From contig JANQHK010000028.1 of assembly GCA_028282685.1 (NCBI GenBank), positions 1 to 36,154 of the forward strand: a stretch of DNA of 36,154 nt. The letters are read 5' to 3'. The notes under the pieces are model-generated. The model was not told the origin of the DNA and did not search any database. It saw only the letters and a program-made list of their open reading frames with translations. Below, piece after piece: positions 1 through 36,154 of the stretch (within the stretch, counting starts at the first letter, position 1; each line of letters begins with the position of its first letter). The DNA comes from Phycisphaeraceae bacterium. GTDB lineage: Bacteria; Planctomycetota; Phycisphaerae; Phycisphaerales; Zrk34. Made by a program: the position numbers and the translations under genes.

Positions 1-957
1 CGATGTTGACGCGGATACCCGGGGCGTGCGCGAGCGGTCCGCCGGGAGAACCTCGTCCGTGTTCTGCTGCGCCTTTGTGCCCACATCGCGGCGGTTGAAG
101 GCGAACATCGCCTCCAGCGCATCGGCCCGGATGGTCCGCTCTTCACTGACCACCTCGACATCATCGCGAAATGTCACCTGGTAATATTGCACCTGCCGCG
201 ATTCGTCTTGATCGTCGCGCTGCCGGGGTTCGGTCGATTCTCCCTGCTGGTTCAGCTCGGTTGGTTTTGCCTGTGACCGGGCTGTCCGATACGTCAGGTG
301 CTTGCCGTGCTGAATGCGCAGGTAGTCGATACGCTGCTCCGGCTCGTTGTACACCACCACCAGGCCGCGCCCGGAAAATTCCACCGCATGCTCGGCGGTA
401 GTCGGCGTGACCACGCGCACCGGACCGGTCGATTCGATCTTGCCCAGCATGATGTCGAAGTTCGCCTCATCCAGATGCGCGCTGAGCACGACGTCCGGCG
501 AGTCGGCAGACAGATCGGGTATGGCGCCGCGCTCGGCTTCGTAGATCCGAATCACCAGGTTGCCGCTGAACGTGCCGCGGCGCGGACGATCCCCCGGCGC
601 GACGAAGTAGCCCCGGTCCGAGCGCATCTCGATCACCCGATGCGGCGCCAGGTAAAAACGCGCCTTGGGTTTTTCCGCGTCGACTTCGCCTTCCTGGCGC
701 GGATTCAAGTGAGCGAAAAAGTATTCCTGCGTGAGGCGGCCGGTCTCGTCGGTCCGTTGCAGGTGCAGGTCCCACGATTCGCTCTTGATCGTTCCCGCCG
801 GCTGGGGGGCGATGTCCGTGTCAAACGGCGGAGGGTTTTCCGTGGCGTCTGTTGTCAGTTGATCGTCCTGCGACCGATCGGTCAGCGAACCGACCAGCAG
901 CACGATCAACAGCAGGGCCGCCAGAACTCCGGTGATGTAGGTCAGTCGTCGCAGCAT
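1..957 (-). CDS. lptC: LptC-like LPS-export protein, 3' end cut off by window edge
   Basis: The frame is open from an ATG at 957 to base 1 (319 codons, no stop), so the gene continues to the left of the window. The N-terminus has two arginines and then a hydrophobic segment at about residues 7-24, which fits a single membrane anchor with the rest in the periplasm. The remainder is polar and beta-rich, with segments such as FSGNLVIRIYE and VQYYQVTFRDDVEVV typical of LptC/LptA-type beta-jellyroll repeats. LptC family members bridge the inner-membrane LptBFG transporter and periplasmic LptA. The gene lies 19 bases downstream of kdsC, the same order as in the classical kdsD-kdsC-lptC-lptA-lptB operon, and this context is the strongest argument. 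Known LptC is about 190 aa; this protein is longer, so it may carry an added OstA/LptA-like part or be a phylum-specific relative. The fold assignment is inference from context and pattern. Confidence 0.72.
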   Translation of the reverse strand, partial: MLRRLTYITGVLAALLLIVLLVGSLTDRSQDDQLTTDATENPPPFDTDIAPQPAGTIKSESWDLHLQRTDETGRLTQEYFFAHLNPRQEGEVDAEKPKARFYLAPHRVIEMRSDRGYFVAPGDRPRRGTFSGNLVIRIYEAERGAIPDLSADSPDVVLSAHLDEANFDIMLGKIESTGPVRVVTPTTAEHAVEFSGRGLVVVYNEPEQRIDYLRIQHGKHLTYRTARSQAKPTELNQQGESTEPRQRDDQDESRQVQYYQVTFRDDVEVVSEERTIRADALEAMFAFNRRDVGTKAQQNTDEVLPADRSRTPRVSASTS

Positions 958-976
958 GCAACCATCCGTGTCTCGG

Positions 977-1483
977 CTACAGTCCGTAGCGCTCCAGGAC
1001 CCGGTCCCACAGGCCCTTCTCCTTGAGGACGTGCTCGACGGCCTCGCGTACGCAACCGCGCCCGCCTTTCGCCTCGGTCACCCGTTTCGCCACTTGGCGA
1101 ACCTCCGACACCGCATCGGCCGGGGCGATCGGCAGGGCCACCCGGCACAGCACCGGCAGATCGTTCAGATCGTCGCCGATGTAGACCACCTGTTCATCAC
1201 GGACGCCGACTCGCCGGCACAGGTTCTCGTAGCCGGTCAATTTATCCGCCGCGCCCAGCGTCACCAGGTCGATATCCAGTTCCATCGCCCGCAGGGTGAC
1301 CGCGCGCCCGCTGCGCGCCGATAACAGGCCGACCTGGAATCCGCAGCTCTGCCAGGCGCGGATGCCCATGCCGTCTTTGATGTTGAACCGCTGAACGGAC
1401 CGGCCGGTTTCGTCAATCAACAGCGACCCGTCGGTGAGCACACCGTCGACATCGAGAAGCAAAAGTTGGAGATCGTCGTACAT
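977..1483 (-). CDS. kdsC: 3-deoxy-D-manno-octulosonate 8-phosphate phosphatase KdsC
   Basis: A 168-aa HAD-superfamily phosphatase without a cap domain, the usual size for KdsC. Motif I is DVDGVLTDG (residues 11-19; nucleophile Asp11, general acid Asp13), motif II is SARSG (55-59), a lysine lies in the GAADKL segment (Lys81), and motif IV is GDDLND (103-108). KdsC removes phosphate from KDO-8-phosphate in the cytoplasm, giving KDO for lipid A core assembly. Its partner enzyme gene kdsD lies upstream on the same strand, separated only by the four-helix-bundle cassette. The ATG at 1483 directly follows that cassette's terminal repeat (ending about 1485), and the bases before the ATG show no Shine-Dalgarno sequence, so the cassette may have replaced the native leader. 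Identity is well supported by motifs and neighbours. Confidence 0.94.
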   Translation of the reverse strand: MYDDLQLLLLDVDGVLTDGSLLIDETGRSVQRFNIKDGMGIRAWQSCGFQVGLLSARSGRAVTLRAMELDIDLVTLGAADKLTGYENLCRRVGVRDEQVVYIGDDLNDLPVLCRVALPIAPADAVSEVRQVAKRVTEAKGGRGCVREAVEHVLKEKGLWDRVLERYGL

Positions 1484-1484
1484 G

Positions 1485-1971
1485 GGTTCAGTTTTTAGTG
1501 TTCAGTTTTCAGGGCCATCTGAAGGCCATTGCCGTTGGTTTGCAGGCAACTGTTTTTCATGATTTTTTTCCAGTCCGTTGAGCATTCTGACGCATTCCCT
1601 GTATCGGTTGCCGTATTCATTGTACTGCTCATCGCTGATATATCCCTGAAGCTTTGCGATGTACAGATGATGAATCGTTTCCAATGCTTCACCGCGTGAC
1701 CGATTTACTCCTTCGATACGATTTTTCACGTGTCGATCGCTGTGCTTTTCCGCAAGGTTGGCGGGTGCACTGTTTGAGGAACGCCGAATTTGCGAGGTTA
1801 ATGCGTATCGCTCGTCCTTGGGCCAAGGGGTGGACAATCGACAAATCTCCAAATGCAGTTGGCATAGTTTCTGATACACATGTAAGTCTTCAACAAGCAG
1901 TACCCGGCCCATATGGCGTCCCCTGTTGGTCTGGATATCTCTCCGTTTCCCACATCCTGAAAACTGAACAC
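1485..1971. repeat. Inverted-repeat-bounded cassette carrying a four-helix-bundle gene
   Basis: A 16-bp perfect inverted repeat closes this segment: GTGTTCAGTTTTCAGG at 1498-1513 and its exact reverse complement at 1956-1971. On the left it is part of a tandem array of four heptads (1487-1514) of the form TTCAGTT with variants. The segment fills the whole gap between the kdsD stop codon (1977-1979) and the kdsC start (1483). It is visibly more AT-rich than its surroundings. The enclosed gene's stop codon (1502-1504) lies within the left repeat. This looks like a discrete inserted unit; movement is inference. Confidence 0.8.
1502..1912 (-). CDS. Four-helix-bundle protein (23S rRNA intervening-sequence protein family)
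   Basis: 136 aa from the ATG at 1912, chosen because AGGGGA lies about 6 bases upstream and because the open frame above it reads through repeat sequence. The protein shows the family signature: a first helix (VYQKLCQLHLEI), then ERYALTSQIRRSSNSAPANLAEKH (about residues 35-58, matching the usual LTSQIRRAAVSIPANIAEG), and later helices containing GEALETIHHLYIAKLQGYIS. Members are encoded in 23S rRNA intervening sequences, and relatives (Avd) serve as accessory proteins of diversity-generating retroelements; most copies, like this one, are stand-alone with unknown role. The usual glycine after ANIAE is replaced (LAEKHSD). The gene sits inside an inverted-repeat cassette in the KDO operon, and its base composition differs from the neighbours. 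No reverse transcriptase or variable repeat is visible nearby. Confidence 0.88.
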   Translation of the reverse strand: MGRVLLVEDLHVYQKLCQLHLEICRLSTPWPKDERYALTSQIRRSSNSAPANLAEKHSDRHVKNRIEGVNRSRGEALETIHHLYIAKLQGYISDEQYNEYGNRYRECVRMLNGLEKNHEKQLPANQRQWPSDGPEN

Positions 1972-1976
1972 GAACT

Positions 1977-2993
1977 CTATTCCTCAATCACCTTCAGCGC
2001 CATCAGGTCCTGCACGTCGATCAGGCCGACGGGTTGGTCGTCGGCGTCGACCACGGGCAATTCGTCCACGCGGTGCTCGCGCACCATCTGCACGGCATCG
2101 CGGACCAGCGCATCGCGGTTCAGTCGGCGGGGATGGGCCGTCATCACCTCGGCCACGGGAAGGGCCAGCGCGGCCGGACCGTCGTCGATCAGCCGACGTC
2201 GCAGATCGGCATCGGTGAAGATGCCGGAGAGTTTACCGGCGCTGTCGACCAGCAGCACCGCGCCGGCGCGCCGGTTCTTTGCGGCCTCGTGCAGCACCCG
2301 CTCGACGGTCTGGTCATCGCGGACCAGCGGCAGGTTCTGCCGGGCCTTGAATCGTAGGACCTGCGTGATGGGCATCATCATGCGCCCGAGCGATCCGCCG
2401 GGATGCCGCTTGGCGAAATCGTCGGCGGAGAAGTCGCTGGCTGCGCTGACCGTCAGCGCCAGCGCATCGCCGAGCGCAAGCATCGCGGTGGTGGAGGCGG
2501 TGGGGGCCAGTTGGTGGGTGCAGGCCTCGGTCACATCCCCCACGCGCAGCGCACAGTCGGCGATGCGCGCCAGGTGGCAGTCGGCCCGGCCGGTGATGGC
2601 GATCACGTTGACTCCGTCTTGGCGGACCAGCGCCGCCAGCGCCAGCACTTCATCGGTCTGTCCGCCGTAGCTGAGCAAAAGCAGCAGGTCCTCGGCGCGG
2701 ATGCGGCCGAGATCGCCGTGCATTGCCTCGGTGGGGTGCAGGAAATGGCTGGGTGTGCCGGTGGAGGCGAACGTGGCCGAGATTTTCCGCGCGATGATCC
2801 CGCTCTTGCCCAGCCCGCCGACCAGCACGTTGCCCCGGCAATTCAGGATCAACTGCACGGCCCGGTCGAACTGCTCATCGAGCTGACCGATCACGCCGGT
2901 CACGGCCGCGGCCTCGGCGCGCAGCACATGCTTGGCCTGTTGGCGCGGCGGTGCATCGGAAGGGGCAGGTGTCGAAGCGGGATTTTGGCCCAT
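1977..2993 (-). CDS. kdsD: Arabinose-5-phosphate isomerase KdsD
   Basis: 338 aa, close to the 328 aa of E. coli KdsD. An N-terminal SIS sugar-isomerase domain (about residues 40-175) contains GGLGKSGIIARK (59-70), SYGGQTDE (108-115) and the family hallmark FAKRHPGGSLGR (193-204). Two CBS domains follow (about 215-272 and 280-336). The enzyme converts ribulose-5-phosphate to arabinose-5-phosphate, the first committed step of KDO synthesis in the cytoplasm. The ATG at 2993 is chosen because GGAG lies six bases upstream and the protein then starts like its relatives; the frame stays open further upstream but only as antisense of scpA. The gene heads the minus-strand kdsD-kdsC-lptC group and is transcribed divergently from scpA across a 93-base gap. 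Confidence 0.95.
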   Translation of the reverse strand: MGQNPASTPAPSDAPPRQQAKHVLRAEAAAVTGVIGQLDEQFDRAVQLILNCRGNVLVGGLGKSGIIARKISATFASTGTPSHFLHPTEAMHGDLGRIRAEDLLLLLSYGGQTDEVLALAALVRQDGVNVIAITGRADCHLARIADCALRVGDVTEACTHQLAPTASTTAMLALGDALALTVSAASDFSADDFAKRHPGGSLGRMMMPITQVLRFKARQNLPLVRDDQTVERVLHEAAKNRRAGAVLLVDSAGKLSGIFTDADLRRRLIDDGPAALALPVAEVMTAHPRRLNRDALVRDAVQMVREHRVDELPVVDADDQPVGLIDVQDLMALKVIEE

Positions 2994-3007
2994 GTCGGCT
3001 CCACGGG

Positions 3008-3022
3008 TACACTTAAAGTGTA
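3008..3022. promoter_or_regulatory. Palindrome between divergent kdsD and scpA
   Basis: TACACTT and its reverse complement AAGTGTA are separated by one base, in the 93-base space between the two divergent start codons. Read on the minus strand it contains TTACACT, a plausible weak -10 for kdsD; a similar GGTTACACTTT occurs 20 bases before the speA start. It could be an operator or part of a promoter. Sequence symmetry is clear; function is a guess. Confidence 0.3.
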
Positions 3023-3086
3023 ACCAACCATTATCACGGCGGCGAGCGAACGGTTCAACGCGCCGCTGCGGACCACGGAAGCGCCC

Positions 3087-4070
3087 ATGAACGATTACCG
3101 CGTGGAACTGGATATTTATCACGGCCCGCTCGATCTGCTGCTCTACCTGATCAAGCGCGACGAGGTCGATATCCACGACATTCCCATCGCGCACATTACC
3201 GAACAGTACATGCAGTACCTGCACTCCCTGCGCGAGTTGGATATCAACCTGGCCGGGGAATTTCTCGTCATGGCCGCGACGCTCATGGAAATCAAGTCCG
3301 CCATGATGATGCCCCTCGAAGCCGGCGAAGGCGAAGACGCCCTGGCCGGTCCGGCGGAAGATCCCACCGACCCGCGCTACGAGCTGGTGCAGCAGTTGCT
3401 GGCCTACAAGCGCTACAAGGATGCCGCAACGCAACTGGAGCACCGCCGCGAAGATTTCACCGCGCGCTTCCCGCGCATCCCCGTGCCCGATGAGCCGGAC
3501 AAGGAACGGATGCCCGAGCTGGACCTGGAAGACGTGCAACTCTGGGACCTGGTCGAAGCGTTCGGCCGACTCATGGAGCAGGTCGGCGACCACGGCCCGG
3601 TGCACGAAGTGGTCGACGACGACACGCCGGTCGAACTGCACATGACCGATCTCGTCGATCGGCTCGAGCGCGACGGGTCGATGACATTGCAGCAGGTCTT
3701 TGAAGGGCGCAGCCGCGGGCAGAGGGTCGGCCTGTTCCTGGCGATGCTTGAATTGACGCGCCAGCGCCGCCTGGATATCCGCCAGGATCGGATTAACGGG
3801 GAGATCGCCCTGTCCCTGCGCAGCGCCGAGGAAGTCCGGGCCATCCACGCCGCCGAGGCCGATGCGCCCGATCGCGAAAAGGCCGATCCGAATCAGCCCG
3901 ACGATTACGACTGGCCCGATGCCCGCAGCCGCGAGCGTTACGCCAAGCGCATCGACCGCCGCGCCAAGGGACAAAAGGTCGAAGAGGACGCCGAACTCGA
4001 AGCCGACATCGCCGAACTCGAAGCCGAGGAAGGCAACGAGGAGGATTTCACCACGGAAGACACGGAGTAG
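3087..4070 (+). CDS. scpA: Segregation and condensation protein A (ScpA)
   Basis: A 327-aa kleisin subunit of the SMC-ScpAB condensin, which organises and segregates the chromosome. The N-terminal signature YHGPLDLLLYLIKRDEVDIH (about residues 11-30) is the ScpA SMC-neck-binding region, followed by helices ending MAATLMEIKSAMMMP. A variable acidic middle follows, then a winged-helix-like segment (about 195-245, DGSMTLQQVFEGRSRGQRVG and onward). GGAAG lies 7 bases before the ATG. The C-terminus carries an unusual extension of about 60 charged residues, rich in D, E and R, that ends in FTTEDTE. That last heptapeptide is encoded by a CCACGGAA/ACACGGAG octad repeat of the type dispersed in this genome, so the extreme tail appears to be repeat-derived. 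scpB is not in the window. Function assignment is firm; the tail's role is unknown. Confidence 0.95.
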   Translation: MNDYRVELDIYHGPLDLLLYLIKRDEVDIHDIPIAHITEQYMQYLHSLRELDINLAGEFLVMAATLMEIKSAMMMPLEAGEGEDALAGPAEDPTDPRYELVQQLLAYKRYKDAATQLEHRREDFTARFPRIPVPDEPDKERMPELDLEDVQLWDLVEAFGRLMEQVGDHGPVHEVVDDDTPVELHMTDLVDRLERDGSMTLQQVFEGRSRGQRVGLFLAMLELTRQRRLDIRQDRINGEIALSLRSAEEVRAIHAAEADAPDREKADPNQPDDYDWPDARSRERYAKRIDRRAKGQKVEEDAELEADIAELEAEEGNEEDFTTEDTE

Positions 4071-4091
4071 GATCGTATTGGATATCGTGAT

Positions 4092-4121
4092 GTTTAGCGG
4101 TCGATCGTAGATCGACGTTTT
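4092..4121 (+). terminator. Possible weak terminator after scpA, part of a dispersed repeat
   Basis: GTCGATC - GTA - GATCGAC forms a perfect 7-bp hairpin (4100-4116) followed by GTTTT. The 26 bases at 4092-4117 recur at 16053-16078 with one difference, so this is also a member of a dispersed hairpin repeat. The T-run is short, so termination is uncertain. Confidence 0.4.
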
Positions 4122-4188
4122 CCTCCGCAGCGCGTTCTGTTTTTCTGCTTCAGCGCGTCGGATGCGGTGGTGTGCTCCCGGGAAGCGG

Positions 4189-4207
4189 CGCAGGCGTTCC
4201 GCCTGCG
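4189..4207. repeat. Intergenic hairpin upstream of speA
   Basis: CGCAGGCG - TTC - CGCCTGCG is a perfect 8-bp hairpin with a three-base loop. It has no T-tract on either side, so it does not look like an intrinsic terminator. It lies in the 230-base scpA-speA gap, which otherwise holds only the hairpin at 4100-4116 and a possible TTACACT promoter element at 4284-4290. Confidence 0.5.
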
Positions 4208-4300
4208 ATCGTCAACACCTTTCATAGCCGAGACGGCCGTGCCACGGTTCAGCTCCCCGCCGAATGACATACCTGCACAACTTGGTTACACTTTCGCGCG

Positions 4301-6250
4301 ATGAGTCCCACACCGCCTCCGCAACCGATTCCCGATGATGGTCAATGGTCGCCCAAACGCTCGGCAGAGTTGTATCGCGTGGACGGCTGGTCCGGCGGGT
4401 TCTTCGATGTCAACGAAATCGGGCACGTGATCTGCAAACCCACGCGCGACGATCAACCCGCGCTCGATCTCCATGAAATCGTGGAGGGCATGGTCGAGCG
4501 CGGTTTCAGTCCGCCGATCATCCTGGCGTTTCCTGATCTGCTGGCCCGTCGCATGGCCGACTTGCGCGATGCGTTCCGGGCCGCCATCAAAGAATGCGAA
4601 TACCGGGGCGACTACGCCGGCCTCTATCCCATCAAGGTCAACCAGCAGCGGTTTCTGGTCGACCAGATCGAGCGTTTCGGGCGCGATCTGGACTTGGGGT
4701 TGGAAGTCGGCTCGAAGCCGGAGCTGCTGGCCGTGCTGGGCATGACCTGTCAGACGCCCGAACGGCTGATCGTCTGCAACGGCTTCAAGGAACGGCGCTA
4801 CGTCGAGCACATCATGCTGGCGACCAAGCTCGGCCGTCGGGTGGTCAGCGTCATTGAAAACCTCAACGAACTGGACCTTGTCATTGAACTGGCGCAGGCC
4901 TATGACGTACGGCCGATCATCGGCGTGCGGGCGCTGATTTCCCAGGTGGGCCCGGGGCGGTGGGGCGTTTCCTCGGGCGAGCGGGCGAAGTTCGGCCTTT
5001 CCGCGCCGGGAATTCTGCGCGTGGTGGAACGTCTCGAACAAGCCGACCTGCTCGACGCCCTGCAACTGATCCACTGCCACATGGGTTCGCAGCTCAGCGA
5101 CATCCGCGCGATCAACGCCGGCGTGAACGAACTGGCGCGCGTCTATGCCGAGCTGTGCAAACTGGGCGCGCCGATGCGCTACATCGATGTCGGAGGGGGG
5201 ATGGGGATCGACTACGACGGTTCGCAGACCGCCTGGGATTTCTCGGTGAACTACACCATGGAGGAGTACGCCGCCAACGTGGTGTACCGCGTGATGAGCG
5301 TCTGCGATGAAGCGGAGGTGGCGCATCCGACGATTCTCACCGAGGCCGGGCGCGCCATGGTCGCGCACCACAGCGTACTGGTGTTCAACGTACTGGGCGC
5401 CAATTGCACCGAGCGCCACCTGCCGCCGGATGACTTTTCGTTGGGCGACCTGTCCGACGAGCCGCCGCGTCCGCTGGAAGATCTGGCCGAAGCGCGGGAC
5501 GACATCACCGCCGCCAACGCCCTCGAACGCTTCCACGATGCGCAGCAGGCGCGCGAAGAGGCGCTGACCCTGTTCAACGTCGGCCACCTGTCCCTGGAGC
5601 ATCGCGCCCTGGCCGATCGACTCTACTGGGCGATCTGCCTGGAGATTCGCGCGCTGCTGGGACAGCTCGATCCGTTGCCCGAGGAGTTGGCCGAACTGCC
5701 GCAGACGATGGCCGACCTGTATTTCGTGAATATGTCGATCTTTCAGTCGCTGCCGGACAGTTGGGCGATCGATCAGGTGTTTCCGATGATGCCGATCCAT
5801 CGACTCGATGAAAAGCCGGACCGCCGGGGTACGCTGGCCGACATCACCTGCGATTCCGATGGCAAGGTCAATCGTTTCGTTGACTACCAGGACGTGGCCG
5901 CCTCACTGCCGTTGCACGCGCTCCAGCCGGGCGAGCCCTATTACCTGGCCGCGTTCCTGATCGGCGCCTACCAGGAAACGCTGGGCGATCTGCACAACCT
6001 GTTCGGCGATACGCATGTGGTGCACGTGGGGATCGGCGAGGACGGAGGATGGGAGGCGCGCGCGTTCGTCGAGGGCGATAGCGTCGAGGAAGTGCTCGGT
6101 TATCTCCAGTACGAGCCGCGCAAACTCTACGAAGCGGTGCGCTGGGATTGCGAACGCTCGGTGCGCGCCGGACGCATGACCGTCGCCGACAGCCGCACGC
6201 TTCTCAAGACCTACGAACGGGGGCTGGAAGGGTATACGTATTTGGAATAA
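4301..6250 (+). CDS. speA: Biosynthetic arginine decarboxylase SpeA
   Basis: 649 aa (E. coli SpeA 658 aa). A PLP-dependent alanine-racemase-fold enzyme that converts arginine to agmatine, the first step of the agmatine route to putrescine. The PLP lysine lies in LYPIKVNQQR (Lys112). Other family motifs are LIHCHMGSQLSDIRAIN (about 256-272), YIDVGGGMGIDYDGS (294-308, the phosphate-binding glycine loop), TILTEAGRAMVAHHSVLVF (about 345-363) and the C-terminal GAYQETLGDLHNLFGDTHVVHV (about 563-584). Full length with no breaks. The ATG at 4301 fits the family start; no clear Shine-Dalgarno is seen. speB follows on the same strand after 166 bases, but that space holds a roughly 100-bp repeat element, so co-transcription is uncertain. 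Confidence 0.97.
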   Translation: MSPTPPPQPIPDDGQWSPKRSAELYRVDGWSGGFFDVNEIGHVICKPTRDDQPALDLHEIVEGMVERGFSPPIILAFPDLLARRMADLRDAFRAAIKECEYRGDYAGLYPIKVNQQRFLVDQIERFGRDLDLGLEVGSKPELLAVLGMTCQTPERLIVCNGFKERRYVEHIMLATKLGRRVVSVIENLNELDLVIELAQAYDVRPIIGVRALISQVGPGRWGVSSGERAKFGLSAPGILRVVERLEQADLLDALQLIHCHMGSQLSDIRAINAGVNELARVYAELCKLGAPMRYIDVGGGMGIDYDGSQTAWDFSVNYTMEEYAANVVYRVMSVCDEAEVAHPTILTEAGRAMVAHHSVLVFNVLGANCTERHLPPDDFSLGDLSDEPPRPLEDLAEARDDITAANALERFHDAQQAREEALTLFNVGHLSLEHRALADRLYWAICLEIRALLGQLDPLPEELAELPQTMADLYFVNMSIFQSLPDSWAIDQVFPMMPIHRLDEKPDRRGTLADITCDSDGKVNRFVDYQDVAASLPLHALQPGEPYYLAAFLIGAYQETLGDLHNLFGDTHVVHVGIGEDGGWEARAFVEGDSVEEVLGYLQYEPRKLYEAVRWDCERSVRAGRMTVADSRTLLKTYERGLEGYTYLE

Positions 6251-6251
6251 C

Positions 6252-6412
6252 TAACCGCAAAGGAATATTTGACAGGATGAACAGGATCAAAAGGATGGTA
6301 AGAACGACGACCGGTCAGGTTAATTGCAGCCGGATATTTCATCCTGTTAATCCTGTCAAAAAAAATTCTGGGTCCCTGGCGTTTCTTTGCGCTCTTTGCG
6401 GTTCGAGGTAAC
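6252..6412. repeat. Left copy of the inverted element flanking speB
   Basis: The core 6262-6365 matches, as reverse complement, 7311-7414 with about five mismatches and one indel in roughly 104 bases. The copy has its own terminal inverted repeats (TTTGACAGGATGAACAGGAT at one end, 19 of 20 matching at the other). At its left end the words are strict nonads of the form AACAGGATG. CCGCAAAG at 6255-6262 and CTTTGCGG-type words at 6384-6402 border the core. It begins two bases after the speA stop codon and ends just before the speB Shine-Dalgarno. Confidence 0.9.
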
Positions 6413-6416
6413 TCCC

Positions 6417-7280
6417 ATGAACGTGATGCGATTCGGCGATTTGCCCGATGAATTGGCTGACTTCGAGCGTGCGGCGGTCGCCGTCCTGCCCGTGCCGTAC
6501 GATGGCACCAGCACCTGGCGCAAGGGCGCCGATCACGGCCCGCAGGCCATTCTCGAAGCATCGGCCAACATGGAACTCTACGACCTGCCCACACGCAGCG
6601 ATGTTTCGCAGCGCGGCATCGTCACGCTCGAACCGCTGGTCTGCGACGCCGGGCCGGAGGTGCTGACCGAACGGATCGACCGGCACATCACCAACCTGCT
6701 GACCGCGGACAAGTTCCCGGTGATACTCGGCGGAGAACATACGGTATCGATCGGCGCGATACTCGCCGCCGCCCGTCGGCATGCCGATCTCTCGGTGCTC
6801 CAGATCGACGCCCACGCCGACACGCGCGAAACCTATGAAGGGTCGCCGTTCAATCACGCCTGCGTGATGGCGCGCGCCCGCGAAGTGGCGTCCATCGTGC
6901 AGGTCGGTATCCGTTCCATGGACGAAAGCGAAGCGGCTCATATCGATCCGCAGCGTTTCTTCCCCGCACACCGGATTGTCGACAACGATGACCGATGGAT
7001 GGATGATGCGATCGACCGGTTGACCGATCACATCTACGTGACCATCGATCTCGACGCGTTCGATTCTTCGATCATGCCGGCCACGGGCACGCCGGAACCG
7101 GGCGGCCTGGATTGGCGCACCGTCGAAACGCTGCTGGAACGCTTGTGCGCCGGCGGCAAACGCGTGGTGGGCTTCGATGTGGTGGAGCTGCTGCCGACGC
7201 CGGGCCTGCATGCCTGCGACTTTCTCGCCGCGAAGCTGGTGTACCGGTTTCTGTCGATGATCTTTGCGGGGAAAGACTAA
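6417..7280 (+). CDS. speB: Agmatinase (ureohydrolase family) SpeB
   Basis: 287 aa from the ATG at 6417, preceded by GAGG at 8 bases; an in-frame TTG further upstream lies inside the repeat and is not used. A binuclear manganese ureohydrolase: GGEHT (105-109), DAHADTR (131-137), FNHACVM (145-151) and TIDLDAFDSSIMP (209-221) supply the metal ligands His108, Asp131, His133, Asp135, Asp211 and Asp213. It should hydrolyse agmatine to putrescine and urea. Neighbouring speA makes this substrate choice more likely than arginase or formimidoglutamase, which share the motifs. The gene is enclosed by two inverted copies of a roughly 104-bp repeat element. Confidence 0.93.
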   Translation: MNVMRFGDLPDELADFERAAVAVLPVPYDGTSTWRKGADHGPQAILEASANMELYDLPTRSDVSQRGIVTLEPLVCDAGPEVLTERIDRHITNLLTADKFPVILGGEHTVSIGAILAAARRHADLSVLQIDAHADTRETYEGSPFNHACVMARAREVASIVQVGIRSMDESEAAHIDPQRFFPAHRIVDNDDRWMDDAIDRLTDHIYVTIDLDAFDSSIMPATGTPEPGGLDWRTVETLLERLCAGGKRVVGFDVVELLPTPGLHACDFLAAKLVYRFLSMIFAGKD

Positions 7281-7290
7281 CCGAAAAATG

Positions 7291-7443
7291 CGCAAAGAAC
7301 GCGGAGTTTATTTTTTTGACAGGATTAACAGGATGAAATATTCGGCTTCAATTAACCTGACCGGTAATCGTTCTTAACCATCCATTTGATCCTGTTCATC
7401 CTGTCAAATATTCCTCTGCGCTGCTTCGTGATCTTTGCGGTTA
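7291..7443. repeat. Right copy of the inverted element flanking speB
   Basis: The core 7311-7414 is the reverse complement of 6262-6365 (about 94% identity counted by eye). CTTTGCGGTTA at 7433-7443 is the exact reverse complement of 6252-6262, the outermost words of the left copy. The element lies between the convergent stop codons of speB (7278-7280) and the deoxyhypusine-synthase-like gene (7449-7451), where its hairpin could also act as a bidirectional transcription block. Confidence 0.9.
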
Positions 7444-7448
7444 CAGTT

Positions 7449-8504
7449 TTACCAACCCAGCACATACGCGAAGATCAGCGGTGCGACGATCGTCGCATCG
7501 GATTCGATGACGAACTTGGGCGTATCCACGTCGAGCTTGCCCCAGGTGATTTTTTCCGTGGGAATCGCGCCGGAGTACGAGCCGTAGCTGGTGGTCGAAT
7601 CGCTGATCTGGCAGAAGTAAGCCCAGTACGGGCACGCTCGGCGCAGATCCTGGTGGATCATTGGCACCACGCAGATCGGAAAGTCCCCGGCAATGCCCCC
7701 GCCGATCTGAAAGAAACCCACCGTGCATTCGGCGTCTTCGGGGCGGACGGTTTGGGTTGCGACAATGCCGCCGTCGGGTGAGCCGGCCTGCTCGGGGGCG
7801 ATTTCGTAGAGATCCTTGCCCGTGGTGGTTTTGACGTACCAATGCGCGAGGTCGCGCATGTACTCGGCGCCGCTGCGCACGAGGTGACAGCCGGACAATT
7901 CACCGGTGATCACGTGGGCGACGAAGATGTTGCCGAGCGTGGAATCCTCCCAGCCGGGCGCCCACATCGGCAGGTTTTTTTCCGCCGCCGCCACCAGCCA
8001 GCTGTCCGCCGGGTCGATCCGGTAAGCGTCCCTGATCCACCCCTCGTTGATCAACTGGTAGAGGTACTGGTGCGGGAAGAAACGTTCATCGCGGTCATCG
8101 GCGCGCTTCCATAACTCGAAGACCTGGCTCTCAATGGCGCGGAACGCTTTGTCCTCCGGAATGCACGTATCGGTCACGCGGTTCAGCCCCGCGTGCTCCA
8201 AATCCTTTTCCTGCTGCGGGGTCAGGTTCCGCCAGTCGGGAATCCGCCGGTAATGATCGTGCGCGACGAGATTGAAAACGTCCTCTTCGAGGTTGGCCCC
8301 GGTGCAGGTAATCGCGTGCACCTTATCCTGCCGGATCATCTCGGCCAGCGACAGACCGAGTTCCGCGGTGCTCATCGCCCCGGCCAGCGTGACCATCATC
8401 TTCCCGCCTGATTCGAGGTGCTTTTCGTATGCCTCGGCGGCCTCGCGCATCGTCGCGGCGTTGAAGTGGCGGTAATGATGCTCGATGAATTTTCGAATGT
8501 GCAT
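7449..8504 (-). CDS. Deoxyhypusine-synthase-family protein, probably a polyamine enzyme
   Basis: 351 aa from the ATG at 8504, where family similarity begins (MHIRKFIEHHYRHFNAATM); the open frame extends 26 codons upstream but those look non-coding, and no Shine-Dalgarno is evident. NAD-binding and active-site features of deoxyhypusine synthase are present: KMMVTLAGAMSTAELG (near residue 35), TCTGANLEEDVFN, and GSYSGA followed by TWGKL, whose lysine (about Lys323) matches the enamine-forming catalytic lysine. Eukaryotic DHS modifies eIF5A, which bacteria lack; bacterial relatives are thought to move the aminobutyl or aminopropyl unit between small polyamines, for example to homospermidine. The gene faces speB, which makes putrescine, supporting a polyamine role. 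It lies downstream of topA on the same strand. The family is sure; the substrate is inference. Confidence 0.9.
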   Translation of the reverse strand: MHIRKFIEHHYRHFNAATMREAAEAYEKHLESGGKMMVTLAGAMSTAELGLSLAEMIRQDKVHAITCTGANLEEDVFNLVAHDHYRRIPDWRNLTPQQEKDLEHAGLNRVTDTCIPEDKAFRAIESQVFELWKRADDRDERFFPHQYLYQLINEGWIRDAYRIDPADSWLVAAAEKNLPMWAPGWEDSTLGNIFVAHVITGELSGCHLVRSGAEYMRDLAHWYVKTTTGKDLYEIAPEQAGSPDGGIVATQTVRPEDAECTVGFFQIGGGIAGDFPICVVPMIHQDLRRACPYWAYFCQISDSTTSYGSYSGAIPTEKITWGKLDVDTPKFVIESDATIVAPLIFAYVLGW

Positions 8505-8584
8505 GGAAAACAGTTTCGATGCAGATGATGTGACGTGCAAGTTTGTGGGAATTGCATGGGCACTGAAGTGACCACGCCTCAAGT

Positions 8585-8608
8585 CTCACGACTCACGACT
8601 CAGGACTG
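8585..8608. repeat. Heptad array between topA and the DHS-like gene
   Basis: Three successive 7-base units of the form CTCACGA (CTCACGA, CTCACGA, CTCAGGA) followed by CTG. It ends three bases before the topA stop codon (8611-8613). The array is one-sided here; no inverted partner is seen in the gap. Confidence 0.7.
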
Positions 8609-8610
8609 CA

Positions 8611-11277
8611 TCACACTTCGGAATACTCTGCGTTGGTTTCTTCGGGCGTGTCTTCTTCGCCGGTGATGTGCGGCGTGTAGTCGTCGCCGATGACGGAGCC
8701 ATCCGTCTTTTTGATCGGTTCCTGGGGATGCTGTTTTTCCCAGTTCATCAGCTCCAGTTCCCACTTCTTCTGCACGTCTTCTTCCAGAGACTTCCAGCCG
8801 ACGCGTCCCTTGCACTTGGGGAAGTTGTTGCAGCTGAGCCAGGGCCCGCGCTTGGAGCGGCGCAGGTTCATCACGCCATCGTCGCATTTGTCGCAGGGGA
8901 TATCGGTTTCCAGCGGCGGAGGCGTGGGGTGCTTGACGCAACCCTTCTTATCGAGGTTCACGATGCCGTCGCAATCCGGGTACTTCGAGCAGGAAAGGAA
9001 CTCGCCGAACCGTCCCTTGCGTTTGGCCATGGGGGCTCCGCACTTGGGGCAGGCGATGTCGGTGTGCTGTTCGGGGATCGGCTTGCCCTCGCGATCGACC
9101 GGCGAGGCGTACTTGCATTCGGGGTAGTTGGCGCAACTGAGGAATCGGCCGTTTTTGCCGAAGCGGTACATGGTGTCGCCGCCGCAGTCCGGGCATTTGT
9201 ACGGCGCCGGTTGCGTTTCGGCCTTGGCGTGGCTCATCAACTCGTGCGCCTTGGCCAGGTTGTCCTGGAACGGGCCGTAGAACTTGCGAAGCATTTCCAC
9301 CCAGTCGTGGTGCTTCTCCTCCACGGCGTCGAGCTCCGCTTCCATGTCGCGCGTGTAGCCAATGTCCATCACGCGCGGAAAACCCTCGGTCAACTTATCC
9401 GTGACCACCCCCCCCAGGTCCGTGCAGTGGAAGCGACCGCGGATCTTCTCCACGTACTTGCGCTGCTGAATCACCGAGATGATCTGCGCGTAAGTGCTGG
9501 GCCGACCGATGCCCTCCGATTCCAGCTTCTTCACCAGCGACGCCTCGGAATAGCGCGGCGGGGGGGAAGTGAACTTCTGCATCGGATCGATCTGCAGCGG
9601 CTCGACGGTCTGCCCCTCCGCCAGCTTCGGCAGAATGGCTTCGTCTTCCGGGTGCGGCGCGCCGCAGACTTTGTAATGTCCGTCGAAGACGAGCGTGCGC
9701 CCGCTGCCGCGGAATTTCACCGTGGCCCCGCCGTCGCCCGCCGCGATGAGGACCGTGGTCGAATCCCACTGGGCCGGCGTCATCTGGCAGGCCACGAAAC
9801 GCTCCCAGATCAACCGGTACAACTTGTACTGCTGGTCGTTGAGCGAGTTTTTCACGGCGGGGTGATCGGGGGTGAGCGTTACGTCGGTGGGGCGGATCGC
9901 TTCGTGCGCTTCCTGCGCCTGCTTGTTGGTCGAGCCGAAGAAGTTGGGCTTGGCGGGCAGGTAGTCGTCGCCGAAATTTTGACCGATGAAATCGCGCGCC
10001 ATTTGAATCGCGTCGCCGGACAGGTGCGTCGAATCGGTTCGCATGTAAGTGATCAGACCGACCTGCCCCATGCCCTTCAGGTCCACGCCTTCGTACAGTT
10101 GCTGCGCGGCGCGCATGGTGGCGGCGGCGGTGAAGCCGATGCGATTGGCCGCGGCCTGCTGGAGCGTGGACGTGATGAACGGCGCGCCCGGTCGGCTGCC
10201 GGTGCGCTTGGTGGTGATGGATTCGATCGCAAAGCCAGGGCGGCTCCCGGCGGGAGCGCCGATGAGCGTGACGCGGTTCTTCGCCGGGCCTTTGCCGCGC
10301 GGGTCTTCGACTTCCTTGCGCTCGATCAGTTCAAAGCCGGCGGCTTGTGCAATTTGCAGGGCCTGCTCGGCATTTTTCGGTTCGACTTTTTCGCCGTTGG
10401 CCTCGACCAACTCGGTCAGGATGCCCCCGCGCTCGGCCAGCCACGCCAGTTTCTGGCGTTGCGTCAGTCCGTTGGCGGCCCCGTTGCTGTTCCCGTTGCC
10501 GTTGCCATTTTTTCGCGGCGCCTCGGCCGCCTCGGCCAGCAGTTTGGCCCAGTCGTTGCGGTGGGTTTTGGCGTGGGGGAGATCGGCGGTGAAATAGCCG
10601 GCGATCTTCCAGTATTCCTCGGGGACGAACGCCTGGATTTCGCGCTCGCGCTCGGCCACCAGCCGCACCGCCACCGACTGCACGCGCCCGGCGCTCAATC
10701 CTCCCGCCACCTTCTTCCACAGCAGCGGGGAGACCTGGTAGCCGACGATGCGATCGAGAATTCGTCTGGCCTGCTGCGCGTTGACCTTGTCCATGTCCAG
10801 CGTGTGCGGATCTTCAAAGGCGCGTGTGATCTCGTTTTTCGTGATGGCATTGAAGACAACGCGCTTGGCGCGGTCGGTCGGAACGCCCAGTGCCTCGGCC
10901 AGGTGCCAGGCAATCGCCTCGCCTTCTCGATCCAAGTCGGTCGCCAGCCAGACATCCTCGGCCTGGTTGGCGGCTTTTTTCAGTTGCTGGACGGTTTTGC
11001 CCTTGCCGGTGATCAGTTCGTAGGTGGGTTTGAAGCCGTCCTCGATATCGACGCCGGGCACCGGCTGATCGACACCCTTGGGGTTGCGCTTGGGCAGGTC
11101 TCGGATGTGGCCCACGCTGGCCATGACCACGTAATCGGGGCCGAGGTATTTGTTGATGGTCTTGGCCTTGGCCGGACTCTCGACGATCACCAGGTGCTTA
11201 CCGGCGGCATCGGGGGCCTTCGCCGCGGAACTGCCGGAGCGCTTGGAACGACGTTTTGTGGTCTTCTTTTTGGCCAT
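8611..11277 (-). CDS. topA: DNA topoisomerase I (type IA) TopA
   Basis: 888 aa (E. coli TopA 865 aa). Relaxes negatively supercoiled DNA by cutting one strand through a phosphotyrosine. A basic leader (1-27) precedes the Toprim domain: VIVESPAKAKTI (30-41) and DLDREGEAIAWH (114-125). The active-site tyrosine is Tyr411 in GLITYMRTDS. Further family motifs are EAHEAIRPTD and EGIGRPSTYA. The C-terminus holds three four-cysteine zinc ribbons: CPDCGG...CANYPEC, CPKCGA...CSKYPDC and CDKCDD...CNNFPKC. An Asn/Gly run at about 257-270 looks like a low-complexity insertion in a surface loop. A consensus TTGACA lies 95-100 bases upstream of the ATG. The acidic tail ends in the motif-free TNAEYSEV. No Shine-Dalgarno is seen at the ATG. 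Confidence 0.98.
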   Translation of the reverse strand: MAKKKTTKRRSKRSGSSAAKAPDAAGKHLVIVESPAKAKTINKYLGPDYVVMASVGHIRDLPKRNPKGVDQPVPGVDIEDGFKPTYELITGKGKTVQQLKKAANQAEDVWLATDLDREGEAIAWHLAEALGVPTDRAKRVVFNAITKNEITRAFEDPHTLDMDKVNAQQARRILDRIVGYQVSPLLWKKVAGGLSAGRVQSVAVRLVAEREREIQAFVPEEYWKIAGYFTADLPHAKTHRNDWAKLLAEAAEAPRKNGNGNGNSNGAANGLTQRQKLAWLAERGGILTELVEANGEKVEPKNAEQALQIAQAAGFELIERKEVEDPRGKGPAKNRVTLIGAPAGSRPGFAIESITTKRTGSRPGAPFITSTLQQAAANRIGFTAAATMRAAQQLYEGVDLKGMGQVGLITYMRTDSTHLSGDAIQMARDFIGQNFGDDYLPAKPNFFGSTNKQAQEAHEAIRPTDVTLTPDHPAVKNSLNDQQYKLYRLIWERFVACQMTPAQWDSTTVLIAAGDGGATVKFRGSGRTLVFDGHYKVCGAPHPEDEAILPKLAEGQTVEPLQIDPMQKFTSPPPRYSEASLVKKLESEGIGRPSTYAQIISVIQQRKYVEKIRGRFHCTDLGGVVTDKLTEGFPRVMDIGYTRDMEAELDAVEEKHHDWVEMLRKFYGPFQDNLAKAHELMSHAKAETQPAPYKCPDCGGDTMYRFGKNGRFLSCANYPECKYASPVDREGKPIPEQHTDIACPKCGAPMAKRKGRFGEFLSCSKYPDCDGIVNLDKKGCVKHPTPPPLETDIPCDKCDDGVMNLRRSKRGPWLSCNNFPKCKGRVGWKSLEEDVQKKWELELMNWEKQHPQEPIKKTDGSVIGDDYTPHITGEEDTPEETNAEYSEV

Positions 11278-11349
11278 GGTGTAATGGGCGATATCGGCAG
11301 GAGCCGATCCGATCTTCGAGGGTTTTTCCCCGTTCGTGAGGCCCGATGA

Positions 11350-11377
11350 ATTGAACGCTTGGGAAATGATTTGTCAA
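11350..11377 (-). promoter_or_regulatory. Predicted sigma-70-type promoter of topA
   Basis: On the minus strand TTGACA (11377-11372) is a perfect -35, followed after 16 bases by TTCAAT (11355-11350), four of six matches to the -10 consensus. Transcription would start near 11343, giving a leader of about 65 nt. The remaining miaA-topA gap shows nothing else recognisable. Confidence 0.5.
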
Positions 11378-11489
11378 GTTGCGTACTTAAAGCCATGTAA
11401 AATATGACTTTGCATGAATTGCCGTGGCGGCTTCGCGGCCCGGGTCGGGCGGGATTTTCATCGGATCGGGTTTCCGGGCGGCGCTCCGG

Positions 11490-12434
11490 TCAGCCGGACA
11501 AAGCCGAGCGGACCCGTTCGATCGCCTTCTCCGCCAGGTCGGCCGGGGAGGATTGCTCGGCCTCGAGCCAATGCACGTCCCGATACCGCTTCAGCCAGGT
11601 GCGCTGCTGCTTGGCGAATCGGCGGGTGTCGATTTTCACCTGCTCGATGGCCTGGTCCCGCGTGCATCGGCCGGCCAGGTGTTCCAGCACCTGCCTGGTT
11701 CCGATCGCCTCGCGCGCCTGGGGCCCGAGTCGGCCGGCTTCCAGCAGCCGCCGGGTTTCACCCACCAGGTCCTCGCGATCCGCGGCGGGCTCGAACATCG
11801 CCTTGACGCGCGCGTTGATCCGCCGGTTGATCGCTTCGACCGGCCAGTGCAGTCCGATCAGAATCGGATCGTGACGGTATCCCGCATTCCCTTCGCTCCA
11901 TTGTTCCTGCAATTCACTGATGCGCTTGCCCGTGGCGTGATACACCTCCAGCGCGCGCACCATCCGCTTGCGGTCCATGGGTTTGATCGTTTGGGCGGCG
12001 GCGGGATCGACCTCGGCCAAACGCGCGTGCAACTGCCGGGCTTCGACATCACGCAGGGTCTGGCGAAAGTCCGGATCGGCCGGGGGCCCCTCGAACATGC
12101 CCTCCAGCAGCGTCTTGATATACAGGTTGGTCCCGCCCACGACGACGGGCAACACGCTGCGCTGGTGCATGTCCGCGATCGATCGCTCCGCAGATTCCAG
12201 CCAGTCGGCCACGGTCCACGGTTCGGTCGGCTCGACGCAATCGACCAGATGATGCACCACGGCATCGCGTTGCTCAGCGGTCGGCTTGGCCGTGCCGGCG
12301 TCGAGGCCGCGGTAGACCTGCATCGAATCGGCGCTGACGATTTCGCCGCCGCATTGCTGCGCGACCGCCACCGCCAGGTCGCTCTTGCCTCCCGCGGTGG
12401 GGCCGAGAATGACAACGATCCGTTGCGTATCCAT
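11490..12434 (-). CDS. miaA: tRNA dimethylallyltransferase MiaA
   Basis: 314 aa, normal length. Transfers a dimethylallyl group to A37 of tRNAs reading UNN codons, improving decoding. The P-loop is GPTAGGKS (11-18); SADSMQVYRGLDAGTAKP (about 34-51) binds tRNA and contains the catalytic Asp; VVGGTNLYIK (about 98-107) and DRKRMVRALEV (about 153-163) are further signatures; the C-terminal DTRRFAKQQRTWLKR segment binds the anticodon stem-loop. All key residues look intact. The start ATG lies 10 bases from a CCACAGAG-type repeat word (12447-12454). Downstream on the same strand is a 212-base gap before topA, which has its own promoter. Confidence 0.97.
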   Translation of the reverse strand: MDTQRIVVILGPTAGGKSDLAVAVAQQCGGEIVSADSMQVYRGLDAGTAKPTAEQRDAVVHHLVDCVEPTEPWTVADWLESAERSIADMHQRSVLPVVVGGTNLYIKTLLEGMFEGPPADPDFRQTLRDVEARQLHARLAEVDPAAAQTIKPMDRKRMVRALEVYHATGKRISELQEQWSEGNAGYRHDPILIGLHWPVEAINRRINARVKAMFEPAADREDLVGETRRLLEAGRLGPQAREAIGTRQVLEHLAGRCTRDQAIEQVKIDTRRFAKQQRTWLKRYRDVHWLEAEQSSPADLAEKAIERVRSALSG

Positions 12435-12446
12435 GCGTGTATTTCA

Positions 12447-12592
12447 CCACAGAGAACCGCGGAGGGCCACAGTGGAGGCGTATTTCTGATTTATGATTTC
12501 GGATTTCTGATTTCTGATTTCTCGTGTCTCACACACTTTCTCAGGCATGGTCTTCGTACTAAATCAGAAATCAAAAATCAGCAATCAGAAAT
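12447..12592. repeat. Inverted heptad arrays between miaA and yjbQ
   Basis: Six contiguous 7-base units at 12482-12523 (ATTTCTG and variants) face four to five units at 12561-12592 (AAATCAG and variants), the reverse complement of the same word. The pair could fold into a hairpin with about 35 bases of loop. The right array contains the stop codon and last five codons of yjbQ. A CCACAGAG octad-type word also occurs at 12447-12454, near the miaA start. Confidence 0.9.
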
Positions 12593-12979
12593 GGCTTTCA
12601 CATGCACCTGCCGGTGGCGCGGGCCGTCGAACTCGCAGAAGAAGATGCCCTGCCAGGCGCCCAGCATCAGTTTGCCGTCTTCGATCAGCACCGTGGCGCT
12701 CGATCCCATCATCGAAGCTTTCACGTGCGCGGCGGCGTTGCCCTCGGCGTGACGGTAAAACGGCTGGTCCCACGGCGCCATCTTGTCGAGCTGGGCGATG
12801 ATGTCCGCGGCGACATCCGGGTCGGCGTTTTCGTTAATCGTCACCCCCGCCGTGGTGTGCGGTACGTAAACCACCACCCGCCCGTTGCTCACCCCCGCCC
12901 GCTCGACGATCCGCCGAACCTGCGGCGTGATGGCGATGAACTCGTCCCGGCTGTGCGTTTTCACGTTGAAGCTTTCCAT
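12578..12979 (-). CDS. yjbQ: YjbQ/UPF0047 family protein
   Basis: 133 aa from the ATG at 12979; the open frame extends 37 codons upstream, but only through the CCGAA-type repeat, so that start is rejected. The UPF0047 signature is clear: VVVYVPHTTAGVTINENADP (about residues 36-55), then FYRHAEGNAAAHVKASMMGS, GAWQGIFFCEFDGPRHRQV. Members are small trimeric proteins with conserved His residues; thiamine-phosphate synthase activity has been reported for some, but the physiological role is not settled. The last residues, AISDC, and the TGA stop are encoded by the heptad array downstream, so the natural C-terminus (usually ending soon after the FDGPR segment) was overwritten or slightly lengthened. 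It is on the same strand as miaA and upstream of it. Confidence 0.93.
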   Translation of the reverse strand: MESFNVKTHSRDEFIAITPQVRRIVERAGVSNGRVVVYVPHTTAGVTINENADPDVAADIIAQLDKMAPWDQPFYRHAEGNAAAHVKASMMGSSATVLIEDGKLMLGAWQGIFFCEFDGPRHRQVHVKAISDC

Positions 12980-12997
12980 GGGAACATCATATCGGCT

Positions 12998-13123
12998 AAA
13001 CCCGAAGTCCGAATGCCGAAAACCGAAACAAACCCAAAGCCCCAATACCAGAACATCGGCGAAGGCATTGGGATTTGGAATTTTGAGCATGGATTCCGGT
13101 TTCAGAATTCGGGCTTCGGGTTT
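12998..13123. repeat. Inverted CCCGAA heptad arrays between yjbQ and pgk
   Basis: Four 7-base units at 13001-13028 (CCCGAAG, TCCGAAT and similar) face four units of the reverse-complement type at about 13093-13120. Inner words (CCCAAT / ATTGGG at about 13041 and 13067) also pair, so the block could fold into one long imperfect hairpin. It occupies about half of the 227-base space between the divergent yjbQ and pgk starts, on the yjbQ side. Confidence 0.85.
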
Positions 13124-13206
13124 GGCACGATGTGCTCTTTGACAGCCGCGTTGCGCTTGTTACATTGTCCGATTCACACCGCACCCAGGCGATGGAGTGT
13201 TAAGAC

Positions 13207-14415
13207 ATGGCGAAGAAAACAATTACCGATGTGGACGTGGCGGGCAAGACCGTCCTGATGCGCGTGGATTTCAACGTGCCCCTCGATGACAACGCCAACG
13301 TCACCGACGACCGGCGCATCCGCATGGCGCTGCCGTCGATCACCAGCGTGATCGAGCGCGGCGGGAAGCTGATCCTCATGAGCCACCTCGGTCGCCCCAG
13401 GGGCGAGGCCGGCGATGAGAAGTATTCGCTCAAACCGGCCGCGGAAAAGTTGAGCGAACTGCTCGGCAAGCCGGTCGCCTTCGCCGCCGACACGATCGGC
13501 GACGACGCCAAGGCCAAGGCCGCGGCGCTGGGCGACGGCGATGTGCTGGTGATCGAAAACCTGCGCTTCGACAAGCGCGAGAAGAAGGGCGATGAAACCT
13601 TCGCCGGCGAACTGGCCGCGATGGCCGACGCGTATTGCAACGATGCCTTCGGCACCTGCCACCGTGAGCATGCGTCGATGTACGCCGTGCCGAAGTTGAT
13701 GAAGGATGCGGGCAAGCCGGCCGTGGTCGGGTTTCTCGTCGAAAAGGAAATCCAGTATCTCGATGACACGCTCGGCAATCCGGCGCGGCCGTTCGTCGCC
13801 ATACTCGGCGGCAAGAAGGTCTCGGACAAGATCGCCGTAATCGACAATCTGCTGAATCTGTGCGACAAGGTGTTGATCGGTGGTGCGATGGCGTATGCCT
13901 TCGCCGCGGCGCAGGGCCAACAGATCGGCGGCAGCTACCTCGGCGCCGATGAGGATGAGAAAACCAACGCCGTGACCGAGGCGAAGAAGCTGTTCGAAAA
14001 GGGCGGCGATAAACTCGTCCTGCCCGTCGATACCCACTGCGGCGATGCGTTCAGCAGCGATTGCAACAAGAACATCTGCAAAGACGACATCGAAGCCGGC
14101 TGGGAAGGACTGGACATCGGCCCGGAAACGATCGCGCTCTACACCGGCCTGATCGCCGACGCGAAGACGGTGGTCTGGAACGGTCCGATGGGCGTGTTCG
14201 AGATGCCGCCGTTCGACGCCGGCACCAAGGCCGTCGCCCGGGCCATCGCCGATGCCGATTGCGTTTCGATCATCGGCGGCGGGGATTCGGCCGCGGCCGT
14301 CCAGCAGCTCGGTTTCGCCGAGCAGGTCTCGCACGTTTCCACCGGCGGCGGCGCGTCCCTGGAAAAACTGGAAGGCAAATCCTTCGCCGCCGTGGATATC
14401 CTCGACGAGAAGTAA
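13207..14415 (+). CDS. pgk: Phosphoglycerate kinase
   Basis: 402 aa, the standard length. Catalyses the ATP-forming step from 1,3-bisphosphoglycerate to 3-phosphoglycerate in glycolysis, reversible in gluconeogenesis. Signature segments in order: [12 protein letters not shown] (about 16-27), SHLGRPRGE (about 59-67), [16 protein letters not shown] (about 116-131), [13 protein letters not shown] (about 143-155), LGGKKVSDK (about 200-208), WNGPMGVFE (about 321-329) and [10 protein letters not shown] plus STGGGASLE near the C-terminus (nucleotide-binding). GGAG lies 11 bases before the ATG. A clear intrinsic terminator follows, so pgk is probably monocistronic. Confidence 0.98.
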
Positions 14416-14453
14416 TTGTCGATTTCGGATGTCGATTGAATTGAGCTGCCAAG

Positions 14454-14477
14454 CCCCACCCTTCAGGGTGGGGTTTT
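14454..14477 (+). terminator. Intrinsic terminator of pgk
   Basis: CCCCACCC - TTCA - GGGTGGGG is a perfect 8-bp GC hairpin with a tetraloop, followed directly by TTTT and then CAAAAAT. It lies 38 bases after the pgk stop codon and 25 bases before the rpe start. Confidence 0.88.
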
Positions 14478-14488
14478 CAAAAATAGTT

Positions 14489-14496
14489 GGTATGCT
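14489..14496 (+). promoter_or_regulatory. Extended -10 element of rpe
   Basis: TGG followed by TATGCT (14491-14496) fits an extended -10; no -35 is visible because the terminator hairpin occupies that place. Transcription would start about at the ATG (14503), so the mRNA may be leaderless or nearly so. Confidence 0.4.
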
Positions 14497-14502
14497 GTAC
14501 CC

Positions 14503-15198
14503 ATGCCGTCCCGCTGTCATTTGCTGAACGATCCGCCGCGCCTGCCGATGATTTTTCCCTCGGTGCTCGGCTGTGACATGACGCGCATTCTCGACGAGTG
14601 CCGTTCGGCCTTTGACGCCGGGGTCGATGCCCTGCACATCGACATCATGGACGGCCACTTCGTGCCGAACCTGACGATGGGCCCGCGGATTGTCCAGTTG
14701 TTGCGCGAGCATTTTCCCGATGCGTATCTCGATGTGCACCTGATGCTGGACCACCCGGAGAAGTTTGTTACGCCGTTCGCCGATGCCGGGGCGAACAACA
14801 TTACTTATCACATCGAGCCGACCGTGGGCCGCGACAAGTTCAACGAGCACGAACTGCTGCGCATGATCCACGGCTGCGGTTGTCAGGCCGGGATCTGCAT
14901 CAATCCCCACACGCCGCCGCAGTCGATCGAGCACCTGCTGATCGAAGTGGACTTGGTGTTGGTGATGAGCGTGCACCCGGGATTCGGGGGGCAGAAGTTC
15001 ATGCCCGAAGTGCTCGACAGCGCCCGCTGGTTGTCGCAGCGCAAGCCGGATCACGTGCGGTTGCAGATGGACGGCGGAATCAACCCGGACACCACCGCAC
15101 TGGCCCGCGATGCGGGGGTGGATGTCATCGTCGCCGGGACGGCATTCTTCCGCAGCGACGACCGCGCCAAAATGTGCGCTACTCTTCGAGGGGAATAA
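14503..15198 (+). CDS. rpe: Ribulose-phosphate 3-epimerase
   Basis: 231 aa (family about 220-230). Interconverts ribulose-5-phosphate and xylulose-5-phosphate in the pentose phosphate pathway; its substrate ribulose-5-phosphate is also what KdsD consumes. TIM-barrel motifs: FPSVLGCDM (18-26; usually APSILSADF), LHIDIMDGHFVPN (44-56) with metal ligands His45 and Asp47, LDVHLM with His79, VMSVHPGFGGQKF (about 153-165) and MDGGIN (about 190-195). The ATG at 14503 gives a 15-residue leader ahead of the barrel; an ATG at 14548 would give the standard start, and neither has a Shine-Dalgarno. The stop codon abuts an octad repeat array. Confidence 0.95.
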   Translation: MPSRCHLLNDPPRLPMIFPSVLGCDMTRILDECRSAFDAGVDALHIDIMDGHFVPNLTMGPRIVQLLREHFPDAYLDVHLMLDHPEKFVTPFADAGANNITYHIEPTVGRDKFNEHELLRMIHGCGCQAGICINPHTPPQSIEHLLIEVDLVLVMSVHPGFGGQKFMPEVLDSARWLSQRKPDHVRLQMDGGINPDTTALARDAGVDVIVAGTAFFRSDDRAKMCATLRGE

Positions 15199-15333
15199 CC
15201 GCAGAGGCGCCGAGTCGCAGAGATGATTCTAAAAAGGAATAATGGAACTGGATGAGTTGAAAATGGAGTGCCGGCCGGGAGTATTGTGAATGAAACGATC
15301 CAAGTGTTACTCTGCGCCTCTGCGTTTCTGTGG
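15199..15333. repeat. Inverted octad arrays between rpe and the HAD gene
   Basis: Three 8-base units at 15199-15222 (CCGCAGAG and variants) face three units at 15310-15333 (CTCTGCGC and variants), the same word on the other strand. The left array starts directly after the rpe TAA; the right array ends nine bases before the next start codon. The 87 bases between show nothing else. Confidence 0.88.
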
Positions 15334-15341
15334 TATTTCTC

Positions 15342-16007
15342 ATGTCCGTTGATGCGATTGTTTTTGATTTCGACGGCCTGATCCTCGACACCGAGACGCC
15401 CCAGTTCAACGCCTGGCGCGAAGTCTTCGCCGACCACGGCCTGCAACTGGAGCCGCGGGAGTGGGTGGATGTCCTCGGCCGACCTCCCGAATCGCAGAAC
15501 TTTTACGCCATGCTCGAGCGGCGTTTCGGTGCGCCGGTCGATGTGGCGGCGATCCGCGCCAAGCGCAAGCCGCGCCTGATCAAAATGATCGAAGCCGAGC
15601 CGTTGCGACCGGGCATCGCCGACTGGCTGGAAGAAGCCGAACGGCTGGGCCTGCGCATCGGGCTCTGTTCCAGTTCCTCGCACGAGTGGGTGGAGGGCAA
15701 TCTCCATCGGCTCGGCGTGCACCATTACTTTCACGTCATCACCTGCAATGAAGACACCACCGAGCACAAGCCCCATCCCCAGCCGTTCCTGCACACCTGC
15801 GGGCGGTTGCACGTTGAACCGGCCCGCGCGATCGCCCTGGAGGATTCGCCCAACGGCGTGACCAGCGCCAAGGCCGCGGGGCTGTTCACCATCGCCGTAC
15901 CCAATCCCCTGACCCAGCTGTTGAACCTCGATCACGCCGACCGGGTTCTCGAATCGCTTTCCGCGGTGACGCTCGCTCAGGCGATCGAGCAAATGCCCCG
16001 TGCGTGA
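15342..16007 (+). CDS. HAD-superfamily hydrolase, beta-phosphoglucomutase-like
   Basis: 221 aa from the ATG at 15342; an in-frame GTG at 15330 lies within the repeat and is rejected. HAD motifs are complete: IVFDFDGLILDTE (6-18; nucleophile Asp9, acid/base Asp11), LCSSSSHEWV (motif II, about 107-116), EHKPHPQPF (motif III lysine, about 144-152) and ALEDSPNGVTSA (motif IV, about 166-177). A helical C1 cap lies between motifs I and II, placing it in the beta-phosphoglucomutase/phosphoglycolate-phosphatase subgroup. The exact substrate cannot be read from the sequence; it may be a sugar phosphate, given the adjacent rpe. On the same strand as rpe and ileS. Confidence 0.87.
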   Translation: MSVDAIVFDFDGLILDTETPQFNAWREVFADHGLQLEPREWVDVLGRPPESQNFYAMLERRFGAPVDVAAIRAKRKPRLIKMIEAEPLRPGIADWLEEAERLGLRIGLCSSSSHEWVEGNLHRLGVHHYFHVITCNEDTTEHKPHPQPFLHTCGRLHVEPARAIALEDSPNGVTSAKAAGLFTIAVPNPLTQLLNLDHADRVLESLSAVTLAQAIEQMPRA

Positions 16008-16052
16008 CCGCTCCGCATCGCGGCATTATGATGTTCACTTTTGTGAATCGTC

Positions 16053-16078
16053 GTTTAGCGGTCGATCGCAGATCGACG
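16053..16078. repeat. Dispersed hairpin repeat upstream of ileS
   Basis: Twenty-five of 26 bases match 4092-4117 downstream of scpA. It contains GTCGATC - GCA - GATCGAC, a 7-bp hairpin. A further TTCAC - TTTT - GTGAA hairpin precedes it at 16034-16047. It lies 16 bases before the ileS start. A diverged copy lies after ileS at 18995-19019. Confidence 0.8.
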
Positions 16079-16094
16079 CATTTGGACCCATGCC

Positions 16095-18986
16095 ATGAGC
16101 CAGGACACCGGTAAAAAAAAGAAATTCCCGATCAATCGTCCCAAGACGGCGTTCGCGATGAAGGCCAACCTCGTCCAGCGCGAACCGCAGTTTCAGAAGG
16201 TTTGGGAAAAGCAGGATTTGTACGGCAAGATGCGCAATGCGCCGCATCCCGCCGGCCCGTTTATCTTTCATGACGGCCCGCCGTATGCCAACGGCGATAT
16301 CCACCTCGGCCATCTGCTCAACAAGGTGCTCAAGGATCTGGTCGTGCGCACCCGGCACATGGCCGGGCACGATGTGCATTTCATCCCTGGCTGGGATTGC
16401 CACGGCCTGCCGATCGAGCACAAGGTGCTCAAGGAGCAGACACAGAGGCACGGAGTCACGGAGTCACGAAGTAACGATGTTATGAAGACGCGGTACAAGT
16501 GCCGCGACTACGCCGCCAAGTACGTCAAGTTGCAGGCCAGACAGATGCAGCGGCTGGGCACCGTCGCCGATTATGACAATCCGTACATCACGATGGACCC
16601 GGTTTACGAAGCGGGCGTACTGGAAGTCTTCGCCGATCTGGTGGGCAAGGGGTTGGTCTATCGCGCGCTCAAGCCGGTGCACTGGTCGATCGCCAACCAA
16701 ACCGCGCTGGCCGATGCGGAGCTTGAATACGAAGACCGCGAAGACACCAGCGTCTATGTGCATTTCGATCTGCTGGAACCGGGCAAGCTCCCCGCGGGGT
16801 TGAACGCACCGCAAGGCGAACACGTGACGCTGATGATCTGGACCACCACGCCGTGGACCTTACCGGCGAACCTCGCCGTCGCCGCTTCTGCCGGCGCGCT
16901 GTACGGCCTGTACCGCTACACCGATTCACATAACAAGACGCGCCATGTCGTTCTCGCCGACGCACTGGCCGAGCAAGTCATCGCCGCCGGAAGCGGCGCC
17001 GATGCCACCAAACTCGGCGATTGCACCGGCAGCGAACTGGCCGAAGCCGGCATCCGCTATCAGCATCCGTTCCTCGATCGCATCAATCCGCTGCTGACGG
17101 CCGGCTACGTCACGCTGGAAGACGGCACCGGGCTGGTCCACACCGCCCCCGGCCACGGCACCGAAGACTTCATGACCGGCCAGGCCCACGGGCTGGATAC
17201 CTACTGCCCCGTGCAGGAGGACGGCACGTTCGACGACTCCGCGCCCCAATGGCTGCGCGGAAAAGATGTCTGGCAGGCCAATCCGCTGGTGATCGAGCAG
17301 TTGAAAAAGTCCGGCCACATGCACTTCGATCATACGTTCATGCACAGCTATCCGCACGACTGGCGCAGCAAGACGCCCGTCATCTTCCGCGCCACCGATC
17401 AATGGTTCATCAGCGTGGATCGCCAATGCAATGGCGGCGGTTCACTTCAACAACGCGCGCTCGATGTCACCGCATCCGACGTGCAGTTCATTCCCGAGTG
17501 GGGACGCAACCGCATGCGCGGCATGCTGGAAAGTCGGCCCGACTGGTGCATCAGCCGCCAGCGCGCCTGGGGGCTTCCGATCCCCGCGTTCTACGGCCCG
17601 GATGCCGGACAGGTGCTGCTGACCCGGGCCAGCGTCCAGGCCGCGGCCGACAAGATCCGCGAGAAGGGTTCGGATTACTGGTTTACCGCCGGGGCCGCCG
17701 ATCTGCTCGCCGATTACGATCCGGCCAACGATCCCGATGCGCCAAAGTGGCTGCGGCATGGGCAGTTCAGTGACCATGCAAACACACTCACCAAGTCCAA
17801 CGACATCTTCGACGTCTGGTTCGAATCCGGTTCGTCCTGGTACGCCTGCATGGTTCAGCGCGGACTGGCGCGCGAGCAAGGCCCGGTCACCGACCTGTAT
17901 CTGGAAGGTTCCGATCAGCACCGCGGATGGTTCCAGCTTTCCCTGCTGCCTTGCCTGGGGATGCGCGGCGTTTCGCCGTTCCAAACGGTGCTCACGCACG
18001 GCTTCATGGTCGATAAGGACGGGGCGAAGATGAGCAAGTCCGGAGGAAATGCCATTGCCGTGGAAGACCTGCTCCAGGACCAGGGCGCCGATGTCTGCCG
18101 GTGGTGGGTCAGTTCGCTCAATTACGCCAACGATGTCAAGGTGGATTGGGAGTTCTTCCGCCTCGCCGGCGAGGAATACCGCAAGGTGCGCAACACCATC
18201 CGCTTCCTGCTGGGTAACCTCGGCGATTTCGATCCGGAAAAAGATCGGCGGGAACTGACGCCGCAAGACAAACCGACCCTCGATGGATGGGCTTTCGGCC
18301 GGCTATCCATGCTGCTGTCCGCTGTGCGCAAGGAATACGATGCATACAACTTCCGCAAGGCCAACGAACTGATCTACAACTTCTGCAACGAGTCCCTCTC
18401 GGCGGTTTACCTGGCGGCGGTGAAGGATCGGCTCTACTGCGACAAGGTCGATTCCGATCGCCGCCGGCGCACGCAGACCGTCCTGTACGACATTGCCGAC
18501 GCATTGATTCGTCTGGTCGCGCCGATTCTGGTTCACACCGCCGAGGAAGCGTGGTCGGCATTGAAGGGCGAAGCCGCCGAGTCGGTGCATCTGCAACCGC
18601 TGCCCGATGCGCCTGCCGTGCAAGTCGATGAACATTGGCAGTCCGTCATGGAACTGCGCGATCGCGTCCTGAAAGAGTTGGAGGATGCGCGCGGCCGACG
18701 CGGTTTGGATAATCCGCTGGACTGCGGCGTGGAAGTCGCCTGTCCCCCGGAAGTTTACAAGACGCTGCAACCGTTCATCGTGGACCTGGCCGACCTGTGC
18801 GGCGTGAGCCGGTTCGTGCTGGATGAGAATGGCGACGAAACGATCGGCATCGAAGACCTGACCGCCGAGCCGCGCTGCATGCGCAGTTGGAAGCGCGACG
18901 GGACGGTTGCCGATTACACCGATGCGGATGGCGATGTGGTGTCACTCTCCCAGCGCGACGCCGAGGCGTTGGGATTGGTCCAGTGA
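16095..18986 (+). CDS. ileS: Isoleucyl-tRNA synthetase with an in-frame repeat insertion
   Basis: 963 aa class I aminoacyl-tRNA synthetase (E. coli 938 aa). The HIGH motif is HLGH (70-73) in the ATP-binding fold; the editing domain holds LMIWTTTPWTLPANLA and GTGLVHTAPGHGTEDF; DWCISRQRAWGLPIP is the usual pre-anticodon signature; the KMSKS loop is KMSKSGGN. Anticodon-binding helices follow. Residues 116-131, between GLPIEHKVLKEQ and KTRYKCRDYAAKYV, are encoded by six perfect-length octads (16440-16487), 48 bases, which keep the frame. The C-terminal zinc ribbon expected in bacterial IleS is degenerate: PRCMRSWKRD keeps one cysteine, and no other Cys pair follows. The gene reads through without breaks and is presumably essential and functional. 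Confidence 0.98.
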   Translation: MSQDTGKKKKFPINRPKTAFAMKANLVQREPQFQKVWEKQDLYGKMRNAPHPAGPFIFHDGPPYANGDIHLGHLLNKVLKDLVVRTRHMAGHDVHFIPGWDCHGLPIEHKVLKEQTQRHGVTESRSNDVMKTRYKCRDYAAKYVKLQARQMQRLGTVADYDNPYITMDPVYEAGVLEVFADLVGKGLVYRALKPVHWSIANQTALADAELEYEDREDTSVYVHFDLLEPGKLPAGLNAPQGEHVTLMIWTTTPWTLPANLAVAASAGALYGLYRYTDSHNKTRHVVLADALAEQVIAAGSGADATKLGDCTGSELAEAGIRYQHPFLDRINPLLTAGYVTLEDGTGLVHTAPGHGTEDFMTGQAHGLDTYCPVQEDGTFDDSAPQWLRGKDVWQANPLVIEQLKKSGHMHFDHTFMHSYPHDWRSKTPVIFRATDQWFISVDRQCNGGGSLQQRALDVTASDVQFIPEWGRNRMRGMLESRPDWCISRQRAWGLPIPAFYGPDAGQVLLTRASVQAAADKIREKGSDYWFTAGAADLLADYDPANDPDAPKWLRHGQFSDHANTLTKSNDIFDVWFESGSSWYACMVQRGLAREQGPVTDLYLEGSDQHRGWFQLSLLPCLGMRGVSPFQTVLTHGFMVDKDGAKMSKSGGNAIAVEDLLQDQGADVCRWWVSSLNYANDVKVDWEFFRLAGEEYRKVRNTIRFLLGNLGDFDPEKDRRELTPQDKPTLDGWAFGRLSMLLSAVRKEYDAYNFRKANELIYNFCNESLSAVYLAAVKDRLYCDKVDSDRRRRTQTVLYDIADALIRLVAPILVHTAEEAWSALKGEAAESVHLQPLPDAPAVQVDEHWQSVMELRDRVLKELEDARGRRGLDNPLDCGVEVACPPEVYKTLQPFIVDLADLCGVSRFVLDENGDETIGIEDLTAEPRCMRSWKRDGTVADYTDADGDVVSLSQRDAEALGLVQ
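16440..16487 (+). repeat. Octad array inside the ileS coding sequence
   Basis: Six contiguous 8-base units, the first four being variants of TCACGGAG and the last two more diverged. Total length is 48 bases, a multiple of three. The same word family (CCACGGAA, CACAGAG, GCACGAAG) appears in intergenic arrays at 4051, 12447 and, reversed, 26353. It encodes IleS residues 116-131 (TQRHGVTESRSNDVMK). Confidence 0.85.
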
Positions 18987-19028
18987 CCGGTTGCGTTTAG
19001 CGGTTGCCGTGCAGCGACGCGGTTCAGC

Positions 19029-19053
19029 CGCGATGTAACACATCGCGTGTTCT
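19029..19053 (+). terminator. Possible terminator of ileS
   Basis: CGCGATGT - AAC - ACATCGCG is a perfect 8-bp hairpin with a three-base loop, followed by TGTTCTT. It overlaps the competing CGCGG - TTCAG - CCGCG hairpin at 19018-19032. The T-run is interrupted, so efficiency is uncertain. Confidence 0.45.
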
Positions 19054-19065
19054 TAAAACGACAAA

Positions 19066-19083
19066 ACCCCGCGCGGGCGGGGT
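19066..19083 (-). terminator. GC hairpin with a minus-strand T-rich tail
   Basis: ACCCCGC - GCGG - GCGGGGT. Reading the minus strand it is followed by TTTGTCGTTTT, terminator-like, but no minus-strand gene ends here. On the plus strand the A-rich run precedes it and no T-run follows. It may only protect the ileS transcript end. Confidence 0.35.
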
Positions 19084-19319
19084 CAGCCAGTCACACCCAT
19101 CCTCTTTCTATCGCCCCCGGGGCCTCCGCCCCAAGTTCATATTAATCATACCACATATCCGGGTGAGGACCGTCAATCTCGATCGGACATCGGTATGGAA
19201 TGGGCAGCAATCTCGGTATATCGCTCCTGACGGCGGGATTATTGGCCGTTGGCCTTTGCTGTCGTCCGCGGGCAACGCTTGCTTAATCCGGAACCCGATC
19301 CGGTCGATTCTCTACACGG

Positions 19320-20111
19320 ATGAACGTTCACCACGATCAACATGACAATCCCCGCCCGTTTCGCCTGGTCGGCAGTGAGGGCGATGCCCACGAAATCCCC
19401 TCCGAGGGCTCTGCGGGCCCGCCCGATGCGGAGAAAATGGCTCACGAGCTGTCGAATCTGCTCGACGGATCGCTGCGCAACGTCGGACTGGCGTTGCGTC
19501 GATTGAACAATCCCGAACAAACCCCCACGGCCGACGCGCAGGCCATCGAGCGCCTCAACGATGCGGCGTTGAGCATGCAGGACATGGCTGCCCTGCTCAA
19601 GCGCTGGATGAGCCGCCGCGGGGCCGATTTTGTGGCCGCCTTCGCCGAATCCGACCGAACCCTCGCCCAGGCCGTCGAACACGCTTTGAAAACGGTGCTT
19701 CCCGTGGTGCGGCAACAGGGCATCACGTTGGATGTCGATATGCCGCAACCGTTGACCGATCGCCCGGCCGGACCGTTGCAACCGGTCATCATCAACGGCC
19801 TGCTCAACGCCATTGAGGCCGTGGAAAGCAATGGGCGCATCCGCCTCTATGTTGAATCCGATGAACAGGGCTGGCTGACGATCTGCATTTGCGACGACGG
19901 ACCCGGTGTGGCCGAGCATCTGCCGCGCGATCGTGACGGCCTGGTATTGCCCGGCGTGTCGACCCGAAGCAACGGGCACGGCCTGGGGCTGGTGATCAGC
20001 CGCGACATCATCCGCGCGCTCGGCGGCGCCATCCGCCTGGAAAACCGTTCCTGCGGTGGAGCGGAACTGACGCTGAAAATTCCTCCGTGCGGCATGGAAA
20101 CCACGCCATGA
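19320..20111 (+). CDS. Soluble sensor histidine kinase (no visible sensor domain)
   Basis: 263 aa. Phospho-acceptor His42 lies in MAHELSNLLDGSLRNVGLAL (40-59), a short dimerisation region follows, and an ATP-binding GHKL domain carries the N-box NGLLNAIEA (159-167), G1-box DDGPGV (192-197) and G2-box NGHGLGLVISRD (218-229). There is no membrane segment, and only about 38 residues precede the kinase core, so the signal must come from another protein or an intracellular cue. Its stop overlaps the start of the NtrC-type regulator (ATGA), so the two form a two-component pair. The H-box resembles NtrB-like kinases. Confidence 0.87.
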   Translation: MNVHHDQHDNPRPFRLVGSEGDAHEIPSEGSAGPPDAEKMAHELSNLLDGSLRNVGLALRRLNNPEQTPTADAQAIERLNDAALSMQDMAALLKRWMSRRGADFVAAFAESDRTLAQAVEHALKTVLPVVRQQGITLDVDMPQPLTDRPAGPLQPVIINGLLNAIEAVESNGRIRLYVESDEQGWLTICICDDGPGVAEHLPRDRDGLVLPGVSTRSNGHGLGLVISRDIIRALGGAIRLENRSCGGAELTLKIPPCGMETTP

Positions 20112-21589
20112 GCGATCCCACCCAAACCCAACCCGACGATAGCGCGCTGCTGCTGGTGGTGGATGACGATCCGATCGTCGCCGATTCCCTGGCCGAACTG
20201 CTCAGCGAGCACGGCTGCCGCGCCTGCACCGCCTGCGATGGCGCCGAGGCGATGGGCATCCTGCGCGACCACGCCTCCGATCCGATCCAGCTGATCATCG
20301 CCGATCTGAACATGCCGCGCATGGACGGCATGGAGTTGCTCAAGCAGGTGCGCAAGAACCATCCGCAGACGGTGTTGGTGGCGATCACCGGCTACGGCAC
20401 GATCGAACAGGCCGTGGAAGCCGTCAAGGCCGGAGCGTTCGACTACCTGACCAAGCCGATCGTGGATCGCGAAATTCTGCAAACGGTCGAACGGGCGCTG
20501 CGCCAGCAGGCGCTGATGGCGGAAAACGTTCACCTGCGCGACAAACTGTCCCGCCATCAGGGGCTGGGTTCGATGGTGGGGGCCGATCGGAAAATGCAGC
20601 GCGTGTTCGATCTGGTGGAGGCGGTCGCCGAAACGCGCACCACCGTACTGATCTCCGGCGAAAGCGGCACGGGCAAGAGTCTGATCGCCCGGGCCATCCA
20701 CGAGCGCAGCGGGCGCGCCGACGGCCCGTTCATCACGATGGCGTGCGGCTCGATCCCCGAAACCCTGCTTGAGAGCGAATTGTTCGGTCACGTCAAGGGC
20801 GCTTTCACCGGGGCCGAGTCCGACAAACCGGGCAAACTGTTGGCGGCCGACGGCGGGACCATGTTCATCGACGAAATCAACTCCGCCACGCCGGCCCTTC
20901 AGGTCAAGCTGCTGCGCGCCTTGCAGGAGCGGCAGTTCGAGCCGGTCGGTTCCAGTCAAACGCTGAAGGTCGATTGCCGATTCATTCTGGCGAGCAACGA
21001 ATCGCTGTCGGTCCTGGTGCGCGACGGGCGGTTTCGTGAAGACCTGTATTACCGCATCAACGTGGTGAATGTCGAACTGCCCCCGCTGCGCCAGCGCGGC
21101 GGCGACATCCCGTTGCTGGTGACGCATTTTCTCGAAAAATACTGCCGTGAAACCGGCAAGCTCGTGACCGACCTTGGCGACGAGGCGATGCGCGCCATGC
21201 GCAGCTACCGGTGGCCGGGCAATGTGCGTGAACTGGAAAACGCCGTCGAGCGTGCGGTGGTGTTGTCGCCCCGTCCGATCATCGAAATTGATGCGTTGCC
21301 TGAGACGGTCCGTTACCAGAAGCCGGACGGCTCGCCCGGTTTTCGCGAGCGCCGGCGCGATCCCGGCGGCGCTTCGGCGCCCTGGGATGGAAAGCCCCTG
21401 CGCGAGGCCTTGCTGGAACCTGAAAAACGCATTCTGCTGGAGGCCCTCCAGGCCAACGACTGGAACCGCCAGCAAACCGCCGAGCAGCTTGAAATCAATC
21501 GCACCACCTTGTACAAGAAGATCAAGCAATTCGGTCTGGAAGAGTTGGCGATGCGGGAAGAACCCACACTGCCCACCCCAGCTACCTAG
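20108..21589 (+). CDS. NtrC-family sigma-54-dependent response regulator
   Basis: 493 aa with the three-part NtrC layout. The receiver domain (about 12-130) has acidic pocket Asp19-Asp21, phospho-acceptor Asp66 in ADLNMPRMDG and Lys116. The AAA+ domain (about 152-385) has Walker A GESGTGKS (184-191), the sigma-54-contact loop GAFTGA (231-236), Walker B MFIDE (252-256) and FREDLYYRINVVNVELPPLR. A Fis-type helix-turn-helix ends the protein (NRQQTAEQLEINRTTLYKKI, about 446-465). It should activate sigma-54 promoters when phosphorylated by the overlapping upstream kinase. The start codon overlaps the kinase stop. No sigma-54 -24/-12 site was recognised in the window, so its targets are unknown. 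Confidence 0.94.
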   Translation: MSDPTQTQPDDSALLLVVDDDPIVADSLAELLSEHGCRACTACDGAEAMGILRDHASDPIQLIIADLNMPRMDGMELLKQVRKNHPQTVLVAITGYGTIEQAVEAVKAGAFDYLTKPIVDREILQTVERALRQQALMAENVHLRDKLSRHQGLGSMVGADRKMQRVFDLVEAVAETRTTVLISGESGTGKSLIARAIHERSGRADGPFITMACGSIPETLLESELFGHVKGAFTGAESDKPGKLLAADGGTMFIDEINSATPALQVKLLRALQERQFEPVGSSQTLKVDCRFILASNESLSVLVRDGRFREDLYYRINVVNVELPPLRQRGGDIPLLVTHFLEKYCRETGKLVTDLGDEAMRAMRSYRWPGNVRELENAVERAVVLSPRPIIEIDALPETVRYQKPDGSPGFRERRRDPGGASAPWDGKPLREALLEPEKRILLEALQANDWNRQQTAEQLEINRTTLYKKIKQFGLEELAMREEPTLPTPAT

Positions 21590-21594
21590 GTGTG

Positions 21595-21603
21595 TGGTAT
21601 AAT
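21595..21603 (+). promoter_or_regulatory. Extended -10 promoter of the zinc-ribbon gene
   Basis: TGG followed by a consensus TATAAT (21598-21603), just after the ntrC stop codon. No -35 consensus lies 16-18 bases upstream, as at several other promoters here. Expected leader about 50 nt to the ATG at 21660. Confidence 0.5.
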
Positions 21604-21659
21604 CCGGCGGGTGCGTTTGGGTGCAGCCATACCGGATGACGTCACCTCGAGTCGATGCC

Positions 21660-23165
21660 ATGGAACAATTCGTCATCCATTGTCCTCAGTGCAAGCATCG
21701 GTTGTCCGTGCCGGTGAATTCCAGCGGGCGCGCGGCGCGTTGCCCGTCCTGCAAACACGTCTTTCGGGTGCCCCGGGGCAAGAAAATAATTGACGAGTCC
21801 GTGGTGGCCTGGTTGGACCTGGATCGTCTCGACAGCGAAGAGGAAGCGGAAGAGCGAGCCGAGATCGAAGCGGAAAAGAAAGCCGCTCCCGCGAACCAGA
21901 GCCATGCCTCCAAGCCGCCCACCCCATCCTCCGACGTGCAGGATGAACAACCGATCCAGGCCGAGTCGTCCGGGGAATCGGCCGAAGAGGAAGACCTGGA
22001 CAAATTGTCGTTGGATGAGATCGTACGTGAGGCGGGACTGACGACCGACAGTCACGGTTCCTTCGTGGCGGTGGAGATCGACGACGACGATGAGTCGGAC
22101 GACGTTCCTCAGCCGCGCCAATACAAGAAACCGGAACCGACCAAAGAAGAAAAAGCCAAGTCCAAGGAACCGCCCAAGCCCCCCCGAATCGCGGAGAAAA
22201 AGCCGACGCCGGTGATGAGTCAGATCGAGCCGACCCCCCGGGAACCGCCCGAACCCCCACGCAAGCGCATGGAGATACCTTCAGCCGACACCACGCAACC
22301 CAAATTGTACGTGGCGGACGTGGGCGGCTTCGGTGTGCGTTTCGGGTTCGACTCGAAGCTGCTGAGTTTGCCGAACTTTCGCGCCTCCATGCCGTTCAAG
22401 TGCATGGCGACGGGAGAAACCGATCCGTCCAGGCTGATCGCCAAGCCGCTGGTCTGGCAGGACAAGAACACGGGCAAGTTTTTCAGCGCCGGGGAAATGG
22501 AAACGCGCTACGAGCGGAAGGTGAAGGCCGGCCGGACCGTGCGCGAGATCACCGATGCCATGCCCACCCTGGACGAGCTGCCGCCGCCGTTCAATCAGCC
22601 CATTCCCTATTACGTGGTCAAGGATCAGGCAGGCAAGCATACGGTGCATGCCGAATCCTACGCCATGACCGAAGGCCTGCGCTGCGAGGTGGTGATTCCC
22701 TTCGCTCCCTATGCGTTGGAATGGATGGGCCGGGTGAACGGCGTGATCGGCGAAGACTACACGCAACTCGAAGCCGAGGTCCTCAAATTCCAGGCCAAGG
22801 CTTGGCGCGCGATTCCCTTGCAGGCCCGCCACCGCATCGGGATCTGGTTCGATTTCAAAGGCAACGAAGAATTCCTCGGCTACTTCAACGACGGCGACTT
22901 CGCCAAGGCCGACGCGGGACTGGCCGGGCTGGTCATTACCAACCGTCGGTTGGTCTGGTGCAAATACCACCATCACGGCGAGGTATCCCTGGATGAGCCA
23001 CAGCAGTTGCTCGCCCAGGCCGGCGGAGCGTTTTACGATCTCAAACTGGTCAAAGGCGCCACCGCCCGGAAGCTGCTGCACATGCGTCTGGCCGATCTGA
23101 AAACGCTCGAATCGCTGCTCAAACGGGTGGAAGCGAAAATCGAACTGATCATCGAGGAAAATTAA
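21660..23165 (+). CDS. MJ0042-type zinc-ribbon protein of unknown function
   Basis: 501 aa from the ATG at 21660, where the zinc ribbon begins in the usual way; an in-frame ATG at 21621 is possible. Cys8-x2-Cys11 and Cys28-x2-Cys31 (IHCPQCKHRLSVP, RCPSCKHVFRVP) match the MJ0042 zinc-finger domain that is abundant in planctomycetes. A long acidic, Lys/Pro/Glu-rich low-complexity linker (about 45-215) follows. The C-terminal half (about 225-501) looks folded: YVADVGGFGVRFGFDSK, then a Cys in PFKCMATGE, and near the end GLAGLVITNRRLVWCKYHHHGEVSL, which resembles the strand pattern of bacterial PH-like or GRAM-like domains. No membrane segment is visible. I do not recognise a function. It follows the two-component pair but has its own promoter. 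Confidence 0.85.
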   Translation: MEQFVIHCPQCKHRLSVPVNSSGRAARCPSCKHVFRVPRGKKIIDESVVAWLDLDRLDSEEEAEERAEIEAEKKAAPANQSHASKPPTPSSDVQDEQPIQAESSGESAEEEDLDKLSLDEIVREAGLTTDSHGSFVAVEIDDDDESDDVPQPRQYKKPEPTKEEKAKSKEPPKPPRIAEKKPTPVMSQIEPTPREPPEPPRKRMEIPSADTTQPKLYVADVGGFGVRFGFDSKLLSLPNFRASMPFKCMATGETDPSRLIAKPLVWQDKNTGKFFSAGEMETRYERKVKAGRTVREITDAMPTLDELPPPFNQPIPYYVVKDQAGKHTVHAESYAMTEGLRCEVVIPFAPYALEWMGRVNGVIGEDYTQLEAEVLKFQAKAWRAIPLQARHRIGIWFDFKGNEEFLGYFNDGDFAKADAGLAGLVITNRRLVWCKYHHHGEVSLDEPQQLLAQAGGAFYDLKLVKGATARKLLHMRLADLKTLESLLKRVEAKIELIIEEN

Positions 23166-23193
23166 TCCTCGTCATCGTAACCGTGGCTCGCGG

Positions 23194-23820
23194 ATGTCTG
23201 ATGAGCCGATGCACGATCCCCCCGAACTCACTGCCGAACTGTTGATCCGCGCCTACTGCAGCGGGCTGTTTCCCATGGCCGAGGCGCGCGATGCCGATCG
23301 CGTCGAGTGGTTCTGCCCCCGGCAGCGCGGCGTCGTTCCGCTCGATCAATTCCATTGCCCCAAATCCGTCCGACAGATCATCAACGCATCCCGCTTCGAC
23401 ATCCGATTCGATACCCGGTTCCGCCGCGTCATGGAACTCTGCGCCGCACCCCGCGCCGATGATCCGCAAACCTGGATCAACGACACCATCTGCGATCTCT
23501 ACACCCGTCTGCACGAGATCGGCCTGGCCCACAGCGTCGAGGCCTGGCGCGGCGGGCGACTGGTCGGCGGGCTGTACGGCGTCACCCTCGGCGCCGCCTT
23601 CTTCGGCGAATCGATGTTCCATCGCCCCCACCTCGGCGGGTCCAACGCCTCCAAAGTCTGCCTCGTGCATCTGGTCGAACACCTGCGGCAACGGCAATTC
23701 ACTCTGCTCGATACTCAGATATACACCGATCACCTGGCCCGGTTCGGCTGCATCGAAATCCCCCACGAACAATACATGCAACAACTCCAGCACGCTCTGC
23801 AGCAACCGGTGAAGTGGTAG
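23194..23820 (+). CDS. aat: Leucyl/phenylalanyl-tRNA-protein transferase Aat
   Basis: 208 aa (E. coli 234 aa; shorter versions are common). Adds Leu or Phe from charged tRNA to proteins with N-terminal Arg or Lys, marking them for degradation by the N-end rule. Family segments: [15 protein letters not shown] (about 16-30), [13 protein letters not shown] (about 39-51), [26 protein letters not shown] (about 92-117), [20 protein letters not shown] (about 125-144) and [16 protein letters not shown]. The start ATG at 23194 lies 28 bases after the zinc-ribbon gene stop; a second ATG five codons in is possible. Complete. ychF follows after 62 bases on the same strand. Confidence 0.95.
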
Positions 23821-23882
23821 TTGGCAACTCACCCGCTGCGTCGATAACATCACCCTTTTGCACCCCCAATGGAATACGCACC

Positions 23883-24986
23883 ATGGAAGCGGGAATCGTC
23901 GGCCTGCCCAACATCGGTAAATCCACCCTCTTCAACGCGCTGGCCGGCGCGCAGCAGGAAGCGGGAAATTTCCCCTTCGCCACCACCGAGCCCCACGCCT
24001 CCACCGTGCACGTGCCCGATCCCCGGCTCGAACTGATCCGCCGGCACATCGAGACGAAGAAGGTCATCCCCGCCACGCTCCAACTGGTCGACATGCCGGC
24101 GCTGGTCCGCGGCGCCAGCGAAGGCGAGGGCATGGGGAACAAGTTCCTGGCCGAGATTCGCAACGTCGATGCGCTGGTGCACGTGGTGCGCAGCTTCGCC
24201 GACGGCGATGTGCCGCACGTGGACGATTCGGTCGATCCGATGCGCGACATCGAAACGATCGACTTGGAATTGATCGCCGCCGATGCGCAGATCGTCGCCA
24301 ACGCGATGGACAAGGCCGAGAAACTGGCGCGCTTCAACGATAAGGAAGCGGTGGCGCGTCTGGAGGCGTTGCGTAAGTGCGGGGCGGTGTTGGAGGAATT
24401 GCAGCCGGTGCGCAGTGCCGGGCTGACCGCCGAGGAATCCTTCGCCGTGCGCAGTTTCGCGTTTCTGACCGAAAAACCCGTGCTTTATGTGGCCAACGTC
24501 GACGAGGACGAAGTGGGCACAGCAGCCGATCCGATGCAGAGCGCCCCGGTGCAGCGCCTCGCCGCGCACGCCGCCGAACAGGGCGGCCAGGCCGTGGCCG
24601 TCTGCGCCAAGCTCGAGGCGGAACTCAGTGAACTGGACGAAGACGACCGCGCGGAAATGCTCACCTCGCTGGGTTTGGACGAGCCGGCCTTGGCCACCGT
24701 GGCGCGGGCGATTTATCGGCTGCTGGATTTGCAGAGCTTCTTCACCGCCGGGCCCAAGGAAATCCGCGCCTGGCCGGTCCGCATCGGCTCTTCCGCGCCC
24801 CAGGCGGCGGGCGTGATCCATTCCGATTTCGAGCGCGGCTTCATCCGGGCTGAAATCTACCATGTGGACGATCTGGCCGAACTGAAAACCGAGCACGCCA
24901 TCAAGGAGGCCGGTAAGCTGCGCAAAGAAGGCAAAAATTACGTCGTGCAGGATGGCGACGTCTGCCATTTCCTGTTCAACGTCTGA
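23883..24986 (+). CDS. ychF: YchF/OLA1-type redox-regulated ATPase
   Basis: 367 aa (E. coli 363 aa). Start at the ATG of [15 protein letters not shown]; the frame above it is non-coding in character. The P-loop GLPNIGKST (7-15) usually reads [26 protein letters not shown] (switch region), [24 protein letters not shown] (G3 region, broken here only by reading convenience) and YVANVDEDE (the non-canonical G4 that explains the ATP preference) are present. A coiled-coil arm and C-terminal TGS domain end in [19 protein letters not shown], the family terminus. YchF binds ribosomes and is linked to stress and translation; its cellular role is not fully defined. Confidence 0.97.
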
Positions 24987-25005
24987 CCGTTGTTCAGCCG
25001 ATTCG

Positions 25006-25014
25006 TGCTATAAT
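25006..25014 (+). promoter_or_regulatory. Extended -10 promoter of the small-protein/nucleotidyltransferase pair
   Basis: TGC followed by consensus TATAAT (25009-25014), eight bases before the ATG at 25023, so the transcript would be leaderless or nearly so. The preceding GCCGATTCGTG (24997-25007) recurs just upstream of the clpX -10 (34628-34638). Confidence 0.5.
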
Positions 25015-25022
25015 AACGCGGC

Positions 25023-25223
25023 ATGGAATATTCCATTTCTCACGATCGAAACCAGGAACATCCCTTGGCCAAAGCCAGGTGGTTTCAATCCCTGTCTCTG
25101 GAGCAGCGGATGGACTATTTGTGTCAGGTCACGGACCTGATATTCGAACAGCAACCCGACATTGCGGCGAGGCGGCATGCTCAATCGACTACGGGCTGTA
25201 TTCGCGTCCTTACAGGCCCATGA
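25023..25223 (+). CDS. Small protein paired with a nucleotidyltransferase
   Basis: 66 aa, starting eight bases after a TATAAT element. Features: a charged start, then ARWFQSLSLEQRMDYLCQVTDLI (about residues 18-40), which resembles the conserved W-F-x-S-L-x-E-R-M pattern seen in small proteins found next to nucleotidyltransferase genes, and a C-terminal RHAQSTTGCIRVL. The frame runs 47 bases into the nucleotidyltransferase gene in another frame, which implies translational coupling. No enzyme motif is present. It may be the antitoxin or adaptor of the pair; this is inference from layout only. The alternative is a leader peptide. Confidence 0.62.
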   Translation: MEYSISHDRNQEHPLAKARWFQSLSLEQRMDYLCQVTDLIFEQQPDIAARRHAQSTTGCIRVLTGP

Positions 25224-25629
25224 AGTTCGCTATGTGACCATTGGGGGCATTGCCGCGGTTTTGTACGGCGTCCCCCGGGCCACCTTCGATCTGGATATTC
25301 TCATCGAAGCTTCGCCGGACAATGCCGACCGTCTGCTTGCCGCGTTGAAGGAGGCGGGGTTGGGGACGGCGGATCTGATTACCAGCGGGGATTTGCTCAA
25401 AGAAACCATTACGGTGTTCAACGACCGGGTGCGTATCGATGTGCAAACCCAGACGCCGGGTATCACGTTTGAACAGGCCTGGAAAAACCGCCAGACGATG
25501 AGTTATCAGAATCAGGCCTTTTTCGTGTTGGATCGGACCGATCTGATCGCTGCGAAGAAAGCCGCCGGGCGTCCTGTTGATCTGGAAGATGTCCGGGCGT
25601 TGGAGCTGGACGGAAGCGATGCGGGCTGA
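25177..25629 (+). CDS. MNT-type nucleotidyltransferase
   Basis: 150 aa from the ATG at 25177 (GAGG closely upstream; a TTG at 25162 is the alternative). The minimal-nucleotidyltransferase pattern is clear: RYVTIGGIAAVLYGVPRAT (18-36) with Gly23-Gly24, then FDLDILIE with Asp38 and Asp40, and VRIDVQ with Asp88 as the probable third metal ligand. LDRTDLIAAKKAAGRPVDLEDV (about 119-140) near the end matches the C-terminal segment common in AbiEii-like and related transferases (usually KxxxxRxKDxxDl). Such proteins nucleotidylate tRNA or partner proteins in several toxin-antitoxin systems. The overlap with the small upstream gene suggests a two-gene module; no HEPN partner is visible. Function beyond the fold is inference. 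Confidence 0.83.
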   Translation: MLNRLRAVFASLQAHEVRYVTIGGIAAVLYGVPRATFDLDILIEASPDNADRLLAALKEAGLGTADLITSGDLLKETITVFNDRVRIDVQTQTPGITFEQAWKNRQTMSYQNQAFFVLDRTDLIAAKKAAGRPVDLEDVRALELDGSDAG

Positions 25630-25805
25630 GGATCGCAATGACTGCCGCGATCTGTTGACATTTGGGTTTGAGAATTTTCTCCCCCTTCATGCAACCTTCA
25701 TCCGCGGGCGCTATGATGGCAGTAGACAGGACGATTGCGGTGTCGGCCCCGGTCCTGTCGCGCTGGAGGGCCTACGAGAAACCGGCCGAACTTTGGAGTT
25801 TTGCC

Positions 25806-26228
25806 ATGACGCCTGAGCCCACATCAAACGCCCTGGCTGCACCACCAACCGAGACCGGCTATTTCACCGTCGAACAGGCCAACCGCGCGCTGCCCTACAT
25901 CCGCCGGGTGGCTGAGGATATCCGTAACACCTTCAAGCAGGCCGTGGAACTGCAACAGTCGATGGAACGGCCCGACATCGCCGACAACGTCAACGCCCTG
26001 CGCGAACACTACGAGCAAATCGTCGACAAGCTCAACGGGTACGTCGACGAACTGAGCGAGACCGGCGTGGCGCTGAAGGATTTTGAAATCGGGCTGATCG
26101 ATTTTCCCGCCCTGCACGAAGGCCGCGAGGTTCTGCTTTGCTGGAAGCTGGGCGAGCCGCGCATCGTCGCCTGGCACGAGACCGACACCGGTTTCGCCGG
26201 CCGCCGCGATATCGCAGAGATCGGTTAA
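25806..26228 (+). CDS. DUF2203 family protein
   Basis: 140 aa from the ATG at 25806, with GGAG 9 bases upstream. The family pattern is evident: YFTVEQANRALPYIRRVAED (about residues 18-37), a helical middle, then GVALKDFEIGLIDFPALHEG (about 86-105), REVLLCWKLGE and IVAWHETDTGFAGR. No biochemical role is established for DUF2203. The stop codon is in the first unit of an octad array (26222-26261). The 176-base gap before it contains a TTGACA (25655-25660) and a TATGAT (25712-25717), which are not properly spaced with each other, so its promoter is unclear. Confidence 0.88.
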   Translation: MTPEPTSNALAAPPTETGYFTVEQANRALPYIRRVAEDIRNTFKQAVELQQSMERPDIADNVNALREHYEQIVDKLNGYVDELSETGVALKDFEIGLIDFPALHEGREVLLCWKLGEPRIVAWHETDTGFAGRRDIAEIG

Positions 26229-26383
26229 CCGGTTGATTGGTTAATCGGTTAATCGGTCAAGCCGGACCTGAGAAGTCCCGAGCAGAGCGAGAGACTGCGA
26301 AGGTCCGGATGAATTCCATTTCTGACTTCTTACTTCAGACTTCTTAGTTTTCTTTGTGCCTTCGTGCCTATTGCCTCAGTGCC
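26222..26383. repeat. Octad, heptad and octad arrays between the DUF2203 gene and rph
   Basis: Three arrays lie in sequence: five 8-base units of CGGTTAAT type (26222-26261), which include the DUF2203 stop codon; four 7-base units of TTCTTAC type (26320-26347); and three 8-base units plus a 7-base one of TTCGTGCC type (26353-26383), which include the stop and last codons of rph. The two genes converge here. Between the first two arrays, AGGTCCGG at 26290-26310 and CCGGACCTGAGAAG near 26262 also pair (CCGGACCT / AGGTCCGG). Confidence 0.9.
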
Positions 26384-27066
26384 TTCTTTTGCGCAGCAAT
26401 CAGTTTGCGGATGCCCGAGCGGGCCAGCGTCAGCAACTGATCGAGTTGATCCTGGTCGAACGTTCCTTTTTCTCCCGTGCCCTGCACTTCGATGTACTGT
26501 CCGCGGTGGTTCATCACCACGTTCATGTCCACCTCGGCGTTGACATCAAGTTGGTAATCCAGATCGAGCACGACCCGGCCGTCGACAATGCCGACACTCA
26601 CCGCCGCCACCGGCCCGATCAACGGGTTGGCGGTGATGAGCTTGTCGCGGCGGGCCTGGGTCAGCGCGTCGGCCAGGGCGACGTAAGCGCCGGTGATCGA
26701 GACGGTGCGCGTGCCGCCGTCGGCACAGAGCACATCGCAATCGCAGGTGATCTGGATGCCCGGCATTTTCTCCAGGTCGACCGCAGCGCGCAGCGATCGG
26801 CCGATCAGGCGTTGGATTTCGGTGGCGCGGCTGTTGGGCCCGCGTTTTTGCCGGTCGGGCGTGGAGCCGGGGAGCATGTTGTACTCGGCGGTGACCCAGC
26901 CGCGCGGCGGGTCGGCCTTCTCCAGCCAGGCCGGGGGATTCGTACAGACCGAGGCCGTGCAGAGCACGCGCGTGTTCCCCGCTTCGATCAGAACGCTGCC
27001 GGCGGCGGCGGTCTTGTAGCCGCGGGTGATCTTCAGCGGTCGTAACGGGTTGGTGCGACGGGGCAT
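26368..27066 (-). CDS. rph: Ribonuclease PH
   Basis: 232 aa (E. coli 238 aa). A phosphate-dependent 3'-to-5' exoribonuclease that trims tRNA precursors; the neighbouring divergent tRNA-Arg gene is a potential substrate by coincidence. Signatures: RGWVTAEYNMLPGST (about 55-69), SRATEIQRLIGRSLRA (79-94), and CDVLCADGGTRTVSITGAYV (110-129) with the phosphate-binding region; DLDYQLDVNAEVDMNVV follows, then the last helix LLTLARSGIRKLIAAQ. Start at the ATG 27066; frames further upstream are antisense to the tRNA. The C-terminal KKALRQ and stop are encoded in an octad array (GCACTGAG-type units on this strand). Complete and plausibly active. Confidence 0.97.
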   Translation of the reverse strand: MPRRTNPLRPLKITRGYKTAAAGSVLIEAGNTRVLCTASVCTNPPAWLEKADPPRGWVTAEYNMLPGSTPDRQKRGPNSRATEIQRLIGRSLRAAVDLEKMPGIQITCDCDVLCADGGTRTVSITGAYVALADALTQARRDKLITANPLIGPVAAVSVGIVDGRVVLDLDYQLDVNAEVDMNVVMNHRGQYIEVQGTGEKGTFDQDQLDQLLTLARSGIRKLIAAQKKALRQ

Positions 27067-27100
27067 GGCGGCACGATAACACAGAAATCGGCCCGCGTCA

Positions 27101-27129
27101 TTGCGACGGTCTGGGCCCTTTGCTAAGAT
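27101..27129 (+). promoter_or_regulatory. Promoter of tRNA-Arg
   Basis: TTGCGA (27101-27106) and TAAGAT (27124-27129) are exactly 17 bases apart, and TGC precedes the -10 (extended -10). Transcription would start around 27136, about nine bases before the tRNA 5' end. Confidence 0.75.
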
Positions 27130-27144
27130 TCCGTGTTCGATCCT

Positions 27145-27218
27145 GCGCGAGTAGCTCAATTGGATAGAGCACCTGTCTACGGAACAGGGGGTTGGGGGTT
27201 CGAGTCCTCCCTCGCGCA
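27145..27218 (+). tRNA. tRNA-Arg (anticodon ACG)
   Basis: A 74-nt cloverleaf. Acceptor stem GCGCGAG pairs with CTCGCGC; D-arm GCTC/GAGC with loop AATTGGATA (A20, an arginine identity element); anticodon stem CCTGT/ACAGG with loop CTACGGA, giving anticodon ACG (A34 normally deaminated to inosine, reading CGU, CGC and CGA); T-arm GGGGG/CCTCC with loop TTCGAGT; discriminator A73. CCA is not encoded. It reads CGN codons, which are common in these genes. Confidence 0.97.
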
Positions 27219-27366
27219 TTAACTTTCAGAAGCACCCGCCGAGGTATCGGCTCGCAGCGGCTGCGGGCCAGGCGTCGGTCGGCGGGGAACAGCGCAAGCC
27301 GCCGCACGCTTGGTTCGGCCCGACGCCCGCTGCCCGGCGTGCGATTTGCATTTCAGGAGCATCCCC

Positions 27367-28917
27367 ATGGCCGAGTCGCCCACCGACCCCACACGCAACG
27401 ATCCTCCCGCCGAGGCCGCCGAAGACGAACCCCAGCCCCGCGTTACCGTCGAGGACCTCGGCCCGGCGCAGAAGAAGCTGAACATCGAGATTCCACCCGA
27501 GTTGATCCGTCAGAAGATCGACTCCAGTTACGATGACCTTCAGGGCGAAGCGGTGGTGCCGGGTTTTCGTCGCGGCCGCGCGCCCCTGCGGTTGCTGGAA
27601 AAACGGTTCGGCTCCGACATCCGCAAGGAAGTCAAAAGCCAGGTGCTCACTGAAGCCCTCAGCAAGGCCGTCGAGGACAACGACCTGCGCATCGTCGGCG
27701 ACGCGGAACTCGATCCCAAGCCCGATGAAATCGAACTGCCCGACCAGGGCCCGCTCACCTTCACCGCGACCATCGAGGTGGTTCCCGAGGTGGAACTGCC
27801 GGACCTGGAAGGCCTGAAGGTCACCAAAACCGTGCGCGAGATCGGCGACGACGCGGTGGAAGTGGAAATCGAACGCCTGGGAGAAATCTACGGCCAGTTC
27901 CAGGCCGTCGAAGAGCCCGCCGCGGGCGGTGATTACCTGACGGTGGATGTGCGCATTGCCGATAAGCAGGATCAAACGCTCAATGAACAAAGCGCCGTGC
28001 AGATTCTCTGCCCTGGCGAGAGCCGCAAGTACAAGGGCGTGGTCGGCGGCGTGCTCGTCGAAGACCTCGGCAAAAAACTGGAAGGCGTGAAGATCGGCCA
28101 GTCCGTCACCCTCTCCGCCACCGGCCCGCAGCAGCACGAAGTCGAAGCGATCCGCGAGGCCGAGATCGATATCCACATCACCGTGCATCGCATCGAACGC
28201 CTGCACAAGCTCAGCGCCGCGGAGCTGGTCCAGGCCGGCGGATTTGAAACCGAAGCCGAACTGCGCGATCAACTCAAGGATTCGCTTCAGCAGCGCGATG
28301 AGCAGCAGCAGAAGCGTGAAATGCAGGAGCAGGTCACCGAGCAGCTGCTCGACAAGATCGACATGACCCTGCCGGAGAAACTCTCCGCTCAGCAGGCGCA
28401 GCGCATTTTGTCCCGTCGGCGTATGGAGCTGATGTATCAGGGCGTCGGCGAGCAGGACATCGAGGAGCAACTGGCCGAGCTGCGCGCCGCCAGTGCCGAT
28501 CAGGCCCAGCGCGACCTGAAGCTGATGTTCATTCTGGAGAAGGTGGCCGAGCAGTACGGCGTGCAGGTCAACGAGGCGGAGGTCAACGGGCAGATCGCCG
28601 CCATGGCCGCCCAGCAGGGCCGACGCCCCGAGAAGATGCGCCAGGAGATGGCGCGCTCCGGACAGATGGATCAACTCTACCTGCAACTGCGCGAGAGCAA
28701 GGCGATCGATGCGTTGCTGGACAAGGCCGAAGTCGAGGACGTGGCCGCCGAGGCCCCGGCCAAGAAGAAAACCAAGAAAAAGACCACCAAAAAGTCGTCG
28801 GATAAGTCAGAGTCGGACACCGAAACCAAGTCCGAAGAAAAGACGACCAAGAAAAAAAACACCAAAAAGAAGACCACGAAAAAGAAAACGACCAAGAAGA
28901 AGGCCGACAGCGACTAG
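27367..28917 (+). CDS. tig: Trigger factor with a lysine-rich tail
   Basis: 516 aa (E. coli 432 aa). A ribosome-associated chaperone that meets nascent chains at the exit tunnel. AGGAG lies 7 bases before the ATG. An acidic leader (about 1-30) precedes the ribosome-binding domain; the ribosome-contact loop is VPGFRRGRAPLRLLEKRFG (about 64-82; the usual signature is GFRxGK). A middle region replaces or diverges from the FKBP prolyl-isomerase domain (about 175-285), and the C-terminal chaperone arms (about 285-450) are helical and Gln/Glu-rich. The last 52 residues (465-516) are almost all Lys, Thr, Ser, Asp and Glu, with runs of KKK-TT, an extension not present in typical trigger factors that could bind rRNA. 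It lies 148 bases after the tRNA; clpX, often linked to tig, is 6 kb away. Confidence 0.94.
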   Translation: MAESPTDPTRNDPPAEAAEDEPQPRVTVEDLGPAQKKLNIEIPPELIRQKIDSSYDDLQGEAVVPGFRRGRAPLRLLEKRFGSDIRKEVKSQVLTEALSKAVEDNDLRIVGDAELDPKPDEIELPDQGPLTFTATIEVVPEVELPDLEGLKVTKTVREIGDDAVEVEIERLGEIYGQFQAVEEPAAGGDYLTVDVRIADKQDQTLNEQSAVQILCPGESRKYKGVVGGVLVEDLGKKLEGVKIGQSVTLSATGPQQHEVEAIREAEIDIHITVHRIERLHKLSAAELVQAGGFETEAELRDQLKDSLQQRDEQQQKREMQEQVTEQLLDKIDMTLPEKLSAQQAQRILSRRRMELMYQGVGEQDIEEQLAELRAASADQAQRDLKLMFILEKVAEQYGVQVNEAEVNGQIAAMAAQQGRRPEKMRQEMARSGQMDQLYLQLRESKAIDALLDKAEVEDVAAEAPAKKKTKKKTTKKSSDKSESDTETKSEEKTTKKKNTKKKTTKKKTTKKKADSD

Positions 28918-28946
28918 AACTCAATCCAACCGCAGCGGGCATTGAC

Positions 28947-29080
28947 GAGCCGCGCCCGTGAGGAAGCGGTCGGCACAACGCCCGAACCCGGCGGGGCAGG
29001 TGCGGTCATTTACCTGCGGGAGAACGGAAAGTCGGACGCGGATCAACGGCCCGACGACCGCTCCCTCACCGTCGCGGCTC
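28947..29080. repeat. Long imperfect hairpin between convergent tig and the glycosyltransferase gene
   Basis: The 25 bases from 28947 (GAGCCGCG...GCGGTC) match the reverse complement of the segment ending at 29080 in 22 of 25 positions. An inner GCAGGT/ACCTGC pair (about 28998 and 29012) nests inside. It sits in the 203-base gap between convergent genes, where it may block read-through in both directions. Related GAGCCGCGACCGTGAGGG-type words are, to my memory, dispersed in other planctomycete genomes. Confidence 0.8.
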
Positions 29081-29120
29081 ATTCGATGCACGAATACTCT
29101 GCGATTGGATTGTAAATGCT

Positions 29121-30281
29121 CTAATCGCGGCCCGGTGTTCGCTCAAACGCTGCTTTCAGGATCGTTTCAACCGACTGGCGCATCGTGAAGTGCTCGGTGA
29201 TGAAGTCCCGGGCGCGCCGTGCCATGGCGCGCCGTCGGTTTGCGTCGGCCAGCAGGTCCAACAGCACCTCGGCCAGTGTCCGGGGCTCGGCCTCGATGAA
29301 ATGTTCGCCGGGTGTGAAAGGGCGTGGATCGATCAGCTTGTCGCTGACCATCGCCGCGCCGCAGGACATGCCCATCACAAACCGCCGCCACGGCGTGTCC
29401 CACGGGTACTGGTGCAGGTGCAGCAGGACTTTGGCGCGGTTGAGGAAGTCGACGCGTTCGGTTCCCGTGCAGCCCGACCGGACGACCTTCAGCGTGTATC
29501 CCTTGCGGCTGAGCATTTTTTCGAATTCCTCCAGTCGCCGCTGACGCGATGATCCCGGCGGCGCCGCGCCCAGAAACGCCACATCGCACGGCCGATCCCC
29601 GCCCCGGTCTTCCCCCGATCCCGGGTGATATCCGTAAGGGGCGAAATGGCCGGCGATGCCCATCGACAGAAGTTGCGATTGCTTGTGCATGGTGGTCATG
29701 CAGATCGCATCCAGCCAGCCCTCGCTGGTCGCGCGGCGAATCCAGTGTTCGCATTCCGCCGTGACGCGCAGTTGCGTGTACTTGATTTCGGGCCAACCCT
29801 GCTCTTGTAACTTTTGATTGATGCGTCGCGCCGCGGCAATGAAATGTCGTCGCGTGCTCAATCGATACAAACGGTGCTGTGCCTGGATACAGGACCGCCA
29901 TGAAAGTTGTGACGCCGATGCCCATCGCAGCGACGAGCCGATCCAATCGAGCCGGTCGTATTTGGCCGTCAGTTCATGCAACGCGCGGCGTTCATCGGCG
30001 GCCAGAATCGGCGGCAACAGCGGATCGTGATGCCAGAGAATGGTGCGCGGCCGATCGGCGCGCCCGCGCAGCATCCGGGCATACTGTTGGAACGTGCGCG
30101 CGTGGCCCTTGAGCAGCAGCAGGTCGCACCTCATGCCGCGCCGGTCCCCGTCGTTCATCGCCGTCACGCGCCAGCCGCACCGCTCAAAGTGTTCGACCGC
30201 GGGCCGATTGTGGCCGGTGATGCTTTTGTCGACCAGGGCGAGCGTGCGACCGGATCCGGCTTGCAAAGGAGATGGCTGCAT
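29121..30281 (-). CDS. Glycosyltransferase, CgeB-like (GT-B type)
   Basis: 386 aa. The C-terminal half carries the pattern of the Glyco_trans_1_2/CgeB group: CDVAFLGAAPPGSSRQRRLEEF (about 232-253), LNRAKVLLHLHQYPWDTPWRRF (about 282-303), and GAAMVSDKLIDPRPFTPGEHFIEAE (about 310-334), the usual acceptor/donor-binding stretch with the conserved E. The N-terminal half is a divergent first Rossmann domain. There is no membrane segment or signal peptide, so it acts in the cytoplasm or at the inner face of the membrane. The sugar donor cannot be told. It is transcribed divergently from the aminotransferase operon with overlapping promoters, which suggests a shared role in making a surface glycan. 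Confidence 0.82.
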   Translation of the reverse strand: MQPSPLQAGSGRTLALVDKSITGHNRPAVEHFERCGWRVTAMNDGDRRGMRCDLLLLKGHARTFQQYARMLRGRADRPRTILWHHDPLLPPILAADERRALHELTAKYDRLDWIGSSLRWASASQLSWRSCIQAQHRLYRLSTRRHFIAAARRINQKLQEQGWPEIKYTQLRVTAECEHWIRRATSEGWLDAICMTTMHKQSQLLSMGIAGHFAPYGYHPGSGEDRGGDRPCDVAFLGAAPPGSSRQRRLEEFEKMLSRKGYTLKVVRSGCTGTERVDFLNRAKVLLHLHQYPWDTPWRRFVMGMSCGAAMVSDKLIDPRPFTPGEHFIEAEPRTLAEVLLDLLADANRRRAMARRARDFITEHFTMRQSVETILKAAFERTPGRD

Positions 30282-30291
30282 CGGGGAACCG

Positions 30292-30323
30292 ATTATATCG
30301 GGCCTTGCTCATTCGGCTATACT
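30292..30323. promoter_or_regulatory. Divergent promoters for the glycosyltransferase and aminotransferase genes
   Basis: On the minus strand TATAAT (30297-30292) lies ten bases before the glycosyltransferase ATG; on the plus strand TATACT (30318-30323) lies 22 bases before the aminotransferase ATG. The two -10 elements are 20 bases apart, so polymerase binding to one should hinder the other. No -35 consensus is seen for either. Confidence 0.5.
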
Positions 30324-30345
30324 GTGCGGCTCGATTGCGAACGCC

Positions 30346-31467
30346 ATGTCAGATACCCCGAAGCACAAACCGATTCTCCTGCAACGGCCTTTCCTTGGCA
30401 AGGCCGAGTTGGACGGTCTGCGCGCGGTCTTTGACGAGGGCAGTCTAACGATCGGACGCTATACCCAGCAGTTCGAGCAGCGGGTGGCCAACCTGCTGCA
30501 AGCCCGGTCCGTGGTGGCGGTCAACACCGGCACCTCCGCGCTGCACCTGGCGCTGGAGGCGCTGGGACTGGAGCGCGGCGACGAGGTGATCCTGCCGTCG
30601 CTCACGTTCGTGGCCGGTGTTCAGGCGGTGCTGGCGGCGGACCTGACGCCTGTTTTCTGCGAGGTCGATGAACAGACGCTGCTCATGGATGTCGACGATG
30701 CCTTGGCGCGCCGGTCCGATCGCACGCGCGTGCTCATGCCCGTGCACTTCGGCGGGGAGGTTTGCGACATGCAACGCCTGCGCACCGAGGCGAAAGCACA
30801 CAATCTGCGCGTCGTTGCCGATGCGGCCCATGCATTCGGATCGCAGGAAGAGGACGGGCGTCCCGTCGGCACGACCGGCGATATCACCTGTTTCAGCTTC
30901 GATCCGATCAAAAACATTACCTGCGGAGAGGGCGGCGCAATCGTCGCCGACGACCCCCAATACATCCGCAAACTCCGCAGCATGCGCCGGCTCGGCATGG
31001 AACCGGACAAAAGCCCCGATTCCCCCTGGCCCTATAGCATCAGCGAGCGGGGCTGGCGCTATCACCTGCCCAACACCAACGCGGCGATCGGTCTGGCGCA
31101 GCTCGAGCGCATGTCCGCCATGCGCGAGCACAAGGTGAACGCGGTCCGTCGTTATGACAAGGCGTTTGGGACCTTGAAGCACGTCACGCGCATTCCTCAC
31201 CGTTACGATCGCAGCTTTCCCTTCTTCTACGTCTTGCGCGTACCGGCGGAACACCGGGCGGACCTGATGGCGCACCTGCGCGCCCGACAGGTCAGTTGCG
31301 GCATTCATTACCCGCCGAACCATTTGCAGCCGCTCTGTGCGCCGTATCGCACATCCTTGCCTGTCACCGAGCGCGTGTCCGGTGAAATTCTCACGCTTCC
31401 GCTGTTTTATCCGATCGCCGATGAGCAGATTGATCGCGTCATCGAGGCCGTGCGGACTTTCTTCTAA
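30346..31467 (+). CDS. DegT/DnrJ/EryC1-family sugar aminotransferase
   Basis: 373 aa, typical for the family. PLP-dependent transamination of a nucleotide-linked keto sugar, usually from glutamate. Motifs: VAVNTGTSALHLALEALGL (57-75), DEVILPSLTFVAG (79-91), VVADAAHAFGSQ with cofactor Asp159, and FSFDPIKNITCGEGG with the Schiff-base lysine Lys189. PNTNAAIGLAQLERM and the C-terminal IHYPPNHLQPL complete the pattern. The start ATG at 30346 follows a TATACT promoter by 22 bases. It heads a four-gene set with an acetyltransferase, a BKACE enzyme and an epimerase, the usual company for amino-sugar synthesis. The exact sugar is unknown. Confidence 0.94.
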   Translation: MSDTPKHKPILLQRPFLGKAELDGLRAVFDEGSLTIGRYTQQFEQRVANLLQARSVVAVNTGTSALHLALEALGLERGDEVILPSLTFVAGVQAVLAADLTPVFCEVDEQTLLMDVDDALARRSDRTRVLMPVHFGGEVCDMQRLRTEAKAHNLRVVADAAHAFGSQEEDGRPVGTTGDITCFSFDPIKNITCGEGGAIVADDPQYIRKLRSMRRLGMEPDKSPDSPWPYSISERGWRYHLPNTNAAIGLAQLERMSAMREHKVNAVRRYDKAFGTLKHVTRIPHRYDRSFPFFYVLRVPAEHRADLMAHLRARQVSCGIHYPPNHLQPLCAPYRTSLPVTERVSGEILTLPLFYPIADEQIDRVIEAVRTFF

Positions 31468-31531
31468 AGCGGACAAGCAGGCCCGACAAAGCGGGGGGCA
31501 ACGCTGGCCGCATGGACGACCGCAGGCCATA

Positions 31532-32194
31532 ATGAGCATGTTGAAGCCGGAGAAAGAACAGCCCGTCCTGATTCTCGGTAACCGCACCTACGCGGAGGAA
31601 ATGGCCGATGTGATCGGCGAGATTCCCGGCTGGCGCGTCGGTGGCTTTGTCGAGAACGAAGACCGCGCCCGATGCGCGCAGACTCTGCACGGCCTGCCGA
31701 TCCACTGGGTGGACGACCTGGCGCAACTCGCTGCCGACCATCACGTGATCGGCGGTCTGGCCACCACCACGCGATGCCGTTTCACCGAGCAGGCGCGCCT
31801 GGCCGGCGCGCGATTCGCCACGCTGGTGCATCCCTCGGCGCAGGTTTCGGCGACCAGCCAACTCGGCGAGGGCGTGTTTCTCAACCGCGGCGTGATTGTA
31901 GCGACCTACAGTTCCGTTGGTGATCACTGCCTGGTCAATCGCCAGGTCACCATCGGCCACCACACCGCGATCGGTGAGCATTGCACGATTCAGCCCGGTG
32001 TGAACATTGCCGGATTGTGCGCTATCGACGAGCGGGTCTACTTCGGCATGGGTGCGACCGTGATCGATCGCATCCGGGTGGGTTCGGGTTCGGTGGTGGG
32101 GGCCGGGGCGGTGGTGGTTGACGAAGTCCCCGCGCGTTGCCAGGTGGTGGGCGTCCCGGCTCGCGTCAACAAACGCGACATCGAAGGAAAGTAG
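31532..32194 (+). CDS. PglD/NeuD-type sugar O/N-acetyltransferase
   Basis: 220 aa from the ATG at 31532; a second ATG lies two codons later. The N-terminal Rossmann-like part (VLILGNRTYAEEMADVI, 12-28) binds the nucleotide sugar, as in PglD. The C-terminal left-handed beta-helix has hexapeptide repeats (GEGVFLNRGVIVATYSSVG, DHCLVNRQVTIGHHTAIGEH, QPGVNIAG, VGSGSVVGAGAVVVDEVP), with the catalytic-type His in TIGHHTAIGEH. It should acylate the amino group made by the upstream aminotransferase, using acetyl-CoA, or a different acyl-CoA. It lies 64 bases after the aminotransferase stop and seven bases before the BKACE gene. Confidence 0.91.
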   Translation: MSMLKPEKEQPVLILGNRTYAEEMADVIGEIPGWRVGGFVENEDRARCAQTLHGLPIHWVDDLAQLAADHHVIGGLATTTRCRFTEQARLAGARFATLVHPSAQVSATSQLGEGVFLNRGVIVATYSSVGDHCLVNRQVTIGHHTAIGEHCTIQPGVNIAGLCAIDERVYFGMGATVIDRIRVGSGSVVGAGAVVVDEVPARCQVVGVPARVNKRDIEGK

Positions 32195-32201
32195 GCGCCC
32201 C

Positions 32202-33092
32202 ATGGATCCCCTGATCATCAACGTCGCCATCACCGGCATGGTGCCGACCAAGTCGGACACGCCGCACGTGCCCATCACGCCCGACGAGTGCATCGCCGAC
32301 GCCCGACGGTGCTACGAGGCCGGAGCCGCCATCGTGCACATTCATGCCCGCCAGCCCGACGGCTCACCCACCTACAAGGGTGAAATCTTCCGCGCCATCG
32401 CCGACGGGGTTCGCAGCCAATGCCCCGGCATGCTCGTCTGCGCCTCCACCAGCGGTCGCAACTTCAAGACTTTTGAACAACGCAGCGATTCGCTGTCGTG
32501 CAAGCCGGAGTTGGCGACGCTGACCGTCGGTTCGCTGAACTTCCCACGCCAAGCGTCGGTCAACGAACCGCACATGATCGAACAACTGGCCGCGGCCATG
32601 GCCGAACGCGGTATCGTGCCCGAGTTGGAGTTTTTCGATCTGGGCATGATCGATTACGCGCGGCAATACCTGGCGCGCAAGGGGCTGATTCGTCCTCCGT
32701 TCTACGGCAACATTCTTCTGGGCAATCGCGGGACCGCCGCGGCCACGCCGGCCAACCTGGCTTACCTGGTCAACGCGCTGCCGGAAGGCGCCACGTGGTC
32801 CGCCGCGGGCATCGGACGGTTTCAGTTCGCCGAGAACACCATGGCCATCAGCATGGGCGGCCATGTCCGGGTCGGCCTGGAAGACAACATCTGGTTCGAC
32901 GACCAGCGCACCCGCCTGGCGACCAATCCCGATCTCGTTGAACGGCTGGTGCGCATCGCTCGAACTGTCGGCCGCGAACCGGCCACGCCCGAGCAGGCAC
33001 GGCATATCATTGGCATCCCTTCCGGATCAACACAAGACGCTCCACAGCCCCAAATCCCTCCACTCAATCCTTCCGAGCAACGCCATGTCTGA
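32202..33092 (+). CDS. BKACE-family (3-keto-5-aminohexanoate cleavage-type) enzyme
   Basis: 296 aa. A zinc-dependent TIM-barrel of the DUF849/BKACE family, which condenses or cleaves beta-keto acids with acetyl-CoA. Zinc ligands in AAIVHIHARQPDG are His46 and His48, and Glu227 in GGHVRVGLEDNIW is the third. Other motifs are TPDECIADARRCYEAG (26-41), TVGSLNFP (108-115), ELEFFDLGMIDYA (141-153) and GIGRFQF (203-209). It begins with purine-rich GGAAAGTAGG upstream and overlaps the epimerase start by eight bases, so it is tightly coupled to the glycan genes. Known members act in lysine fermentation or carnitine/keto-acid breakdown; a nucleotide-sugar operon is an unexpected place. The substrate is unknown. 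Confidence 0.91.
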   Translation: MDPLIINVAITGMVPTKSDTPHVPITPDECIADARRCYEAGAAIVHIHARQPDGSPTYKGEIFRAIADGVRSQCPGMLVCASTSGRNFKTFEQRSDSLSCKPELATLTVGSLNFPRQASVNEPHMIEQLAAAMAERGIVPELEFFDLGMIDYARQYLARKGLIRPPFYGNILLGNRGTAAATPANLAYLVNALPEGATWSAAGIGRFQFAENTMAISMGGHVRVGLEDNIWFDDQRTRLATNPDLVERLVRIARTVGREPATPEQARHIIGIPSGSTQDAPQPQIPPLNPSEQRHV

Positions 33093-34173
33093 TGCGGCAA
33101 AACAGTCCGGGTCCGCCTCGCAACGCATCGCCCTGTTCGGCGGCGGGGGATTCATCGGCGCTCACCTGACCCGCGCCCTGACCGGCCGCGACGGCTTTGC
33201 CGTCCATGTCCTCGATGTCGACCAGCGCAAGCTCGACCGCCTGGTCCGGCGCGAAGCATACACCTACACCCCTTGCGACGTGCAGTGCGATCATGCTTGC
33301 ATGGAGCGGGCCGTCGAGCAGGCCGACGTGGTGGTCAATCTTGTCGCCTATGCCAATCCGGAGATTTACCTGACCCATCCCCTGAAGGTGGTGCAGCTCA
33401 ATCTGTTCGACAACCTGCGCATCGTCGAGGCCTGCGCGCGGCACGGCCGACGCCTGATGCACTTCTCCACCAGCGAAGTCTACGGCAAGGCCAACGGCTC
33501 CGGCGCTGCCTTCAAGGAAGATCAGTCCGATTGCGTGGTCGGTCCGATTCGCAACCAGCGGTGGATTTATTCCTCGGCCAAGCAATTGCTCGATCGTCTG
33601 GTCTTCGCGCACGGCCAGGAACACGATCTGCCGTTTACGATCGTGCGCCCGTTCAATTTCATCGGCCCGTTGATCGACTACCTGCCCTCGGCCGACGACG
33701 CCAAGCCGCGCGTCTTCAGTCAGTTCATGGCGGCGATGCTGAATGGTCGGGATATGCTGCTGGTCGATGGCGGCCATGCCCGCCGCTGTTATACCTGCAT
33801 CGACGATGCCATCGAGGCGTTACTGCTTTTGCTCGATCGTCCCGATGCCGCACAGGGAGAAATCTTCAACATCGGCAACCCCGATGCCGAGTTGTCCGTC
33901 GTGGAACTGGCGCATCGGATGCGCGACCTGTTTACCGAGCTGACCGGCAACGAACCGGCCGGTGCGATCCGCGAGGTCTGCGGGAAGAAACACTACGGTC
34001 AGGGTTACGAGGATTGCGACCGCCGCATCCCCGATATCTCCAAGATCCGCGCGCTCGGCTGGCAGCCCCGACACAACCTCGAACAGACCCTCCGCGCCAC
34101 CGTGCAGTATCACCTGCAACACCGGGATGAGCTTGCCGACGTGCCCGCGGCGCTCAATCACGTCCACTGTTGA
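33085..34173 (+). CDS. NAD-dependent nucleotide-sugar epimerase/dehydratase (extended SDR)
   Basis: 362 aa. The N-terminal NAD-binding motif is GGGGFIGAHL (19-28); active-site residues are Ser128/Thr129 in FSTSEVYG and the Tyr162-x3-Lys166 pair in IYSSAKQL. VRPFNFIGPLIDYLP (187-201) and ARRCYTCIDDAIEAL are typical of the UDP-glucuronic-acid decarboxylase / UDP-apiose synthase / ArnA C-terminal subgroup. The substrate is probably a UDP-sugar; decarboxylase versus epimerase activity cannot be decided without comparison. The start overlaps the BKACE stop by eight bases, so the two are translationally coupled. It ends the operon, 33 bases before a small membrane protein gene. Confidence 0.91.
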   Translation: MSDAAKQSGSASQRIALFGGGGFIGAHLTRALTGRDGFAVHVLDVDQRKLDRLVRREAYTYTPCDVQCDHACMERAVEQADVVVNLVAYANPEIYLTHPLKVVQLNLFDNLRIVEACARHGRRLMHFSTSEVYGKANGSGAAFKEDQSDCVVGPIRNQRWIYSSAKQLLDRLVFAHGQEHDLPFTIVRPFNFIGPLIDYLPSADDAKPRVFSQFMAAMLNGRDMLLVDGGHARRCYTCIDDAIEALLLLLDRPDAAQGEIFNIGNPDAELSVVELAHRMRDLFTELTGNEPAGAIREVCGKKHYGQGYEDCDRRIPDISKIRALGWQPRHNLEQTLRATVQYHLQHRDELADVPAALNHVHC

Positions 34174-34205
34174 AATCCGACGGTGGGACGAGATACCATG
34201 AATGG

Positions 34206-34604
34206 ATGATTCTCCCCGGCATGATGTTCATGACAGCCCGAGTCGGTCAGGACCTGGGGCCGCTGTGGCTTTGGGTCGGGGTGTTGGTTATCGCTGTACT
34301 GGTTTTATTCACGCTCGTGCTTGCGGCGCGCAAGCGATGGTTCCATGAATCCGAGCAGGCCGACGATGCTCCTCCGTTCATGCTCTCCGAACTCCGCAGC
34401 ATGCACGACCGCGGCGAATTGACGGACGAGCAGTACGAGCGCGCCCGCGAACGCATTATCGGAATGACCGCTCCGGCCGCCGATGACCCCGATCAGGTCG
34501 TGCGGGCGTCTGAACTTACAGCGGACCCTCCGGAGCCGACCGAGGCGCCGGCCGAGGAAAATTCCGAGCCGCCGCAGGAGGATTCGCCGCCATCTGACCG
34601 ATAA
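34206..34604 (+). CDS. Small one-pass membrane protein with SHOCT-like motif
   Basis: 132 aa from the ATG at 34206 (other starts nearby are possible; the frame is open back to 34170). A hydrophobic segment at about residues 18-41 is a single transmembrane helix, followed by basic ARKRW. Then LSELRSMHDRGELTDEQYERARERI (about 60-85) matches the short C-terminal (SHOCT) helical motif that links proteins to oligomers. The last about 45 residues are acidic and Pro/Glu-rich. Such proteins are common and uncharacterised in many bacteria. The codon pattern agrees with a real gene. It lies between the epimerase and clpX, on the same strand. Confidence 0.68.
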   Translation: MILPGMMFMTARVGQDLGPLWLWVGVLVIAVLVLFTLVLAARKRWFHESEQADDAPPFMLSELRSMHDRGELTDEQYERARERIIGMTAPAADDPDQVVRASELTADPPEPTEAPAEENSEPPQEDSPPSDR

Positions 34605-34641
34605 AGGGTCCTCGCTGGGCCTTTTTCGCCGATTCGTGTAG

Positions 34642-34647
34642 CATAAT
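34642..34647 (+). promoter_or_regulatory. Predicted -10 of clpX
   Basis: CATAAT preceded by the block GCCGATTCGTG (34628-34638), which also precedes the TATAAT at 25009-25014. The leader to the clpX ATG would be about 100 nt. Confidence 0.4.
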
Positions 34648-34751
34648 CGGTCAAGCGGCTTGGCAATGCAGTCGATGGAGAAAGCAGGAGACGGTGTCGA
34701 TACCCCGGCTTCACGACGCCGAACGAAACGCCAACACCCCATAACACGCTC

Positions 34752-36050
34752 ATGGCCAAATCCAACGGTAATTCAGGCGACGGCGAGGGCTTTCGAGGAC
34801 GCAAAGTCACCACATGCTCCTTCTGCGGCAAAACCAGCCGCGAAGTCGGGCCCATGGTCGAAGGGCCCAACGATGTCTACATCTGCGCCAACTGCACCGA
34901 GCTCTGCCAGAACATCTTCAAGCAGGAAAAGCGCCGCGTCACCAGCGCCCGGCCCCTGTTCAGCGCCATCCCCACGCCCCGGCAGATCACCGAGTTCATG
35001 GATCAATACGTAATCGGCCAAGACCTGGCCAAGCGGTCGCTCGCCGTGGCCATGCACAACCACTACAAGCGGCTGACCTCCCTGGAAAAGGACGACCGCG
35101 AAGGCGTGGAACTGGAAAAATCCAACGTCATGCTCATCGGGCCGACCGGCACAGGTAAAACCCTGCTCGCCCGTACCATGGCGCGCATGCTCAACGTTCC
35201 CTTCGCCATCGGCGACGCCACCACCCTCACCGAGGCCGGCTACGTCGGTGAAGACGTGGAGAATCTGCTGCTCAAACTGCTCCAGGCCGCCGATTACGAT
35301 CTCGACGCCGCCCAGCGCGGCATCATTTACATCGACGAGATCGATAAGATCGGCCGCACCAGCCAGAACGTCTCCATCACGCGCGACGTGTCCGGCGAAG
35401 GCGTCCAGCAGGCCCTGTTGAAAATGCTCGAAGGCACCATCGCCAACGTTCCCCCCCAGGGCGGACGCAAGCACCCCGAGCAGCAGTACATCCAGATGGA
35501 CACCTCCAACATCCTGTTCATCTGCGGCGGGGCGTTCGACGGCTTGGAAGACATCATCCGCAAACGACTCGGCTCGCGCCGCATCGGTTTCGCCAGCGAG
35601 GTCGACGACCGCGAATCCATCGATTCCACCGCGCACGTGCTGGCACAGGTCATGCCGGAGGATGTACTGGAATTCGGCCTGATCCCCGAGTTGGTCGGTC
35701 GTTTGCCGGTGCTCACGCCGCTCATGCCGCTCGACACCGGTGCGCTGGTGCGCATCCTCACCGAACCGAAGAACGCGCTGGTCCGCCAGTACCGTTACTT
35801 CTTCGCGATGGAAAACGCCGAACTCGAGTTTTCCGGAGAAGCGTTGCGAATCATCGCCGACAAGGCCATGAAGCGCGACACCGGCGCCCGCGCCCTGCGC
35901 GGCGTCATGGAAGAACTCATGCTCGACCTCATGTACGACCTGCCCGATTACGATGCCGCCGGCACCAAGTTCATCATCGACGCCGAGGCCATCGAACACG
36001 GCTGCACCCTCGATCAACTCCAACAGATCAAGAAAAAAGAGTCGGCGTAA
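34752..36050 (+). CDS. clpX: ATP-dependent Clp protease ATP-binding subunit ClpX
   Basis: 432 aa (E. coli 424 aa). A AAA+ unfoldase that feeds tagged or misfolded proteins to ClpP. The N-terminal zinc-binding domain has Cys22, Cys25, Cys45 and Cys48 ([27 protein letters not shown]). [19 protein letters not shown] (82-100), Walker A GPTGTGKT (130-137), Walker [17 protein letters not shown], the pore-2 loop and the RKH loop region ([18 protein letters not shown]), and LGSRRIGF, the ClpP-contact IGF loop, are all present. The sensor-2 region [21 protein letters not shown] ends the domain. No Shine-Dalgarno is seen before the ATG. clpP is not in the window. Confidence 0.98.
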
Positions 36051-36154
36051 ACGAATCGTCGCGGTGCGACTCAGGTCCGGCTTGGACGTGCCGCGTGGGA
36101 CGCATATGACGCAGCGAGTGATCGCGCTGCATCGTATCATTAACGTGATGCGCA
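36051..36154. other. Downstream of clpX to window end
   Basis: 104 bases with no complete gene. GCAGCG - CGCTGC (36113-36132 area) could form a 6-bp hairpin with no T-run. TATCAT at about 36134-36139 may be a -10 for a gene beyond the edge; only inference. Confidence 0.35.

Follow-up and report, generated by a model that had tools for sequence, protein, structure and literature searches.

Inverted palindromes on either side of speB in a Phycisphaeraceae genome as probable gene-less members of a GxxExxY element family

The speB locus and its two repeats

The window, that is, the whole stretch of DNA analysed, comprises 36,154 nucleotides from a Phycisphaeraceae bacterium. It carries on its plus strand the arginine decarboxylase gene speA (4301..6250; Pfam PF02784, PF17810 and PF17944) and speB, a member of the agmatinase/arginase family (6417..7280; Pfam PF00491, 3.7e-68), and on its minus strand a convergent deoxyhypusine-synthase-like gene, dhs (7449..8582; Pfam PF01916). 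This polyamine cluster (window 4301-8582) is common to Phycisphaerales and Acidobacteria MAGs. Both gaps beside speB hold a repeat. Copy 1 (6253..6403, plus strand), a gene-less nested palindrome of nonads with the ends AACC...GGTT, lies between speA and speB and starts 2 nt past the speA stop codon; the C-terminus of the speA product (GYTYLE) is intact and the same as in relatives. Copy 2 (7279..7442, minus strand) is inverted and lies between speB and dhs; the stop codon of speB, TAA (7278-7280), takes its final two letters from the first two bases of this copy.

In both copies the palindrome is nested: the outer arm has the form AACCGCAAAG.../...CTTTGCGGTT, and 9-nt units (GACAGGATN AACAGGATN ...) make up the inner arm. 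The inner arms, built of ACAGGAT nonads, were located at 6268..6291 (plus) and 6337..6360 (minus) in copy 1 and at 7315..7339 (plus) and 7384..7408 (minus) in copy 2, and these inner inverted repeats have 92% identity. Between the copies, two inverted matches were found, one of 66 nt at 94% (6299-6364/7311-7376) and one of 44 nt at 95% (6256-6299/7377-7420), and the longest identical run was 31 bp. An 11-bp outer inverted repeat was also present (TAACCGCAAAG at 6252-6262 and CTTTGCGGTTA at 7433-7443). Thus, the inverted pair, the inner repeats of each copy and the outer repeat described in an earlier sequence-only reading were all recovered. That reading had also proposed a 104-bp element; it corresponds to a homologous core, but the unit is longer. 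Global alignment showed that copy 1 (151 bp) and copy 2 (164 bp) are homologous end to end, from AACC to GGTT; the left arm of copy 1 is interrupted by a 19-nt gap, and one outer arm is less identical. Beyond these ends the sequences are unrelated (23-28% ungapped identity). An assembly artefact is an unlikely source of the pair: the two copies are not identical, and both stand between unique genes within a single contig.

The two copies folded far more stably than shuffled sequences, both as DNA (z of -4.9 and -5.1) and as RNA (z of -4.3 and -5.6). Searching them for a GC-rich stem followed by a T run revealed no site resembling an intrinsic terminator; their stem has a T-run on the left and an A-run on the right, the opposite of a terminator. 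Rfam gave sub-threshold matches only.

The order speA(+) speB(+) dhs(-) was also detected in the Phycisphaerales MAG L074, the Acidobacteria MAGs L076, L077, L079 and L087, and L128. In these relatives the speA-speB gap is 15-108 bp and the speB-dhs gap 6-38 bp, with the exception of L074, where 1.65 kb separates speB from dhs. The nonad element was absent from both gaps in the relatives as judged by reading (the 1.65-kb gap in part). These element-free sites come from genomes whose speB is 60-64% identical, too distant for base-by-base alignment. Relatives with speA beside speB and no element therefore do exist, and the earlier statement that a hairpin leaves speB separated from speA is correct, the element occupying a junction that is short in them. 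The order is therefore old, and both elements were added into existing gaps.

The sequence-only reading had further likened the arrangement to a composite element carrying agmatinase. Inverted copies flanking a single gene would be expected if both had moved speB as one unit. However, gene order and orientation are kept without the elements in another Phycisphaerales genome and in Acidobacteria, speB is single-copy in the source genome and stands in the ancestral orientation, and each copy is independent, with its own ends and in a different gap. The conserved gene order led us to reject a composite transposon and mobility of speB, an explanation to which we assign almost no weight.

A dispersed family of nonad palindromes

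The arms of the speB copies recur throughout the source genome (2.94 Mb). There, 76 matches with at most two mismatches were found for the inner unit pair GACAGGATNAACAGGAT (none for the reversed control) and 113 with at most one mismatch for the outer arm ACCRCMRAGNCRCMRAG (7 for the control); the exact pattern of the full inner hairpin, which was too strict, gave none. Pairing of arms yielded 62 candidates, of which 52-54 elements were used after removal of chance pairs and addition of copy 2; this census consists of pattern matches and is not exhaustive. A genome-wide search for the core had been proposed in the earlier reading, and its outcome was divided: arms occur at dozens of further sites, but the core with its loop was found at only two, copies 1 and 2. 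The consensus element opens with AACC(A/G)C(A/C)(A/G)AG-N-CACAGAG..., followed by an AT-rich spacer; an inner hairpin, of ACAGGAT nonads or of another palindrome, can come next, and the mirror image closes the element with GGTT. Outer arms are more alike within an element than between elements, the observed value being reached in 8 of 20000 permutations. The elements are dispersed, intergenic and palindromic, with conserved ends and unrelated flanks, which supports the earlier comparison with a MITE or a REP-like hairpin. By eye, no target-site duplication was seen in the printed flanks of the elements. Neither an excision nor a fresh insertion was observed.

A third gene-less element lies in the window at 15197..15335 (no strand assigned). 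It starts within the stop codon of a ribulose-phosphate 3-epimerase gene (14503-15198), which its AACC overlaps, and it ends just ahead of the next start codon. Elsewhere in the genome, a nonad palindrome is nested in the loop of another (G000:C120:60913-61163, L261), and a different palindrome, CCCACCTTCGCC..., sits inside a nonad pair (G000:C143:3472-3652, L266). Inner ACAGGAT hairpins and outer CACAGAG arms were also observed in viral contigs (L206-L209, L305-L379) and in distant bacteria (the Planctomycetota and Desulfobacterota MAGs G163, G369, G376 and G387), with G163 having the inner nonads alone, without outer arms. Phage records gave no DNA match to copy 1, and neither phage nor plasmid records gave one to a typical element.

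Placement was analyzed in a stricter set of 39 elements, of whose 78 ends 50 point toward a stop codon and the other 28 toward a start codon. Among the 50 stop-facing ends, 30 lie within 12 nt of the stop, and 15 overlap it by one or two bases, so that the element provides the last letters of TAA or TGA. Gene boundaries came from a simple codon-score caller, which missed at least one gene, the epimerase gene at 14503-15198, and single distances are approximate. Such placement, together with the matching of arms within elements and the strong RNA folds, might point to gene-end structures under selection, for example for protection of mRNA 3' ends or for protein binding between genes, with the GxxExxY genes described below having settled in them and gene conversion keeping the speB copies alike. 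However, the same junctions occur in relatives without elements, the speB copies have no terminator-like site, their bordering T-run and A-run being in the reverse of the terminator order, and the number of arms per genome ranges from 0 to 181 among relatives. We consider selected structures of this kind an improbable origin of the repeats.

The two highest of the 1431 scores for pairs of elements both belonged to neighbors on the same contig. One was the speB pair (inverted, 1.0 kb apart), and the other was a pair on contig C69 (direct, 3.6 kb apart, 94% identical over 130 bp), which likewise has conserved ends and unrelated flanks. The chance that both top pairs are on the same contig or close is about 3e-5 to 9e-5 in a test made after the pairs had been seen. 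In a second genome, G163, no clear repeat of local copying was found. From these comparisons, the speB pair looks like a local duplication. An inverted pair might also act as a switch that inverts speB by homologous recombination: the two copies share about 150 bp of homology in inverse orientation, including an identical stretch of 31 bp, which could permit rare RecA-dependent inversion. However, speB has kept its ancestral orientation, and the similar local pair on C69 lies in direct rather than inverted orientation; an invertible switch is very improbable.

Gene-bearing elements and the GxxExxY link

Arms left unpaired at short range led to two elements on contig C67 that have the same kind of arms, each enclosing one ORF: G000:C67:27596-28058 (L441 3597-4059) and G000:C67:29145-29598 (L441 5146-5599). 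Both ORFs encode GxxExxY proteins (TIGR04256, 1e-43 and 2e-45) and match PF13366 (PDDEXK_3; 2e-41 and 3e-43). The two proteins are 63% identical, and the RMD...ELK core is kept in both. By these matches, the ORF is a clear member of the GxxExxY proteins, and profile and core place it in the PD-(D/E)XK nuclease family; we infer nuclease activity for its product. PADLOC returned a weak Cas4 match only (E 0.008), and the PDB contained no convincing sequence relative. For one GxxExxY protein, no relative was confirmed in viral contigs and none was found in phage records. No GxxExxY element was found to contain the ACAGGAT inner nonads seen in the speB copies. The two elements on C67 enclose hisC, a layout like that at speB, but they are in direct orientation and their ORFs have diverged.

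C67 has a counterpart in G001, a genome of the same family, and the two were compared. Between hisD and hisC, the source genome has a gene-bearing element of 463 bp and G001 a gene-less hairpin of 83 bp (L440 6561-6643), and both begin within the hisD stop codon (TGA and TAA). At the junction downstream of hisC, both genomes have a GxxExxY element that again starts within a stop codon. Gene-bearing and gene-less forms thus occupy one and the same hisD/hisC site, either through internal loss or gain or through separate insertion.

GxxExxY genes were present in 39 of 61 genomes (the source genome and relatives), in up to 7 copies. The association with arms was examined at 58 loci with a GxxExxY gene. 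Some came from relatives; the others came from a second collection of named MAGs, Acidobacteria, Bacteroidota and Desulfobacterota among them. When each 5' flank was scored against its own 3' flank in reverse complement, the mean was 19.1, versus 9.2 for shuffled partners, and the highest mean among 5000 permutations was 11.0; 89 speB loci, used as a control, gave 8.7 versus 8.1. Examples of matched flanks are CACCGCAGAGGACGCGGAGGGCCGCA/TGCGGCCCTCCGCGTCCTCTGCGGTG (L392) and TTTTTAACGCCAAGG.../...CCTTGGCGTTAAAAA (L397). By inspection, iterated nonad-like arms occur at about three quarters of the GxxExxY loci, and about one quarter have no clear nonad arms. Over the 61 genomes, the number of arms correlated with the number of GxxExxY copies (Spearman 0.81; the genomes are related and not independent, so p-values overstate certainty). 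Of 31 genomes with strong GxxExxY matches, 29 have arms; of the 30 without, 4 do. In 21 of the 31, there were more than two arms per GxxExxY copy, and gene-less elements must therefore contribute to the count. Among the matches listed, the arms also differ in wording (GCGAAG in G045, CGCGGAG in G025, CACAGAG in G017 and G042), and such a dialect seems to be common to the elements of one genome.

Alternatively, the repeats could be REP-like palindromes spread by a Y1 transposase of the IS200/IS605 type (RAYT or TIRYT), in which case GxxExxY would be a mere passenger. The REP-like size, the palindromic form and the placement at gene ends are consistent with this explanation, as are four Y1_Tnp matches in the source genome and the TIR-type repeat families tied to such transposases in Acidobacteria and others (PMC3733652). 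However, no pair of nonad elements flanks any of the four Y1 loci, the arms are long and matched, in contrast to short hairpins with a GTAG or CGTC foot, and the gene that sits between the arms is GxxExxY and not Y1. Spread by Y1 enzymes is therefore unlikely, and both it and the selected structures discussed above are less likely than a MITE-like origin. One Y1_Tnp gene (L153, G000:C122) is flanked by direct repeats of about 90 bp, GGTCCGGCTTGGGTAAACATGCACAGTCGATG...GGTCCGGATG, which form a separate repeat family.

Proposed origin and comparison with known systems

The speB repeats are probably gene-less, MITE-like, non-autonomous members of the GxxExxY element family, with mobility, catalysis and a role of the protein in trans being parts of the model that we infer. 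One speB copy may have arisen from the other by local copying across about 1 kb, with the element ends kept as borders; both pre-existing gaps beside speB would thereby have been filled in opposite orientation, while speB itself stayed in place. Gene-less forms could be spread in trans by the GxxExxY nuclease, or by host repair at its cuts. The elements may settle beside stop codons because disturbance is least there, or because the nuclease acts there. That the arms are matched and yet drift suggests that they are copied from each other, which might occur, for example, through a hairpin intermediate.

A broader interpretation, which we put forward tentatively, is that GxxExxY proteins might be the enzymes behind a class of small mobile elements, so far undescribed, in several phyla. 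Such elements would be recognized by a palindrome of drifting, matched nonads instead of by a fixed end sequence, they would settle in or beside stop codons, and gene-less derivatives such as the speB pair would far outnumber gene-bearing copies in some genomes. In the open-access literature, we found no description of nonad hairpins or of a link between GxxExxY and repeats; subscription literature and family-database notes were outside the scope of this search, and the novelty of the link is provisional. The proposal would provide a partner gene for a common and apparently unnamed type of intergenic repeat, as well as a genomic setting for GxxExxY, a widespread nuclease-family protein without an assigned function, and it makes the testable prediction of a nuclease acting on nonad hairpins. 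It would also account for hairpins between operon genes in environmental genomes, which might otherwise be read as regulatory RNAs or composite transposons.

Among known systems, intrinsic terminators differ from the speB copies in having a GC-rich stem followed by a T run. Composite transposons share with the speB pair the inverted repeats flanking one gene, but speB was not moved and its repeats are not insertion sequences. The nearest described analogues are the REP/REPIN sequences associated with RAYT and the TIR families associated with TIRYT; these palindromes lie outside genes, close to gene ends, and are also known from Planctomycetes and Acidobacteria (PMC3733652, PMC6006769). Nonad elements share with them the dispersed palindromes at gene ends; however, they lack the GTAG/CGTC foot, have much longer, nested arms and are not associated with the Y1 genes of the source genome. 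The ORF of the gene-bearing elements belongs with the weakly Cas4-like GxxExxY proteins (TIGR04256; PF13366, PDDEXK_3), whose models give no function. MITEs differ from the nonad family: the nonad arms are long and made of iterated 9-nt units, whose letters vary between elements and match within one, and the partner ORF belongs to the PD-(D/E)XK nuclease family and to no known transposase family. The speB copies and their family nevertheless resemble MITEs in being short, gene-less, dispersed and intergenic, with terminal inverted repeats and a gene-bearing relative in the same genome. The speB and C69 pairs, with their conserved ends and unrelated flanks, are MITE-like as well, and so is the sharing of ends with the gene-bearing GxxExxY elements of C67, whose gene would be the mover, and the alternation of the two forms at hisD/hisC.

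Follow-up and report, generated by a model that had tools for sequence, protein, structure and literature searches.

A tandem octanucleotide array in frame within ileS of a Phycisphaeraceae bacterium and its probable origin from a dispersed repeat family

Can a short tandem repeat that is dispersed between the genes of a bacterium also become part of an essential enzyme? This question is raised by a locus in the window, the whole 36,154-nt stretch of contig JANQHK010000028.1 of a Phycisphaeraceae bacterium, in which 8-base units (octads) follow each other inside an isoleucyl-tRNA synthetase gene. The following features were identified:

16095..18986, + strand: ileS, isoleucyl-tRNA synthetase, 963 aa (ORF translation and TIGR00392 match)
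16302..16313, + strand: HIGH motif (HLGH), residues 70-73; H70 and G72 are invariant in the alignment
16441..16472, + strand: four perfect octads, CACAGAGG CACGGAGT CACGGAGT CACGAAGT, encoding TQRHGVTESRS, residues 116-126; each 7/7 to CRCRRAG
16473..16488, + strand: two decayed octad-like units, AACGATGT TATGAAGA; each 5/7 to CRCRRAG

The ileS product matched the TIGR00392 equivalog with 829 bits (cut-off 621) over residues 20-868, thus nearly at full length, and the 48-bp array (16441-16488) is in frame with the open reading frame. An earlier note on this DNA had proposed read-through of a repeat family within an essential gene, and both results agree with this. The same note had described six contiguous in-frame octads at 16440-16487; frame and sequence were as described, but only four units are clear and two are decayed, and the natural register of the units is 16441-16488. 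Residues 116-131 read TQRHGVTESRSNDVMK. The last two units could represent repeats that have decayed or codons that are in part ancestral; the corresponding residues of relatives are ..GMEPLK or ..DMVAPQ.

Tandem Repeats Finder reported 4.5 copies for the array, which is the top period-8 stretch of the entire window as measured by self-match. Period-8 self-match within ileS was 32/40, as compared to a maximum of 24 after codon-order shuffling and 29 after synonymous shuffling; none of 2000 shuffles of either type reached the observed periodicity or the family score. Relatives' IleS proteins were aligned, as the earlier note had proposed, and the octad peptide was absent from all 33 genomes of the order, six of them belonging to the same family; none of these relatives encodes the peptide by non-periodic codons. 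Hence, the idea that a conserved peptide merely happens to be encoded by codons giving this periodicity, in favor of which nothing was found, is already refuted as far as the available relatives allow, and its probability is practically nil.

A scan of genome contigs gave no IleS closer than about 63%, and the ileS event is dated and polarized only against relatives of about 66% identity, none of them of the same genus. Flanks of the array are 62-82% identical within the family, whereas residues 113-132 match at only 1-3/15 positions. Most same-family linkers are KDLGDxARxMxPxK-like and the source linker is five residues longer; the array therefore appears to have replaced about 11-12 codons rather than being a plain 48-nt addition. 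The best-matching solved bacterial IleRS is likewise five residues shorter at this site. A search for octads over 113 IleS loci of relatives yielded one array, located outside IleS, which equals the control count. As had been predicted, the segment is variable in the family and close to the HIGH motif: it forms a loop about 45 residues past the motif and varies in length among relatives. An AlphaFold2 model of IleS (mean pLDDT 91.9) places residues 121-130, a stretch of lower confidence with a block mean pLDDT of 68, around a turn between helices 105-119/121-125 and 129-153. The proposal that only 3 or 6 units would keep the frame failed, as the linker shows a net gain of 15 nt in ileS and in-gene arrays elsewhere comprise 4, 5 or 7 units. 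Because the array replaced ancestral codons, the requirement for a multiple of three falls on net length and not on unit count.

The assembly of the source genome comprises 2.94 Mb in 157 contigs, and octads were counted by pattern searches and in sampled stretches. The pattern (CRCRRAGN)3, with one mismatch allowed, matched 63 times in the genome as compared to 5 matches of the reversed pattern, and the array thus belongs to the same word family as the intergenic arrays, as had been suspected. A two-unit pattern with 2 mismatches gave no excess (49 matches versus 57 in the control). Typical copies are intergenic inverted pairs of the form AAC-octads ... octads'-GGTT; several intergenic copies are single-armed. 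Their words are mostly CACAGAGG, CGCAGAGG, CACAAAGG and CACGAAGG; the ileS word CACGGAGT, with T at position 8, is uncommon among them. Further members are located in the window:

15200..15223, + strand: left arm of an intergenic inverted octad pair (CGCAGAGG CGCCGAGT CGCAGAGA), pattern match, 1.2 kb upstream of the ileS array
15310..15335, - strand: right arm of the same pair (ends CTGTGGTA), pattern match
26353..26384, - strand: decayed inverted octads, intergenic (CTTTGTGCCTTCGTGCC...CTCAGTGCCTTC), found by eye

Among 35 arrays sampled from the source genome, 29 had no frame that stays open through the array plus 150 bp of each flank. Of the six with an open frame, only ileS reached a clearly positive coding score (0.45, all others ≤0.04), a value that is supportive only, since the codon model was trained on ileS. 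Repeats of 9 bases (GACAGGATGAACAGGAT) are often enclosed by inverted octad pairs; such 9-base repeats (ACAGGATGA) are nested within octad pairs at window positions 6272-6297 and at many intergenic loci. Other tandem words of 7-8 bases, ATTTCTG with inverted AAATCAG as well as ATCGGTTA, occur between genes (window 12482-12592 and 26220-26346), hence several word families coexist. A literature search for the octad words returned nothing relevant, and no description of octads was found there.

A fragmented assembly containing dispersed repeats might have been joined falsely at an octad array. Such a chimera is very improbable here: IleS continues across the array in a single frame, each of its two flanks shows same-family identity, the array lies about 16 kb from the contig start, and a false join of unrelated repeats would not give a continuous IleS. 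An error of three units in repeat number would be invisible in the assembly.

In-frame octads were also found in other genes of related genomes. Cases were identified by a search for octad peptides and open frames and were accepted only if domains or orthologues flank the array. One such gene encodes Radical_SAM and CofH_C domains; we take its product to be MqnE. In four species of one genus the mqnE linker has closely matching length, and the octads share the same phase in three of the four. The words are CACGGAGT/CACGAAGT in genome G067 and CACAAAGG/CACGAAGG in G151, degraded in G153 and eroded in G152. At this site, the species differ in word but hardly in length. A second, inverted octad array is located further along the same gene, and mqnE of G067 contains a whole inverted pair in frame. 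None of 100 codon shuffles reached the observed score in three of the four mqnE cases.

Furthermore, two loops of valS contain octads, with different words in three genera. The loop RMVMFNRYL-X-PVPFRDVFI carries CACGAAGG octads in G067, G151 and G153, GGCAGAGG in G152, an inverted GGCAAAGT/GGCGAAGT pair in G159 and an inverted GACGAAGT pair in G082; octads are absent from it in G055, G155 and G005. The loop SILEK-X-LSLVDRWML carries octads in G067, G152 and G159 and a different palindrome in G153, whereas G151 shows no periodic sequence there. An octad score of 28/28 was reached in six valS genes and by none of 100 codon shuffles, and the scores of two array-free valS genes looked random. When 400 kb from four genomes were scanned for period 8 regardless of word, seven arrays were detected, all in G159 and G082; they fit SRCRRAGN at 6-8 of 8 positions and their words resemble those of the valS arrays of the same genomes. 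No arrays were detected in the 100 kb each of G067 and G152. Permissive loops thus hold, in frame, a repeat word with the flavor of the respective genome, and octads in further essential enzymes of relatives indicate that a genomic repeat family has repeatedly become protein sequence.

A weaker case is the middle domain of clpB in G151 (25/28, reached by 1 of 100 shuffles), which perhaps also contains in-frame octads. The same loop in G067 (L342) contains GGTGFQSIGKRGKDTALESGATKG, apparently a read-through of another dispersed palindrome. Other long open frames across octads (L237, L242, L244, L246, L249, L250, L252-L254, L256, L260, L262, L263 and L271) were rejected as coding insertions, either because no recognized domain extends over the octads or because these precede the probable start codon. 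L318/L319 were also rejected, as the array precedes a beta-helix/NosD protein, and in the SMC/RecN-like L261 the octads form only a C-terminal tail. For valS of the source genome only a 238-aa C-terminal open frame was found (L338, G000:C138:4060-4770), apparently at a contig end.

Local replication slippage can give rise to tandem 8-mers and might have multiplied an octad present in ileS by chance, with no involvement of the dispersed family; the same-phase mqnE arrays, which hold their length while words change, would be in line with it. We consider this origin improbable, as the chance that a random 8-mer fits CRCRRAGN, whatever its rotation and strand, is about 1/256 by our own estimate, the differences among ileS units 1-4 are confined to the variable positions of the CRCRRAGN family, and the same consensus is found in arrays elsewhere, both in other genes and in intergenic regions.

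Another origin, possible although rather unlikely, is a MITE-like mobile element of inverted octads, perhaps mobilized by GxxExxY proteins, which would have lost its second arm after insertion into ileS. Inverted pairs with the shared ends AAC..GGTT are a common form of the family, and whole pairs are in frame in mqnE of G067 and valS of G159 and G082. Two GxxExxY genes (TIGR04256) of the source genome are enclosed by inverted octads, and roughly half of the GxxExxY loci in the same family have octads no more than about 70 bp away, which makes GxxExxY, presumably a PD-(D/E)XK-like family, a candidate partner of the arrays. However, many GxxExxY genes lack octads, and the octad words are too variable for a recently copied element. 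The ileS array consists of one arm with the left flank GAGCAGA; the shared-end inverted pair, common but not universal in the family, is absent, and the site shows neither a target-site duplication nor an element end (AACC..GGTT). No target-site duplication or empty site was demonstrated for such an element. The earlier description of the repeat as tandem rather than palindromic therefore holds for the single arm in ileS, but not for the many inverted pairs in the genome or for the in-gene pairs mentioned above. The two enclosed GxxExxY genes are L164 (G000:C67:27599-28055) and L166 (G000:C67:29148-29595), the latter between hisC-like and hisB-like genes. The family is hardly described in the literature searched.

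Judged from sequence comparison, the ileS stretch is probably a member of the dispersed octad family (SRCRRAGN, here mostly CRCRRAGN) that came to occupy a dispensable surface linker and would be translated. About 16 repeat-derived codons would have taken the place of the 11-12 ancestral ones. Arrays may reach such sites as copies of other arrays or through template switching from them; alternatively, an inverted-pair element may insert and later lose an arm. Thereafter, arrays would drift, presumably neutrally, or become rewritten in the genome's own word. Three properties may explain why IleS tolerates the array: tandem CRCRRAGN is free of stop codons in any forward frame, the loop at this site, located between two helices, varies in length, and only net changes divisible by three would survive. 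All 32 CRCRRAGN words are stop-free in the three forward frames, as compared to 65% of all 8-mers. As 8 and 3 are coprime, every forward frame yields the same octapeptide, for tandem CACGGAGT the polar HGVTESRS. In words of the GACGAAGT type a TGA interrupts the forward strand once per 24 bases, whereas the reverse strand is open.

Species-flavored short tandem words between genes are known from heterocystous cyanobacteria as STRR repeats, which are heptads whereas the units described here have 8 bases; to our knowledge, no comparable in-frame invasion of essential enzymes by STRR has been described. The nearest tandem precedent is the TAACTGA heptamer of Beggiatoaceae and cyanobacteria, short tandem direct repeats which are mostly intergenic, with a minority in ORFs, one of them for an RNA polymerase beta'-like protein (PMC4679880). 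TAACTGA repeats contain stops in all forward frames, and copies in ORFs are mostly at protein ends (PMC4679880). Octads are likewise short and mostly intergenic with few copies in ORFs, and in both families stop codons limit the orientation, but octads differ in unit length and word, are open in forward direction, often form inverted pairs and occur inside loops of IleS, ValRS and MqnE.

The earlier note had drawn a parallel to Rickettsia palindromic elements, which, as summarized in PMC10969869 (Ogata et al. 2000, 2002), are palindromes of about 150 bp with a conserved peptide. The parallel holds insofar as in both cases a repeat family, also present elsewhere in the genome, lies in frame in unrelated metabolic genes and would be read as an insertion. 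It does not extend to the palindrome and the conserved element peptide: the ileS array is a 48-bp tandem of 8-base units without a second arm, words vary by genome, and the peptide is identical in every forward frame. Hence, the array would work like a Rickettsia palindromic element but is not one. Repeat invasion of coding sequence would thereby extend from a host-dependent genus to planctomycete-type bacteria, with a unit of 8 bases, coprime to three, for which frame depends on net length alone. Sister species, with the same site and length and a different word, form a rare natural series on the spread of short repeats and on their accommodation by enzymes under constraints as strong as those on tRNA synthetases.

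REP/REPIN elements with their RAYT (Y1_Tnp) transposases are also dispersed inverted-repeat elements (PMC2817692, PMC3116915), and the octads resemble them in that inverted repeats are dispersed and that valS loops of relatives contain in-frame RAYT-like ORFs. In-frame insertions of about 200 residues were observed in valS of G153 (L320), G067 (L326), G142 (L333) and G005 (L337) and matched IS200-like Y1_Tnp (RAYT-like) with E-values of 5e-8 to 1.3e-7. They occupy the loop between SDQWYV..QR and GDGSLRFYPERY, differ in sequence in three lineages and are flanked by the repeat-like peptides TALESGATK and TSRDRQGA..LPDGRGS. Tentatively, and with rather less than even probability, these observations might belong to a word-variable, GxxExxY-linked octad system (SRCRRAGN) of this order that actively rewrites permissive loops of essential enzymes; its arrays would be seeded in frame, held at constant length and converted to the genome's own word, with RAYT-like transposases sharing one loop. 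Such a system, if real, would be a standing source of new protein loops. The arrays can become long: in G067 (L272, G067:C1:3276500-3287000), 41 consecutive units were found at 2003-2330.
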